In this document: one piece after another, positions 1 through 64,000 of the stretch
Layout of the letters: each line of letters starts with the position of its first letter
Position numbering within the stretch: position 1 is the stretch's first letter
Source of the DNA: Stappia indica
Lineage (GTDB): Bacteria; Pseudomonadota; Alphaproteobacteria; Rhizobiales; Stappiaceae
NCBI RefSeq assembly: GCF_009789575.1
Contig: NZ_CP046908.1
Location: 3,253,001-3,317,000 of the forward strand
Length of the DNA: 64,000 bases
Direction: 5' to 3'
Notes under the pieces: model-generated
Databases searched by the model: none
Told to the model about the DNA's origin: nothing
What the model saw: the letters and a program-made list of their open reading frames with translations, nothing else
Program-made: the position numbers and the translations under genes

Positions 1-1
1 C

Positions 2-421
2 AACCTGCTGGCGGCGCTCGTCCGCCGCGCAGCCGCGGCCCTGGACGAGGATTTCGACATCGAAGTGCTCGAGATGCATCATCGTCACAAAGTCGACGCG
101 CCGTCCGGCACCGCCTATCTCCTGGGCGAAGCTGCGGCGAAAGGCCGAGGCCTCGATCTCGCCGAGCGCAGCGTGCGCAGCCGCGACGGGTTCACCGGCG
201 AGCGTCCGCGCGGCGACATCGGTTTCGCAACCTTGCGCGGCGGTACGGTCATCGGCGATCACAGCGTCGTCTTCGCCGGACCGCTCGAGACGATCACCCT
301 TTCTCACCACGCCCAGGACCGGCAGATCTTTGCCCGGGGCGCGGTGAAGGCGGCCCTGTGGGCCCGCGACAGGAAGCCCGGCTTCTACACGATGGAGGAT
401 GTGCTCGGTCTGCGCGACTGA
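2..421 (+). CDS. dapB: 4-hydroxy-tetrahydrodipicolinate reductase, C-terminal part (partial at window edge)
   Basis: This is the 3' part of dapB, open from the first base of the window; the reading frame begins at base 2. The enzyme reduces 4-hydroxy-tetrahydrodipicolinate with NAD(P)H in the diaminopimelate and lysine pathway in the cytoplasm. The visible segment has the family signature [13 protein letters not shown], which carries the catalytic His and the substrate-binding Lys, followed by the [16 protein letters not shown] stretch and the C-terminal helix ending in VLGLRD. The missing N-terminal half would hold the nucleotide-binding Rossmann fold. The stop is followed after 40 bases by gpmA on the same strand, so the two may be cotranscribed. 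Identification is firm; only the 5' end is unseen. Confidence 0.95.
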
Positions 422-460
422 GCCGCATCTTCCGGCATCCGATCTGGAGACAGTCTCGCA

Positions 461-1081
461 ATGGAACATCTTCTTGTGCTCGTGCGCCACGGGCAGAGCG
501 AATGGAACCTGAAGAACCTTTTCACCGGCTGGAAGGACCCCGGCCTGACAGAGAAGGGGATCGCCGAGGCGCGCGCTGCCGGCGGCAAGCTGCGCGACCT
601 GAAGCTCGCCTTCGACATCGCCTTCACATCCGATCTCAGTCGTGCCCAGAACACCCTCAAGCTGATCCTGGAGGAACTGGGTCAGGAGGACCTGGAGACG
701 GTGCGCGATCAGGCTCTTAACGAGCGCGACTACGGCGACCTCACGGGGATGAACAAGGACGAGGCGCGCGAGAAGTTCGGCGAGGAGCAGGTGCATGTGT
801 GGCGCCGCTCCTTCGACGTTCCCCCTCCCGGCGGCGAAAGCCTCAAGATGACCGCCGAGCGCGTGCTGCCCTATTACCGGTCCGAGATTCTGCCGCAGGT
901 GATTGCCGGCAAGCGGGTGATCGTCGCCGCCCACGGCAACTCGTTGCGGGCGCTGGTGATGGAGCTGGAAGGCCTGTCGCCCGATGAGATCCTCAAGCGC
1001 GAGTTGGCGACCGGCGCGCCGATCGTCTACCGGCTGACGGACGAGGGCAAGGTCGCCTCCGTCCAGGATCTCTCCGACTGA
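461..1081 (+). CDS. gpmA: 2,3-bisphosphoglycerate-dependent phosphoglycerate mutase
   Basis: A 206-aa histidine-phosphatase-fold enzyme that interconverts 3- and 2-phosphoglycerate in glycolysis and gluconeogenesis, in the cytoplasm. The catalytic motif [10 protein letters not shown] is near the N-terminus, with Arg9 and His10 (the phosphorylated His). The second active-site His is in [10 protein letters not shown] at about residue 158, and the [12 protein letters not shown] segment is typical of cofactor-dependent PGMs. At 206 aa it is shorter than the roughly 250-aa E. coli GpmA but matches the short alphaproteobacterial form. The ATG at 461 puts the start seven residues before the RHG motif, as usual for the family. 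It follows dapB by 40 bases and ends 13 bases before a strong bidirectional terminator. Confidence 0.93.
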
Positions 1082-1094
1082 AACGACCTCTTTC

Positions 1095-1158
1095 GCCGCA
1101 GGTCAAAAAGAAACGGCCGCGCCCTTAGGAGCGCGGCCGTTTCTTTTTGACCTGCGGC
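1095..1158. terminator. Bidirectional Rho-independent terminator between convergent genes
   Basis: A perfect 28-bp inverted repeat (1095-1122 and 1131-1158) encloses an 8-base loop. The core is GC-rich (acggccgcgc) and the outer stem contains an A-run on one side and a T-run on the other. Read from either strand it therefore gives a GC hairpin followed by a U-rich stretch. It lies between the convergent gpmA (+) and the sugar kinase (-) and should stop transcription from both. Confidence 0.93.
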
Positions 1159-1177
1159 AGGAAGACGCGTCAGGCGG

Positions 1178-2179
1178 TCACAGACCGAAGCCCTGCTGCT
1201 CCGCCAGCTGCTTCAGCGAGCGCTCCGGGCGGGCGCCGACATGGCCGATGACTTCCGCCGCACACAGGCAGCCGAGCTCGGCCGAGGTGGTGAAGTCGAA
1301 ACTGCGGGCCTGGCCGAGCAGGAAGCCGGAGGCGAACAGGTCGCCGGCGCCGGTCAGATCAACGACATCGGTCACCGCGGCGGCGGGAACCCGCACGGTC
1401 TCCTCGCGCGAAATCGCCATCGCACCATGGGCGCCGAGGGTGAGCGCGGTGGTCGGGCAGTCCCCGCGAACGGCCGCGATCGCCGTATCGAGGTCGGCGG
1501 TCTCGTACAGCGCCTTCAACTCGTGCTCGTTGGCGAACAGCAGGTCGATCGTGCCATCGCGCATCATGCCGAGGAACTCGGAGCGGTAGCGGTCGACGCA
1601 GAAACTGTCGGAAAGCGTCAGGCTGACCTTACGGCCGTGCGCATGGGCGATCTCGGCAGCCTTGAGGAAGGCCGCCTTGGCCGCGGGCGGATCCCAGAGA
1701 TAGCCTTCCATATAGGTGATCGCCGAGGCCGCGACCGTGTCCGCATCGATGTCCTTTTCGGACAGCTCGACGCAGGCGCCCAGATAGGTGTTCATGGTCC
1801 GCTCGCCATCCGGCGTGATCAGGATCATCGAGCGCGCCGTGGGTGGGCCGTCGACGAGGACCGGCGTTTCGAAATGCACGCCGGTGCCGCGCATGTCATG
1901 GCGAAAGGCGCTGCCGAGTTCGTCTTCTGCGACCTTGCCGAAATAGGCGGAGGCCCCGCCGAGCACGGCAACGCCGGCTGCCGTATTTCCGGCGCTGCCG
2001 CCGGAAATACGGGTGGTCTGCCCCATCTTCTCGTAAAGGCGCACGGCCTCCTCGGTGTCGATCAGGCGCATCGAGCCCTTCACGAGCTTTTCGTGGACGA
2101 GGAAATCCTCCTCCACATGGGCGAAGACGTCGCAAATGGCATTGCCGATGCACAGTGTGTCGAAGCGCTGGCTGGTCAT
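1178..2179 (-). CDS. PfkB-family carbohydrate kinase, adenosine kinase-like
   Basis: A 333-aa ribokinase/PfkB-family kinase. The N-terminus has the family pattern (TLCIGNAICDVFAHV, then ISGGSAGNTAAGVAVLGG), and the C-terminal signature DLTGAGDLFASGF at about residue 274 carries the catalytic Asp of GAGD (residue 280). The arrangement, including IGNAICDV and the NEHELKALYE segment, resembles the adenosine kinases of alphaproteobacteria, which phosphorylate adenosine to AMP in purine salvage. The family also includes sugar kinases, so the substrate is inferred from overall resemblance. The gene is on the minus strand, lies 43 bases after pheA, and ends at the shared terminator with gpmA. Confidence 0.85.
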   Translation of the reverse strand: MTSQRFDTLCIGNAICDVFAHVEEDFLVHEKLVKGSMRLIDTEEAVRLYEKMGQTTRISGGSAGNTAAGVAVLGGASAYFGKVAEDELGSAFRHDMRGTGVHFETPVLVDGPPTARSMILITPDGERTMNTYLGACVELSEKDIDADTVAASAITYMEGYLWDPPAAKAAFLKAAEIAHAHGRKVSLTLSDSFCVDRYRSEFLGMMRDGTIDLLFANEHELKALYETADLDTAIAAVRGDCPTTALTLGAHGAMAISREETVRVPAAAVTDVVDLTGAGDLFASGFLLGQARSFDFTTSAELGCLCAAEVIGHVGARPERSLKQLAEQQGFGL

Positions 2180-2222
2180 GGGGATGGAAATATCCTTATC
2201 TTGTGTCGGGCGAGAGCGGCCG

Positions 2223-3113
2223 TCAGATGCCGGGCGTCGGACGCAAGGCGCGGTTGGCCTCGGGCTCGCGGATCTTGTCGCGGAACGTGCTGGCCGGATA
2301 GATGCCGAGCAGCTTGAACTCGGCGGAGAAGAACTCCAGTTCCTCCAGCGCCAGCGAGACGCTGCGGTCTTCCGGATGGCCTTCGACGTCGGCGTAGAAC
2401 ATGGACGCGAAGAACTGGCCCTCGAGCTGGTAGGATTCCAGCTTGGTCATGTTGACGCCGTTGGTGGCAAAGCCGCCGAGCGCTTTGTAGAGAGCCGCCG
2501 GGACGTTGCGCACGCGGAAGATGAACGTGGTGATGACCGGCTGGCCGTTGTTCTCTGCACGCACCCCGTCGCGCGACAGGATGAGGAACCGCGTGGTGTT
2601 GTGGGCCTCGTCCTCCACGTCGCGGCGCAGGATCTCCAGCCCATAGGCATCGGCAGCCATCTGCGGCGCCAGCGCGGCTGCACTCGGATCTCCGGCCTCG
2701 GCGATCTGGCGTGCGGAGCCGGCGGTATCGGCCCCGACGATGGCACGCAGTCCGAGCTCGCGGATGATCTTGCGGCACTGTCCGAGGGCCATGACATGGC
2801 TCTGCACGCTCTTCAGCTGCTCGATCCTGGCGCCGGGCAGCCCCATCAGCTGGAAGCGGATGGGGAGGAAATACTCGCCGATGATCTGCAGCGAAGAGCG
2901 GGGCAGCAGGTGATGGATGTCCGCAACACGGCCGGCAACGGAATTCTCGACCGGGATCATGCCGAGATCGGCGTCCCCGTTCTCGAGCGCGGTGAAGCAA
3001 TCCTCGAAGGTGGCACAGGGCACGGCTTCATAGTCGGGATAGACATTGTGGCAGGCCATGTGCGAGTTGGCCCCGTATTCGCCCTGGAAGACGATGCGCT
3101 TCTTGTTCGTCAT
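2223..3113 (-). CDS. pheA: Prephenate dehydratase (P-protein type with ACT domain)
   Basis: A 296-aa enzyme that converts prephenate to phenylpyruvate in phenylalanine synthesis. The periplasmic-binding-protein-like catalytic domain covers about residues 5-180 and contains the NTTRFLIL motif (residues 172-179), whose Thr is catalytic in the family. An ACT regulatory domain follows at about 190-275, with the ALYKAL segment. The usual ESRP Phe-binding motif reads ESYQ here (226-229). There is no chorismate mutase domain. I chose the ATG at 3113 because MTNKKRIVFQGEYGANS is the typical start; the frame stays open further upstream, but that part overlaps kdsB. kdsB ends 13 bases upstream on the same strand, so the two genes and the kinase probably form one transcript. 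Confidence 0.94.
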   Translation of the reverse strand: MTNKKRIVFQGEYGANSHMACHNVYPDYEAVPCATFEDCFTALENGDADLGMIPVENSVAGRVADIHHLLPRSSLQIIGEYFLPIRFQLMGLPGARIEQLKSVQSHVMALGQCRKIIRELGLRAIVGADTAGSARQIAEAGDPSAAALAPQMAADAYGLEILRRDVEDEAHNTTRFLILSRDGVRAENNGQPVITTFIFRVRNVPAALYKALGGFATNGVNMTKLESYQLEGQFFASMFYADVEGHPEDRSVSLALEELEFFSAEFKLLGIYPASTFRDKIREPEANRALRPTPGI

Positions 3114-3126
3114 GTTCGACCGGTTA

Positions 3127-3891
3127 TCAGCTGGGGTTTGAGACGCGGGATGCGAAAATGGCCCGCACGGCTTCGAGATCGCGGGGGGTGTTGACGTCCA
3201 TCGGCACGCTGTCGATGAGACCGACATCGATGCGCATGCCGGCTTCGAGCGCCCGCAGCTGCTCGAGGCTTTCGCGCTTTTCCAGCGGCGAGGGCGGCAG
3301 GGATACGAAACGGTCGAGCGCGGTCCGCCGATAGGCGTAAAGGCCGATATGCTGATAGAGCGGCCCGGGACCGGTCGGGGCGGTCGCCCGCGTGAAATAG
3401 AGCGCGCGCAGCCGGCGTTCGCCAACCGGCGTTCCCACCGTCTTGACGAAGCTGGGATCCGTCCTGCCGGCCTCGCTGCGGATTTCCGTTGCGATGGTGC
3501 CGATATCGACCGCCGGATCGGACAGGGGATCGAAGGCGGCACGGATCGCTTCCGGGTCGATCAGGGGCACGTCGCCCTGCAGGTTGAGCACGATCTCGTA
3601 TTCGCGCGCCGGGTCGACCGCCTCGGCGGCGGCCCGGACGCGGTCGGAGCCGCTCGGCAGGTCGGGATCGGTCATCACTGCGGTTCCGCCGGCAGCTTCC
3701 ACGGCGGCCCTGATGTCCGGATGATCGCAGGCAACGACGACGGGACCGATCTCGGCGGCCATGCCGCGCTCAATCACATGCGCGATCATCGGCTTGCCGG
3801 CAATGAGCGCGAGAGGCTTGTCGGGCAGGCGCGTGGATGCCATCCGCGCCGGGATCACCACCAGGGCGGACAGGGGTGCAGGGGTCGTCAC
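3127..3891 (-). CDS. kdsB: 3-deoxy-manno-octulosonate cytidylyltransferase (CMP-Kdo synthetase)
   Basis: A 254-aa enzyme that activates Kdo with CTP for lipopolysaccharide inner-core synthesis in the cytoplasm. Seen are the N-terminal nucleotide-binding motif [17 protein letters not shown], the [11 protein letters not shown] metal and nucleotide site, [12 protein letters not shown] and LEQLRALE, all family hallmarks. The frame is open back to 4071, but I chose a GTG at 3891: a GAAAGG Shine-Dalgarno lies six bases before it and the resulting length matches the family (about 250 aa). The longer version would add about 60 unconserved residues. It is followed closely by pheA and is divergent from the cytochrome c gene. 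Confidence 0.92.
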
Positions 3892-4095
3892 GGGCGGCCT
3901 TTCGGGCGCCGGAAGGGTGCGGGGCACGCCCGACGGCAACATGCGATGATTTGTATCATGGACTGCCCTTTTAAACCTATGGACACGAGCGTCAAAAACT
4001 TTGTAGTTTCCGGCGACTTTTTCACCACGCGCCGCGTTGCGCGGGGCCTTCTCGTATTGGCCTTGCAGCAACCGAGGGAGTTGGAGCCAGCGGGA

Positions 4096-4776
4096 ATGAA
4101 TTCTGCCAAGCTAAATATGATCGCCGGTGCGATCCTGTCCGTCCTCCTCCTCACGATGGGACTCGGCATCGTGTCGGAAATCATCTTCCACCAGGATACG
4201 CCCGAGAAGCCGGGCTACGAGATCGTCGTGGCCGAGGCGGATACCGGTTCGGCACCGGCCGAGGAAGCGCCGCAGGTCGAGCCGATCGCGGTTCGCCTCC
4301 AGAGCGCTTCGGCAGAAGACGGCGAGAAGCTGACCCGCGCCTGCGCGTCCTGCCACGACTTCTCCAGCGCCAACACCAACAAGGTTGGTCCGGGCCTGTG
4401 GCAGGTGGTCGGTCGCGCGCCGGCGACCCACGAAGGGTTCCGCTATTCGAGCGGCATGCAGGCCTATGCCCAGGAGCATGAGGCCTGGACCTACGAGAAC
4501 CTCGACCACTTCCTGGCCGGCCCGAAGCAGGAAGTCTCCGGTACCTCGATGGGCTACGCCGGTATGCGCAAGCCCGAGGATCGCGCCAATCTGATCGCCT
4601 ATCTGCGCACGCTGTCGGAAAATCCGCAGCCGCTGCCGGAAGCGCCCGCTGCCGATGCTCCTGCTGCCGAAGCGCCCGCGACCGAGGCTCCTGCGACGGA
4701 GGCTCCTGCTGCTGAAGCGCCTGCGACGGAGGCTCCGGCGACGGAGACTCCCGCGGAAGGCACGCAGGCTCAATAA
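4096..4776 (+). CDS. Membrane-anchored class I cytochrome c
   Basis: A 226-aa cytochrome c of the c552/CycM type. An uncleaved N-terminal membrane anchor (about residues 8-30) is followed by a periplasmic linker, then a single-haem class I domain with CASCH at residues 83-87 and a likely axial Met at 152 in GTSMGYAGM. In alphaproteobacteria such proteins carry electrons from the bc1 complex to terminal oxidases at the periplasmic face. The last 55 or so residues are a low-complexity tail of Ala, Pro, Glu and Thr repeats, which is unusual. The ATG at 4096 is preceded by a GGAG 11 bases upstream. A Rho-independent terminator follows the stop. The upstream gap (3892-4095) is shared with divergent kdsB. 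Confidence 0.92.
4648..4770 (+). repeat. Imperfect tandem repeats coding an Ala/Pro/Glu/Thr tail
   Basis: The 3' end of the cytochrome c gene is built from imperfect 12-base units of the kind gaggctcctgcg, translating to repeated [13 protein letters not shown] and similar. The units differ mainly at third positions and by Ala/Thr exchanges. This looks like slippage-prone, in-frame sequence coding a flexible, acidic, proline-rich tail. Confidence 0.8.
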
Positions 4777-4820
4777 TGCCGGCGCGGTGGCTTTCGCCTC
4801 CGACTTGAAGCGAAGTTCGA

Positions 4821-4850
4821 AAGGCCGGGCGTGAGCCCGGCCTTTTCCTT
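4821..4850 (+). terminator. Rho-independent terminator after cytochrome c
   Basis: A perfect 10-bp stem (aaggccgggc and gcccggcctt) with a gtga loop, followed by ttccttttcc. It is 44 bases after the cytochrome c stop codon. Confidence 0.88.
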
Positions 4851-5044
4851 TTCCAGGCCTCCGCTTCCTTCAGTCGAGCAAGGTCTGAGTTGAAAGTTTC
4901 CGCTGCGTTCCGGCTGTGAAGGTGCGCGGCTTTCGGCTATAACCCTTGCGGTTTGCGGGGGTGTCGATGCGTTGACCCTGGGGGGTGGCCGCCATTCGTC
5001 TGCAAATACCTCTTTAACCGGGATGTGATACGCAGTTTTATCAG

Positions 5045-5103
5045 GTATGGAGACGTCGGGCTTGAACGACACGCAAGCGGGTCGGACAAGCATGTCTCCA
5101 TAC
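5045..5103 (+). repeat. 10-bp perfect inverted repeat with 39-base spacer in the diguanylate cyclase leader
   Basis: GTATGGAGAC at 5045-5054 is the exact reverse complement of GTCTCCATAC at 5094-5103. The spacer can form smaller helices (GTCG with CGAC; CTTG with CAAG). The element ends 25 bases before the ATG at 5129, so it would be a folded 5' leader in the mRNA or a split operator in the DNA. Confidence 0.55.
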
Positions 5104-5128
5104 GCGTATCGTTGGCAAGCGAGGGGCC

Positions 5129-6517
5129 ATGACGCAGGCGTCCGGCGGCAAGGAATTGGCGCTGATCCGATGGAAGCATCGGACGATCGCCTTTGCCGTC
5201 GTTGCATTCATCTGCGTTCTGGGGATTGCTCTCACCGGCTACATCTCGGCGCTGCTGACGGAAAACGCCCAGAAGCGCCTGCAGAACGAAACGCTGTCCC
5301 GTCTCTCGGAGGCGAGAGCCCGGCTCGAGGGAACCATCGGCGCGACGCTCTACATTTCGCAAGGGCTCGTCAGCTTCACCGCCATCAACAGCGATCTCAC
5401 CCAGCGCCAGTTCCGCCGGTTCGCGGAGGAGATCTCCTCGCTCAACAACCATGTGAAGCTCGTTGCCCTCGCTCCGGACAACGTGGTTCGCTACGTCTAT
5501 CCGCTGCTCGGCAATTTGAGGGCGCTCGGTCTCGACTACAGCAAGAACGAGGAACAGTGGACGGTGGTGAAGCGGGTGATGCAGGAAAGGCGCACCGTGG
5601 TCGCCGGTCCGGTCAACCTGGTTCAGGGCGGGCGTGCGCTGATTGCGCGGTCGCCGGTGCTGATTCCCGTCGAGGAGGACGAGACCAGTGCCGAGCGCCG
5701 GTACTGGGGGATCGCCTCCGTGGTGATCGACATGGATGCGCTGTTCGAGGATGCCGGCATCCGGCCGGAGATGAACGGCTACCAGTTCGCGATCCGCGGT
5801 GCGGATGGTCTCGGACCTGCCGGAGGCATGGTTCTGGGGGATCCCAACCTGTTCGACAGCGGAGCGGTGGTGCTGCCGGTCAATCTGCCGAATGGCACGT
5901 GGCAGATGGCGAGCCGGCCGGTCGGCGGCTGGACGACAACCTCCCCGGAGGTGCGCATCGCGCGGATGGTCGGCTTCGGCGTGACATTCGCGATCGCCTT
6001 CCTTTCGGCGATGGTGGTGATCGCCCAGCAACGGGCGCGGTCCATGGCGCTGCACGATGCCCTGACCGGGCTGCCCAACCGCCGCCTTCTGGAAGACCGG
6101 CTGCAACAGCTGGCTGCCCTCAACGAGCGGACAGGCCTGGGCTTCCAGGTGTTTTTCGTCGATCTCAATGCGTTCAAGCCGATCAACGACACGTTCGGTC
6201 ACGCGGTGGGCGACATGGTCCTGCGCGAGGTCGGCAAGCGGCTGCGTCAGGAGACGCGGGAATCCGACACGATCGCACGGATCGGCGGCGACGAGTTCGT
6301 GGTCGTGGTTCCGGGCATGACCCACCACCAGAGCACCGCCAATATCGCAGAGCGGCTGCGCCAGGCGGTCAGCGAGCCGGTGCGGGCGGGCGACCACGTG
6401 ATCGGCATTCGAGCCAGTGTCGGCTGGGCGGTCTATCCGGACGACGCGACGACGATCCCTGAGATTCTCGAGCTCGCGGACCAGCGGATGTACCGCGAGA
6501 AACTCGCCGCCGCCTGA
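5129..6517 (+). CDS. Membrane-bound CHASE-domain diguanylate cyclase (GGDEF)
   Basis: A 462-aa sensor enzyme that makes cyclic di-GMP from two GTP. A membrane helix at about residues 18-40 leads into a periplasmic CHASE-type sensing region (about 60-270), then a second helix (about 283-303) and a GGDEF domain. The GGDEF motif is intact at residues 386-390, and the inhibitory I-site RESD lies five residues before it, so both activity and product inhibition are predicted. DALTGLPNRR begins the cyclase domain. There is no EAL domain. The ATG at 5129 has an AGGGG just before it with short spacing. The ligand is unknown. It stands alone between a terminated gene and the peptide transporter operon. 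Confidence 0.9.
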   Translation: MTQASGGKELALIRWKHRTIAFAVVAFICVLGIALTGYISALLTENAQKRLQNETLSRLSEARARLEGTIGATLYISQGLVSFTAINSDLTQRQFRRFAEEISSLNNHVKLVALAPDNVVRYVYPLLGNLRALGLDYSKNEEQWTVVKRVMQERRTVVAGPVNLVQGGRALIARSPVLIPVEEDETSAERRYWGIASVVIDMDALFEDAGIRPEMNGYQFAIRGADGLGPAGGMVLGDPNLFDSGAVVLPVNLPNGTWQMASRPVGGWTTTSPEVRIARMVGFGVTFAIAFLSAMVVIAQQRARSMALHDALTGLPNRRLLEDRLQQLAALNERTGLGFQVFFVDLNAFKPINDTFGHAVGDMVLREVGKRLRQETRESDTIARIGGDEFVVVVPGMTHHQSTANIAERLRQAVSEPVRAGDHVIGIRASVGWAVYPDDATTIPEILELADQRMYREKLAAA

Positions 6518-6658
6518 CCCTGGCACGGCCTGCCGGCGCGTTCCGTCACGATTAAACTTTCGTCATGAAGCGTTTCACGTCTGTCGGCGGGCGGTACAAC
6601 TCCCTAATATGCCTTCAGGGCAACAACGCCGGCGCAGCCGCGTGGCCAAAAGAGGCGC

Positions 6659-8629
6659 GTGTCGCGGCAAGACAGACGGATCCGTTCAATCGCCATGATG
6701 CAGACAGATCGCCAAACCACTTTCCTTCGTTCGTCCGCCAAGGGAGATACGGCCGCCCGGCACCTGCCGGCCGTCCCCTGGTTCGTGGCCTTGCCGCTGG
6801 TGGCCTTGTGCCTGTTGCTGGCCGGCCTTTCGGCCGTACGGGCGCAGGACGAACCTGAATGGCGGCATGCGGCGTCGCTGACCGGCGAGCCTCGATATCC
6901 CGAGGGCTTCGAGCATTTCGACTATGTCAATCCCGATGCCCCGAAGGGCGGGCGGGTGCGGCTCGCGGCCTCGACGGGCTTTGACTCCCTCAACCCGATC
7001 CTGTCGCGCGGCAATCCGGCGCCCGGTCTCGGGCTGATGTACGATTCGCTGCTCGAGCCTTCGCTCGACGAGGTCGACATCAACGCCGACTACGGCATGC
7101 TGGCGGAGGCGCTGCGCTATCCGCAGGACTATAGCTGGGCGGAATACCGGCTGGACCCGCGTGCGCGCTGGCATGACGGCGAGCCGGTGACCACCGATGA
7201 CGTCGTCTGGAGCTTCAACAAGCTCATCGAGGTCAACCCGAGCCAGAGCTTCTACTACCGGCACGTCAAGAGCCTGGAGAAGGTCGGCGAGCGAACCGTG
7301 CGCTTCACGTTCGACGCCCCGGGCAACCGGGAGCTGCCCAAGATCGTCGGCCAGCTCCCCGTGCTGCCGAAGCACTGGTGGGAGGGAACGGACGCCAGCG
7401 GCGCGCAGCGCGATATCGCGCGCGGCACGCTGGAGCCGCCCCTCGGCTCCGGCCCCTACCGGGTCGGTTCCGTCGATCCTGGCCGCAGCATCGTCTACGA
7501 GCGCGTCGACGACTATTGGGCCAAGGATCATCCGGTGCGCGTCGGGTCCTATAATTTCGACGTGGTTCGCTACGATATCTTCCTCGATTCCGCCGTCGAG
7601 CTGGAGGCCTTCAAGGGCGACCAGTACGACTTCCGGGATGAGCCGAGCGCCAATGTCTGGTCGAAGGCCTATGATTTCCCCGCCGTGCGCGAGGGGCATG
7701 TGGTGCTGGAGGAGTTTCCGAGCCGGGCCTCTGGACGCATGCAGGCTTATGTACCCAACCTGCGCCGCGAGAAATTTCAGGACGCGCGGATCCGCGAAGC
7801 GCTGAACTACGCCTATGATTTCGAGACGACCAATGCCGTCGTCTCCGCCGGGCTGCACAAGCGGATCGGCTCTTATTTTGCCGGCACGGAGCTTGCCTCT
7901 TCAGGGCTGCCCACCGGCAAGGAGCTGGAAATCCTGGAGACCGTGCGCGACGAGGTGCCGCCCGAAGTGTTCTCCAAGCCCTTTGAGAACCCGGTCGGCG
8001 GCAATCCGCAGAACGTGCGCGAGAACCTGCGCCAGGCAGTGAGACTGTTCCGCGAGGCCGGCTACAAGCTCGACGGCGGGCGCATGGTGGATGCGAAGAC
8101 CGGCGAGCAGTTGAGCATCGAATTCATCTACTACGACCGCTCGGCCGAGCGCGGGCTTCTTCCCTACACGAAGAACCTGGAGAACATCGGCGTCAAGACG
8201 GTGCTCCGTCTCATCGACGTGCCGCAATACATCAACCGGGTGCAGAACCGCGACTTCGACGTGGCGACGCTGGTCTGGGGACAATCCCTGTCGCCCGGCA
8301 ACGAGCAGCGCGACTACTGGGGCTCGGAAGCCGCCGACCGGCCGCAGTCGAAGAACTACGCGGGCATCAAGAACCCGGCCATCGACAAGCTGATCGAGCG
8401 GGTCATCTTCGCAAAGGACCGCGAGGAGCTGGTGGCGGCGACCCATGCGCTCGACCGTGTCCTTCTGTGGAACCACTATGTGGTGCCGCAATTCTATTCC
8501 GACGTCGACCGCACGGCCCGCTGGGACAGGTTCGCGCATCCTGCAAAACTGCCGGAATTCACCCATGGCTTCCCCTCCATCTGGTGGTGGGATGCTGAAA
8601 AGGCCGCGACAATTCGGAAGGGGCAGTGA
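6659..8629 (+). CDS. Extracellular solute-binding protein family 5, YejA-like (first copy)
   Basis: A 656-aa periplasmic binding protein for an oligopeptide-type ABC transporter. A signal peptide (hydrophobic PWFVALPLVALCLLLAG, predicted cleavage after ARA before QDEPEW) is followed by a family 5 binding fold. The YejA-type opening FEHFDYVNPDAPKGGRVRL and PPLGSGPYRVG are visible. The GTG at 6659 has an AGAGG four bases upstream; an ATG at 6695 is an alternative that keeps the signal peptide but lacks a clear Shine-Dalgarno. YejA homologues bind peptides, including peptide-nucleotide antibiotics such as microcin C in E. coli; the ligand here is inferred. The stop overlaps the start of the second binding protein, showing translational coupling. 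Confidence 0.9.
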   Translation: MSRQDRRIRSIAMMQTDRQTTFLRSSAKGDTAARHLPAVPWFVALPLVALCLLLAGLSAVRAQDEPEWRHAASLTGEPRYPEGFEHFDYVNPDAPKGGRVRLAASTGFDSLNPILSRGNPAPGLGLMYDSLLEPSLDEVDINADYGMLAEALRYPQDYSWAEYRLDPRARWHDGEPVTTDDVVWSFNKLIEVNPSQSFYYRHVKSLEKVGERTVRFTFDAPGNRELPKIVGQLPVLPKHWWEGTDASGAQRDIARGTLEPPLGSGPYRVGSVDPGRSIVYERVDDYWAKDHPVRVGSYNFDVVRYDIFLDSAVELEAFKGDQYDFRDEPSANVWSKAYDFPAVREGHVVLEEFPSRASGRMQAYVPNLRREKFQDARIREALNYAYDFETTNAVVSAGLHKRIGSYFAGTELASSGLPTGKELEILETVRDEVPPEVFSKPFENPVGGNPQNVRENLRQAVRLFREAGYKLDGGRMVDAKTGEQLSIEFIYYDRSAERGLLPYTKNLENIGVKTVLRLIDVPQYINRVQNRDFDVATLVWGQSLSPGNEQRDYWGSEAADRPQSKNYAGIKNPAIDKLIERVIFAKDREELVAATHALDRVLLWNHYVVPQFYSDVDRTARWDRFAHPAKLPEFTHGFPSIWWWDAEKAATIRKGQ

Positions 8630-10563
8630 TGACGCAGGATCGCAAGGCGCTGCCCCCTGCTGTCGCTGTCGCGCGGATGGGAGCGGACCGACGGCAGGTG
8701 CTCGGCGGCGCTCTGGCCTTTTGCGCGGCAACGCTTTTGCCGCTGGGCGGTCGTCCGGCCCGTGCCGCCACGGACACGCAAGCCGCAAGCGATACGGCTG
8801 CGCGACATGGGCTTTCGGTGTTCGGAGATCTGAAATACGCGCCGGATTTCACCCATTTCGACTATGTGGTGCCGGACGCGCCCAAGGATGGGCGGATCGT
8901 GTTCTCGGCGCCGTCCTGGGCCTATAACCAGAACCCGCAGACCTTCAACAGCTTCAACACGTTGATCCTGAAGGGCGACGCACCGCCCCGCATGGAGCTG
9001 TGTTTCGACACGCTGATGGTGCGGGCGCTGGACGAGCCGGACGCCGTCTACGGTCTTGTCGCCGAGACGGTCGAGGTCTCGCAGGACGGGAATGTCTACA
9101 CCTTCGTCCTGCGGCCGCAGGCAAGGTTCCATGACGAGAGCCCGCTGACCGCAGAGGACGTTGCCTTCTCGCTGGTCACGCTCAAGGAACTGGGGCACCC
9201 CTCGATCCGTCAGGTCCTGCGCGAGCTCTCCGAGGTTCGCGTCGAGGCGCCCCACAGGGTTGCGCTGGTGTTCTCCGGCAAGCAGTCGCGCAAGGTGCCG
9301 CTGATTGCGGCCGGCATGCCGATCCTGTCGAAAGCCTATTATTCCCGCTACGACTTCGCCCAGACCACCTTGACCCCGCCGCTGTCGTCCGGCCCTTACA
9401 AGGTCGGCCGGCACGAGGTCGGCCGTTTCGTCGAGTACGAACGTGTGAAAAACTGGTGGGCGGCGGACCTGCCCGTAAGCCGTGGCCATTACAATTTCGA
9501 CCGTGTCCGGCTGGAGTTCTTCCGCGACCGGCAGGTGGATTTCGAGGCGTTCAAGAAGGGCGTGATGACCTTCCGCGAGGAGTTCACCGCCCGGACCTGG
9601 GCGACGGAATACAACTTCCCCGCTGTCGAGGACGGCCGGGTGGTCCGCGAGGAGATCCCGGACGGGCGCCCGGCAGGGGCGCAAGGCTGGTTCATGAACC
9701 TGCGCCGGGAGAAGTTCTCCGATCCGCGTGTCCGCAGGGCGCTGGGCCTGGTGTTCGATTTCGAGTGGACCAACGCCGTGCTCTTCTTCGATGCCTACAA
9801 GCGCACCAGCTCGTTCTTCCAGAATTCGGCCATGCTTGCGCAAGGCGAGCCGGATGCGGCCGAACTGGCACTGCTGGAGCCATGGCGCGGCAAGGTGCCG
9901 GACGAGGTCTTCGGGCCGGCGGTCCTGCCGCCGGTGTCGGACGGGTCCGGACAGGATCGCTCCATGCTGCGCGAGGCCGACCGCCTGCTGCGCGAGGCGG
10001 GGTGCCGGCGGGACGGGGCGCGCCTGCTCCTGCCGAGCGGCGAACCTCTCGCCTTCGAGTTCCTGTCGAACACCACGACCTTCGAGCGTGTGACCCTGCC
10101 CTATATCGGCAACCTGGAACGTCTCGGCATCAAGGCGAATTTCCGCGTGGTCGATCCGGCGCAGTATCAGTCGCGGATCAACGATTACGACTTCGACATC
10201 GTCTCTCGGCGCTACGCCTTGGCGCCGACCCTCGGCGAGGAAATCCGCCAGATGTGGGGATCGGAAGCGGCCAGTCAGCCCGGTTCGACCAACCTGGCCG
10301 GCATCGCCGATCCGGCGGTGGATGCCATGATCGACAAGATCATCTCCGCCTCCACGCGCGAGGAGATGACCGTTGCAGCCCGTGCTTTGGACCGGATACT
10401 GCGGGCCGGCTACTACTGGGTGCCGCAATGGTACAAGGCGATCCATACGGTCGCCATGTGGGATGTATTCGGACATCCCGAGGCACCGCCCACGCATGAT
10501 TTCGCGCCTGAACTCCATTGGTGGTACGACCGGGAGAGCGCGGAGCGAATCGGCATGCGCTGA
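8629..10563 (+). CDS. Extracellular solute-binding protein family 5, YejA-like (second copy)
   Basis: A second binding protein of 644 aa, clearly related to its upstream neighbour: both open with FDYV-PDAPK-GR and share SSGPYKVGR-like and YDFDI-type segments. Its export signal looks Tat-like ([22 protein letters not shown], predicted cleavage after ARA), unlike the Sec-like signal of the first copy. The ATG at 8629 overlaps the preceding stop in TGATG, and a GAAGGGG lies upstream; a GTG at 8626 is possible. The pair probably arose by tandem duplication and may feed the same YejBEF channel with different ligands (inference). It is 92 bases upstream of the first permease gene. Confidence 0.9.
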
Positions 10564-10655
10564 CATGCGACACATGCTCCAAGGCACCATGCATTGCGGT
10601 TGCGGCACGGCGAACGAGCCGGCCGGCGACCGGCAAGAAAGGGATCGTTGACACG

Positions 10656-11765
10656 ATGGGCGCCTACATCCTGCGCCGGCTGCTGCTGATCGTTCCGACT
10701 CTCGTCGGCATCATGGCCATCAACTTCGTCATCATCCAGTTCGCCCCCGGCGGACCGGTGGAGCGGGTCATTGCCCAGCTTCAGGGAACGGATGTCTCCG
10801 CGACTGCCCGCATCTCGGGCGGGGGCGGCGATTTCGCCGGGAGCGGCGCAGACACGGCCGGAGATGCCTCCTCCGTCGGATCGCAATACCGCGGCGCCCA
10901 GGGCCTCGACCCGGAATTCATCAAGGAACTGGAGCGACAGTTCGGCTTCGACAAGCCGCCGCTCGAGCGCTTTGCCGGGATGCTGTGGGACTATGCCCGC
11001 TTCGATTTCGGCGAGAGCTATTTCCGCGACATTGCGGTGATCGACCTGATCATCGAGAAGATGCCCGTGTCGATCTCGCTCGGCCTGTGGATGACGTTCA
11101 TCTCCTATGCGATCTCGATCCCCCTGGGCATCCGCAAGGCGGTGAGGGACGGCTCGCGCTTCGACGTGTGGACTTCCGCTGTGATCGTGGTGGGCTATGC
11201 GATCCCCGGGTTCCTCTTCGCGGTGCTCTTGATCGTGCTGTTCGCCGGCGGCTCGTTCCTCGACTGGTTCCCGCTGCGCGGCCTCACGTCCGAGAACTGG
11301 GAGCAACTGTCCTGGCCGGCGCGCATCGTCGACTATTTCTGGCATCTCGCTCTGCCGCTGACCGCCATGGTGCTGTCCGCCTTCGCGACAGTGACGCTGC
11401 TGACCAAGAACTCGTTCCTCGACGAGATCCGCAAGCAATATGTCCAGACGGCCCGTGCCAAGGGCCTGAACGAGCGGCAGGTGCTCTACGGACACGTTTT
11501 CCGCAATGCGATGCTGATCGTGATCGCCGGCTTTCCGGGCGCCTTCATCTCGTCCTTCTTCGCCGGCTCGCTGCTGATCGAGACGATCTTCTCGCTGGAC
11601 GGTCTCGGCCTGCTCGGCTTCGAGGCGGTGATCAACCGCGATTATGCGGTGGTCTTTGCAACGCTCTACATCTTCTCTCTCATGGGCCTGCTCGTGAATC
11701 TCGTCTCCGACCTGACCTACACCTGGATCGATCCGCGGATCGATTTCGAGAGCCGGGAGGTCTGA
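10656..11765 (+). CDS. yejB: Peptide ABC transporter permease YejB
   Basis: A 369-aa inner-membrane permease of the DppB/OppB class, close to E. coli YejB over its whole length ([19 protein letters not shown] at the start, [54 protein letters not shown] at the end). About six membrane helices are visible, and the EAA-type cytoplasmic loop is in [22 protein letters not shown] used the ATG at 10656, which gives the standard N-terminus; the frame is open earlier, but that overlaps the preceding gene. It is four bases from the next permease gene, in a polycistronic Yej unit. Confidence 0.94.
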
Positions 11766-11769
11766 GCCC

Positions 11770-12936
11770 ATGGACCTGCGGACAGAAACCGCCGGCAATG
11801 CCGGAACCGCTACGACCGGTGCGCCGATCGGCCGGCCGAAGGGCTGGCTGTCGCCGATCAACCGGCGCCGGCTGACGAACTTCAGGGCCAACCGGCGCGG
11901 CTACTGGTCGTTCTGGATCTTCCTTGTCCTGTTCGGCCTGTCGCTCGTCGCCGAACTTCTTGTCAACGACCGGCCGATCGTCGTCGTCTACAAGGGCGAG
12001 GTGCTGGCGCCGATCCTCGTCGACTATCCGGAGGAAAAGTTCGGCGGCTTCCTGGCGGTCACCGATTACCGCGACCCGTATATCCAGGAAGAAATCGGCG
12101 CCAATGGCTGGATGCTGTGGCCGCCGATCCGCTACTCCTATCGCACGGTCAACAACGAGATTCCGGTGCCGGCGCCCGCGCCGCCTTCCTGGCTGCTCGA
12201 CAAGCAGGAGCGCTGCAGCCGCTATCCGCTCGGGGCGGAGGACCCCAACTGCACGCCCGGCAACTGGAACTGGCTCGGCACCGACGACCAGGGCCGCGAT
12301 GTCGTCGCGCGGCTTGTCTACGGCTTCCGCATCTCGGTGCTGTTCGGGCTGGCCCTGACGATCGCCTCCTCGGTGATCGGCATCGCCGCCGGCGCGGTGC
12401 AGGGCTATTACGGCGGGTGGGTCGACCTCCTGTTCCAGCGCTTCATCGAGGTCTGGACGGCGATCCCCACGCTCTACCTGATCTTGATCGTCTCCTCGGT
12501 GCTCATACCGGGCTTCTGGACGCTCTTCACCATCCTGCTCGCCTTCTCCTGGGTGGCGTTGGTGGGCGTGGTCCGGGCGGAATTCCTGCGCGCGCGCAAT
12601 TTCGAATACGTGACGGCGGCCAAGGCACTCGGCGTCGGCAATGCCACGATCATGTGGCGGCACCTTCTGCCCAACGCGATGGTGGCGACGCTGACGTTCA
12701 TGCCCTTCATCCTGAACGGCTCGATCTCGACGCTGACGGCGCTGGACTTCCTCGGCTTCGGCCTGCCGCCCGGCTCCGCCTCGCTCGGCGAACTGCTGGC
12801 ACAGGGCAAGAACAACCTGCAGGCGCCCTGGCTCGGCATCACCGGTTTCATCGTCATCTCGACCATGCTCAGCCTGCTGATTTTCATCGGCGAAGCGGTG
12901 CGCGACGCGTTCGATCCGCGCAAGAGCTTCGTGTGA
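11770..12936 (+). CDS. yejE: Peptide ABC transporter permease YejE
   Basis: A 388-aa inner-membrane permease of the DppC/OppC class. After a cytoplasmic N-terminus (about 1-45) and one helix there is a large periplasmic segment with WPPIRYSY and LGTDDQGRDVVARL-YGFRIS, the latter a hallmark of this permease class. Further helices follow, with the EAA loop AAKALGVGNATIMWRHLLPNA, and the protein ends in RDAFDPRK. It partners YejB to form the channel and contacts the YejF ATPase. The gene lies four bases after yejB and seven before yejF. Confidence 0.94.
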   Translation: MDLRTETAGNAGTATTGAPIGRPKGWLSPINRRRLTNFRANRRGYWSFWIFLVLFGLSLVAELLVNDRPIVVVYKGEVLAPILVDYPEEKFGGFLAVTDYRDPYIQEEIGANGWMLWPPIRYSYRTVNNEIPVPAPAPPSWLLDKQERCSRYPLGAEDPNCTPGNWNWLGTDDQGRDVVARLVYGFRISVLFGLALTIASSVIGIAAGAVQGYYGGWVDLLFQRFIEVWTAIPTLYLILIVSSVLIPGFWTLFTILLAFSWVALVGVVRAEFLRARNFEYVTAAKALGVGNATIMWRHLLPNAMVATLTFMPFILNGSISTLTALDFLGFGLPPGSASLGELLAQGKNNLQAPWLGITGFIVISTMLSLLIFIGEAVRDAFDPRKSFV

Positions 12937-12943
12937 GGACCCA

Positions 12944-14587
12944 ATGACGAGCGAACAGACCACACGGCCCCTGCTTTCCGTCCGCGAGCTTTCGGTCGCC
13001 TTCACCCAGAACGGCGTCACCCACACGGCCGTCGACCGGATTTCGTTCGACATCGGTCCCGGCGAGACGCTGGCGCTGGTCGGCGAATCCGGGTCCGGCA
13101 AGTCGGTCTCCGCGCTGTCGGCGGTGAAGCTGCTGCCCTATCCGTCCGCGTCTCACCCGAGCGGCGAGATCCTGTTCAAGGGCGAGGACGTGCTTAAAGC
13201 CGACGAGGCGGCGCTGCGGCGCATTCGCGGCAACGAGATCTCGATGATCTTTCAGGAGCCGATGACCTCGCTCAATCCGCTGCATACGGTGGAAAAACAG
13301 ATCGCCGAGGTCCTGAAGCTGCATCGCGGCATGGGCGAGACCACGGCACGTGCGCGCGTGGTGCAACTGCTCGACCAGGTCGGCATCCGCGATCCCGAGA
13401 GCCGTCTGCAGAGCTATCCGCATCAGCTCTCCGGCGGCCAGCGCCAGCGCGTGATGATCGCCATGGCGCTCGCCAACGAGCCGGACCTGCTGATCGCCGA
13501 CGAGCCGACCACCGCGCTCGACGTCACCGTGCAGGCGCAGATCCTCAAGCTGCTCAAGGAGCTGCAGCGCGACGTCGGCATGGCCATGCTGTTCATCACC
13601 CATGATCTCGGCATCGTCCGCAAGGTCGCCGACCGGGTCTGCGTGATGACGAAAGGCGAGATCGTCGAGAGCGGAACGGTGCGCGAGGTTTTCGAGAACC
13701 CGCAACACGAATACACCCGGCACCTGATCGCGGCCGAGCCGAAGGGCAAGCCGCCGGTGACGGACGAGACCCGGCCGGTGGTGGTGGAAGCGCGCGACGT
13801 GAAGGTGTGGTTTCCGGTGAGACGCGGTCTGTTGCGCCGGACCGTCGATCACATCAAGGCGGTCGACGGCATCGACGTCACGGTGCGCGAGGGCCAGACG
13901 CTCGGCATCGTCGGCGAGAGCGGTTCCGGCAAGACGACGCTCGGCCTTGCCCTGCTGCGGATGATTTCCTCCACCGGCAAGATCCGGTTCGGTACCCGCG
14001 AGATCGACACCCTGTCGTGGAAGGACATGCGTCCGCTGCGCCGCGACATGCAGATCGTCTTCCAGGACCCGTTCGGCTCGCTCAGCCCGCGCATGTCGGT
14101 GGCGGACATCGTCGGCGAGGGGCTCGCCGTGCATTTCCCCGGCATTACCGCGGACGAGCGGGATGCGAAGGTCGCCGCAGCGCTGGTCGAGGTGGGGCTC
14201 GATGCCGAGACCCGCTTCCGCTATCCGCACGAGTTTTCCGGCGGCCAGCGCCAGCGCATTTCCATCGCCCGCGCTATGGTGCTGCAGCCGAAATTCGTCA
14301 TGCTCGACGAACCGACCTCGGCGCTGGACATGAGCGTGCAGGCCCAGGTGGTCGATCTCCTGCGCGACCTGCAGAAGCGCCACGGCCTCGCCTATCTCTT
14401 CATCTCGCACGATCTCAAGGTGGTGCGCGCGCTCGCGAATGAGGTCATCGTCATGCGGGCCGGCAAGGTGGTCGAGGCGGGAGCCGCCGCCGATGTCTTC
14501 GACGCGCCGAAGACCGATTACACCAAGGCGCTGATGGCTGCCGCCTTCCATCTGGAGACAGCGGACACCGGCATCGTCAGCGAGTAG
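12944..14587 (+). CDS. yejF: Peptide ABC transporter ATP-binding protein YejF (two fused ATPase domains)
   Basis: A 547-aa cytoplasmic ATPase made of two complete ABC domains in one chain. Domain 1 has Walker A GESGSGKS at about residues 47-54, signature LSGGQRQRV and Walker [13 protein letters not shown]. Domain 2 has Walker [10 protein letters not shown] from residue 324, signature FSGGQRQRI and [11 protein letters not shown]. All catalytic motifs look intact in both halves. Such a fused ATPase replaces the separate DppD/DppF pair. It is the last gene of the transporter unit; the next gene is convergent, 24 bases away, and I see no clear terminator between them. Confidence 0.95.
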
Positions 14588-14611
14588 CAGCGAGCTCTCC
14601 AAAGAGTGCCG

Positions 14612-15181
14612 TCAGTTGCACCGAGAGAAGCGCACCTCTATGTCAGTATTGAAGATCTGGGCAATCATGACGCCGGGTTCTGGAAAGCGCAGCATGTTCA
14701 GGTCGTAGATTGGTGTGGTGAATTCTTTGCCGAAGGTCGGGAAGGTATTGCTGCGCGTTTTGAGTTCTGCCCATTTTTCATCTTCGACGCACTTGTACTG
14801 AAAATACTCGCTTGCCTTGAGATCGCGGATATCGCGCCCCGATCTTGTCAGTCCGGCGGACGTGAACTGGAGCAGAAGCGGCCTGCTATCCGCGCTCCAT
14901 GTCGTCATCCCGGCATCGGGTAGGAAGCCGGAATATGTGCCTGGGTGCAGCTTGGTCAATTTCAGCCGGGTGGTCGAGCGGAGCCCCTGTACAAGGTCGA
15001 CAGGCACATAGCCACGAGCAACGATCCGCAGACTTTTGGGAACAGGGGTAGTCGGCTTGAGTGAGCCAGTCGAATCGGTTGCGCCGAAGAACACGGGCTT
15101 AGCAGTGTCGGTGTAATCCCAAACGGCTGCACCAGCGACGGTTGTTTGGTGGAAATCATCGAGTGTAATCAGTTCCGGCAT
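14612..15181 (-). CDS. Unrecognised protein; composition differs from neighbours
   Basis: A 189-aa protein I do not recognise. It has no signal peptide or membrane helix, is rich in Ser, Thr, Phe and Pro, and looks beta-rich (segments such as KSLRIVARGYVPVDLV and EFTTPIYDLNMLRFPEPG). Base composition is visibly less GC-rich than in the flanking genes, and third positions are less GC-biased, which suggests recent acquisition. An AGGAGG lies seven bases before the ATG at 15181, and a second ATG at 15184 is directly upstream; the strong ribosome site argues that the gene is real. It is wedged between the convergent yejF and the transglycosylase gene downstream of it in coordinates, and has no functional partner nearby. 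Confidence 0.6.
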   Translation of the reverse strand: MPELITLDDFHQTTVAGAAVWDYTDTAKPVFFGATDSTGSLKPTTPVPKSLRIVARGYVPVDLVQGLRSTTRLKLTKLHPGTYSGFLPDAGMTTWSADSRPLLLQFTSAGLTRSGRDIRDLKASEYFQYKCVEDEKWAELKTRSNTFPTFGKEFTTPIYDLNMLRFPEPGVMIAQIFNTDIEVRFSRCN

Positions 15182-15248
15182 CATCCATCCTCCTGCTACG
15201 GATGACTATTGGAACGGTGCGTTACAGGCTCGTTATTCCTCTTAGCGA

Positions 15249-16469
15249 TCACTCCAGCCAGCAGGTTGCCCGCCGTCCGGCCTTCTCCTGTTCGAGGCCG
15301 AGGGTGCGGCGGGTCTTGAAGCCGATCAGCCCGTCGGCGCCGCCGACATCGTGGCCTTTGGCCTCCAGCTCGAGCTGGAGGTCGCGCACGGCGCCGCGCG
15401 AGCGCGTCTTCACGTCCTTCCAGCTCTGCACGAAGCCGGTATTGTTGCCGTAGCGGTCCGCCAGATGGCCGACGAAGAGCGCGTAGACGTCGGACTCGTT
15501 GTAAGCCTTCAGCACATAGAAATTGTCGGTGGCGATGAAGGCCGGGCCGTTGCGTCCGGCCGGCATCAGGAGGAAGCCCGGTTGCGGCAACTCGTGTTGC
15601 GGAAACGGGCGGTCCTTGACGCGGCTGACGCCTTCCCTGACCCAGGCCGAGATCGGCTGGCCCCGGTCGGGGCCCTCGCGCGCGCAGGAGACGGAGGCCG
15701 GCACCTCGGCCTCATAGCCCCAGTCGCGCCCTGTCACCCAGCCGTGCCAGGCCAGATAATTGGCGATGGAGGCCAGCGTGTCCGGCACCGAGCGCCAGAT
15801 GTCGCGCTTGCCGTCGCCGTCGAAATCCACCGCAAGGCGCAGGAAGCTGGAGGGCAGGAATTGCGGCTGGCCGAGCGCGCCGCCCCAGGAACTGCGCAGA
15901 TCCGCACGGCTGATGTGCCCGTCTGCCAGGATCTGCAGGGCCGCGACGGTCTCCTCTGCGAAGAAATCGCGCCGGGTTCCCATGAAGGCGCGGGTCGCAA
16001 GGGTTCTTAGCGCATCATTGGGAATACGGGCGGCGCCATAGCCGGATTCGCGCGCCCAGATCGCCAGGATGATCCGCGAGGGCACGCCGTAGCGCGCCTC
16101 GATCCGCGACAGGGTCGCGCGATGCGTCTGTGCAAGACGCCGGCCCTGTGCGGCCAGCGCGTTGAACTGGCTGTCGCGGAAATATCCGGCCGGGGCGCGG
16201 AACTCGGACTGATAGTTGACCGAGGGCGGCCGTTCCGGCCCGTCTGGATCGCCGAGACCCGGCAGCGAGGTGTCGGGCGACAGGCCGGAGAGCTCCCGCC
16301 GGATCACGTCCTGCGGCACGCCGGCCGCGCGGGCGGCCGGTACGATGCGCGTTTCGAGGAACCGGTCGAACTTCGCCTGCAGGCTCTGCTGGGCGAGGGA
16401 GGGAGAGCTGCAGACGGCTGCAAGCAGGACTGCGAGCGAAGCGAGAAGGGCGGGCAGGGCGCGGTGCAT
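15249..16469 (-). CDS. Lytic murein transglycosylase (MltB type) with C-terminal peptidoglycan-binding domain
   Basis: A 406-aa exported enzyme that cleaves peptidoglycan glycan strands to 1,6-anhydro ends. The signal peptide (MHRALPALLASLAVLLAAV, cleavage near SLAQ) is not followed by an obvious lipobox, so it is probably periplasmic. The SLT_2-type catalytic domain has IWARESGYGA (catalytic Glu), GGALGQPQFLPSSFLRLAVDFDGDGK and NYLAWHGW. The C-terminal segment ending GADGLIGFKTRRTLG-EQ is a PG_binding_1 domain. I chose the ATG at 16469 because it begins directly with the signal peptide; the frame extends to 16532 without a reason to prefer it. It lies about 70 bases upstream of the divergently oriented end of recR's region on the same strand. 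Confidence 0.92.
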   Translation of the reverse strand: MHRALPALLASLAVLLAAVCSSPSLAQQSLQAKFDRFLETRIVPAARAAGVPQDVIRRELSGLSPDTSLPGLGDPDGPERPPSVNYQSEFRAPAGYFRDSQFNALAAQGRRLAQTHRATLSRIEARYGVPSRIILAIWARESGYGAARIPNDALRTLATRAFMGTRRDFFAEETVAALQILADGHISRADLRSSWGGALGQPQFLPSSFLRLAVDFDGDGKRDIWRSVPDTLASIANYLAWHGWVTGRDWGYEAEVPASVSCAREGPDRGQPISAWVREGVSRVKDRPFPQHELPQPGFLLMPAGRNGPAFIATDNFYVLKAYNESDVYALFVGHLADRYGNNTGFVQSWKDVKTRSRGAVRDLQLELEAKGHDVGGADGLIGFKTRRTLGLEQEKAGRRATCWLE

Positions 16470-16538
16470 GGCGATCCGTTGCAGGTGGCTGGCTGCGCCA
16501 AGCCTAGCATGACGCACCGCGCGGGACGACATGCGGGA

Positions 16539-17147
16539 TCAGAAGGACGTGCGGGCCTTCAGCGCCTGAACCAGCGTCCCCTCGTCGAGATAGTCGAGCT
16601 CGCCGCCGACCGGCACACCATGGGCGAGGCGCGTCACCTTGACCTCCATGCCGCGCAGGCGGTCGGTGATGTAATGGGCCGTGGTCTGGCCCTCCACCGT
16701 CGCATTCACCGCCAGGACGATTTCAGAGACATCGCCGGCGGCGACCCGCTCGATCAGCTTGTCGATGGTCAGGTCGTCCGGGCCGATGCCGTCGAGCGGC
16801 GACAAGGTGCCGCCCAGCACGTGGTAGCGGCAGTTCAGCGCTCCGGCACGCTCCAGCGCCCACAGATCGGAGACGTCCTCCACCACGACGATGGTCGCCG
16901 TGTCGCGGCGCGGATCGGAGCAGATGGTGCAGGGATCGCAGGTGTCGACGGTGCCGCAGGTCTGGCACACGGTCACGCGGTCCACGGCAACGCCCATGGC
17001 CTGCGCCAGCGGGACCAGCAGCTGGTCCTTCTTCTTGATGAGATGCAGCGCCGCGCGCCGGGCCGACCGGGGGCCCAGCCCCGGCAGCTTGGCGAGCAGC
17101 TGGATCAGCCGTTCGACCTCGGGTCCGGCGACCGCCCGGTTGGCCAT
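16539..17147 (-). CDS. recR: Recombination mediator RecR
   Basis: A 202-aa protein that, with RecF/RecO, loads RecA at gaps and breaks. Order of parts: helix-hairpin-helix ([14 protein letters not shown], residues 21-34), a four-Cys zinc motif (Cys61, 64, 70 and 73), a Toprim domain ([16 protein letters not shown]) and the C-terminal Walker-B-like region ([19 protein letters not shown]). All parts are present and the length is standard. The gene starts four bases after the ybaB stop, so recR is translated with ybaB and dnaX in a conserved cluster. Confidence 0.96.
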
Positions 17148-17151
17148 CGGA

Positions 17152-17472
17152 TCAGAACGGCAGCTTGAAGCCGGCGGGCAGGCCGAGACCGCCCATCAGT
17201 TCCTGGGTCTTCTGCTGCAGCAGCGCTTCGGCCTTGGCCTTGGCGTCATGGTGAGCCGCAAGGATCAGGTCCTCGAGGATCTCGACCTCGTCGGGCTTGG
17301 CCATGGACGGGTCGATGCGGATGGACTTGAGCTCGCCCTTGCCGGTCATGGTCAAGGTGACCATGCCGCCGCCGGCGGTACCCTCCACTGCGACCGCGGC
17401 GATCTCCTCCTGCAGCGAGCCCATCTGCTCCTGCATCTGCTTCGCCTGTTTCATCATCTTCAGGAAGTCCAT
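17152..17472 (-). CDS. YbaB/EbfC family nucleoid-associated protein
   Basis: A 106-aa small DNA-binding protein of the YbaB/EbfC family, which forms tweezer-like dimers on DNA. The typical N-terminal helix ([12 protein letters not shown]) is followed by the three-stranded sheet ([25 protein letters not shown]) and the C-terminal helix. The gene is between dnaX and recR in the order conserved in most bacteria, with recR four bases downstream. Length and sequence are standard. Confidence 0.95.
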
Positions 17473-17559
17473 GGGTCTCTCCTTGGGAGCGGTGCGAAAG
17501 GGCGCCGGGTCAGTCCCTGCCGGTCGGCAGGTCGGACCGTACCGGCTCCGGCTGTCGCA

Positions 17560-19566
17560 TCATGTGTCGGGGTCGATTTCGTCTTCGACCGGAGCCATGT
17601 CAAGGGGCGCGTCCTCGACGGCGGTCATTCTCACGTCGACGACCTTGGCGCCCGGAAAGGCCGAGAGCAGGGCGGCCACGGTAGGCTCGGCGCGCGCGTC
17701 GGAAAAGAGCTGGCGCTGGTTGGCCTCGCGCTCCTCGTGCAGCGTCGGCCGTCCTTCCGTGCGGGAGACGGTGACGATCCAGCGGGTGCCGGTCCATTCC
17801 GACAGGCGCCGGCCGAGCCGGCCGGCGAGATCGGGATCGGCGCCTTCGACCGGCTGGAATTCGATTCGCCCCGGCTCGAAGCGCACGAGCCGCATCTGCC
17901 GCTCGATCTCGACCTTCAGACGAATATCGCGCTTTTCGGCCGCCAGGGCCGAGCAATCGGCCAGCGAGGCAAGGCCGTGGCTGGGTGCCGGCTGACTGTC
18001 GGCAGCGGGCTGGGGGCGTGTCGTCTCCGGGGCAAGCCCTCCGGCCAGCGCCTGCAGGCGCGGCGGGGAACTGGGAGCGGCCTGAGCGTGCGGTGCCTCG
18101 CCGGGCAGTGCCTGCGCGGAGGTGCGCATCTGCGGCGATACGGCGACCGGCTCCGCGGCCGCCGGGGCGGAGTAGGGGGGGCCGGACGCGGCTGGCGAGG
18201 CGGCGGCTTGCGCCGGCTCGCTCGGCGCCTGTCGCGCGGAAGCGTCTCCGCCGGAGGTCTGCGGGCGGGTCGGCGGTGCCGGCAGGCTGGAGCCGAGCGC
18301 GGCCGCCTTGCCGTCGCGCAGCATGCGCAGGGCGTCTTCCGGATCGGGAAGGTCGGCGGCATAGGCCAGACGCACCAGGACCATGTCGGCGGCCAGATGC
18401 GGCTTGGGGGCGGCCTGCACCTCTTCGATGCCCTTCAGCAGCATCTGCCAGGCGCGCGACAAAAGCCGCAGCGACAGGCGGCCGGCAAGCTCGCGGCCGC
18501 GCGCGCGCTCTGTTTCCGTCACCGAGGCATCGTCGCCCGCATCCGGGACGATCTTCAACCGGGTGACGAGATGGGTGAATTCGGCAAGATCGGACAGCAC
18601 GACCACCGGGTCGGCGCCGACGTCGTATTGCTGGCGGAACTCGGCCATGGCCGCCGCCGCGTCGCCGCGCATCAGGTACTCGAACAGGTCGATGATACGG
18701 GCGCGGTCGGCGAGGCCGAGCATCCCGCGCACCGTCTCCGCACCGATCGTGTCGCCGCCGCCCTGGGAGATGCTGCCCTGGGAGATGCTGCCATGAGAGA
18801 CGCTGCCATGGGCGATGGCCTGGTCGAGCAGCGACAGGGAATCGCGCGCAGAGCCTTCGCCGGCGCGGGCGATCAGCGCCAGCGCTTCGTCGGCAACAGC
18901 GATGCCCTCTGCCTGCGAAATGCGGCGCAGCAGACCGACGAGCTTGTCGGCATCGATGCGGCGCAGGTCGAAGCGCTGGCAGCGCGACAGGACCGTCACC
19001 GGCACCTTGCGGATCTCGGTGGTGGCGAAGATGAACTTCACATGCTCGGGCGGCTCCTCGAGCGTCTTCAGCAGGCCGTTGAAAGCCGACTTCGACAGCA
19101 TGTGCACTTCGTCGATGATGTAGACCTTGTAGCGGGCGGATGCCGGCCGGTAGCGCGCCGCGTCCGTGATCTCGCGAATGTCGTCGATGCCGGTATGCGA
19201 GGCGGCGTCCATCTCGATCACGTCGACATGGCGGCCGTCCATGATTGCTTCGCAATGCACGCCGAGCTTGTCGAGGTTCACCGTCGGCCGGTCCACCTCG
19301 CCGGGGACCTCGTAGTTGAGCCCGCGCGCGAGAATGCGCGCCGTCGTGGTCTTGCCGACGCCGCGCACGCCGGTCAGCATCCAGGCCTGGGCAATGCGCC
19401 CGGTCTCGAAGGCGTTGCGCAGAGTCTGGACCATCGGCTCCTGGCCGACCAGGTCGTCGAAGCTGCGGGGGCGATACTTGCGCGCGAGCACACGATACGC
19501 GGCGTTGCCGCTGCCCGCGCCGGGAGTGTCGTCGGAAGAGGTGGGGATGAGACCGTCCATGGGCAC
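17560..19566 (-). CDS. dnaX: DNA polymerase III subunit gamma/tau
   Basis: A 668-aa clamp-loader subunit. The AAA+ domain begins at [19 protein letters not shown], with Walker A GVRGVGKT at residues 66-73 and the [22 protein letters not shown]-like region (here [19 protein letters not shown]). The zinc module of E. coli DnaX, with four Cys, is reduced here to a single Cys ([12 protein letters not shown]). A Pro/Ala-rich linker (about 430-540) joins the C-terminal tau region, which binds the polymerase and DnaB. An in-frame 15-bp tandem repeat expands the region after LDQAIAHG. I saw no AAAAAAG slippery site. The ATG at 19566 is followed by another at 19560. It heads the dnaX-ybaB-recR cluster, just downstream of the SRP RNA gene. 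Confidence 0.95.
   Translation of the reverse strand: [668 protein letters not shown]
18761..18820. repeat. 15-bp tandem repeat inside dnaX
   Basis: Two identical units (ccctgggagatgctg at 18761-18775 and 18776-18790) are followed by a diverged third (18791-18805) and a partial fourth (18806-18820). On the coding (minus) strand they add in-frame repeats of the form HGSIS or QGSIS to DnaX. The period of five codons keeps the frame intact. Confidence 0.85.
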
Positions 19567-19727
19567 AAGCTTAACGGCGCGACCGCCGGATGTTGAGGCC
19601 TATTCGGTGCGCCTTGCAGGATTTCCCCGCCGCCGCTGGCCAGAGCGCGCATTCCTGCGCCCTCGCACTGCCGCGATTGCGTCACGATACGCAGGCCGTA
19701 CCGGATCGAGACCTTGAGGGGAAAGGG

Positions 19728-19831
19728 TGGGAGGCTGGCACGGTGACCCGTGCCGCGACTCGTTGGGGCTGCTTCCTTCCGGACCTGACCCGGTTGGCGA
19801 GTGGCTCGTCCACCACCAACCTCCCGCGCCC
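19728..19831 (-). ncRNA. ffs: Signal recognition particle RNA (4.5S type)
   Basis: The minus strand holds the universally conserved SRP RNA core, GGTCAGGTCCGGAAGGAAGCAGCC-like, with its GGAA tetraloop, at about 19770-19793. Flanking stems are present: 5' GGGAGGTTGGTGGTGG pairs broadly with the 3' end, where CCAGCCTCCC closes the helix. Size (about 100 nt) fits the small bacterial form without an Alu domain. It is directly upstream of dnaX, its usual place. The RNA binds Ffh and targets membrane proteins to the Sec translocon. Ends are estimated from helix closure. Confidence 0.92.
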
Positions 19832-19860
19832 TATATCGTGATTTTATCCCGCCGATGCAA
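19832..19860 (-). promoter_or_regulatory. Possible promoter of the SRP RNA
   Basis: Reading the minus strand, TTGCAT and GATATA are separated by 17 bases just before the predicted RNA start. The spacing is ideal but both hexamers are only partial matches to sigma-70 consensus. Confidence 0.4.
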
Positions 19861-19878
19861 GGGGAAATCCCGCAAGGA

Positions 19879-21528
19879 TCACCGGCGGTCCCCGCTCTCC
19901 CCGGTCTCGGCGACCGCCTGGGCGCGCAGGTCCTTACGGATGATCTTGCCGGTCGTCGTCATCGGCAGGGCATCCACGAAGGCGATCTCGCGCGGATATT
20001 CGTGCGCGGCGAGCCGCGACTTGACGAAGTCCTGCAGCTCGCGGGCCAGTGCCTGCGACGGAGCATGTCCCTCCGCCAGCACCACATAGGCCTTGACGAT
20101 CTCGGTGCGCGCCGGGTCCGGCTTGCCGACGACGCCTGCCATGGCGACGGCCGGATGCCCGATCAGGCAATCCTCGATCTCGCCCGGGCCGATGCGATAA
20201 CCGGCCGAGGTGATGACGTCGTCGTCCCGTCCGACGAAGCGCAGCCAGCCGTCGGCATCGCGCACGCCCATGTCGCCGGTCAGCAGGTACTCGCCGGCGA
20301 ATTTCGCCTGCGTCGCCTCGGGATTGTTCCAGTAGCCGAGAAACATCACCGGGTCCGGGCGCCGGACGCCGATATTGCCTTGCTGCCCGTCGGGGAGCGG
20401 CGTGCCCGTGGCATCGACGATGGCAAGCTCGTGGCCGGGCACCGCGCGGCCCATGATGCCCGGCCGCGCCGGCATCAGCCGGGCGCAGGACGAGACGATC
20501 ATGTTGCACTCGGTCTGGCCGTAGAACTCGTTGATGGTGACGCCGAATACCCGCCGACCCCATTCCACGAGTTCCGCGCCCAGCGTCTCGCCGCCGCTGG
20601 CGACCGTCCGCATGTCGAGGTGCAGGCCCGCCGGCGGCTCGCCATGGGCCCGCATCATCTTCAAGGCCGTGGGCGGCAGGAAGGCATTGCGGATCTTCTC
20701 GCGGGCGATGAGATCGAAGGCGGCTTCCGCCGTGAACTTGCGGAAGCGGCAGGCGACGACGGTGATGCCGTGATGCAGCGCCGGCATCAGCACGTCGAGC
20801 AGCCCGCCGATCCAGGCCCAGTCGGCGGGGGTCCAGATCCGGTCTCCCGGCTCGGGGAACAGGTCGTGGCTCATCTCGACGCCGGGCAGGTGGCCGAGCA
20901 GCACCCGCTGGGCATGCAGTGCGCCCTTGGGCTGGCCGGTGGTGCCGGAGGTGTAGATGATGATGGCCGGATCGTCGGCCAGGGTATCGACCGGCGTGAA
21001 GGCGGTGGACTGGCTCGCCAGTTGCGCATGCAGATCGATGGTGCCCGGCGCCGCGCCATCGATCATGTAGATGACCTGTAGATCGGGAAGCTGATCGCGG
21101 ATCCGGGCGAGCTTGGCTGCGCCGTCCGCATTGGTGACGACCGCGCGCGTGCCGGAATTGCCGAGCCGGTAGGCCAGCGCCTCGTCGCCGAACAGCATGA
21201 ACAGCGGAATGGTGATCGCGCCCATCTTGAGCGCGGCGATGTGGGTCGCGGCCGTCTCGACGGCCTGCGGCAGGAGGACGGCGACCCGGTCGCCCGGGCG
21301 GATGCCGTCGCGAACGAGAAGGTTCGCGATGCGGTTGGACAGCGCCTTCAGGTCGGCGAAGCTGACGACATCGCGGCGGCCGTCTTCGGAAATGGCGATG
21401 ATCGCAGTGCGCTCGGGATCCGCGTCTGCCCACTTGTCGCAGATGTCGACGCCGATGTTGTAGCGCTCCGGCACCTGCCAGACGAAGCGTGCGGCAAGAT
21501 CTTCATAGCTTGTTGCCTCAGGCAGCAT
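19879..21528 (-). CDS. AMP-dependent acyl-CoA/acetyl-CoA synthetase family ligase
   Basis: A 549-aa adenylate-forming ligase that joins a carboxylic acid to CoA through an acyl-AMP. Motifs in order: P-loop-like YTSGTTGQPKGALH, the INEFYGQTECN region, TGDMGVRDADGWLRFVGRDDDVI and the C-terminal catalytic Lys in TTTGKIIRKDLR. The overall pattern is closest to the acetyl-CoA or short/medium-chain acyl-CoA synthetases, but the acid is not determined by these motifs. The ATG at 21528 has GGGAGGA at good distance; earlier in-frame starts only add a basic, unconserved tail. The gene is divergent from the HIT-family gene, with about 190 bases between. Confidence 0.88.
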   Translation of the reverse strand: MLPEATSYEDLAARFVWQVPERYNIGVDICDKWADADPERTAIIAISEDGRRDVVSFADLKALSNRIANLLVRDGIRPGDRVAVLLPQAVETAATHIAALKMGAITIPLFMLFGDEALAYRLGNSGTRAVVTNADGAAKLARIRDQLPDLQVIYMIDGAAPGTIDLHAQLASQSTAFTPVDTLADDPAIIIYTSGTTGQPKGALHAQRVLLGHLPGVEMSHDLFPEPGDRIWTPADWAWIGGLLDVLMPALHHGITVVACRFRKFTAEAAFDLIAREKIRNAFLPPTALKMMRAHGEPPAGLHLDMRTVASGGETLGAELVEWGRRVFGVTINEFYGQTECNMIVSSCARLMPARPGIMGRAVPGHELAIVDATGTPLPDGQQGNIGVRRPDPVMFLGYWNNPEATQAKFAGEYLLTGDMGVRDADGWLRFVGRDDDVITSAGYRIGPGEIEDCLIGHPAVAMAGVVGKPDPARTEIVKAYVVLAEGHAPSQALARELQDFVKSRLAAHEYPREIAFVDALPMTTTGKIIRKDLRAQAVAETGESGDRR

Positions 21529-21722
21529 CCGCGTCCTCCCCGATGTCGTGCCCCGTCCCGGTGGTCTCGGTCTCGTCGTGTTCCTTGTCTGGCATGCCCT
21601 CCGGCGGGGAAGGCCGTCAACGGGAAATGGTGGGGTGAAGTGCAAGGGGGAGGGGCTGGCGCTTGCATGCGCTCCCGTTATAGTGCGGCTTCCTGTCCCT
21701 CCCCGCCTTTGACGGAGCCTCC

Positions 21723-22139
21723 ATGTCGTCCTTCAGTCTCGACCCGCGGCTTGCGGCCGACAGCCTGGCCGTCGCCGATCTGCCGCTGTCGTGCCTGCGC
21801 CTGATGCGCGACAGCCGGTTTGCCTGGCTGATGCTGGTCCCGCGCAAGCCGGAGCTGGTCGAGCTGCTCGATCTGGCGGAGGAGGATCGCACGCAGCTGA
21901 TGCGCGAGATCGCCCTTGTGGGCGAAGTGCTGAAGGCGGAGACGGGTTGCGACAAGCTGAATGTCGGGGCGCTCGGCAACATCGTCGCGCAGCTCCATGT
22001 GCATGTGATCGCGCGCTTTGCCGGCGATGCGGCCTGGCCCGGCCCCGTCTGGGGCTCAGGCGCAGCCGTGCCCTATCCCGCAGGCGAGGCCGAAGCCCTT
22101 GCGCTGAGGATCGCAGGCCGCCTTGTTCCGATAACCTGA
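21723..22139 (+). CDS. HIT family protein
   Basis: A 138-aa histidine-triad protein, a class of nucleotide hydrolases and transferases. The triad region reads QLHVHVIARF, so two of the three His of the HxHxHxx motif are seen and the first is Gln, as in some HIT subfamilies. NVGALGNIVAQ before it and DAAWPGPVWG after it fit the small bacterial type. The ATG at 21723 has a GGAG upstream. The nudC gene begins 45 bases after the stop, so this gene, nudC and the phosphatase-like gene probably form one unit handling nucleotides. Confidence 0.88.
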   Translation: MSSFSLDPRLAADSLAVADLPLSCLRLMRDSRFAWLMLVPRKPELVELLDLAEEDRTQLMREIALVGEVLKAETGCDKLNVGALGNIVAQLHVHVIARFAGDAAWPGPVWGSGAAVPYPAGEAEALALRIAGRLVPIT

Positions 22140-22184
22140 TTTATTGCCCGCCAGATGCGGCAACCAGACGAGGACCGCTCCAGC

Positions 22185-23123
22185 ATGACCAACACGCCCG
22201 ATACCGCCTTCGGGTTTTCCTATCACGGCAATCCGCTGGACCGGCTTTCCGAGTATCGCGGAGATGCGGACTGGCTGGCCGCACACCGGGCAGCGCCGGC
22301 GGCGCGCTTCGTCTTCCTGTGCGAGGGCAAGCCTCTGGTCGACACGTCCGGTTCGCAGCTGTCGATCCTGTGGGAAGAGAAGACGGGTGCTGCGCTCGCG
22401 CCCATAGGGGATGAAATCGTCCTGCTCGGTTTCCAGCCGGAGACCGAGGCGCCGGTCTTTGCCGCAGCTCTTGCCGTCGATCCGGAGCGGGCCGAGAGCG
22501 ACGGGCGCAAGCTGATCGACCTGCGGTCTCTTGCCCTGCAAGGCGTCCTGCCGCCGGGCCACATGGGCCTGCTGGCGCAGGCCAGTTCCCTGCTCCACTG
22601 GCATGTCAGCCATCGCTTCTGCTCCAGGTGCGGCTCGCCCAGCACGATGACGCAGGGCGGCTACCGCCGCGACTGTCCGTCCTGCGGCGGGCTGCATTTC
22701 CCGCGCACGGATCCGGTGGCGATCATGCTGGTGACGGATGGCGATGCCTGCCTGATGGGCCGGCCGCCGCGCCTGCCCGAAGGCGTGTTCTCCACCCTTG
22801 CCGGCTTCATCGAGCCGGGCGAGACCATCGAGGAGGCGGTCCGCCGCGAAGTGTTCGAGGAATCGGGCATCCGCGTCGGCGATGTCGGCTACATGGCGAG
22901 CCAGCCCTGGCCGTTTCCGGCCTCGCTCATGATCGGCTGCCACGGCACGGCGATCAGCCGCGACATCACCATGGACGAGGCCGAGCTCGAGGCCTGTCGC
23001 TGGTTCTCCCGCGAGGAGGTGACGGCGATGCTGGCGGACACCCATCCGGACGGGCTCAAGGTGCCGCCGCCGCTTTCCATCGCCCATTGGCTGATTCGCA
23101 GCTGGGTCGAGGGGCGGAGCTGA
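22185..23123 (+). CDS. nudC: NAD+ diphosphatase / NADH pyrophosphatase (Nudix, NudC)
   Basis: A 312-aa Nudix hydrolase that splits NAD(H) to NMN(H) and AMP; E. coli NudC also removes NAD caps from RNA. A zinc ribbon with four Cys (HRFCSRCG and CPSCG) is followed by the Nudix box GFIEPGETIEEAVRREVFEESGI, in two parts GX5E and REXXEE, and by the NudC signature SQPWPFPASLM. All key residues are present. I start at the ATG at 22185; 30 bases of open frame lie upstream. The next gene starts two bases after the stop. Confidence 0.95.
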   Translation: MTNTPDTAFGFSYHGNPLDRLSEYRGDADWLAAHRAAPAARFVFLCEGKPLVDTSGSQLSILWEEKTGAALAPIGDEIVLLGFQPETEAPVFAAALAVDPERAESDGRKLIDLRSLALQGVLPPGHMGLLAQASSLLHWHVSHRFCSRCGSPSTMTQGGYRRDCPSCGGLHFPRTDPVAIMLVTDGDACLMGRPPRLPEGVFSTLAGFIEPGETIEEAVRREVFEESGIRVGDVGYMASQPWPFPASLMIGCHGTAISRDITMDEAELEACRWFSREEVTAMLADTHPDGLKVPPPLSIAHWLIRSWVEGRS

Positions 23124-23125
23124 CC

Positions 23126-23725
23126 ATGGGCCTCGCGCCTGCCGACTGCTTCTATCTCACGCATCCGCAGGTGCGCGTCGACCCGGCCGTTCCCGTGCCG
23201 CAATGGAGCTTGTCGGAGGACGGTGCGCGGCGCGCGCGGACAGGCGCCGGGCGGGTCGACTTCGCGTCCCTGACCCATCTCGTCTCCAGCGCCGAGACAA
23301 AAGCGGTCGAGACGGCGGAAATTATCGCGGCGCATCTCGGTCTTGCGGTGACCGTGGACGAGTTGATGCACGAGAACGACCGGTCGGCGACCGGCTTCCT
23401 GCCGCCGGAGGAGTTCGAGCGCGTCGCCGATGCCTTTTTTGCGCAGCCGGAGATCAGCGTGCGCGGCTGGGAGCGGGCATGCGATGCCCAGGTGCGGATT
23501 GTCGGGCGGGTGGCGGCGCATCTGGAGCGCATCCCGCAGGACGCGCGGGTGCTTTTCGTCGGACACGGCGCGGTCGGCACCCTGCTCAAGTGCCATCTGG
23601 GTGGTTGGGCGATCGATCGGCGGTACGACCAGCCGGCCGGAGGGGGCTTCTGGTACGGCTTTGCGCGGGCTGCGCTGCGAGACAGAAACGCCACAGGCAT
23701 GGCGTGGCAACCGGTGGACGGCTGA
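23126..23725 (+). CDS. Histidine phosphatase-fold protein with altered RHG motif
   Basis: A 199-aa protein of the histidine phosphatase superfamily. The N-terminal motif that is normally L-V-R-H-G reads F-Y-L-T-H-P here, keeping the nucleophilic His but replacing Arg and Gly. LVSSAETKAVETAEIIA and the second-His region VLFVGHGAVGTLLKCHL match the fold. The loss of the motif Arg may lower or change activity. It starts two bases after the nudC stop and is probably translated from the same mRNA, which suggests a role with nucleotide metabolites (inference). Confidence 0.8.
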   Translation: MGLAPADCFYLTHPQVRVDPAVPVPQWSLSEDGARRARTGAGRVDFASLTHLVSSAETKAVETAEIIAAHLGLAVTVDELMHENDRSATGFLPPEEFERVADAFFAQPEISVRGWERACDAQVRIVGRVAAHLERIPQDARVLFVGHGAVGTLLKCHLGGWAIDRRYDQPAGGGFWYGFARAALRDRNATGMAWQPVDG

Positions 23726-23804
23726 GCCGGGCCGGCTTGTGGTCGGCCTGCTGGCTTCCTAAGTGAGGCTCGAAGCATACGGCGACAAGGACCGCGTTCC
23801 CGAC

Positions 23805-24464
23805 ATGATTTCTTCCGCTTTGCGCGCGCTTTCCCAGATCTTCGAGCCCCCCTTGCGGGCGATCTTCTGGAAGACGCTGGGCTACACGCTGGTGCTGCTG
23901 TTTCTCGTCTGGCTTGGCCTGAACGGTGCGGTCGCAGCCTTCGTCAGCCTGCCCTATCCCTGGCTGGAAACGGTCCTGTCGCTGCTGACCGGCATCGGCG
24001 CGATCTTCCTGCTCGGCTTCCTCGTCGCGCCGGTCACCGCGATCATCGCCGGCCTGCTGCAGGACGACATCGCCGAGGTGGTGGAGAGCCGCGACTATCC
24101 GGCGGATCCTCCGGGCAAGGCGCTGCCCCTGTCGGTGGCACTGCCCCAGGCGCTCAAGTTCACCGGCATCGTCATCGCCGGCAACCTGCTGGCGCTCCTT
24201 CTGCTCCTCGTTCCTGGCGTCAATCTGATCGCCTTCTTCGTGGTCAATGGATACCTGCTCGGCCGCGAGTTTTTCGAGTTTGCCGCCAGCCGCTTCCGCT
24301 CTCCGACCGAGGCGCGTGCTCTGCGCCGGGCCCATTCCGGCACGGTGTTTCTTGCCGGCCTCGCGATCGCCGGCTTTCTTGCCGTGCCGCTGCTCAACCT
24401 GCTGACGCCGATCTTCGCGACCGTGATGATGGTGCATCTGCACAAGCGGTTAACGTATAGGTAA
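23805..24464 (+). CDS. EI24/CysZ-type integral membrane protein
   Basis: A 219-aa inner-membrane protein with about four to five helices (near residues 20-45, 55-80, 115-140, 175-205). It contains the EI24-family segment around LLGREFFEFAASRF followed by helix and the ending HLHKRLTYR. Family members include the sulfate permease CysZ, but here no sulfate-assimilation gene is nearby, so transport function is uncertain. I use the ATG at 23805; a GTG at 23763 would add 14 residues. Confidence 0.75.
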   Translation: MISSALRALSQIFEPPLRAIFWKTLGYTLVLLFLVWLGLNGAVAAFVSLPYPWLETVLSLLTGIGAIFLLGFLVAPVTAIIAGLLQDDIAEVVESRDYPADPPGKALPLSVALPQALKFTGIVIAGNLLALLLLLVPGVNLIAFFVVNGYLLGREFFEFAASRFRSPTEARALRRAHSGTVFLAGLAIAGFLAVPLLNLLTPIFATVMMVHLHKRLTYR

Positions 24465-24564
24465 GCATCCCGCGTCGTTCTTTGCCGGCCAAGCGGCAGC
24501 ATGGCTGGCGTTCGCCTTTGGAGCGGTGACAAAACCCGCTTTCCGTCTTATCCGACAGGATATT

Positions 24565-24593
24565 TTGACGTACCCGTCCGATGGAGTTAGAAG
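24565..24593 (+). promoter_or_regulatory. Possible sigma-70 promoter of the sdh operon
   Basis: TTGACG (24565-24570) and TAGAAG (24588-24593) are 17 bases apart, about 75 bases upstream of the sdhC start. The -35 is good and the -10 is weak. Confidence 0.4.
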
Positions 24594-24617
24594 GCGGGTA
24601 TACAAGGCCCTGATTTA

Positions 24618-24641
24618 GCTAACGTTTACGTAAGCGTAAGC
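24618..24641. promoter_or_regulatory. Palindrome with TTACGTAA core upstream of sdhC
   Basis: A 24-bp dyad centred between 24629 and 24630 has 10 of 12 base pairs matching and the perfect core TTACGTAA (24626-24633). It is downstream of the proposed promoter and 27 bases before the sdhC ATG. The central CG and even symmetry are of the type bound by LacI-family regulators. A matching core lies before mdh (34074-34083). Confidence 0.5.
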
Positions 24642-24667
24642 CGATGAGGGAGACGGGAGAACAATCC

Positions 24668-25066
24668 ATGTCGGACGTCGGGACGAGAAACAGCCGGCCG
24701 CTTTCGCCGCATCTCCAGATCTACAAACCCATCTTCACCATGGTCATGTCGATCGTGCACCGCATCACCGGCTGCGCACTGTATTTCGGCACGATCCTGA
24801 TGGTGTGGTGGCTGGTGGCCGCAGCGGCGGGCCCGGACTATTTCAACTTCGTCAACGATCTTTACGGCTCGATCCTCGGGCGGCTCGTGCTGTTCGGGTT
24901 CACCTGGGCGCTGCTCCACCACATGCTGGGCGGGATGCGGCACTTCATCTGGGACATGGGGCACGGCTTTGGGCCGCAGGCGCGCGAGTGGCTCGCACGC
25001 GCCACGCTGGTCGGTTCGGTGTCCCTGACGATCCTGCTGTGGGTCGTCGGATACGCGGTTCGCTGA
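24668..25066 (+). CDS. sdhC: Succinate dehydrogenase cytochrome b556 subunit
   Basis: A 132-aa membrane anchor of complex II. The signature [16 protein letters not shown] and SIVHRITG is present, and [15 protein letters not shown] holds the haem b ligand His. Three helices are visible (about 25-50, 63-90, 105-130). With SdhD it anchors SdhAB, binds haem and reduces ubiquinone. The ATG at 24668 has GGGAG about nine bases upstream. It is the first gene of sdhCDA, 14 bases before sdhD. Confidence 0.95.
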
Positions 25067-25080
25067 GGGAGGCTGGATCC

Positions 25081-25464
25081 ATGACTGACATGCGCACTCC
25101 GCTCGGACGTGTTCGCGGCCTCGGCTCGGCCCGGGACGGCACGACCCATTTCTGGCGCCAGCGGGTGACCGCCGTTGCCAACGTCTTTCTCATCACCTTC
25201 TTCGTGATCCTGGTGATCGCCCTGCAGGGCGGCGACTACGAAACGGTCACGGCGGCTCTCGCCAATCCCTTGGTGGCGATCGTCATGCTGATGGTGGTGA
25301 TCTCCGGCGTCTATCACATGAAGCTCGGCATGCAGATCGTCATCGAGGACTACATCCACGACGAGCTGCCGAAGTTCCTGACGTTGATGGCGAACACCTT
25401 CTTCTCGGCATTCATCGGCCTCGCGTCGATCTTTGCTGTCCTCAAGATCAGCTTCGGAGGCTGA
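25081..25464 (+). CDS. sdhD: Succinate dehydrogenase hydrophobic membrane anchor subunit
   Basis: A 127-aa membrane subunit. The alphaproteobacterial N-terminus with [12 protein letters not shown] and the haem and quinone region [18 protein letters not shown] are clear; three helices are visible. It completes the membrane part of complex II with SdhC. The ATG at 25081 has GGGAGG upstream, and sdhA follows after five bases. Confidence 0.95.
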
Positions 25465-25469
25465 ACACC

Positions 25470-27299
25470 ATGGCAGGACAAGCCTATTCCTTCGTCGACC
25501 ACCGCTACGACGTGGTGGTGGTGGGAGCCGGCGGCGCCGGCCTGCGGGCGACCCTCGGCATGGCCGAGCAGGGCCTCAGGACCGCCTGTATCTCCAAGGT
25601 CTTCCCGACCCGCTCGCACACGGTCGCGGCGCAGGGCGGCATCGCCGCCTCGCTCCAGAACATGACGCCCGACTGCTGGCAGTGGCACATGTACGACACG
25701 GTGAAGGGCTCCGACTGGCTCGGCGACACCGACGCCATGGAGTATCTGGCCCGCGAGGCGCCCAAGGCGGTCTACGAGCTGGAGCACTACGGCGTGCCCT
25801 TCTCGCGGACCGAGGACGGCCGCATCTACCAGCGCCCGTTCGGCGGCCACATGCAGAACTACGGCGACGGTCCTCCGGTGCAGCGCACCTGCGCGGCCGC
25901 CGACCGGACCGGCCACGCGATCCTGCACACGCTCTACGGCCAGTCGCTGCGCAACAATGCCGAGTTCTTCATCGAGTATTTCGCGCTCGACCTGATCATG
26001 TCCGAGGATGGCGTCTGCCAGGGCGTCATCGCCTGGAACCTCGACGACGGCACCATCCACCGTTTCGCCGCCAAGATGGTCGTACTGGCCACCGGCGGCT
26101 ACGGCCGCGCCTATTTCTCGGCGACCTCCGCCCATACCTGCACCGGTGACGGCGGCGGCATGGTGGCGCGTGCCGGCCTGCCGCTGCAGGACATGGAGTT
26201 CGTGCAGTTCCACCCGACCGGCATCTACGGCGCGGGCTGCCTGATCACGGAAGGCGCCCGCGGCGAGGGCGGCTACCTGGTCAATTCCGAGGGCGAGCGC
26301 TTCATGGAGCGCTATGCTCCTTCGGCCAAGGATCTCGCCTCGCGCGACGTCGTCTCGCGCTGCATGACCATGGAGATCCGCGAAGGCCGCGGTGTGGGCA
26401 AGAACAAGGACCACATCTTCCTGCATCTCGACCATCTCGATCCGGACATTCTCGGCGAACGTCTGCCGGGCATCTCCGAATCGGCGAAGATCTTCGCCGG
26501 CGTCGACGTGACCAAGGAGCCGATCCCGGTTCTGCCGACCGTCCACTACAACATGGGCGGCATTCCCACGAACTACTGGGGCGAAGTGCTGAACCCGACG
26601 GCGGACGACCCGCATGCGATCCAGCCGGGCCTGATGGCTGTCGGCGAGGCGGGCTGCGCCTCGGTGCACGGCGCCAACCGTCTCGGCTCCAACTCGCTGA
26701 TCGACCTCGTCGTCTTCGGACGCGCGGCGGCGATCAAGGCGGGCGAAGTGATCGACCGCAAGTCGGCCGTTCCGACGCCGAACGAAGCCTCCTGCGACCG
26801 GATCATGGGTCATTTCGACCGCATCCGTCACGCCGATGGCGGCACGCCGACCGCGCAGCTGCGCGAGAAGATGCAGCGGGCCATGCAGGAAGACGCAGCC
26901 GTCTTCCGCACCCAGGAAAGCCTGGAGCAGGGCTGCCAGCGCCTGACGCAGATCTGGGGCGAGATGGCCGACCTCAAGGTCACCGACCGCTCGATGATCT
27001 GGAACTCCGACCTGGTGGAGACGCTGGAGCTGGAGAACCTGATGGCCAACGCCATCACCACGGTCTACGGCGCCGAGGCGCGCAAGGAGAGCCGTGGCGC
27101 CCATGCCCGCGAGGACTACAAGGACGGTCCGATGGGCGGTCGCGACGACGAGAACTGGCGCAAGCACACGCTTGCCTGGGTCGACGAGGCCGGCAAGGTG
27201 ACGCTCGATTATCGTCCGGTGATCACCGAGCCGCTGACCACCTACGAGGAAGGCGGCATCGACCCGAAGAAGATCGCGCCGAAGGCGCGCGTCTACTGA
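25470..27299 (+). CDS. sdhA: Succinate dehydrogenase flavoprotein subunit
   Basis: A 609-aa catalytic subunit that oxidises succinate to fumarate. The FAD-binding motif [14 protein letters not shown] is at residues 13-26. [14 protein letters not shown] contains the His that links FAD covalently. [13 protein letters not shown] and the capping-domain residues, and [20 protein letters not shown] near the C-terminus, are standard. The protein ends with the family's YRPV and APKARVY. It is encoded five bases after sdhD. Unusually, sdhB is not next: a hairpin and a methyltransferase gene intervene. Confidence 0.97.
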
Positions 27300-27307
27300 T
27301 GGAGACC

Positions 27308-27344
27308 GCGCACCGGCACGGCCCTCGAGGCCCTGCCGGTGCGC
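27308..27344 (+). terminator. Strong hairpin without U-tract after sdhA
   Basis: A perfect 11-bp stem (gcgcaccggca with tgccggtgcgc) with a further ggcc/ggcc helix inside its loop, in the 61-base gap before the methyltransferase gene. No T-run follows, so it is more likely an mRNA 3'-end stabiliser, processing site or partial attenuator than a full terminator. Confidence 0.5.
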
Positions 27345-27360
27345 CTGGAGCCTTGCGGAC

Positions 27361-28203
27361 ATGACGGCGACAGCCACGCTCCTTGACACGACCTCTCCCT
27401 TCGGGACCTACCGGACCCGGGGACTGGCGCGTTTCGCGTGGCGGCTCGCCGACTGGCACGATCTCGCTCCGGCCCTGCGCAAGAAGCTTCGGGCGGTCGT
27501 CGCCCGCCTCTTCGCCGGACCGTTCGATACCGAGGTCGAGGGGCTGCGTTTCCGGCTCTATCCCGGCTCCAACTACGACGATCGCAAGATCCTGGCGCAT
27601 CAGCGCCTGCCCGAGCGGGCAGAGCGGCGCTTCCTCGCCGCCCACCTGCGCCAGGGCACGGTCTTCGTCGACGTCGGCGCCAATGTCGGCAGCTACAGCC
27701 TTGCCGCCGCGCGTTGCGGCGCCACTGTTCTGGCGGTGGAGGCCAATCCCGATACGGCAGGACGCCTTGCGTTCAACATCGCCGCGAACGGGTTGGCGGA
27801 CATCGATGTGGCGACGGTGGCAGTCGGGGAAAGCTGCGGCACCATGGATCTGTGGAGCGAGCCGAGCAATTGCGGTTTCGCGACCCTGGTACCGGAACTG
27901 ACGGAAGAGTGGCAGGGGGACTGGCGTGCGCGCCAGGTCCGCGTGCAGCCGCTGGCGGAGATCCTGGCGGGCTACGGCGTGACGCGCGTCGACGTTCTGA
28001 AGGTCGATGTCGAGGGATACGAGGACCGGGTCCTGCTGCCCTATATCAGGGCAACGGACCCGAGCGGCCATCCCGGCGCGATCCTGCTGGAAACCAACTG
28101 CCGCGAGCACTGGCAGGAAGACTGCCTCGCCGTGCTCGCCACCTTCGGCTATCTCGCCGAAGGCGAAACGGAAGACAATGTGCTGCTGAGGCGGTTCGCC
28201 TGA
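27361..28203 (+). CDS. FkbM-family SAM-dependent methyltransferase
   Basis: A 280-aa predicted methyltransferase. The SAM-binding motif I reads VFVDVGANVGSYSLAAARCGA (about residues 101-121), followed by an acidic residue in LAVEANPDTA. The FkbM signature DVLKVDVEGYEDRVL is at about 213-227 and LLETNC in the C-terminal third. The family methylates hydroxyls of sugars, lipids or natural products; the target here is unknown. No membrane segment is seen. Its ATG at 27361 comes 61 bases after sdhA, and sdhB starts 69 bases after its stop, so it lies inside the succinate dehydrogenase operon. A link to complex II itself is not implied by the family. Confidence 0.85.
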   Translation: MTATATLLDTTSPFGTYRTRGLARFAWRLADWHDLAPALRKKLRAVVARLFAGPFDTEVEGLRFRLYPGSNYDDRKILAHQRLPERAERRFLAAHLRQGTVFVDVGANVGSYSLAAARCGATVLAVEANPDTAGRLAFNIAANGLADIDVATVAVGESCGTMDLWSEPSNCGFATLVPELTEEWQGDWRARQVRVQPLAEILAGYGVTRVDVLKVDVEGYEDRVLLPYIRATDPSGHPGAILLETNCREHWQEDCLAVLATFGYLAEGETEDNVLLRRFA

Positions 28204-28272
28204 GCGGCTGGAAACTTGAACGGAATGGATGGCCGGCCCGATCCGGCCGACCGAAACGCGGAGCGACGAGAC

Positions 28273-29055
28273 ATGGTACAGCTGACGCTTCCCAAGAACT
28301 CCCAGGTGACCCAGGGCAAGGTCTGGGACAAGCCGGCCGGCGCCACCAACCTGCGGGAATACCGCATCTATCGCTGGAACCCGGATGACGGCCGCAACCC
28401 GCGCGTCGATACCTATTTCGTCGACCTCGACGATTGCGGACCGATGGTTCTGGATGGGCTCATCTACATCAAGAACAACATCGATCCGACGCTGACCTTC
28501 CGCCGGTCCTGCCGCGAGGGCATCTGCGGGTCCTGCGCGATGAACATCGACGGGACCAACACGCTGGCCTGTACCCGCGGCATGGAGGAGATCGGCGACG
28601 GCCCGGTGAAGATCTATCCGCTGCCGCACATGCCGGTGGTGAAGGATCTGGTGCCGGACCTGACGCGCTTCTACGCCCAGCACCGCTCCATCGAGCCTTG
28701 GCTGCAGACGACGACGCCGGCGCCGGAGAAGGAGTGGCGCCAGAGCCACGAGGACCGCGCCAAGCTCGACGGCCTCTACGAGTGCATCCTGTGCGCCTGC
28801 TGCTCGACCTCGTGCCCGAGCTACTGGTGGAACGGCGACCGCTATCTCGGCCCGGCCGTGCTGCTGCAGGCCTATCGCTGGCTGATCGACAGCCGCGACG
28901 AGGCCACCGGCGAGCGCCTCGACAATCTCGAGGACCCGTTCCGCCTCTATCGCTGCCACACGATCATGAACTGCTCGCAGGCCTGCCCGAAGGGGTTGAA
29001 CCCAGCCAAGGCGATTGCAGAGATCAAGAAGATGATGGTCGAGCGCCGCGTCTGA
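28273..29055 (+). CDS. sdhB: Succinate dehydrogenase iron-sulfur subunit
   Basis: A 260-aa electron-transfer subunit of complex II. All three cluster motifs are visible: [2Fe-2S] at [11 protein letters not shown] with the distal LAC, [4Fe-4S] at [11 protein letters not shown], and [3Fe-4S] at [17 protein letters not shown]. Electrons pass from SdhA flavin to ubiquinone. I use the ATG at 28273 ([10 protein letters not shown]); a start at 28216 would add 19 residues of no known role. A Rho-independent terminator lies 36 bases after the stop. Confidence 0.97.
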
Positions 29056-29090
29056 CGCGCTCGCCCTTCAGATCTTGCCGCGTTTCGACG

Positions 29091-29119
29091 GCCGTCCGGA
29101 GCGATCCGGGCGGCCTTTT
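29091..29119 (+). terminator. Rho-independent terminator after sdhB
   Basis: A 10-bp stem (gccgtccgga with tccgggcggc, one G-U pair), gcga loop, followed by ctttt. It separates sdhB from the convergent MAPEG-family gene. Confidence 0.8.
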
Positions 29120-29126
29120 GCATCTC

Positions 29127-29504
29127 TCAGCTCCAGACCGGGCTGGTGAAGATCGCGATGCTGGACAGGAAGCCGACGGCCCAGGCGAGCGAGCGGGGCG
29201 TTGCCCTGTCGGTCCAGTAGCAGAAGATGAAGATCAGCCGCGCACCGATGAACAGGCCGGCCAGGCGGTCGATCCACTCGGCATCCCCGCCCTGCCAAAG
29301 GCCGACGATGACCGCGGCGGCAAACAGCGGCAGGGCTTCGAAGCCGTTCGCCTGGGCGGCGGCGGCGCGGGCGCGGAAACCCTCCTTCCAGTAGTCCGGA
29401 TCCCTGGGGCGGGCGTTGTCGAAGTCCTTCGACAACTTGCCTGGGAAGGCGGAGAAGATCGGCAGCACGGCGGCGGCAAGAATGCACCAGATGGCGAAGG
29501 GCAT
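29127..29504 (-). CDS. MAPEG-family membrane protein
   Basis: A 125-aa integral membrane protein with four predicted helices (about residues 3-20, 55-72, 80-97, 105-123). The pattern ANGFEALPLFAAAVIVG in helix 2 and ARLIFIFCYW in helix 3 is typical of MAPEG proteins (membrane-associated proteins in eicosanoid and glutathione metabolism). Bacterial members are mostly uncharacterised and may use glutathione. The gene is convergent with sdhB and separated from it by a terminator. Confidence 0.85.
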   Translation of the reverse strand: MPFAIWCILAAAVLPIFSAFPGKLSKDFDNARPRDPDYWKEGFRARAAAAQANGFEALPLFAAAVIVGLWQGGDAEWIDRLAGLFIGARLIFIFCYWTDRATPRSLAWAVGFLSSIAIFTSPVWS

Positions 29505-29658
29505 GGGCGGCGGTCCGGTTTGTTGAGCTTTGGCAAGAGGTGACCGGATGCGGCCGGAGGGTCAAGCGGGAAGCGCCGAACGGTTGATCCAGCGCAAGGA
29601 GGCGAAGTTCGTATCCCGCTAGTTTCGCCCCACTGAAATCAGCATGGGATCTCGCATC

Positions 29659-30000
29659 ATGGCCGTGAGCGACTGGAGTGCCTTTCTCGAACAGACGGAT
29701 CGCCGGATGGGCGACCTGCGCAGCGGAATGCCGGGCGTTGCAAAGGGGTTCCACGAGATCGCGAAAGCGGCGATCGGACCGGGAGCGCTCGATTCCAAGA
29801 CCAAGGAACTGATCGCGCTTGCGATCGGCATTGCAGCACGCTGCGACGGGTGTCTTGCCTATCACGCCAAGGCGGCCGCGAAATATGGCGCGACCCGCGA
29901 GGAAGTGATCGAGGCGATCGGCGTTGCCGTCTATATGGGCGGCGGGCCCTCGATGATCTACGGAGCCGAGGCGCTGGCGGCATTCGACGCCCTTGCGTGA
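29659..30000 (+). CDS. Carboxymuconolactone decarboxylase / AhpD-like protein
   Basis: A 113-aa protein of the AhpD/CMD fold. It has the redox motif CDGCLAYHAKAA, with the CxxC and downstream His of AhpD-type proteins, and the preceding helix LDSKTKELIALAIGIAAR. Such proteins often act as thiol-dependent peroxide or disulfide reductants. I prefer the ATG at 29659; an in-frame ATG at 29644 adds five residues, and neither has a strong Shine-Dalgarno. A second protein of the same superfamily is encoded at 32248-32649. Confidence 0.85.
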   Translation: MAVSDWSAFLEQTDRRMGDLRSGMPGVAKGFHEIAKAAIGPGALDSKTKELIALAIGIAARCDGCLAYHAKAAAKYGATREEVIEAIGVAVYMGGGPSMIYGAEALAAFDALA

Positions 30001-30083
30001 TTTTCGGGGGTTGCGCGGAGGGAGGCTGTACGCCTTCCGATTGCCGTGATTTCGCCCTGTACTGTCTCCCTGCCCGTCATATT

Positions 30084-30128
30084 CGCGTTTCCGATCTTCC
30101 GTATCACCTGCCCGGGGGCGGAAACGCG
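30084..30128. repeat. Inverted repeat in the gap before the phosphatase-like gene
   Basis: CGCGTTTCCG at 30084-30093 is the exact reverse complement of CGGAAACGCG at 30119-30128, and one more pair (30083 with 30129) extends it to 11 bp. The 25-base spacer is GC-rich at its 3' end. It lies about 100 bases before the next start codon and has no T-run. Confidence 0.6.
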
Positions 30129-30229
30129 ATTCGCTTTCACCATCGAGCCATGGGCCAGGTGGTGGAAACCGGTGTGCGCAATTCCCATCTGCGGTTGCGG
30201 GTGGGGCTTGCGTGCAGCAAGGAGTGACG

Positions 30230-30679
30230 ATGACTGTGAATGTCCTGTTCCTGTGCGACGACAACGCCAGGCTCGGTCCGATGGCCGAGGCCTATCTCAA
30301 TGCGGATGACGGACGCAGTATTCGGGCATTTTCCGCAGGCCTGTCTCCGGCTCCGCGCCTTGCCGAGGGCGTGGAGCGTGTTCTGGCTGCGCACGGGCTG
30401 GCGAGCGAGGGCCTGCAGCCGAAAAGCTGGCAGCTCTTCGTGCTGCCTCACGCGCCGATTCCCGATGTCGTCGTCGGCCTTAGTGCGGCGGCGCTGGGCG
30501 CGACGCGCCGGGTCTGGCCGACCCACGCCCGGCTGCTCGACTGGCATGTCGGCCCGCATACTTCGCGGCTGGTCGGCCGCGATGCGCTGCGCGATGCCTT
30601 TCACGAGCTGCGGCGACGCATCAACCTCGCCCTTGAGGAGGGGCTGTTTCGGCCGGTCGCCTTGCGCCGCATCGCCTGA
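30230..30679 (+). CDS. Low-molecular-weight phosphatase / arsenate reductase-like protein, degenerate P-loop
   Basis: A 149-aa protein that follows the LMW protein-tyrosine-phosphatase (ArsC-type) fold: VLFLC at residues 5-9, a middle region FSAGLSPAP, a segment with LQPKSW, and a C-terminal helix. The catalytic loop, normally C-x5-R-S, reads C-D-D-N-A-R-L, so the spacing from Cys to Arg is one residue short and Ser is missing. GPMAEAYLN follows as in the family. Catalysis as a classic phosphatase or arsenate reductase is doubtful. The ATG at 30230 has a clear AAGGAG. Its downstream end meets a convergent acetyltransferase gene. Confidence 0.75.
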   Translation: MTVNVLFLCDDNARLGPMAEAYLNADDGRSIRAFSAGLSPAPRLAEGVERVLAAHGLASEGLQPKSWQLFVLPHAPIPDVVVGLSAAALGATRRVWPTHARLLDWHVGPHTSRLVGRDALRDAFHELRRRINLALEEGLFRPVALRRIA

Positions 30680-30681
30680 TC

Positions 30682-30710
30682 GCTGAGGCCGGCTGTATGC
30701 CGGTCTCAGC
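30682..30710. terminator. Hairpin between convergent genes
   Basis: A 12-bp stem (GCTGAGGCCGGC with GCCGGTCTCAGC, one G-U pair) with a tgtat loop. It follows the phosphatase-like gene and overlaps the stop codon of the GNAT gene. No T-run is present on either side, so intrinsic termination is uncertain. Confidence 0.45.
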
Positions 30711-31278
30711 CTCCCAGCGGCCTGCGCGGGCCGTCCGTCAACGCGCCGATCAATCCGAACATGTCTGCAAGCCCTTCGCGCACGAGACTGAAGGCGGAAA
30801 AGCTGCGCGGCTCGATCCGGCCGACGATGTCGCCCATTTCGAAGGTCAGGTCTGCGGTGAACTTGCGGGCGAGTTGCTGCATGGCCCGGTTGGTCGCCAG
30901 GCAGTTCATGTAGATGTGCTTGCAGCCGCGGTTGCGCGCGGCGATCAGCGTCAGCTCCATCAGCCGCGTGCCGATGCCGGCCTGCTGGCAGTTCTGCTCG
31001 ACGGAGAAGGCAGCCTCGGCATTGACGCCATCGTCGAACGGACGCAGTTCCGCGACCGCGCGCAAGAGGCCCTCGGCGAAGTAGCCGTGGATGACCGTGC
31101 CCAGGGTGAAGCTGGTATCGGCATAGCACCGCAGGAAGGCGTCGCTCGCCGGCATGGCGAAGCGGGCCCGGCGGGCGGTCGGATCGAGACGGAGGAGATG
31201 ATCGCGAAACTGCGCGATATCGTTATAGGTCAGCTTTCTGTAATAGCCGGCTGCCGGCTTCTCGGTTTGAGACGACAT
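30706..31278 (-). CDS. GNAT-family N-acetyltransferase
   Basis: A 190-aa acetyltransferase of the GNAT fold. The acetyl-CoA pyrophosphate-binding motif (R/Q-x-x-G-x-G/A) is visible as QQAGIGTRLMELTLIAARNRG at about residues 98-118. The N-terminal part (LTYNDIAQFRDHLLRLDPTARRARF) resembles GNATs fused to protein acetyltransferases and those found as stand-alone stress genes. The acceptor is unknown. It diverges from the lipoprotein gene across a 346-bp region rich in palindromes. Confidence 0.82.
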   Translation of the reverse strand: MSSQTEKPAAGYYRKLTYNDIAQFRDHLLRLDPTARRARFAMPASDAFLRCYADTSFTLGTVIHGYFAEGLLRAVAELRPFDDGVNAEAAFSVEQNCQQAGIGTRLMELTLIAARNRGCKHIYMNCLATNRAMQQLARKFTADLTFEMGDIVGRIEPRSFSAFSLVREGLADMFGLIGALTDGPRRPLGG

Positions 31279-31624
31279 GCGATGCTCCTGATGAGGACAG
31301 CACCGCTCCTCGGGTCTCCCCAGACCTTGTGATTTTTATAGAGAGGGTTCGAGGCGAATTCGTGACCGCCGCGATCATGGCCGATCACGCTGGTCGGGCC
31401 ATGATTTGGACCAATTGCCCGCCCATTGAAGGCGCGTCAACCATTTGGTCACCAAAACCGACAAGAATCGGGCGGGCCTGCGATAGTCGGTTGCGTCGAG
31501 GGATCGTCGCGCCGCGACAGGAGTTGTGATGTCCAGGCAGGGCGCGGATGCGCGACCCGCCTGTCGCATCGCGCAGCTGAGAACCGACCGTCCAAAGCAT
31601 AGAACGAGCAAGGACAGACACATC
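31279..31624. other. 346-bp divergent intergenic region, palindrome-dense
   Basis: It lies between the starts of the GNAT (-) and Omp19-like (+) genes. At least five dyads occur in 145 bases: ATCATGGCC/GGCCATGAT (31374-31382, 31397-31405), TTGGACCAA (31406-31414), GCCCGCCC/GGGCGGGC (31417-31424, 31470-31477), TTTGGTCACCAAA (31444-31456) and GTCGCGCCGCGAC (31506-31518). No convincing open reading frame or T-tract is present. It could hold operators for one or both genes or a small structured RNA. Confidence 0.5.
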
Positions 31625-32197
31625 ATGACCCGTTCCTCCCGGTATGGCGCGCCTCTGATCGTTGCGCTCAGTCTGACCGTGGCACTCGCTGGCTGTCAGC
31701 GCCTGGGATACGGAAGCCGGAGCGCTCCGCTTCCGGCCACCCCGACCGCACCCGTCGCGAGCCAGTCCCTCGAGCCGCTGCAGCCGATGTCGCCGACGCT
31801 CGGCCCGGACGGCCAGCCGATTCAGGGCGCTCCGCTCGATGGAACGCAGACCAACGTCGCTGCAGTAGACCCGTCCGCCGGCACCGCCCCGAGCGGCCCG
31901 CCCGCCGGTGCGCGCGAGATCGGCCGCAGCGACATGCTCGGCGGCTGGTCCATTGCGTCGGGCGCCGACAACTGCAAGCTCTTCATGACGCTGACCACGT
32001 GGAGCGGCGGCTATCGCGCCAACTCCCGCGGCTGTGCCTCGCCGCAGATGCAGACCATCTCGGCCTGGGACCTGCAGGGCAAGCAGGTGCTGCTGAAGGA
32101 TGCCAGCGGCGCGACCGTCGCCGAACTCTATGCGACCGGCGCCGAGAACTTCGCGGGCCGTACGACCGCCGGTGCGCCGATCCAGGTCTATCGGTAA
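31625..32197 (+). CDS. Outer-membrane lipoprotein with AprI/Inh protease-inhibitor domain, Omp19-like
   Basis: A 190-aa lipoprotein. The signal peptide ends in a lipobox LAGC, with Cys at about residue 25. A Pro/Ser/Thr-rich linker (about 35-95) leads to an AprI/Inh-type beta-barrel domain (REIGRSDMLGGWSIASGADNCKLFMTL, ending in QVYR). In Brucella the Omp19 protein of this family inhibits proteases and protects the bacterium in the gut; here a similar role is inferred. I use the ATG at 31625, directly before the signal peptide; an upstream frame to 31526 looks non-coding. The gene stands alone. Confidence 0.88.
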   Translation: MTRSSRYGAPLIVALSLTVALAGCQRLGYGSRSAPLPATPTAPVASQSLEPLQPMSPTLGPDGQPIQGAPLDGTQTNVAAVDPSAGTAPSGPPAGAREIGRSDMLGGWSIASGADNCKLFMTLTTWSGGYRANSRGCASPQMQTISAWDLQGKQVLLKDASGATVAELYATGAENFAGRTTAGAPIQVYR

Positions 32198-32247
32198 GGG
32201 CCTGACACCTGCGGGCGCAGGCCGGCGAGCAGAAGGGGGGCGAGGCG

Positions 32248-32649
32248 ATGTCGGTGTGGCCGATCCTGGAAGACAGTGAACTTTCTCCCCGCGCTGCCGC
32301 GGTGATCGCGGATATCCGCGCCACCCGGAACACGGACTTCATCAACAATTTCTGGCGTGTCCTGGCCAATGATCCGGCGCTGCTGGAGCGGACCTGGGCC
32401 AGCCTGAAGGACGTGATGGCGCCGGGCGCTCTCGATCCGCTCGTCAAGGAAATGCTCTACGTGGCGGTCTCGATCGCCAATGGCTGCGAATACTGCATCC
32501 GCTCGCATACGACCGCAGCCCGTGCCAAGGGCATAAGCGAGGCGCAACTCGGCGAACTGCTGGCGGTCGTCGGCATGGCCAGCGAGACCAACCGTCTGGC
32601 GACCGGCCTGCAGGTGCCGGTGGACGACGCCTTCCTCCCCAAAAAGTAG
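32248..32649 (+). CDS. Carboxymuconolactone decarboxylase / AhpD-family protein (second)
   Basis: A 133-aa protein with AhpD-type motif CEYCIRSHTTAARAKG, where the two Cys and the His match the redox site, preceded by LDPLVKEMLYVAVSIAN. It is longer at its N-terminus than the gene at 29659, with LSPRAAAVIADIRATRNTDFINNFWRVLANDPALL, a layout seen in alkylhydroperoxidase-related proteins. A peroxide-related or thiol role is inferred. Its ATG at 32248 has an AGGCG/GGGGGG-rich region upstream. No operon partner is evident. Confidence 0.82.
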   Translation: MSVWPILEDSELSPRAAAVIADIRATRNTDFINNFWRVLANDPALLERTWASLKDVMAPGALDPLVKEMLYVAVSIANGCEYCIRSHTTAARAKGISEAQLGELLAVVGMASETNRLATGLQVPVDDAFLPKK

Positions 32650-32788
32650 GCTTGCCTCGGCGAGCGGGATCCTCGGCGCTTGCTCTTGCCCGCATGCTCG
32701 GGCTATCCAGCGAGGCGGAGGCAACCTGCGGGCAACGGTTGCATTTTCCGGGACCCGGCCCCGGGAACCCGGTTCTTTCAAGGGCTTG

Positions 32789-35061
<2,273 letters not shown>

Positions 35062-35071
35062 GGACAGTTTC

Positions 35072-35094
35072 ACGGGAGGCCGCTGGCCTCCCGT
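35072..35094 (+). terminator. Hairpin between mdh and sucC (no U-tract)
   Basis: A perfect 10-bp stem (acgggaggcc with ggcctcccgt) and a gct loop, in the 77-base gap. Without a T-run it is more likely an RNA processing or stability element than a full terminator. Confidence 0.5.
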
Positions 35095-35138
35095 CTCGCA
35101 TTGGGCGAGCTCTGTCAAAACCATCCGGGGATAGACAC

Positions 35139-36338
35139 ATGAACATCCACGAATACCAGGCCAAAGAGGTTCTCAAGGCCTACGGCGCGCCGGTGGCCAA
35201 TGGCGTGGCCATCTTCTCGGCCGACGAGGCCGAGGCCGCCGCCAAGCAGCTTCCCGGCCCGCTCTGGGTCGTGAAGTCCCAGATCCATGCCGGCGGTCGC
35301 GGCAAGGGCAAGTTCAAGGAACTCGGCCCCGACGCAAAGGGCGGCGTTCGTCTCGCCTTCTCGCTGGACGAGGTGAAGTCGCACGCGGCCGAAATGCTCG
35401 GCAACACGCTGGTGACCAAGCAGACCGGCGCGGCCGGCAAGGTCGTCAACCGCCTCTATATCGAGGACGGCGCCGATATCGAGCGTGAGCTCTATCTCTC
35501 CATCCTCGTCGACCGCACCGTCGGCCGTCCGGCCTTCGTCGTCTCGACCGAGGGCGGCATGGACATCGAGGCCGTCGCCGAGGAGACGCCGGAGAAGATC
35601 CACACCCTGCCGATCGATCCGGAGGCGGGCGTGACCGAGGCCGATGCGGCCAAGCTCTGCGATGCGCTGGAGCTGACCGGTGCGGCGCGCGAAGACGGCA
35701 TGAAGCTGTTCCCGATCCTGCACAAGGCCTTCGTCGAGAAGGACATGAGCCTGCTCGAGGTCAACCCGCTGATCGTCATGAAGGACGGCCGCCTGCGCGT
35801 TCTCGACGCCAAGGTCTCCTTCGACGGCAACGCTCTCTTCCGCCACCCGGAGATCGTCGAACTGCGCGACATCACCGAGGAGGACGAGAAGGAAATCGAG
35901 GCCTCCAAGTACGACCTCGCCTATGTGGCCCTCGACGGCGACATCGGCTGCATGGTCAATGGCGCCGGCCTCGCCATGGCGACCATGGACATCATCAAGC
36001 TCTACGGCGCCGAGCCGGCGAACTTCCTCGATGTCGGCGGTGGCGCCTCTAAGGAGAAGGTCACGGCCGCGTTCAAGATCATCACCTCCGATCCGAACGT
36101 GAAGGGCATCCTGGTCAACATCTTCGGCGGCATCATGCGCTGCGACGTGATCGCGGAAGGCGTGATCGCGGCCGTGCAGGAAGTCGGCCTCCAGGTGCCG
36201 CTCGTCGTCCGCCTCGAGGGTACCAATGTCGAACTCGGCAAGAAGATCATCAATGAAAGCGGTCTCAACGTGATCGCCGCCGATGATCTCGACGACGCCG
36301 CGCAGAAGATCGTCAAGGCCGTGAAGGAGGCCGCGTGA
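35139..36338 (+). CDS. sucC: Succinyl-CoA synthetase (ADP/GDP-forming) subunit beta
   Basis: A 399-aa subunit with the N-terminal ATP-grasp domain ([37 protein letters not shown]) and the C-terminal CoA-ligase domain ([17 protein letters not shown]). It binds nucleotide and succinate and works with SucD to make succinate and ATP or GTP from succinyl-CoA. Length is standard. Its stop overlaps the sucD start. Confidence 0.97.
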
Positions 36339-37246
36339 TGTCCATTCTCGTCAACAAAGACACCAAGGTCATCGTCCAGGGCCTGACCGGCAAGACCGGT
36401 ACGTTCCACACGGAGCAGGCCCTGGCCTATTACGGCACCAAGATGGTCGCCGGCGTGCATCCCAAGAAGGGCGGCGAAAGCTGGACTTCGGGGGTTGATG
36501 CGGCCGCTTCGCTGCCGATCTTCGCCACCGTCGGCGAAGCCCGGGAGGCGACCGGCGCCGATGCGTCGGTGATCTACGTTCCGCCGGCAGGTGCGGGCGC
36601 CGCTATCATCGAGGCGATCGAGGCGGAAGTGCCGCTCATCGTCTGCATCACCGAAGGCATCCCGGTCGCCGACATGGTCAAGGTCAAGGCCCGGCTGGAG
36701 AAGTCCAAGTCGCGTCTGCTTGGCCCGAACTGCCCGGGCGTCCTGACGCCGGAAGAGTGCAAGATCGGCATCATGCCGGGCTCCATCTTCAAGAAGGGCT
36801 CGGTCGGCGTCGTCTCGCGCTCCGGCACGCTGACCTATGAGGCGGTGTTCCAGACCTCGAACGCGGGCCTCGGCCAGACCACGGCCGTCGGCATCGGCGG
36901 CGATCCGGTCAAGGGCACCGAGTTCATCGACATCCTGGAGATGTTCCTCGCCGACGACGCGACCAAGTCGATCATCATGATCGGCGAGATCGGCGGTTCG
37001 GCCGAGGAAGAGGCTGCCCAGTTCCTCAAGGACGAGGCCAAGAAGGGCCGCAGCAAGCCGATGGCCGGCTTCATCGCGGGCCGTACGGCGCCTCCGGGTC
37101 GCACCATGGGCCATGCCGGCGCCGTCATCTCCGGCGGCAAGGGCGGAGCCGAGGACAAGATCGCGGCGATGGAAGAGGCGGGCATCCGCGTTTCCCCGTC
37201 GCCGGCCAAGCTCGGTGAGACCCTTCTCGAGGTTCTCAAGGGCTGA
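36338..37246 (+). CDS. sucD: Succinyl-CoA synthetase subunit alpha
   Basis: A 302-aa subunit that binds CoA and carries the phosphorylated His in [17 protein letters not shown] at about 250-266. The CoA-binding N-terminal domain has [14 protein letters not shown]. The ATG at 36338 shares its A with the sucC stop (TGATG), so translation is coupled; a GTG three bases earlier is less likely. A 205-base gap follows before sucA. Confidence 0.97.
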
Positions 37247-37296
37247 TTTTTCCGCGATTACCGGTTTATTTACCGAGTTCGCAGCCACATATGGGG

Positions 37297-37328
37297 CACG
37301 GGAGCTTCCCTCAAGGAAGTTTCCCGTG
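37297..37328 (+). terminator. Hairpin in the sucD-sucA gap
   Basis: CACGGGA (37297-37303) pairs with TCCCGTG (37322-37328), and CTTCC with GGAAG forms an inner helix around a short loop. No T-run follows. It lies about 120 bases before the sucA start and could be a processing site or part of a regulatory leader. Confidence 0.45.
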
Positions 37329-37451
37329 TACCGCTTTGAACAGGAGCGGCGCGGGACACGCATCGCGCTGCTTCATCCCACATCCGTTTACCGGGGCGCT
37401 GCGTGAAAGGGCTCCCCTCAAGAGGCGGGCGGGGGCAACCTCGCTATAGTG

Positions 37452-40436
37452 ATGGCTCGGCAGGACGCGAACAATGCCTTCGCGATGACGTCGTTTCTCT
37501 ACGGCGGCAACGCAGCGTATATCGAAGATCTCTACGCGCGATACAAGGAAGACCCCGGCTCTCTCGACGAGACCTGGCGCGACTTCTTCTCCAATCTGGC
37601 TGACGAAAAAGCCGATGTGCTGAAGGAGGCGCGCGGCGCCTCCTGGAAGCGTGCCGACTGGCCGCTTACGGCGAACGGCGATCTGGTCAATGCCTTCGAC
37701 GGCAACTGGGCGCCGGTGGAGAAGGCAATCGGCGACAAGCTGAAGGCAAAGGCGGAGGCAAAGGGCGCGACCCTGACCGATGCCGACGTCCAGCAGCAGA
37801 CGCGCGACTCGGTTCGCGCGCTGATGATGATCCGCGCCTATCGCATGCGCGGTCATCTGCATGCCGACCTCGATCCGCTGAACCTGAAGGAGCAGGTGGA
37901 TCACGAGGAGCTGCATCCCTCCTCCTACGGGTTCACCGAGGCCGATTGGGATCGCAAGATCTTCATCGACTACATGCTGGGCCTCGAGTTCGCGACGCTT
38001 CGCGAAATGCTCGACATCCTCAAGCGCACCTACTGCTCGACGCTCGGCGTCGAGTTCATGCACATCTCCAATCCGGCGGAGAAGGCGTGGATCCAGGAGC
38101 GCATCGAGGGTCCGGACAAGGAGATCGAGTTCACCCCCCGGGGCAAGAAGGCGATCCTCAACAAGCTGATCGAGGCTGAGGGCTTCGAGAAGTTCCTCGA
38201 CGTCAAGTACACGGGCACGAAGCGCTTCGGTCTCGACGGCGGCGAGGCGCTGCTGCCCGCACTCGAGCAGATCATCAAGCGCGGCGGTGCGCTCGGCGTG
38301 CAGGAGATCGTCTTCGGCATGGCCCATCGCGGCCGCCTCAACGTGCTGTCCCAGGTCATGGGCAAGCCGCTGCGCGCGATCTTCCACGAGTTCAAGGGCG
38401 GGTCGTTCACCCCCGACGACGTGGAAGGTTCGGGCGACGTCAAGTATCACCTCGGCGCCTCCTCCGACCGTGAGTTCGACGGCAACAAGGTCCACCTGTC
38501 GCTGACCGCCAACCCCTCGCACCTGGAGATCGTCGATCCGGTGGTGCTCGGCAAGGCGCGCGCCAAGCAGGACCAGCTGTCGGCCGTCAACGGCCGCTGG
38601 GTCGAGACGACCGAAGTCGACCGGTCCAAGGTCCTGCCGCTGCTGCTGCACGGCGATGCCGCCTTTGCCGGCCAGGGCGTGGTCGCCGAGTGCTTCGGCC
38701 TGTCCGCGCTGCGCGGTCACCGGACCGGCGGTTCGATCCACTTCATCATCAACAACCAGATCGGCTTCACGACGAACCCGCGCTTCTCGCGTTCCTCGCC
38801 GTACCCGTCCGATGTGGCGAAGATGATCGAGTCGCCGATCTTCCACGTGAACGGCGACGATCCGGAAGCGGTGGTCTATGCGGCCAAGGTGGCGACGGAG
38901 TTCCGTCAGCTCTTCGGCAAGCCGGTGGTGATCGACATGATCTGCTACCGCCGCTTCGGCCATAACGAGTCCGACGAGCCGGCGTTCACGCAGCCGATCA
39001 TGTATCGCAAGATCCGCAGCCATCCGACGACGCTGCAGATCTATGCCGAGAAGCTGATCAAGGAAGGCGTCATCACCTCCGACGAGCTCGAGGGGATGCG
39101 TACCGAGATGCGTGCCCGTCTCGACCAGGAGTTCGACGCGGGGCAGGCCTACAAGCCGAACAAGGCCGACTGGCTCGACGGCAAGTGGTCGGGCCTGAAG
39201 CAGGCGCAGGATCTCGACGATCCCCGCCGGGGCCAGACGGCGATGCCGATGGAGGACCTGAAGCTTGTCGGCAAGGCCCTGACGGGCGTGCCGGACGGCT
39301 TCAACGTCCACCGCACGATCCGCCGCTTCCTCGACAACCGCGAGAAGATGTTCGAGACCGGCGAGGGGATCGACTGGGCAACGGCAGAGGCGCTTGCCTT
39401 CGGCACGCTGCTGCTGGAAGGCCATGCCGTCCGCCTGTCGGGCCAGGACTGCGAGCGCGGCACGTTCTCGCAGCGCCACTCGGTCCTCTACGACCAGGAA
39501 GACGAGCAGCGCTACATCCCGCTCAACAACCTGCGCAAGGATCAGGCCCGTTACGAGGTCATCAACTCGATGCTCTCGGAAGAGGCCGTGCTCGGCTTCG
39601 AATACGGCTACACGCTGACCGAGCCGAACGCCCTGACGCTCTGGGAAGCCCAGTTCGGCGACTTCGCCAACGGCGCGCAGGTGGTCTTCGACCAGTTCCT
39701 GTCGTCGGGCGAGCGCAAGTGGCTTCGCATGTCGGGCCTCGTCTGCCTGCTGCCGCACGGCTATGAGGGCCAGGGGCCGGAGCACTCCTCCGCCCGCCTG
39801 GAGCGCTTCCTGCAGATGTGCGCGGAAGACAACATGCAGGTCGCCAACTGCACGACGCCGGCGAACTACTTCCATATCCTGCGCCGGCAGCTGAAGCGCG
39901 ACTTCCGCAAGCCGCTGATCCTGATGACGCCGAAGTCGTTGCTGCGCCACAAGCGCGTGGTCAGCCGCCTCGATGAGTTCTCGGACGGCTCGGCGTTCCA
40001 CCGGCTTCTGTGGGACGACGCGCAGCTGGAAGGCTACAGCGACATCAAGCTGAAGCCGGACGACAAGATCCGCCGCGTGGTGCTGTGTTCGGGCAAGGTC
40101 TATTACGACCTGTTCGAGGAGCGCGAGAAGCGCGGGATCGACGACGTCTATCTCCTGCGCGTGGAGCAGCTCTATCCGTTCCCGACCAAGGCGCTCGTCT
40201 CCGAACTGGCGCGGTTCAAGGATGCGGATTTCGTCTGGTGCCAGGAAGAGCCGAAGAACATGGGCTCCTGGTTCTTCGTGCAATCCTACCTCGAGTGGGT
40301 GCTGAGCCAGATCGACGCCAAGCATCCGCGGCCGCGCTATGTCGGCCGTGCCGCATCCGCTGCAACGGCCACCGGCCTGATGTCGAAGCACATGGCGCAG
40401 CTGCAGGCGTTCCTCGACGAGGCCTTCGCCGACTAG
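37452..40436 (+). CDS. sucA: 2-oxoglutarate dehydrogenase E1 component
   Basis: A 994-aa thiamine-diphosphate enzyme that decarboxylates 2-oxoglutarate and passes the succinyl group to SucB. The N-terminal motif SFLYGGNAAYIEDLYARYKEDP is family-typical. The ThDP region is seen around GMAHRGRLNVLSQVMGKP and GDAAFAGQGVVAECFGLSAL, and the second half has QVVFDQFLSSGERKWLRMSGL and LLPHGYEGQGPEHSSARLERFLQ. I use the ATG at 37452; a GTG directly precedes it. No strong Shine-Dalgarno is visible. A hairpin separates it from sucB. Confidence 0.97.
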   Translation: MARQDANNAFAMTSFLYGGNAAYIEDLYARYKEDPGSLDETWRDFFSNLADEKADVLKEARGASWKRADWPLTANGDLVNAFDGNWAPVEKAIGDKLKAKAEAKGATLTDADVQQQTRDSVRALMMIRAYRMRGHLHADLDPLNLKEQVDHEELHPSSYGFTEADWDRKIFIDYMLGLEFATLREMLDILKRTYCSTLGVEFMHISNPAEKAWIQERIEGPDKEIEFTPRGKKAILNKLIEAEGFEKFLDVKYTGTKRFGLDGGEALLPALEQIIKRGGALGVQEIVFGMAHRGRLNVLSQVMGKPLRAIFHEFKGGSFTPDDVEGSGDVKYHLGASSDREFDGNKVHLSLTANPSHLEIVDPVVLGKARAKQDQLSAVNGRWVETTEVDRSKVLPLLLHGDAAFAGQGVVAECFGLSALRGHRTGGSIHFIINNQIGFTTNPRFSRSSPYPSDVAKMIESPIFHVNGDDPEAVVYAAKVATEFRQLFGKPVVIDMICYRRFGHNESDEPAFTQPIMYRKIRSHPTTLQIYAEKLIKEGVITSDELEGMRTEMRARLDQEFDAGQAYKPNKADWLDGKWSGLKQAQDLDDPRRGQTAMPMEDLKLVGKALTGVPDGFNVHRTIRRFLDNREKMFETGEGIDWATAEALAFGTLLLEGHAVRLSGQDCERGTFSQRHSVLYDQEDEQRYIPLNNLRKDQARYEVINSMLSEEAVLGFEYGYTLTEPNALTLWEAQFGDFANGAQVVFDQFLSSGERKWLRMSGLVCLLPHGYEGQGPEHSSARLERFLQMCAEDNMQVANCTTPANYFHILRRQLKRDFRKPLILMTPKSLLRHKRVVSRLDEFSDGSAFHRLLWDDAQLEGYSDIKLKPDDKIRRVVLCSGKVYYDLFEEREKRGIDDVYLLRVEQLYPFPTKALVSELARFKDADFVWCQEEPKNMGSWFFVQSYLEWVLSQIDAKHPRPRYVGRAASAATATGLMSKHMAQLQAFLDEAFAD

Positions 40437-40442
40437 CCTTTG

Positions 40443-40470
40443 CGGCTCCCGGACAAGGGTCCGGGAGCCG
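40443..40470 (+). terminator. Hairpin between sucA and sucB (no U-tract)
   Basis: A perfect 11-bp stem (cggctcccgga with tccgggagccg) with a 6-base loop, starting six bases after the sucA stop. No T-run follows. It is likely to stabilise the 3' end of sucA mRNA or mark a processing site. Confidence 0.55.
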
Positions 40471-40573
40471 GCCTATTCCCGGCTCCTCGCGTGCCGGAAA
40501 CGCAAGACTCCATCGCTAGCGCGGGGAACCGAAGGCGGTTCCGTGCAGCCACCGGATGAAAGAGATTTTGATC

Positions 40574-42106
40574 ATGGCGACCGAAATTCGAGTGCCCACC
40601 CTCGGAGAATCCGTGACCGAGGCGACCATCGCCCAGTGGTTCAAGAAGCCCGGCGACAAGGTGAACGCGGACGAGCCCATCGTCGAGCTGGAGACGGACA
40701 AGGTGACCGTCGAGGTTCCGGCCCCGGCCTCCGGTACGCTGACCGACATCCTGGTCAAGGAAGGCGACACCGTCGAGGTCGGCGCCCTGCTGGGACAGAT
40801 CTCCGAAGGCGCCGGCGCGGCTGCTGCCTCGCCCGCCAAGGCCTCCGCGCCGAAGGCGGAGAGCGCCAAGTCCGCTCCTGCCGCCGCCGCCTCCTCTTCG
40901 GCCGAGACCGTCGACGTGGTGGTGCCGTCGGCCGGCGAGAGCGTCACGGAAGCCGATGTCGGCGAGTGGTTCGTCAAGGTCGGCGACCAGGTCAAGGCCG
41001 ACGACGTGCTCGTCGAGCTGGAGACCGACAAGGCCGCCCAGGAGATCCCGGCGCCGGTGTCCGGCACCGTGGTGGAGATTTCCGCCAAGACCGGCGACAC
41101 GGTCACTCCCGGCCAGTTGCTGCTGAAGATCGCCGTTGGCGCGGGTGCTGCCGCCCCGGCCAAGGCGCCTGCTGCCGAGACGCCGGCCCCGGCCGCAGCG
41201 GCCGGCACCGACATGCCGCCGGCGCCCTCTGCTGCCAAGATGATGGCGGAGAAGGGCGTTGCCGCCGACCAGGTCGCCGGCTCCGGAAAGCGTGGCCAGG
41301 TGTTGAAGGGCGACGTTATCGCCGCCGTCGCCACCGGCATGACGCAGCAGTCTTCCGCCTCTGCAGCCCCGGTCGCCGCCCGTGCGCCGTCCGGTGCCGA
41401 GGATGCGTCTCGCGAGGAGCGGGTGCGCATGACCAAGCTGCGCCAGACCATCGCCCGCCGTCTGAAGGATGCGCAGAACACCGCCGCCATGCTGACCACC
41501 TACAACGAGGTGGACATGGGGCCGGTGATGGAGCTGCGCTCCAGCTACAAGGACCTGTTCGAGAAGAAGCACGGCGTGAAGCTGGGCTTCATGGGCTTCT
41601 TCACCAAGGCGGTCTGCCATGCGCTGAAGGAGATCCCGGCGGTCAATGCCGAGATCGACGGCACCGACATCATCTACAAGAACTACTGCCATGTCGGCGT
41701 CGCCGTCGGCACCGACAAGGGTCTGGTGGTTCCGGTCGTGCGCGATGCCGACCAGATGTCGATCGCCGAGATCGAGAAGAAGATCGCCGAACTCGGCCGC
41801 AAGGCGCGTGACGGCAAGCTCGGCATGGACGAGATGCAGGGCGGTACCTTCACCATCTCCAACGGCGGCGTCTACGGCTCGCTGATGTCCTCGCCGATCC
41901 TCAATGCACCGCAGTCGGGCATTCTCGGCATGCACAAGATCCAGGAGCGGCCGATGGTCGTGAACGGTCAGATCGTGGCGCGGCCGATGATGTATCTGGC
42001 CCTGTCCTACGATCACCGGATTGTCGACGGCAAGGAAGCGGTGACCTTCCTCGTCCGCGTCAAGGAGAGCCTCGAGGACATTCAGCGTCTCGTCCTCGAC
42101 CTCTGA
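40574..42106 (+). CDS. sucB: 2-oxoglutarate dehydrogenase E2 (dihydrolipoyl succinyltransferase), two lipoyl domains
   Basis: A 510-aa E2 core enzyme, about 100 residues longer than the usual 400-aa SucB. It has two lipoyl domains, with lipoyl-Lys in [11 protein letters not shown] (Lys43) and [11 protein letters not shown] (Lys153), joined by Ala/Pro-rich linkers. A peripheral-subunit binding domain ([17 protein letters not shown], about 220-250) and the catalytic domain with [12 protein letters not shown] near the C-terminus follow. It transfers succinyl from E1 to CoA and binds E3. The ATG at 40574 starts with the standard [17 protein letters not shown]. Confidence 0.96.
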
Positions 42107-42253
42107 CGTCAGGAATGCGGTGCCGGGCGGATGTCTGCCTGGCACCGGTTTCTCCGCCGTCGCGGCACCGGCCGCAGGCGGCGTTTCGGCGAGCCGGTCC
42201 TTTGCGTCCCGAGGCCGGGGCGGGGGCGCGGCGAGGTCCAGCGGAGGCGGAGG

Positions 42254-42820
42254 ATGAGCGGCACGATCCGGCGGTTGCAGGAAAACTGGGTCTATGGCGG
42301 CGCGCTGTCGGGCGTGGTGCTGCTGGCCCTCGCTCCCTTGCTGACGGCCGGCTGGACATTGGGCGAGCGCCTCGTGTTTCTCGCACTTCCCGTCTACATG
42401 CTGCACCAGCTCGAAGAGCATGACGGCGACCGGTTTCGCGCCTTCGTCAACGAGGTGATCGGCAAGGGCCGCGAGGTGCTGAGCGTGCCGACCGTCTTCA
42501 TCGTCAACGTCGCCGGTGTGTGGGGTGTGATGGTGCTGGCGATCTGGCTCATGCGGGGCATCGCCAGCGGCTGGGGGCTCATCGGCGTCTACCTGCTGCT
42601 CGTCAACGCCGTGCTGCATGTCGTCCAGGGGGTGGCCCTGCGCAGGAGCAACCCCGGCCTGTGGACTGCGGTCCTGCTGTTCCTGCCGCTCGGGATATGG
42701 GCTTTCGCGCAGATCGCTGCGACTGCGGGGGCTGTCCATCACGCCGTGTCCCTTGTTGTCGTTCTGGCGCTGCATGGCGCCATCGTCGCCACTGTCCGGC
42801 GCCGCCTCGCAGCCAGTTGA
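42254..42820 (+). CDS. HXXEE-domain membrane protein of unknown function
   Basis: A 188-aa predicted inner-membrane protein with about five helices. The conserved HQLEEHDGDRF matches the HXXEE motif of a family of unknown function. GGAGG lies seven bases before the ATG at 42254. It sits 148 bases after sucB on the same strand and 11 bases before a LysE-type gene, so it is probably read through from the suc operon. Nothing in the sequence links it to 2-oxoglutarate metabolism. Confidence 0.75.
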   Translation: MSGTIRRLQENWVYGGALSGVVLLALAPLLTAGWTLGERLVFLALPVYMLHQLEEHDGDRFRAFVNEVIGKGREVLSVPTVFIVNVAGVWGVMVLAIWLMRGIASGWGLIGVYLLLVNAVLHVVQGVALRRSNPGLWTAVLLFLPLGIWAFAQIAATAGAVHHAVSLVVVLALHGAIVATVRRRLAAS

Positions 42821-42831
42821 GGGAGATTTCC

Positions 42832-43443
42832 ATGGGACTGGACTTCCTGCTCACCGCTCTCGTCGTCGTTCTCGTTCCCGGAACCGGCGTGGTCTACACG
42901 GTGGCGACCGGCCTGGCGCGCGGGCGGGTTCCCGGCATCGTCGCGGCCTTCGGCTGCACGCTCGGCATTTTGCCGGCGCTGATTGCGGCAACCTTCGGCC
43001 TTGCCGCGCTGCTGCATGCGAGCGCACTGGCCTTCCAGGTGCTGAAATATGCCGGCGCCGCCTATCTCTTCTATCTGGCCTGGCAGGCCTTCCGCGAGGC
43101 CGGACCGCTGGCCTTCGACCGGCAGTCGGCGCCCGCCGATCTCGTTGCGGTGGCCCGGACCGGGTTCCTGATCAACGTGCTGAACCCGAAGCTGTCGCTG
43201 TTCTTCCTTGCCTTCCTGCCGCAGTTCATCGTGCCGGGCGAGGGAGCCGTATCCCTGCAGATCCTGTCCATGGGCAGCGTGTTCATGGGCCTGACGCTGG
43301 TCGTGTTCATCGGCTACGGCGTCTTTGCCGCTGCGCTCGGCGCTCGCATCCTGCGCAGCCGGCAGGTCATGACCTGGATGAGCCGAACGGTCGCGCTCGC
43401 CTTCGCCGGCTTCGGCGCCAGGCTCGCCCTCGCCGATCGTTGA
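42832..43443 (+). CDS. LysE/RhtB-family amino-acid exporter
   Basis: A 203-aa membrane protein of the LysE/RhtB exporter family. It opens with LLTALVVVLVPGTGVVYTVATGLARGR, the family's first helix and its Pro-Gly-rich turn, and FLINVLNPKLSLFFLAFLPQFI is the second hallmark. About six helices are visible. The substrate cannot be told from sequence. The ATG at 42832 has GGGAG nine bases upstream. It is the second of three genes between sucB and lpd. Confidence 0.85.
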   Translation: MGLDFLLTALVVVLVPGTGVVYTVATGLARGRVPGIVAAFGCTLGILPALIAATFGLAALLHASALAFQVLKYAGAAYLFYLAWQAFREAGPLAFDRQSAPADLVAVARTGFLINVLNPKLSLFFLAFLPQFIVPGEGAVSLQILSMGSVFMGLTLVVFIGYGVFAAALGARILRSRQVMTWMSRTVALAFAGFGARLALADR

Positions 43444-43475
43444 TCCGTGCCGCAGTCGTCCTCAACGGAGAAACC

Positions 43476-44246
43476 ATGACCGAACCCCGGACCGAAAACG
43501 TCGTGATCGTGACAGGCGGCAGCCGCGGCATCGGCGCGGCGGCGGCGCTGCGCCTCGCGCAGCCGGACACGACGGTCCTTGTGACCTATGTGTCGAGCCC
43601 GGAGCGTGCAGGGGAGGTCGTCTCGCAGATCGAGGCCGGGGGCGGCCGTGCGGTGGCGCTGCAGGCGGATGTCGCGAGCGAAGACGATTGCCTGCGGACC
43701 TTTGCCGAGGCCGACCGGATCGGCCGCCTGACCGGCCTTGTGAACAATGCCGGCGTGGTCGACGTTGCCGCACGGCTGACGGACATGTCCGTCGAGCGGC
43801 TGCGGCGGATCTTCGACATCAACGTTCTCGGCACGATCCTGTGCGCCCGCGAGGCCGTGCGCCGCATGTCGACGGCCCACGGCGGCCAGGGCGGGGCCAT
43901 CGTCAACGTGTCGTCGGCCTCGGCCAAGATCGGCTCGCCGGCGCAGTACATCGACTATGCCGCGGCCAAGGGGGCGGTCGACACGTTCACCGTCGGTCTT
44001 GCCAAGGAAGTCGCGGCCGAGGGCGTGCGGGTCAATGCCATACGTCCCGGCATCATCGATACGGAAATTCACGCGTCGGGAGGCGATCCCGACCGGGCGC
44101 GGCGGGTGGCGGCCGAGCTGCCGATGCTGCGCGCCGGGCGGGCCGAGGAATGTGCCGAGGCGATTGCCTGGCTCTTGTCCGACGCCGCCAGCTACACGAC
44201 CGGCGCAATTCTCGACGTGTCCGGCGGGCGCTCGATCCTGCCCTGA
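43476..44246 (+). CDS. SDR-family oxidoreductase
   Basis: A 256-aa classical short-chain dehydrogenase/reductase. The cofactor motif VIVTGGSRGIGAAAALRL is near the N-terminus, NNAG is at about residue 90, the catalytic Ser is in VNVSSASAKIGSP, and YxxxK is in YIDYAAAKGAVD. The nucleotide is NAD(P)H; specificity is not clear. It resembles sugar or acyl-carrier reductases such as glucose dehydrogenase-like SDRs. The ATG at 43476 has CGGAG upstream. It is the last of three extra genes before lpd. Confidence 0.88.
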   Translation: MTEPRTENVVIVTGGSRGIGAAAALRLAQPDTTVLVTYVSSPERAGEVVSQIEAGGGRAVALQADVASEDDCLRTFAEADRIGRLTGLVNNAGVVDVAARLTDMSVERLRRIFDINVLGTILCAREAVRRMSTAHGGQGGAIVNVSSASAKIGSPAQYIDYAAAKGAVDTFTVGLAKEVAAEGVRVNAIRPGIIDTEIHASGGDPDRARRVAAELPMLRAGRAEECAEAIAWLLSDAASYTTGAILDVSGGRSILP

Positions 44247-44300
44247 CACTGGAACATGGCGGCACGTCCGCCCGAACGAATGAAACAAGAGGCGAATGCT

Positions 44301-45710
44301 ATGTCACAGTTTGATCTCGTCGTCATCGGCACCGGCCCCGGCGGCTATGTCTGCGCCATCAAGGCGGCCCAGCTCGGCCTCAAGGTGGCCGTTGTCGAGA
44401 AGCGCGCCACCCATGGCGGCACCTGCCTGAACATCGGCTGCATCCCCTCCAAGGCGATGCTGCACACGTCCGAGCTGTTCGAGGAGGCGGCCGAGCATTT
44501 CGAGGACTTCGGCATCAAGGTCGGCAAGCCGAAGCTCGATCTCAAGGCGATGATGGGCCACAAGCAGAAGACCATCGACGGCAATGTCAGCGGCATCGAA
44601 TTCCTGTTCAAGAAGAACAAGGTGACGCCGTTCCACGGCACGGGCCGCATCCTTGCGGCCGGCCGCGTCGAGGTGACCGCCGAGGACGGCTCGAAGCAGG
44701 AGATCGAGGCGAAGTCCATCGTCATCGCCACCGGCTCCGACGTGGCCCCGCTGCCCGGCGTCGAGATCGACGAGAAGCAGATCGTCTCCTCCACCGGCGC
44801 GCTGGAGCTCGACAAGGTCCCGGGCAAGCTGGTTGTCGTCGGTGCCGGCGTGATCGGCCTGGAGCTCGGCTCCGTCTGGCGCCGTCTCGGCGCCGAGGTC
44901 ACGGTCGTCGAGTTCATGGACAAGATCCTCGGGCCGATGGATGCGGACATTTCCCGCAACTTCCAGCGCATCCTCAAGAAGCAGGGCGTCGAGTTCCACT
45001 TGTCCTCCAAGGTCACGGCCGTGGAGAAGACGGGCAAGCAGCTCGTCGTCACGGTCGAGCCGGCCGGCGGCGGCGAGGCGGCTGCCAAGACGCTCGAGGC
45101 CGATGTGGTGCTCGTGGCCATCGGCCGCCGACCCTACACCTCGGGCCTCGGCCTCGAAGAGGTCGGCGTTGCGCTCGACGAGCGCGGCCGGGTCAAGACC
45201 GACGGCCACTACCAGACCAACGTGCCGGGCATCTATGCCATCGGCGACGTGATCGCCGGCCCGATGCTGGCCCACAAGGCCGAGGACGAGGGCGTTGCCC
45301 TTGCCGAAATGCTCGCGGGCCAGGCCGGCCATGTGAACTACGGCGTCATTCCGGGCGTCGTCTATACCAGCCCCGAGGTCGCCGATGTCGGCAAGACCGA
45401 AGAGGCGCTGAAAGCCGAGGGCGTGTCCTACAAGGTCGGCAAGTTCGCCTTCATCGCCAATGGCCGCGCCAAGGCGACCAACCACACGGAAGGCTTCGTC
45501 AAGGTTCTCGCCGATGCGGAGACCGACAAGGTCCTCGGCGTTCACATCATCGGCCACGGCGCCGGCGAGATGATCCACGAGGCTGCCGTCCTGATGGAGT
45601 TCGGCGGCTCGGCCGAGGATCTGGCGCGCACCTGCCATGCTCACCCGACGATGAGCGAGGCCGTGAAGGAGGCTGCGATGGCCGCCTTCGCCAAGCCGAT
45701 CCACGCCTGA
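44301..45710 (+). CDS. lpdA: Dihydrolipoyl dehydrogenase (E3)
   Basis: A 469-aa flavoprotein disulfide oxidoreductase that reoxidises lipoyl groups of the 2-oxoglutarate dehydrogenase complex. FAD-binding [17 protein letters not shown], the redox disulfide [16 protein letters not shown] (Cys42 and Cys47), NAD-binding [16 protein letters not shown] and the C-terminal His in [14 protein letters not shown] are all intact. The ATG at 44301 has AAGAGG nine bases upstream. A terminator 42 bases after the stop closes the mdh-suc-lpd cluster. Confidence 0.97.
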
Positions 45711-45752
45711 CGAGTACCTGGCCTGGCGCGCTCACGCCGGAGCGGAAGATGA

Positions 45753-45789
45753 CAAAAGGCCCGCGCCGGTTGCCGGTGCGGGCCTTTTG
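45753..45789. terminator. Bidirectional Rho-independent terminator after lpd
   Basis: A 17-bp stem (caaaaggcccgcgccgg with ccggtgcgggccttttg, one G-U pair) with a ttg loop. The A-run on one side and T-run on the other let it act for lpd (+) and the small convergent gene (-). Confidence 0.88.
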
Positions 45790-45835
45790 CGTGATCGCGG
45801 GGGAGCGGCAAACCGTGCCGCTGACGCGCGGCTGG

Positions 45836-46045
45836 TTATTCCGCGGTCTGGGTTGCGGTCTGCGTGGTCGTGTTGCCGGCAACGACCAGAGTGCCGCTGG
45901 TCGCGGTGGAGCTCTGCGGAGCCTCGGCGGTCGTCGTCGTCGGCGTCGTCTGCGACATCTTGGACCAGTTGCACTCGGCCATGGCCGGCGTGGCGGAGAA
46001 GGCGATGAGGGCGGCAACCCCCGTCAGTCCTGCGAGAATGCGCAT
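45836..46045 (-). CDS. Small secreted Thr-rich protein
   Basis: A 69-aa protein with a clear signal peptide (MRILAGLTGVAALIAFSATPAMA, cleavage before ECNW). The mature part is about 46 residues, with one Cys (CNWSKM) and a tail of Thr, Ser and Ala. I recognise no named function. The ATG at 46043-46045 has AAGGGAGA upstream, which decides this start over an upstream frame to 46132. It lies between the lpd terminator and another small secreted protein. Confidence 0.7.
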   Translation of the reverse strand: MRILAGLTGVAALIAFSATPAMAECNWSKMSQTTPTTTTAEAPQSSTATSGTLVVAGNTTTQTATQTAE

Positions 46046-46204
46046 TCTACTCTCCCTTGCTGGCGGCATGTCGGGACGACACGCCTCGGTCCCCTCTGGC
46101 GGGCTTTGTAGGGCTGATGTCGACTGCCGCAAGGGAGACGCTACGGAAAGTCTAGTGCGAAACAGGCAACGCGACCAGTTCCGCCGCGTTGAAACTGATT
46201 GAGG

Positions 46205-46618
46205 TTAGTCGCGCTCGAGGATCGCTGCGTGGAAGCCGTCCTGCACGCCGGCCGTATGCGACTGGATTTTCACCAAGGCCTCGATGCGGTGGTTCATCGG
46301 GATGATCTCCACCTCACGGGCGCCGAAAAGGCCGGGAAATCGTGCGAGCAGCCGACCGTTGGTCAGGCGGATGGCGTCGGTCCAGCCCCACTTGCAGTCT
46401 CGCGGCGCACAGCGTGTGAAAACACGCATCCGGGAGACGATGCGTCCGCCGCTGCAATGGCTTTCGATCTCGATGATACGAACCTGCTGCGTTGCCGCGC
46501 GAGGATTGTACCAGCGCCCCGCCTCGGGAATGCGGCAGCGATTTTCGGCCGCGACGGCAATGGGAGCGGTGAGAATCACCGTCAGGGTGACGACGAAGGG
46601 AATCAGAAGGCTCCACAT
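46205..46618 (-). CDS. Secreted protein of unknown function
   Basis: A 137-aa predicted exported protein. The signal peptide (MWSLLIPFVVTLTVILTAPIAVAA) is followed by a basic, Cys-containing domain: CRIPEAGRWYNP, then CSGG, TRCAPRDCKWGWTDAIR, four Cys that could form two disulfides. WYNPRA and WGWTDA look like conserved motif positions. I do not recognise a named family. It is on the same strand as xerC, 84 bases downstream of its start region, but appears to be its own unit. Confidence 0.7.
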   Translation of the reverse strand: MWSLLIPFVVTLTVILTAPIAVAAENRCRIPEAGRWYNPRAATQQVRIIEIESHCSGGRIVSRMRVFTRCAPRDCKWGWTDAIRLTNGRLLARFPGLFGAREVEIIPMNHRIEALVKIQSHTAGVQDGFHAAILERD

Positions 46619-46702
46619 GCCGGATTCTTGTCCGCGGTGGGCGCTGCCGCAAGGAAATTCGATGCTGCAATGCGTCGCGGCAAACGGCGTGCGGCAAAGG
46701 GT

Positions 46703-47662
46703 TCACGCGGGCTTGCGGCTGCGCGGATGGGCGCGGTCGTAGGCGTCCAGCAGCCGCGCCGCATCGACTTCCGTGTAGATCTGCGTGGTCGACAGGCTGG
46801 CGTGGCCGAGCAGCTCCTGGATGGTTCTCAGGTCGCCGCCGCCGGCCAGCAGATGCGTTGCGAAGGAGTGGCGCAGCGCGTGGGGCGTCGCGCTTTCGGG
46901 CAGGCCGAGCGCGCGGCGCAGCTTCGCCATCGCCAGCTGGACGATTCGCGGTCCGAGCGGTCCGCCGCGCACGCCGAGAAACAGCGGGCCTTCCGGCTGC
47001 GGCACGTAGGGGCACAGGCGCAGGTAATCTTCCACGGCATCGCAGACGATCGGCAGAACAGGCACCACGCGCTCACGTCCGCCCTTGCCGACGACCCGCA
47101 GGCTCCTGGTGCCGCGGCGCGGTGCCGTTCGGCCGGTCAGCGACAGCGCCTCGGAAATGCGCAATCCGCAGCCATAGAGCAGGGTCAGCACGGCGGCATT
47201 GCGCGCCGCGACCCAGGGCTCCGCATCGTCGGCCGCATCCGCCCCGACCAGCGTCATCGCATCGCCGGCCGAAACGGGCTTGGGCAGCGAGCGCTTCTGC
47301 CGCGGCGGGCGGATCGCGGCGCTGGCGGCGGCATTCACCTCGCCGCGCGTTTCGAGATAGCGCAGGAAGGAGCGGATGCCGGCAAGGCCGCGCGCCAGCG
47401 TCCGGCTTTCCGCCCCCGTCTGCCGGCGCGAGGCGAGAAAGCCGCGAAAATCGGCCGGACGCAGCTCTTTCAGGGCGTCCAGCCCCGGCGGCTCGGCAAG
47501 GTGGTTTGTGAGGAAGCGCAGGAACTGGCGAACGTCGCGCTCGTAGGCGACCAGCGTCCGGTCGGCGAGCCGCCGCTCCGAACCGAGATGGTCGAGCCAG
47601 TCTCCGACGGCGGCATTCACGTCGGCTCGTGCCGACACCAGCAGGGAATCAGGGGCGCTCAT
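46703..47662 (-). CDS. xerC: Tyrosine recombinase XerC
   Basis: A 319-aa site-specific recombinase that resolves chromosome dimers at dif with XerD and FtsK. The N-terminal SAM-like core-binding domain (about 1-115) is followed by the catalytic domain with Arg in LLYGCGLRISEALSL, HALRHSFATHLL (His-x-x-Arg), LGHASLSTTQIYTEVD (His and the Tyr nucleophile). All six catalytic residues are in place. It is a core-genome recombinase, not an integron or phage enzyme. Confidence 0.93.
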   Translation of the reverse strand: MSAPDSLLVSARADVNAAVGDWLDHLGSERRLADRTLVAYERDVRQFLRFLTNHLAEPPGLDALKELRPADFRGFLASRRQTGAESRTLARGLAGIRSFLRYLETRGEVNAAASAAIRPPRQKRSLPKPVSAGDAMTLVGADAADDAEPWVAARNAAVLTLLYGCGLRISEALSLTGRTAPRRGTRSLRVVGKGGRERVVPVLPIVCDAVEDYLRLCPYVPQPEGPLFLGVRGGPLGPRIVQLAMAKLRRALGLPESATPHALRHSFATHLLAGGGDLRTIQELLGHASLSTTQIYTEVDAARLLDAYDRAHPRSRKPA

Positions 47663-47700
47663 GGGCCGCTATCTTATCATGCCTGCGGGCAGATCGAGCG

Positions 47701-47724
47701 GACCGGCCGGGGTGCCGGCCGGTC
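47701..47724. terminator. Hairpin between the aldolase gene and xerC
   Basis: A perfect 10-bp stem (gaccggccgg with ccggccggtc) and a ggtg loop. It follows the aldolase gene on the minus strand. No T-run is seen on the minus strand, so its strength as a terminator is uncertain. Confidence 0.5.
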
Positions 47725-47751
47725 CTCAGACACAAAGATCAGGGCAGAATA

Positions 47752-48405
47752 TCAGAGGATGCTCTGTCCGGTCTTGGCCCAGTCGGCCAGGAACTGCTCG
47801 AGGCCCTTGTCGGTCAGCGGGTGCTTGACCAGGCCCTTGAGCACGGACGGCGGAACGGTCGCGACATCCGCGCCGACCAGCGCGCATTCGCGCACATGAT
47901 TGGCGGTGCGGATCGAGGCGGCCAGGATCTCGGTCTCGAAGCCGTAATTGTCGTAGATGATCCGCATCTCGCGGATCAGGTCCATGCCGTCGATGTTGAT
48001 GTCGTCCAGCCGGCCGATGAACGGCGAGACGAAGGTCGCGCCGGCCTTGGCGGCGAGCAGCGCCTGGTTGGACGAAAAGCACAGGGTGACGTTCACCATG
48101 TGGCCGGCATCGGTCAGGGTGCGGCAGGCCTTCAGGCCGTCGAGCGTCAGCGGCAGCTTCACCGCGATGTTGTCGGCGATCTCGGCCAGCGCACGGCCCT
48201 CGGCGATCATCGCATCGGCCTCGGTCGCGGTGACCTCGGCGGAGACGGGGCCCTCGACGATGTCGCAAATCTCTGCAATGACGTCCTTCATCGGGCGTCC
48301 GGACTTGAGGATCAGCGACGGATTGGTGGTGACGCCATCGAGCAGGCCGGTCGCGGCGAGATCCCGGATCTCCCCGGTGTCTGCGGTGTCGACGAAGAAC
48401 TTCAT
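47752..48405 (-). CDS. Transaldolase / fructose-6-phosphate aldolase family protein
   Basis: A 217-aa class I aldolase of the small transaldolase type. [28 protein letters not shown] is the family opening, and the Schiff-base Lys is in [13 protein letters not shown] (about residue 83). The length fits the FSA/TalC subfamily, which includes both transaldolases and fructose-6-phosphate aldolases; motifs do not separate them. It acts in sugar-phosphate exchange in the cytoplasm. The gene is divergent from priA, with about 190 bases between. Confidence 0.88.
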
Positions 48406-48595
48406 GGCGGCTCTGGCTCCTTATCGGAAACGGACTTTTGCGGAGTTTCGGGTCGGCGGGGCATCTGCCTCGCCCGGGCCTGACTGCATACCTTAGGATG
48501 GCGCGTGGCGACAGCCCCGATTCGCCCGCAGCCGGCCGGCATGCGGGCGCCGATCTTGGGCAACTGGCAGCAACCGAGCAGGAACGAGGACGCGG

Positions 48596-50821
48596 GTGAG
48601 CGATCTGTTTGGCAATACCGGCGAGGTGCGACCGGCGACGGTCGCCAGGGTTCTGCTGCCGGTCGCCATCGGCATGGCCTACAGCTACCGCGTGCCGGCA
48701 GGGATGAGCGTAGAGCCCGGATCCATCGTCCGCGTGCCGCTCGGCCCGCGCGAGGTGGTGGGCGCCGTGTGGTCGCTGGAATCGGAAGGCGGTTCCGCCG
48801 CCGGCAATGTGGCTCCGTCCCGCCTCAAGAACATCCTGCATGTCTACGAGGATGCCCCGCCGCTCGACGACGAGCTGCGCGCCCTGGTCGACTGGGTGGC
48901 GAACTGGACGCTCGCCGCACCCGGCATGGTGCTGCGCATGGTCCTGCGCTCGGAAGAGGCTCTGGAGGGCGAGCCGCCGCTCGCCGGTGTCCGCCTGTCG
49001 TCCTCCGGCACGCGGCCCGAGCGCATGACCCCGGCGCGCCAGCGGGTGCTGGAGGTCCTTCAGGACGGCACCGGCTTCACCCGCAGCGGTCTTGCCCATG
49101 CGGCCGGCGTCAGCTCCTCCGTGGTCGACGGGCTGCTCGCCCATGGTGCGCTGGAAAGCGTCGAGCTGCCGGCCGTTCCGCCGCTGCCGCGGCCCGATCC
49201 GGACTGGTCGCCGCCCCGGCTGACGCCCGCGCAGGCACGTGCCTCGAAAGAACTGGTCGCTGCCGTGGGGCAGGGGTTCCGCACCTTCCTCATCGACGGC
49301 GTGACCGGATCGGGCAAGACGGAAGTCTATTTCGAGGCGGTGGCCGAGGCGCTGCGGCAGGGGCGGCAGGCGCTGGTCCTGATCCCAGAAATCGCCCTCA
49401 CCAGCGCCTTCCTGCAGCGGTTCGAGCGCCGGTTCGCGGTGCTTCCGGCCGAGTGGCACTCGGAGATCGCGACCCGCCAGCGTGCGCGGGTCTGGCGCGG
49501 GGTCGCCAGCGGCGATGTGCGTGTGGTGGTGGGCGCCCGTTCGGCGCTGTTCCTGCCGTTCCGCGAGCTCGGTCTTGTAGTGGTCGACGAGGAGCATGAC
49601 GGGGCCTACAAGCAGGACGACCGGGTGCCCTACAACGCCCGCGACATGGCGGTCGTGCGCGGTCACATCTCGCGTTTTCCCGTGGTCCTCGCCTCCGCCA
49701 CTCCGTCGGTGGAAAGCCGGGTCAATGCCGACCAGGGCCGCTATGTCCGGCTGGAACTGCCCGAGCGTGCCACCGGCGCACCGATGCCGGAAATCTCGAT
49801 CATCGACATGCGCCAGGACGGTCCGGAGCGCGGGCAGTGGCTGGCGCCCACGCTTCGCCATGCGATCGGCGAGACACTCGCAGGCGGCGGACAGGCGCTG
49901 CTCTTCCTCAACCGGCGCGGCTATGCGCCGCTGACCCTGTGCCGCTCCTGCGGCCATCGCTTCCAGTGCCCCAACTGCTCCACGTGGCTGGTCGAGCACC
50001 GTTTCCGCGGCCGGCTGTCCTGCCACCATTGCGGCCACGAGGAGCCGAGCCCCGACCATTGCCCGGCCTGCGGCGACACTCAGTCGCTGGTCGCCTGCGG
50101 CCCCGGCGTCGAGCGGATCGCGGAAGAGGCGGCCGACCTGTTTCCTCAGTCGCGGGTGCTGGTCCTTTCGTCGGACCTGCAAGGTGGACCGGATCGCCTG
50201 CGCCGGGAAATGCGCATCATCGAGGAGGGCGGTGCCGATATCGTCGTCGGCACGCAGCTCGTCGCCAAGGGGCACAACTTTCCGCTGATGCGCCTCGTCG
50301 GGGTGGTCGATGCCGATCTCGGCCTTGCCAATGGCGACCCGCGGGCGGCGGAGCGGACCTTCCAGCTGCTGGCGCAGGTGACGGGCCGCGCCGGGCGCAT
50401 CGGCGGCGGCGGGCGCGGCCTGCTGCAGACCTACGCGCCGGAACACCCGGTCATCCGGGCTCTGGCATCGGGAGACAGCACCGCCTTCTACGAGGCGGAA
50501 ATCGCCGCGCGCAAGGCCGCCGGCCTGCCGCCGTTCGGCCGCCTCGCCGCGCTCATCGTCTCGGCGCCCGACAGGGCGAGGGCCCAAGACTACGCCCGGC
50601 AGGTGGCGCGGCTGTCGCCGGCGAGCCCCGGCCTCACGGTTCTCGGCCCGGCAGAGGCGGCGCTGGCGCTGGTGCGCGGCCGCTACCGGTTCCGCCTGCT
50701 GGCGATGGCGCCGCGCAGTGTCGACCTGCAGGCCCTCATGCGGTCGTGGATCGCCCGTCTGCCGAAGCCCTCGGGGGGCGTCCGCCTGCAGGTGGACATC
50801 GATCCCCAGAGCTTCTTCTGA
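48596..50821 (+). CDS. priA: Primosomal replication helicase PriA
   Basis: A 741-aa helicase that restarts stalled forks by reloading DnaB. The N-terminal DNA-binding region is followed by Walker A GVTGSGKT (residues 235-242), DEEH box (331-334), the zinc-binding Cys pairs CRSCGHRFQCPNCS and CHHCG with CPACG, and helicase motifs V and VI including GTQLVAKGHNFP and QVTGRAGR. It matches the E. coli length of 732. The start is a GTG at 48596 with GAGGA upstream. It is followed by a 257-base gap before the ATP synthase genes. Confidence 0.95.
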   Translation: MSDLFGNTGEVRPATVARVLLPVAIGMAYSYRVPAGMSVEPGSIVRVPLGPREVVGAVWSLESEGGSAAGNVAPSRLKNILHVYEDAPPLDDELRALVDWVANWTLAAPGMVLRMVLRSEEALEGEPPLAGVRLSSSGTRPERMTPARQRVLEVLQDGTGFTRSGLAHAAGVSSSVVDGLLAHGALESVELPAVPPLPRPDPDWSPPRLTPAQARASKELVAAVGQGFRTFLIDGVTGSGKTEVYFEAVAEALRQGRQALVLIPEIALTSAFLQRFERRFAVLPAEWHSEIATRQRARVWRGVASGDVRVVVGARSALFLPFRELGLVVVDEEHDGAYKQDDRVPYNARDMAVVRGHISRFPVVLASATPSVESRVNADQGRYVRLELPERATGAPMPEISIIDMRQDGPERGQWLAPTLRHAIGETLAGGGQALLFLNRRGYAPLTLCRSCGHRFQCPNCSTWLVEHRFRGRLSCHHCGHEEPSPDHCPACGDTQSLVACGPGVERIAEEAADLFPQSRVLVLSSDLQGGPDRLRREMRIIEEGGADIVVGTQLVAKGHNFPLMRLVGVVDADLGLANGDPRAAERTFQLLAQVTGRAGRIGGGGRGLLQTYAPEHPVIRALASGDSTAFYEAEIAARKAAGLPPFGRLAALIVSAPDRARAQDYARQVARLSPASPGLTVLGPAEAALALVRGRYRFRLLAMAPRSVDLQALMRSWIARLPKPSGGVRLQVDIDPQSFF

Positions 50822-51078
50822 GCAGGGTAAAGAGCCCGGCCGGGGGACGATTGCGGGCCGATCAGGCCCGCTTCGACCTTTTTCGGGCCGAATTGCGGCA
50901 TTTGGACCCCGTGGCGATGTTGCCCCGCCTTGAAGCCTGTGCTAATCGAAGCGCGGCTTTCCGGGGCAGATGCGACCAAGCGCACTCCGGCGCCAAAGAA
51001 AGTTCAGATTTTCCAAAGCCTTGCGATCAGCCCAGCTGGGAGCATCGGCTCAAACCTGCCTAAGAGAGCACGGACCCT

Positions 51079-51639
51079 GTGACCGACAACGTATCTCTCA
51101 TTTCAGGTGTGGCGCACCGTTACGCGACGGCACTGCTCGACTTGTCAGAGGAGCAGGGCTCCGTGGCGGACGTCGAGAAGGCGCTGGAAGCGTTCGACAA
51201 GCTGCTCCAGGACAGCGCAGACCTGCGCCGCCTCGTGGAAAGCCCGGTGTTTTCCGCCGATGAACAGCTCAAGGCCCTGACGGCGGTTCTGGACAAGGCC
51301 GGCGTTACGGGGCTGGCCGCCAACTTCCTGAAGCTCGCCGCAAAGAATCGGCGTCTCTTCGCCGTTCCGGGCATGATCGCCGCGTTCCGCGTGGGTCTTG
51401 CCCGTCGCCGCGGCGAAGTGCCGGCCGATGTCGTCTCCGCGGCGCCGCTGTCGGATGCGCAGCTCTCCGCCCTCGCCGACGCGCTCAATGCGACGACCGG
51501 CAAGAAGGTGGTGATTTCTTCGAAGGTCGATCCTTCTCTGATCGGTGGCCTGGTGGTCAAGGTCGGCAGCCGGATGATCGACACTTCGCTCAAGACAAAA
51601 CTCAACTCCCTCAAGTTCGCGATGAAAGAGGTCGGCTGA
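51079..51639 (+). CDS. atpH: F1 ATP synthase subunit delta
   Basis: A 186-aa stalk subunit that joins F1 to FO. The N-terminal helical bundle ([22 protein letters not shown]) and the C-terminal segment [30 protein letters not shown] are standard. The start is a GTG at 51079. It is the first gene of an F1-only operon (the FO genes are elsewhere, as in most alphaproteobacteria). Its stop overlaps the atpA ATG in TGATG. Confidence 0.95.
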
Positions 51640-53168
51640 TGGATATTCGGGCAGCGGAAATCTCCGCCATCCTCAAGGACCAGATCAAGAATTTCGGCCA
51701 GGAAGCCGAAGTTACCGAAGTCGGTCAGGTTCTTTCGGTAGGTGACGGTATCGCGCGCGTCTATGGCCTCGACAAGGTCCAGGCGGGCGAGATGGTCGAG
51801 TTCCCCGGCGGTATCCGGGGCATGGCGCTGAACCTCGAGACCGACAATGTCGGCGTCGTGCTCTTCGGCTCCGACCGTGACATCAAGGAAGGCGACACGG
51901 TCAAGCGGACCGGCGCCATCGTCGAGATCCCGGTCGGCAAGGGCCTGCTCGGCCGCGTCGTCGACCCGCTCGGCAACCCGCTCGACGGCAAGGGCCCGAT
52001 CGAGGGTTCCGAGATGCGCCGCGTCGACGTCAAGGCGCCGGGCATCCTGCCGCGCAAGGGCGTTCACGAGCCGATGTCGACGGGCCTCAAGGCCATCGAC
52101 GCCCTGATCCCGGTCGGCCGCGGCCAGCGCGAGCTGGTCATCGGCGACCGTCAGACCGGCAAGACGGCGATCATTCTGGACACGTTCCTGAACCAGAAGC
52201 CGATGCATGCGACGGACAATGAGGGCGAGAAGCTCTATTGCATCTATGTCGCCGTCGGCCAGAAGCGTTCGACCGTTGCCCAGTTCGTCAAGCAGCTCGA
52301 GGAATCGGGCGCTCTCGAGTACTCGGTGATCGTCGCCGCGACGGCGTCCGACCCGGCGCCGCTGCAGTTCCTGGCGCCGTTCTCCGGCACCGCCATCGGC
52401 GAGTTCTTCCGCGATAACGGCATGCACGCCGTGATCGGCTACGACGATCTGACCAAGCAGGCCGTGGCCTATCGCCAGATGTCCCTGCTGCTCCGTCGTC
52501 CGCCGGGACGTGAAGCTTTCCCGGGCGATGTGTTCTATCTCCACTCTCGCCTGCTCGAGCGTTCGGCCAAGCTCAACGAGGCCAACGGCTCCGGTTCGCT
52601 GACCGCCCTTCCGGTCATCGAGACCCAGGGCAACGACGTGTCGGCCTTCATTCCGACCAACGTGATCTCGATCACCGACGGCCAGATCTTCCTCGAGACG
52701 GATCTGTTCTTCCAGGGCATCCGCCCGGCGGTGAACGTCGGTCTGTCGGTGTCGCGCGTGGGCTCCTCGGCCCAGATCAAGGCGATGAAGCAGGTTGCCG
52801 GCAAGATCAAGGGCGAGCTCGCCCAGTACCGCGAGATGGCTGCTTTCGCCCAGTTCGGTTCGGATCTCGACGCCACGACCCAGCGCCTGCTGAACCGTGG
52901 TGCGCGCCTGACCGAGCTTCTGAAGCAGGGCCAGTTCCAGCCGCTGAAGACCCAGGAGCAGGTCGCCGTCATCTATGCCGGCGTCAATGGCTACCTGGAC
53001 AAGCTGCCGGTCAACAAGGTCCGGGACTTTGAAGAGGGCCTGCTTCTGAACCTGCGCGGCGAACATGCGGATCTCCTGGACGGCATCTGGGAGAAGAAGG
53101 CGCTCGACGCTGACCTTGAGGCTCGCCTCAAGGCGGCCATCGAGGCCTTCGCCAAGAACTTCGCCTGA
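51639..53168 (+). CDS. atpA: F1 ATP synthase subunit alpha
   Basis: A 509-aa nucleotide-binding subunit. P-loop GDRQTGKT, the [15 protein letters not shown] region, the arginine finger area and [16 protein letters not shown] are present. It forms the alpha3beta3 hexamer with AtpD. It overlaps atpH by the TGATG, and atpG starts 33 bases after its stop. Confidence 0.97.
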
Positions 53169-53201
53169 CGCGACTGACGGCATCCAGGACAAGGGGCGGC
53201 C

Positions 53202-54080
53202 ATGCCGAGCCTGAAGGACTTACGAAACCGGATCGCCTCCGTTAAGGCGACGCAGAAGATCACCAAGGCCATGCAGATGGTGGCCGCGGCGAAGCTGCGC
53301 CGCGCCCAGGAGGCGGCCGAGGCCGCGCGGCCCTATGCGGAACGCATGGAGGCCGTCCTCGCCAACCTCGCCAGCGCCTTCGAGGGCCGGGACGATGCTC
53401 CGCGCCTCCTCGCCGGCACCGGCAAGGATGACGTGCATCTCCTGCTGGTCGCGACCGCGGAGCGCGGCCTGTGCGGCGGCTTCAACTCCTCGATCGCCAA
53501 GCTGGCGCGCGAGCGGGCGAAGTCGCTGATCGCGCAGGGCAAGACGGTGAAGATCGTCTGCGTCGGCAAGAAGGGCTTCGATGCCCTGAAGCGTGATCTC
53601 GGCTCGCATATCGTCAAGACGATCGAGCTGCGGCACGTCAAGCGCGTCGCGTTCGAGAATGCCGAGGAGATCGGCACTCTGATCCGCGGGATGTTCGACG
53701 CGGGCGAGTTCGACGTCTGCACCCTGTTCTATGCGCGGTTCCAGTCGGTGATCAGCCAGGTCCCGACCGCCCAGCAGCTCATTCCGGCGACCTTCGGCGA
53801 GGCGGCGAAGTCCGCCCAGACCGACGCGGTCTACGAATACGAGCCGGACGAGGGCGAGATCCTGGCGGATCTGCTGCCGCGCAACATTTCGGTGCAGATC
53901 TTCCGCGGGCTTCTGGAAAATGCGGCGTCCGAGCAGGGTGCGCGCATGTCCGCGATGGACAACGCCACGCGCAACGCCGGTGACATGATCAACAAGCTGA
54001 CGCTCAACTACAACCGTCAGCGGCAGGCTCAGATCACCAAGGAGCTGATCGAAATCATTTCGGGCGCCGAGGCGCTCTGA
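53202..54080 (+). CDS. atpG: F1 ATP synthase subunit gamma
   Basis: A 292-aa rotor shaft subunit. The two coiled-coil ends are seen: [36 protein letters not shown] at the N-terminus, and [45 protein letters not shown] at the C-terminus. GLCGGFN is in the middle. It connects F1 catalysis to FO rotation. atpD starts 24 bases after the stop. Confidence 0.96.
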
Positions 54081-55544
<1,464 letters not shown>

Positions 55545-55568
55545 GCACGGGAAGGATCGAGGAACGAC

Positions 55569-55976
55569 ATGGCGGGAGCATTCCAGTTCGAGCTCGTTTC
55601 CCCGGAGCGGCTTCTTCTCTCGGAAGAAGTCACGATGGTGGTGGTGCCGGGCTCCGAGGGCGAGTTCGGCGTCATGGCCGGACATGCCCCGATGATGTCG
55701 ACCCTGCGTCCGGGCCTTCTGCGCGTGTCGCGTGAGGCCGGTGCGGATCAGGTCTACTTCGTCCGTGGCGGCTTTGCCGAGGCGGGGCCGAAGGGCCTGA
55801 CGGTGCTGGCCGAGCACGCGACGTCGCTGAACGATCTCAAGGCGGAAGACATCGCCGGCCAGATCAAGGATGCGGAAGAAGACCTTTCGGACGCGTCCGA
55901 CGACGAGGGGCGCGCACGGGCAGCGGCAACGCTGTCCCACCTGCGCGAGGTCCAGGCCGCCCTCAAGGCGGCGTGA
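55569..55976 (+). CDS. atpC: F1 ATP synthase subunit epsilon
   Basis: A 135-aa subunit. The N-terminal beta-sandwich ([37 protein letters not shown]) and the shorter C-terminal helix pair, ending [11 protein letters not shown], are standard for alphaproteobacteria. It inhibits ATP hydrolysis and links gamma to the FO c-ring. A terminator follows the stop by 46 bases. Confidence 0.95.
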
Positions 55977-56022
55977 CGCCCGCGTCCGAGCCCGGCTCCG
56001 GCCGGCATCATCGCGAAGATTG

Positions 56023-56050
56023 AAAAAGGGCGCTTTCGGGCGCCCTTTTT
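56023..56050 (+). terminator. Rho-independent terminator after the F1 operon
   Basis: Stem aaaaagggcg and cgcccttttt around an 8-base loop; the T-run is part of the stem's right arm and is followed by gcg. It closes the atpHAGDC unit. Confidence 0.85.
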
Positions 56051-56128
56051 GCGTTTGCGGTTCACATGACGGTCGAGGTCGTCGCTTCCGGGTGGACAGC
56101 ACCGGCCGTCAGCGGCGAGACTTCGGGC

Positions 56129-56776
56129 ATGCAGGACGATCAGTCACAGGACACCGAGAGCAGGCCGGCGGCGGCACCGGCGGGGTTCCGCCTGCTGCCG
56201 GGACGGCTCGGCCGCGAGGCGCAGCAGGCGCTGCTCGACGAGATTCGCGCCGTCGTGGCGGCCGCACCCCTCTTCACGCCGGTCATGCCGCGCACGGGCA
56301 CGCCCTTCTCGGTGCGTATGACCAATTGCGGCCCCCTCGGCTGGGTCTCGGACAGGGCCGGCTATCGCTATCAGCCCCTGCATCCGGTGACGGGAGAGCC
56401 TTGGCCGGCGATGCCGCAGCAGCTTTTGGATCTCTGGCGCGAGCTCGCTCCGGATGCGCCGCCGCCGGAGGCATGTCTCGTCAACTTCTACGGACCGAAG
56501 GCGCGCATGGGCCTGCATCAGGACAAGGACGAGGCGACGTTCGAGGCGCCAGTGGTGTCCGTCTCGCTGGGGGCGACGGCGCTTTTCCGCCTCGGCGGCA
56601 GGAGCCGGAAGGAGCCGACCCGCTCCTTTCGCCTTGCCTCGGGCGATGTGCTGGTGCTGGGCGGCGAGGCGCGCCTTGCCCATCACGGGGTCGACCGGCT
56701 GCTGCCCGGCACGTCGACCCTCGTGCGCGACGACGGGCGCATCAACCTGACCCTGAGGCGGGTGACGCCAGGCTGA
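56129..56776 (+). CDS. AlkB-like 2-oxoglutarate/Fe(II) dioxygenase
   Basis: A 215-aa dioxygenase of the AlkB family, which removes alkyl groups from DNA or RNA bases by oxidation. The iron site is seen as His and Asp in MGLHQDKDEATFEAPVVSVSLG and a later His in LAHHGVDRLL; RINLTLRR is the 2-oxoglutarate-binding Arg motif. I chose the ATG at 56129 because the length matches E. coli AlkB (216). An ATG at 56066 is in frame but only 15 bases after a terminator and without a ribosome site. It is convergent with ubiB, 24 bases away. Confidence 0.87.
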   Translation: MQDDQSQDTESRPAAAPAGFRLLPGRLGREAQQALLDEIRAVVAAAPLFTPVMPRTGTPFSVRMTNCGPLGWVSDRAGYRYQPLHPVTGEPWPAMPQQLLDLWRELAPDAPPPEACLVNFYGPKARMGLHQDKDEATFEAPVVSVSLGATALFRLGGRSRKEPTRSFRLASGDVLVLGGEARLAHHGVDRLLPGTSTLVRDDGRINLTLRRVTPG

Positions 56777-56800
56777 GCTTGCGCCCGGAGAGCCTGAGGT

Positions 56801-58369
56801 TCAGGTGAAGACGGCGATGGCGAGCAGCGCGGCGATGACCCACAGCGCGATACGGCCCGAGCGGGTGTGCCGGGCCTCCGCGCGGCCGATGGCCTCCGCG
56901 GTTTCCGCGTCGAATCGCAGGCCCTTTTCCGCCATCGTCTCCAGTTCGCCGGACAGCCGGCCGGCGCGTTCGGCGAGAATCGGCAGGTCGGCGGCAAGCT
57001 TGCCGAGGGCGGCAAGGCCGCCGGCGGCATCCTGCAGGCGCCCGGCGGGGCCGAGATTGCGCTCGATCCAGGTGCGCACCACCGGTTCGGCGGTCCGCCA
57101 CATGTCGAGATGCGGATCCAGCGTCCGGGCGACACCCTCGACCACGACCATGGTCTTCTGCAGCATGATCAGCTGGGTCTGGGTGCGCATGTTGAACAGC
57201 TCGGTCACCTCCAGCAGCTGCGTCAGCAGCCGCGCCATGGAGATCTCCGAAGCATCATGCCCGTGGATCGGCTCGCCGATGGCGCGGATCGCCTGGGCGA
57301 AAACATCGACATCCTGGTCCGCAGGAACGTAGCCGGCCTCGAAATGCACCTCCGCCACCCGGCGATAGTCGCGGGTGATGAAGCCGAACAGGATTTCGGC
57401 GAGGAACCGCCGCTCTGCCTTGCCGAGCCGGCCGGTGATGCCGAAGTCGACGGCGACCAGGTTGCCGTCCTCGTCGAGGAACAGGTTGCCCTGGTGCATG
57501 TCGGCATGGAAGAAGCCGTCCCGCACCGCGTGGCGCAGGAACGACTGGATCACCAGCGCGCCGATGGCCGGCAGGTCGTGGCCGTCCGCCTCGATGCCGG
57601 CGACATCGGACAGCTTGCGCCCGGAGATCCACTCCATCGTCAGCACGGCCTTGGCCGTGCGCGTCCAGTTGACCTCCGGCACCCGGAAGCCCGGATCGTC
57701 GCGGGTGTTCTCCGCCATCTCGGAGAGGGCCGCCGCCTCCAGGCGGAAATCCATCTCCAGCTCGACCGAGCGGGCCAGCGTGTCGACCACCGCGACGGGG
57801 CGCAGCCGCCGCGAGGGCGGATGGAACCGCTCCATCAGCCGGGCCATCAGATAGTAGCTCTTGAGGTCGCGGCGGAACCGCTCGGCAACGCCGGGCCGCA
57901 GCACCTTCACCGCCATCTTGCGGCGCGTGCCGTCGGCCTCCTCGATCTCCGCGGGATGCACCTGCGCGATCGATGCGGCCGCCACCGGCTCGCCGAAACT
58001 TGCGAACAGCTGCTCGACCGGCCGGCCGAAATGGCTTTCGATCACCCGCTTGGCCTCCTCCATGCCGAAGGAGGGGATCTGGTCCTGCAGCGCGGTGAGG
58101 TCGGTGGCGATCTCGCGGCCGACGACATCGGGCCGGGTCGCCAGGAACTGGCCGAGTTTCACATAGGAGGGGCCGAGCCGGGTCAGCGCGTCGGACAGGC
58201 GTTTGTCGGCCGCCTTGCCGCGCACCGAGCGCCGCTCCAGCAGGCGGATCGCACGCAGGGCGAGCCGCTGGGCCGGCGGCAGGTCGGGCAGGTCGACGAC
58301 GCCGAAGACGCCCTCGCGCGCCATGACGAAGCCGGCGCGCGCCAGCCGGAAGAGGGATGCTATCGGCAT
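56801..58369 (-). CDS. ubiB: Ubiquinone biosynthesis ATPase/kinase-like protein UbiB
   Basis: A 522-aa ABC1/ADCK-family protein needed for ubiquinone synthesis. The KxGQ motif appears in YVKLGQFLATRPDVVG, the Ala-rich loop in FGEPVAAASIAQVHPA, then MAVKVLRPGV with the kinase-like Lys and ADMHQGNLFLDEDGNLVAVDFG with the His-x-x-Asn and DFG. Two C-terminal membrane helices end the protein. The gene begins seven bases after the ubiE stop, so the two are cotranscribed. Confidence 0.93.
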   Translation of the reverse strand: MPIASLFRLARAGFVMAREGVFGVVDLPDLPPAQRLALRAIRLLERRSVRGKAADKRLSDALTRLGPSYVKLGQFLATRPDVVGREIATDLTALQDQIPSFGMEEAKRVIESHFGRPVEQLFASFGEPVAAASIAQVHPAEIEEADGTRRKMAVKVLRPGVAERFRRDLKSYYLMARLMERFHPPSRRLRPVAVVDTLARSVELEMDFRLEAAALSEMAENTRDDPGFRVPEVNWTRTAKAVLTMEWISGRKLSDVAGIEADGHDLPAIGALVIQSFLRHAVRDGFFHADMHQGNLFLDEDGNLVAVDFGITGRLGKAERRFLAEILFGFITRDYRRVAEVHFEAGYVPADQDVDVFAQAIRAIGEPIHGHDASEISMARLLTQLLEVTELFNMRTQTQLIMLQKTMVVVEGVARTLDPHLDMWRTAEPVVRTWIERNLGPAGRLQDAAGGLAALGKLAADLPILAERAGRLSGELETMAEKGLRFDAETAEAIGRAEARHTRSGRIALWVIAALLAIAVFT

Positions 58370-58376
58370 GGATGCC

Positions 58377-59174
58377 TCAGATCGCCCAGCCGGAATGCAG
58401 GCAGGCGATGCCGCCCGAATAGTTCCGATAGCTGACGCGGGAGAACCCGGCCTCGCGGATCATGTCGGCGAAGCGCTCCTGGTTCGGGAACTTGCGGATC
58501 GATTCCACCAGGTAGCGGTAAGGCTCGCCGTCGCCGGTCACCATCCGCCCCATGACCGGGATCGCATTGAAGGAGAAGAGATCGTAGACCTTGTCGAGGC
58601 CGGCGACATCCACCTGGCTGAATTCGAGGCACATGAAGCGCCCGCCGCGCTTGAGCACGCGCCGCGCCTCGCTCAAGGCCTTGTCGATGCGCGGCACGTT
58701 GCGGATGCCGAAAGCGATCGTATAGGCGTCGAACGAGCGATCGGGGAAGGGCAGGTCCTCCGCATTGCCTTCGACGAAGCTCAGCCGGTCGCCGAGCCCC
58801 GCCTTGGCGGCGCGCGCCTTGCCGACCTCCAGCATCGAGCCGTTGATATCGCAGACCACGGCACTGGTCGCCTTGCCGCCGCGCTCGACGATGCGCGTCG
58901 CGACGTCGCCCGTGCCGCCGGCCACGTCGAGCACGCGAAAGGCGCGCCGGTCGGCTCGAGGCGGCGCCAGCGACGACACCATCGCGTCCTTCCACAGCCG
59001 GTGCAGGCCGCCCGACATCAGGTCGTTCATGAGGTCGTAGCGATCCGCGACCTGATGGAACACCTCGTTGACGAGGGGCTGCTTCTCGCCGCTGGCGACC
59101 TTGCGAAAGCCGAAGCTCGTCGCCATTTCCGGGCCGCTCGTCCGTCCCCGGTCGCTGTCCATGCTGGCCGCCAT
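58377..59174 (-). CDS. ubiE: Ubiquinone/menaquinone methyltransferase UbiE
   Basis: A 265-aa SAM methyltransferase of ubiquinone biosynthesis. The N-terminal [36 protein letters not shown] is the UbiE signature; SAM motif I is [15 protein letters not shown], and [24 protein letters not shown] follows. I prefer the ATG at 59174, which has GGAGA five bases upstream; in-frame ATGs at 59186 and 59243 are alternatives. It is divergent from mutM and seven bases upstream of ubiB. Confidence 0.95.
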
Positions 59175-59392
59175 GAGGCTCTCCATGCGCCTGTGTTTGT
59201 GCTGATCGAGGCTTGGCTTACAGCATTTTGGCCAAGAGGTCACGGCTGCTTGCTGCCGCCATCCGCCGCATGTGCAGGCCGCTTGCGTGTCCCAGAGGCC
59301 CGGTCACTGGAGCATTGACGGGGGCGCCGTCTTCTTTATGCAGGAAAGCGCGACCGTGTCCGTTGCGCACCCTGCCCCTTGCGGAGAGATCC

Positions 59393-60298
59393 ATGCCGGA
59401 ATTGCCCGAAGTCGAGACGGTCCGCCGCGGCCTTTCCCCTGTCTTCGACGGTGCGATGATCCGCAAGGTCACGCTCAACCGGGGCGACCTGCGCTTCCCC
59501 CTGCCGGCCGACTTTCGCGACCGGCTCGGCGGGCAGCGGATGATCGCGCTCGGCCGGCGGGCCAAGTATCTGCTGGGCGATCTGGAGGACGGCACCGTCC
59601 TCGTCATGCATCTGGGCATGTCCGGCTCCTTCCGCATCGAGGAGGTGGGGGAGGCGCGCCAGCAGCCCGTTGCGGCCGAGGCGTTCCATTATCCGCGCTC
59701 GGTCGACCGGGCGCATGATCATGTCATCTTCCATCTTGAGCATGAGGGCGCGGAGCGCCTGCGCATCGTCTACAACGATCCGCGGCGGTTCGGCTTCATG
59801 AGCCTCGTCGCCCGTGCCGAGATCGAGCACCATCCCTGGTTCGCGGCGCTCGGCCCCGAGCCGACCGGAAACGCGCTGGATGCCGACCATCTGGCAAGGG
59901 TTGCGGCAGGCCGGGCAACGCCGCTCAAGGCGCTGCTGCTCGACCAGCGCGCCATTGCCGGGCTCGGCAACATTTATGTCTGCGAGGCGCTGCACCGGGC
60001 AAAGCTCAGCCCGCTGCGCAGCGCCGGCACGCTCGCCACGGCGACCGGTGCGCCGACGGCCGGGGCAAAGCGCCTGGTCGCCGCCATTCGCGAGGTCATC
60101 GCCGAGGCCATCGTCGCCGGCGGCTCCACCTTGCGCGACCATCGCCAGGCCGACGGCGAGCTCGGTTATTTTCAGCATTCCTTCGCCGTTTACGGGCGGG
60201 AGGGCGAGCCGTGCCCGCGCGCCGGGTGCGGCGGCACGGTCGAGCGTATCGTGCAGTCGGGCCGTTCGACTTTCCATTGCCCCCGCTGTCAGCGGTAG
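59393..60298 (+). CDS. mutM: Formamidopyrimidine-DNA glycosylase
   Basis: A 301-aa bifunctional glycosylase/AP lyase that removes oxidised purines such as 8-oxoguanine. The N-terminal [13 protein letters not shown] has the catalytic Pro and Glu after the initiator Met; LGMSGSF with Lys in the middle and the C-terminal zinc finger ([13 protein letters not shown] and FHCPRCQR) are intact. The start at 59393 is fixed by the required N-terminal Pro. It is divergent from ubiE across a 218-base gap. Confidence 0.97.
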
Positions 60299-60436
60299 AA
60301 AGGGGCGGCGGCCGGGCCTGGTCGGGGCTCGTCTCGCCAGAAACTGCAAGGTTGCGGCGGCGGGGGGCTTCGGATACCCCTTGAGCCGCGAAGGCGGCGC
60401 TGGCTGACGACGCGCCGTCCCATTCCGGGAGGTCCC

Positions 60437-61210
60437 ATGGGATACGAGAATATTCGGGTCGAGAAGCGCGGGCGGGTCGCCCTCGTCACCTTGAACCGTC
60501 CGAAGGCGCTGAACGCCCTCAATTCCGAACTGATCGCCGAGCTCAACGCCGCGCTGGCGCTGTTCGAGAGCGACGACAAAATCGGCTGTGTCGTCCTCAC
60601 CGGATCGGAAAAGGCCTTTGCGGCCGGCGCCGACATCAAGGAGATGTCTTCGCTCTCCTTCGTCGAGGCCTACAAGACCGACTTCATCACCTCCTGGGAC
60701 CAGGTTTCGCGCTTCCGCAAGCCGATCCTTGCAGCGGTGGCCGGCTATGCGCTCGGCGGCGGCTGCGAGCTGGCGATGATGTGCGACTTCATCCTGGCGG
60801 CCGACAATGCCAAGTTCGGCCAGCCCGAGATCACGCTCGGCGTGATGCCCGGTGCCGGCGGCACCCAGCGCCTGACCCGGTTCGTCGGCAAGTCGAAGGC
60901 CATGGAAATGTGCCTGACCGGCCGGATGATGGACGCGGCCGAGGCAGAGCGTTCCGGCCTTGTCAGCCGGGTCGTGCCGCTCGATGAGCTGCTCGAGGAG
61001 GCGCTGCGCGTGGCCGAGAAGATCGCCGACTTCTCCCTGCCCATCGCCATGATGACCAAGGAAAGCGTCAACCGCGCCTACGAGACGACCCTTGCCGAGG
61101 GCGTGCGGTTCGAACGCCGGGTGTTCCACTCGATGTTCGCCACCGACGACCAGACGGAAGGCATGAATGCCTTCGTCGAAAAGCGCGCGCCGCAGTTCAA
61201 GAACACGTAA
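60437..61210 (+). CDS. Enoyl-CoA hydratase
   Basis: A 257-aa crotonase-family enzyme that hydrates trans-2-enoyl-CoA in fatty-acid oxidation. [17 protein letters not shown], oxyanion-hole [24 protein letters not shown] with a catalytic Glu, and [12 protein letters not shown] with the second Glu are visible. The length and motifs fit a short-chain enoyl-CoA hydratase. It lies between mutM and rpsT, its common position in Hyphomicrobiales. Confidence 0.94.
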
Positions 61211-61266
61211 AGAGCCCCCTGCCGGTCGCCAGCGCGGGAGTTTTGCGAGTTTTCGCGACTTTCGCG

Positions 61267-61295
61267 TTGACGACGGGCAGGTGGCCGCCTATAAC
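61267..61295 (+). promoter_or_regulatory. Probable sigma-70 promoter of rpsT
   Basis: TTGACG (61267-61272) and TATAAC (61290-61295) with a 17-base spacer, about 110 bases before the rpsT start. Both hexamers and spacing are close to consensus. Confidence 0.7.
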
Positions 61296-61405
61296 GCGGT
61301 CGACCGGTGGCGGCCCGTTCCGCCGCCGCTTTCGTTTGACACAGGTGGCTTTGACGCCTTGGTCTGAACGAGTCGGATTGTTCACGTAACGCATCAGGAC
61401 AGAAC

Positions 61406-61672
61406 ATGGCCAACACCCCTTCGGCCAAGAAGGCGGCGCGCAAGATCGAGCGTCGCACGGCCATCAACAAGGCCCGCCGCAGCCGGGTGCGCACTCAGCT
61501 GCGCAAGGTTGAGGAGGCGATCGCCTCCGGCGACAAGGCGGCAGCGACGGACGCCCTCAAGGTAGCCCAGCCCGAACTCATGCGGGCGGTCACCAAGGGT
61601 GTCTACCACCGCAACACGGCGTCGCGGAAGATCTCCCGCCTGAGCTCCCGCATCAAGGTGCTGGGCGCCTGA
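61406..61672 (+). CDS. rpsT: 30S ribosomal protein S20
   Basis: An 88-aa ribosomal protein. The basic N-terminus [30 protein letters not shown] and the C-terminal [17 protein letters not shown] are the family signature. It binds the 5' domain of 16S rRNA early in assembly. A strong promoter lies upstream and a terminator downstream, so it is a single-gene unit. dnaA follows 1.16 kb later, its usual neighbour. Confidence 0.97.
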
Positions 61673-61700
61673 GCGTTGCGATCATCGCTAAAGACTTCGA

Positions 61701-61729
61701 ACCCGGCCTTTTGGTCGGGTTTTTCTTTT
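61701..61729 (+). terminator. Rho-independent terminator after rpsT
   Basis: Stem acccggcc and ggtcgggt (one G-U pair) around tttt, followed by ttttctttt, 28 bases after the rpsT stop. Confidence 0.9.
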
Positions 61730-61826
61730 GCCGGCATCGCGGTGCGGAGCCGCTAACCGCCTAATCATGATAGCCGATTCGGACGCTCCCGAAGGCTTCC
61801 GGCGTGGCATGAAAACCATTTGTTAA

Positions 61827-61849
61827 TCAACATGTTAAGATCATGTTGA
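61827..61849. promoter_or_regulatory. Inverted repeat TCAACATG-N7-CATGTTGA upstream of dnaA
   Basis: Perfect 8-bp arms separated by ttaagat, about 1 kb before the dnaA start and just after the rpsT terminator. The spacing places arm centres about 15 bp apart, suitable for a dimeric DNA-binding protein. Confidence 0.45.
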
Positions 61850-62152
61850 GGAATGTCCCGGTCGGCTCCCGCCGTTTCCGGCCTGTCAAGATTGGGGTTG
61901 AGAATTTTTTTTTAGTGCACAGCAAAATGGGTTCCGGCGGGGCTTTTGCGTCGAAAACGCATTGAGTCAAAACGCATTCCAAATGACATCTGCCGCCTCT
62001 CCCTTCGGGCATCGCTGACCCCCTGCGCACTGCGCTATCGAAATGGCTGGCGAGTCTGTTGCGGCCCCTGTGGGGGCTGTGTATGGTCTTGGTTATCGGG
62101 CGCTCGCCCGGGCAAAATCGCAAAACTAAGAAGACAGAGGCCTCCAGGAGAG

Positions 62153-62184
62153 CAATGTTATATTTGTGTGAAAAATATACATTG
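62153..62184. promoter_or_regulatory. AT-rich dyad upstream of dnaA
   Basis: CAATG and TATATTT (62153-62165, separated by one unpaired T) are complementary to AAATATA and CATTG (62173-62184). The loop is gtgtgaa. It forms a 12-bp AT-rich hairpin or cruciform with a single bulge, about 650 bases before dnaA. Confidence 0.45.
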
Positions 62185-62836
62185 AACGGTAGTCGCGCGT
62201 TCTCCTGGCGGCATTCCAGTAGTGTACCGGACCTGCGGCTGGCGTATCTGAAGTCGTAGGTCGGAAGGACTATCTCCCCCTGCAAGAGCTGGATGTTTTT
62301 GACTTGCCGTGTCCTTCGGCAGGCCGGGATTTCTGTGTCTTGCGCGGTGCCGTTTGCGGAAACGGCAAGAGGGCGGCGCCTGCCGTGAGCGACCAGTGTG
62401 GTCTGCCTGCGACGGTTGCGCCCAGGGAAGTCGAAGACTGGAAAGAGGGGCTTGACGATGACTGCACAATCTACTTTCTGTGCCGCTCCGGCGTGGCTGC
62501 CATCGAACGGCGTCACGCCCTGATCCATCCCTGCGAGCCGTCGAGCGCGCAAGCGCCGCACGGCCACATCGCATCTAGCGACCCGCCCGCAACCGGGGCC
62601 GATCCATCGCCCACGCGACCTGCAGGAGGTTGAGGCAACGGGAAGCCCCAAGGGGCAGAAGAGATTTCAAGCCGGGCGGGCAGCGCTCATCCGGTGAGGA
62701 TACCTGTCGCTCTTGCGACACCTGGCGGGCCGATGACGGCCCACGACAAGACCGCGCCGAAACGGCGAAAAACACAACAAGTGCAACGGGTTCTGCGGCG
62801 GCGGAGCATCTCGTTGACCATTTGGAGGCGATCACG

Positions 62837-64000
62837 ATGAACTTGCAGGAACTGCCGGCATCCGAGACCGCAGGAATTGACCATTGGACGCGCGTCAAGA
62901 AGCGCCTGCGGGCCGAGCTTGGCGAGGACGTCTTCACCAGCTGGTTTGCGCGTGTCGATCTGGAGGATCACTCCGACGGCACCGTGCGGCTCTCCGTGCC
63001 CACCCGGTTCCTCAAGCAGTGGATCCAGTCCCACTACCGAGAGCGCCTGATGGGCCTTTGGAAGCACGAGTGCGACGACGTCCATCGCATCGAGCTGACC
63101 GTGCGCGGCGCGGTGCGTGCCCGCCCCGTCGTCGGCGGCGTCGCGCGTCCCGTACCGGCGGCCCCGCGGACTGCCCAGCAGATCAAGCTCGTCGAAAACT
63201 CCGCTTCAGCCAGGGCCGAGACCGTCTCGTCCGGCGTGGCGCGGCCTGCGGCTGCGACCCCGCGCGAGGGCTCCGATGGCCTGGAAGGGGCTTCGCTCGA
63301 TCCGAAATACACGTTCGAGTCCTTCGTTGAGGGCGAGTCCAACGCGCTGGCGCTGGCCGCCGCGCGTCAGGTCGCGACCGCTGCGGCGGTGACCTTCAAC
63401 CCGCTCTACATCCATGCCTCGGTCGGCCTCGGCAAGACCCACCTGATGCAGGCTGTCGCCTCGGCGGCGCAGGCCTCTGGCCGCCGCGTGCTCTATCTCA
63501 CGGCCGAGCATTTCATGTACCGCTTCGTCGCGGCGCTGAAGGCCCAGTCCGCCCTTGCCTTCAAGGACACGCTGCGCGCCATCGACCTGCTGCTGATCGA
63601 CGACATGCAGTTCCTGCACGGCAAGCAGGTTCAGCAGGAGTTCTGCCACACGCTCAACGCCCTGATCGACGGTGCCCGCCAGGTGGTGGTCGCTGCCGAC
63701 CGTCCGCCCGCGGACCTTGAGACGCTCGACGACCGCATGCGCTCGCGTCTGGCCGGCGGCCTCGTCGTCTCGATCTCCGAGCCCGATTTCGGCCTGCGCC
63801 GCGCCATTTTGACCAACCGCATCGATTGCGTGCGCCGTTCGCATGCCACCTTCGCCGTGCCGGAGGCCGTGCTCGACTACGTCGCCCGCCATGTCGGCAA
63901 TTCGGGCCGCGACCTCGAGGGCGCGCTGAACCGCCTGATCGCCCACAACCAGCTCACCAACCAGCCGGTGACGCAGGAAATGGCCGAGGCGACCTTGCGC
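62837..64000 (+). CDS. dnaA: Chromosomal replication initiator DnaA (partial, 3' end beyond window)
   Basis: The first 388 codons of dnaA. Domain I ([24 protein letters not shown]) is followed by a variable linker (about 90-150) and the AAA+ domain: [17 protein letters not shown], Walker A GLGKTH (residues 197-202), Walker [14 protein letters not shown] and sensor region [18 protein letters not shown]. The C-terminal DNA-binding domain that recognises DnaA boxes is outside the window. The ATG at 62837 has GGAGG nine bases upstream. DnaA opens the replication origin; in this order oriC is usually not next to dnaA. Confidence 0.96.

Follow-up and report, generated by a model that had tools for sequence, protein, structure and literature searches.

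The region considered here is the gap between two divergently oriented genes of Stappia indica, located in a 64,000-nt stretch of DNA (the window) that sits within a single 5.1-Mb contig. A GNAT acetyltransferase gene bounds the gap on the left and an Inh/Omp19-type lipoprotein gene on the right, an assignment that had been proposed in a preliminary description of the sequence and that is borne out by matches to PF00583 and PF02974 (Table 1). The GNAT gene is detected in all 14 genomes of the same genus and, at E up to 1e-30, in 33 of 87 genomes of the family, and the GNAT/lipoprotein pair is divergent at each of the 30 family loci examined (30 of the 33 with a GNAT match, G277, G244, and G264 being left out). 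Across the order, a GNAT match is found in 65 of 199 genomes, 58 of them outside the family. Genes of the carboxymuconolactone decarboxylase family (PF02627) flank the pair on both sides (29644–30000 and 32248–32649), and a match to the low-molecular-weight phosphotyrosine phosphatase family (PF01451; 30212–30679, E 6.1e-06) adjoins the GNAT gene. The sole Rfam match in the window at gathering score is a gene for the bacterial small SRP RNA (19727–19824, minus strand). No paper on the GNAT/lipoprotein intergenic region was found in the open-licence literature.

The preliminary description had placed five perfect dyads within this gap, and all five are present at those positions and perfect. 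A sixth perfect dyad, GGTCTCCCCAGACC, lies outside the coordinates and the list given there. The density of dyads was compared with that of 2000 dinucleotide shuffles, where tight palindromes with 6-bp or longer arms number at least two in 0.85% of cases (their mean being 0.15 per shuffled region), stems of 8 bp or longer number at least two in 1.35%, and tight dyads with 4-bp or longer arms number at least three in 27%. All three conditions hold jointly in 0.1% of the shuffles and in 3 of 2555 overlapping tiles of the window, some possibly overlapping the region itself. Since the classes of dyad were picked after the dyads had been seen, these figures overstate how unusual the region is.

Table 1. 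Features of the GNAT/lipoprotein intergenic region and its flanks (window coordinates).
Feature	Position	Strand	Remarks
GNAT acetyltransferase gene	30706..31278	-	PF00583, E 4.5e-09
GGTCTCCCCAGACC (GGTCTGGGGAGACC on the minus strand); hairpin or operator	31313..31326	-	exact in 14/14
Possible -10 box of GNAT promoter, TATAAA	31335..31340	-	by eye
9-bp stem with 14-nt loop, ATCATGGCC/GGCCATGAT	31374-31382 / 31397-31405		perfect in window
Second conserved dyad, TTGGACCAA	31406..31414		perfect in window; arms invariant in six genomes
8-bp GC stem, GCCCGCCC/GGGCGGGC, enclosing main palindrome	31417-31424 / 31470-31477		perfect in window
Conserved block surrounding main palindrome	31434..31469		34/36 positions invariant in six genomes
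Main palindrome (candidate operator), TTTGGTCACCAAA, 13 bp	31444..31456		perfect in window; 6/6 pairs unvarying in six genomes
Possible -35 box of lipoprotein promoter, CCGACA	31458..31463	+	by eye; weak match
Possible -10 box of lipoprotein promoter, GATAGT	31482..31487	+	by eye
GTCGCGCCGCGAC dyad	31506..31518		perfect in window
Inh/Omp19-type lipoprotein gene	31625..32197	+	PF02974, E 6.3e-20

Conservation within the genus was read from an alignment of the six genomes, out of 14, that give the longest DNA matches, the other eight being covered by a separate alignment. In addition to the block that surrounds the main palindrome TTTGGTCACCAAA, positions 31401–31419 are nearly invariant (18 of 19), against 20 invariant positions of 74 in 31327–31400 and 17 of 131 in 31470–31600. 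Comparison of 31401–31416 and 31434–31469 with the rest of 31327–31600 yields a Fisher p of 2.9e-23, for blocks that were picked after viewing the alignment and sites that are non-independent. Across the genus, GGTNACC is found at the intergenic site in 14 of 14 genomes and TGGTNACCA in 13, and both persist while most of the remaining gap aligns poorly. The perfect arm of the palindrome measures 6 bp in eight genomes and is shorter in the others (4 bp in four, and 5 and 3 bp in one each), and TCAAC (GTTGA on the other strand) is retained in all 14. The closest other genus, judged by GNAT identity and not by a tree, is g2 (three genomes). The left arm of the palindrome is lost there; two of the genomes retain TCAAC with the right half (TTTCAGTCACCA), which the third has in more degenerate form. 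Since the left arm is lost in g2 and the right half stays in two of its genomes, the symmetry itself may not be under selection. The second conserved dyad, TTGGACCAA, is present as TTGG-N1or2-CCAA in seven of the 14 same-genus genomes and absent from the other seven; where present, its center changes (A, AC, TC) while the TTGG/CCAA arms stay, and it lies 40–41.5 bp from the main palindrome, center to center.

The main palindrome is also a single-copy element. Its exact 13-bp form, TTTGGTNACCAAA, occurs once, in this gap, in eight of the 14 same-genus genomes, with no copy anywhere outside the gap in any of the 14, and TTGGTNACCAA has one occurrence in the S. indica genome. Allowing up to two mismatches reveals four other places in that genome, against six matches for a reversed control. 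Throughout the order, TCAACNNTTTGGTNACC is found in 14 of 397 genomes, at the locus in four same-genus genomes and elsewhere in ten, against eight reversed-control matches, and the copies elsewhere are treated as chance because each of the ten is centered in a mechanical open frame that spans 100 codons or more, in a few cases close to the edge of the frame. No regulon with further targets is hence visible by exact or near-exact matching of the palindrome, although degenerate copies are possible, and a multi-gene regulon finds no support.

A consensus scan of the region yielded no consensus promoter, and the candidate boxes of Table 1 were placed by eye. On the lipoprotein side, the CCGACA candidate stands 18 nt before GATAGT, which occupies the site of a TAGACT-like box in other genomes of the genus. 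The TAGACT-like box is seen 48–52 nt past the palindrome center in seven same-genus genomes and a related box 34 nt past it in four genomes of the window's group, and no lipoprotein -10-like box could be placed in G008, G011, or G004 (all by eye). The palindrome center would consequently sit approximately 60 bp before the presumed lipoprotein start in six of the seven genomes with the TAGACT-like box, and approximately 45 bp before it in the four genomes of the window's group; a location some 45–60 bp upstream of the start is one where activators often sit. On the GNAT side, the -10 candidate is not clear in all same-genus genomes, and ATATAT or TATAAT is similarly spaced, by eye, from the leader motif in several other genera.

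The arrangement of these elements suggests that the gap is probably a divergent promoter region in which one main candidate operator, assisted by a helper dyad in half of the genus, is recognized by a dimeric regulator. In this model, a shared control region would serve both divergent genes, with TTTGGTCACCAAA and its flanks most likely constituting the binding site of the dimeric transcription regulator and TTGGACCAA, 40 bp off (about four helical turns) on roughly the same face of the helix, providing a second, presumably weaker, site. With the main site immediately before the presumed promoter of the lipoprotein gene, activation of that gene would be favored over its repression, and the GNAT promoter, about 100 bp leftward, may also be controlled. 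The locus does present the conserved short dyad that is generally expected of an operator, in a region whose promoters are predicted. Several observations nonetheless count against an operator. No regulator is found among the six neighboring proteins scanned for domains, and a single-copy palindrome is unusual for a regulator with several targets, or for one that also controls its own distant gene. Furthermore, the distance from the palindrome to the -10 candidate varies by subgroup (34 versus 48–52 nt), and the perfect arm spans only 3–5 bp in six of the 14 genomes.

The conserved block could instead represent an extended promoter or upstream element of the lipoprotein gene, perhaps including a TTGAC box of the GNAT promoter on the opposite strand, with a palindrome that is partly accidental. 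On the one hand, such an element would be consistent with the retention of TCAAC throughout the genus, with the single copy of the palindrome, with the loss of symmetry in g2, where the right half largely stays, and with a conservation that continues through GGATCGNCATGGGCAG towards the -10-like box in seven genomes. On the other hand, no -10 suitably spaced from TTGAC could be seen by eye, tight palindromes with arms this long are rare in shuffled sequence, the palindrome centers the most conserved block, and TGGTNACCA is retained almost genus-wide, and an extended promoter is here considered rather unlikely. A nucleoid protein such as IHF, bending the DNA between both promoters, is a very unlikely occupant of the block. 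The core TCAANNNNTTR, the consensus that would denote an IHF site, can be read by eye in 13 of the 14 same-genus genomes (not in G009), and the full WATCAANNNNTTR in G002 and G013, but the window's copy, CGTCAACCATTTG, misses two positions of that consensus, the three g2 loci lack TTR, and the conserved right arm, its right flank, and the second dyad would be left unexplained.

The three remaining dyads of the preliminary description are not conserved. In the six genomes, 75.9% of cells are paired in the 9-bp stem and 77.1% in the 8-bp GC stem, which is not conserved as a stem, and none of the 17 pairs of these two long stems has changed on both sides, so that pairing is lost without compensation. 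The GTCGCGCCGCGAC dyad retains pairing in 83.3% of cells and has three pairs with one both-side change each, and no pair varies in TTGGACCAA, TTTGGTCACCAAA, or the outlying GGTCTCCCCAGACC. When the six dyads are taken jointly, 86.8% of cells are paired, a value matched by 38 of 500 shuffles, and three pairs have changed on both sides, against 0–4 in slid controls. The joint covariation score (0.102) lies above those of the slid versions (0.023–0.093), but is matched by 58 of 500 shuffles. Pair counts and covariation thus indicate conservation of sequence for two of the five dyads and support structure for none. The conservation of stems in relatives, which the preliminary description had named among its checks, extends to TTGGACCAA and TTTGGTCACCAAA and not to the other three dyads, and pairs changed on both sides are no more numerous than in the slid controls. 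The multi-operator control region suggested there is retained in reduced form, with two dyads whose arms are invariant in the six genomes, one of them recurring genus-wide, whereas the other three are not kept and are probably chance features of GC-rich DNA. The accompanying remark that no ordinary promoter needs so much structure loses its force, given that relatives have not maintained three of the five dyads.

A structured RNA made from the region, whether a small RNA or a leader, had been the other proposal and could be invoked from the packing of five dyads in 145 nt, from predicted minimum-energy folds, in which the 9-bp stem forms on either strand and the 8-bp stem on the minus strand, and from the covariation score relative to slid versions, but it was set aside as extremely unlikely given the uncompensated breakage of the long stems, the frequency with which shuffles reach that score, the ordinary folding of the region (z-scores of -0.56 and -1.13 for the two strands, and of -0.13 and -0.01 where two relatives were folded over stretches that overlap it), and the lack of any Rfam match in the region, either at gathering score or at E up to 5. 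As judged from the alignments, the pattern of conservation is that of footprinted DNA sites and not that of RNA covariation. A repeat family of the REP/ERIC type was also discarded, the only match to the region in its own genome at E up to 0.001 being itself, and a coding function for an 83-codon minus-strand frame is unlikely because many alignment gaps have lengths not divisible by three. In GC-rich DNA, clustered perfect dyads are a poor guide when used alone, since two of the five proved conserved and the best-conserved palindrome of the gap went unlisted.

That palindrome, GGTCTCCCCAGACC, occurs once per genome in all 14 same-genus genomes and would sit at the start predicted for the GNAT mRNA, just downstream of the -10 candidate. 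The GNAT leader folds somewhat better than its shuffles (z-score of -1.97, with 10 of 200 shuffles equally good), which is suggestive only. At the equivalent place in other genera of the family, short hairpins are possible in which differing arms surround a GGRG loop, and an anchored shuffle test of the leader hairpin yields a combined p of 0.003 over 11 representatives, hand-chosen from the 30 family loci. Two of the 11 fall individually below p 0.05, both g2 representatives are devoid of the hairpin, and the result is taken as a lead only because the test treats related representatives as independent. One of two terminator-like sites returned by a terminator scan lies over GGTCTCCCCAGACC, with a T run that is retained, by eye, in only four of the 14 genomes. 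Control of the GNAT leader by CsrA is unlikely, since no CsrA was found in the genome.

The equivalent gene in other bacteria of the order suggests a different regulatory past. PhaR sites take the form TGCRNYGCASMA in one report (PMC6201568) and share the core YGCRNYGCR in another (PMC12542648). Among the best-scoring 23 of the 58 GNAT matches outside the family (L026–L048), 17 loci have the PhaR-site core TGCN3GCA ahead of the GNAT gene, a frequency that compares with 7.5% for mononucleotide shuffles and suggests that the acetyltransferase may be part of the carbon-storage regulon in other families of the order. YGCRNYGCR is found in the three g2 gaps and in one of 13 family gaps outside the Stappia genus and g2. 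Within the genus, four of 14 gaps contain it, close to the 15% of shuffles, at positions that disagree across the genus; the fifth dyad contains one such match, CGCGCCGCG, which is not conserved. PhaR itself is encoded in the S. indica genome, yet the gap has no conserved box, and PhaR control was rejected for this genus. It thus seems that PhaR control of the GNAT gene has been lost in much of the family and not in the window's genus alone. The new palindrome may have replaced a PhaR box, but loss of the box is not tied to the palindrome because the box is missing in 12 of the 13 other family gaps. A more specific scenario, in which a single-target 13-bp operator, present once per genome and retained in one genus, governs an old gene pair, the ancestral PhaR box has been lost in most of the family, and the GNAT mRNA begins with a conserved hairpin bearing a ribosome-binding-like GGRG in its loop, is quite unlikely as a whole. 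If true, it would provide a small, bounded case of regulatory turnover, in which one divergent gene pair carries a PhaR-type box ahead of the GNAT gene in many relatives but a single-copy palindrome of another kind in the window's genus.

Known regulatory systems offer partial parallels for the proposed divergent promoter region and its pair of dyads. In the operators of the FadR subfamily of GntR regulators, TKGT/ACMA boxes have GT and AC typically 3 or 2 nt apart, and GntR-family regulators are also described as having double sites (PMC4494728). The TGGT-C-ACCA at 31446–31454, in a divergent intergenic region, matches the TKGT/ACMA boxes in that description, whereas its GT and AC lie 1 nt apart in all 14 same-genus genomes, outside that typical spacing, and no GntR regulator is found among the six neighboring proteins scanned. 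PhaR (AniA) boxes resemble the window's arrangement in being short dyads near the equivalent GNAT gene in other families and in g2, but the conserved dyads of the window do not fit TGCRNYGCASMA or YGCRNYGCR. Lastly, the palindrome differs from the sites of divergent promoters with paired operators in having no second place in the genome, and the disposition of a main and a helper dyad about four helical turns apart is like that of such promoters.
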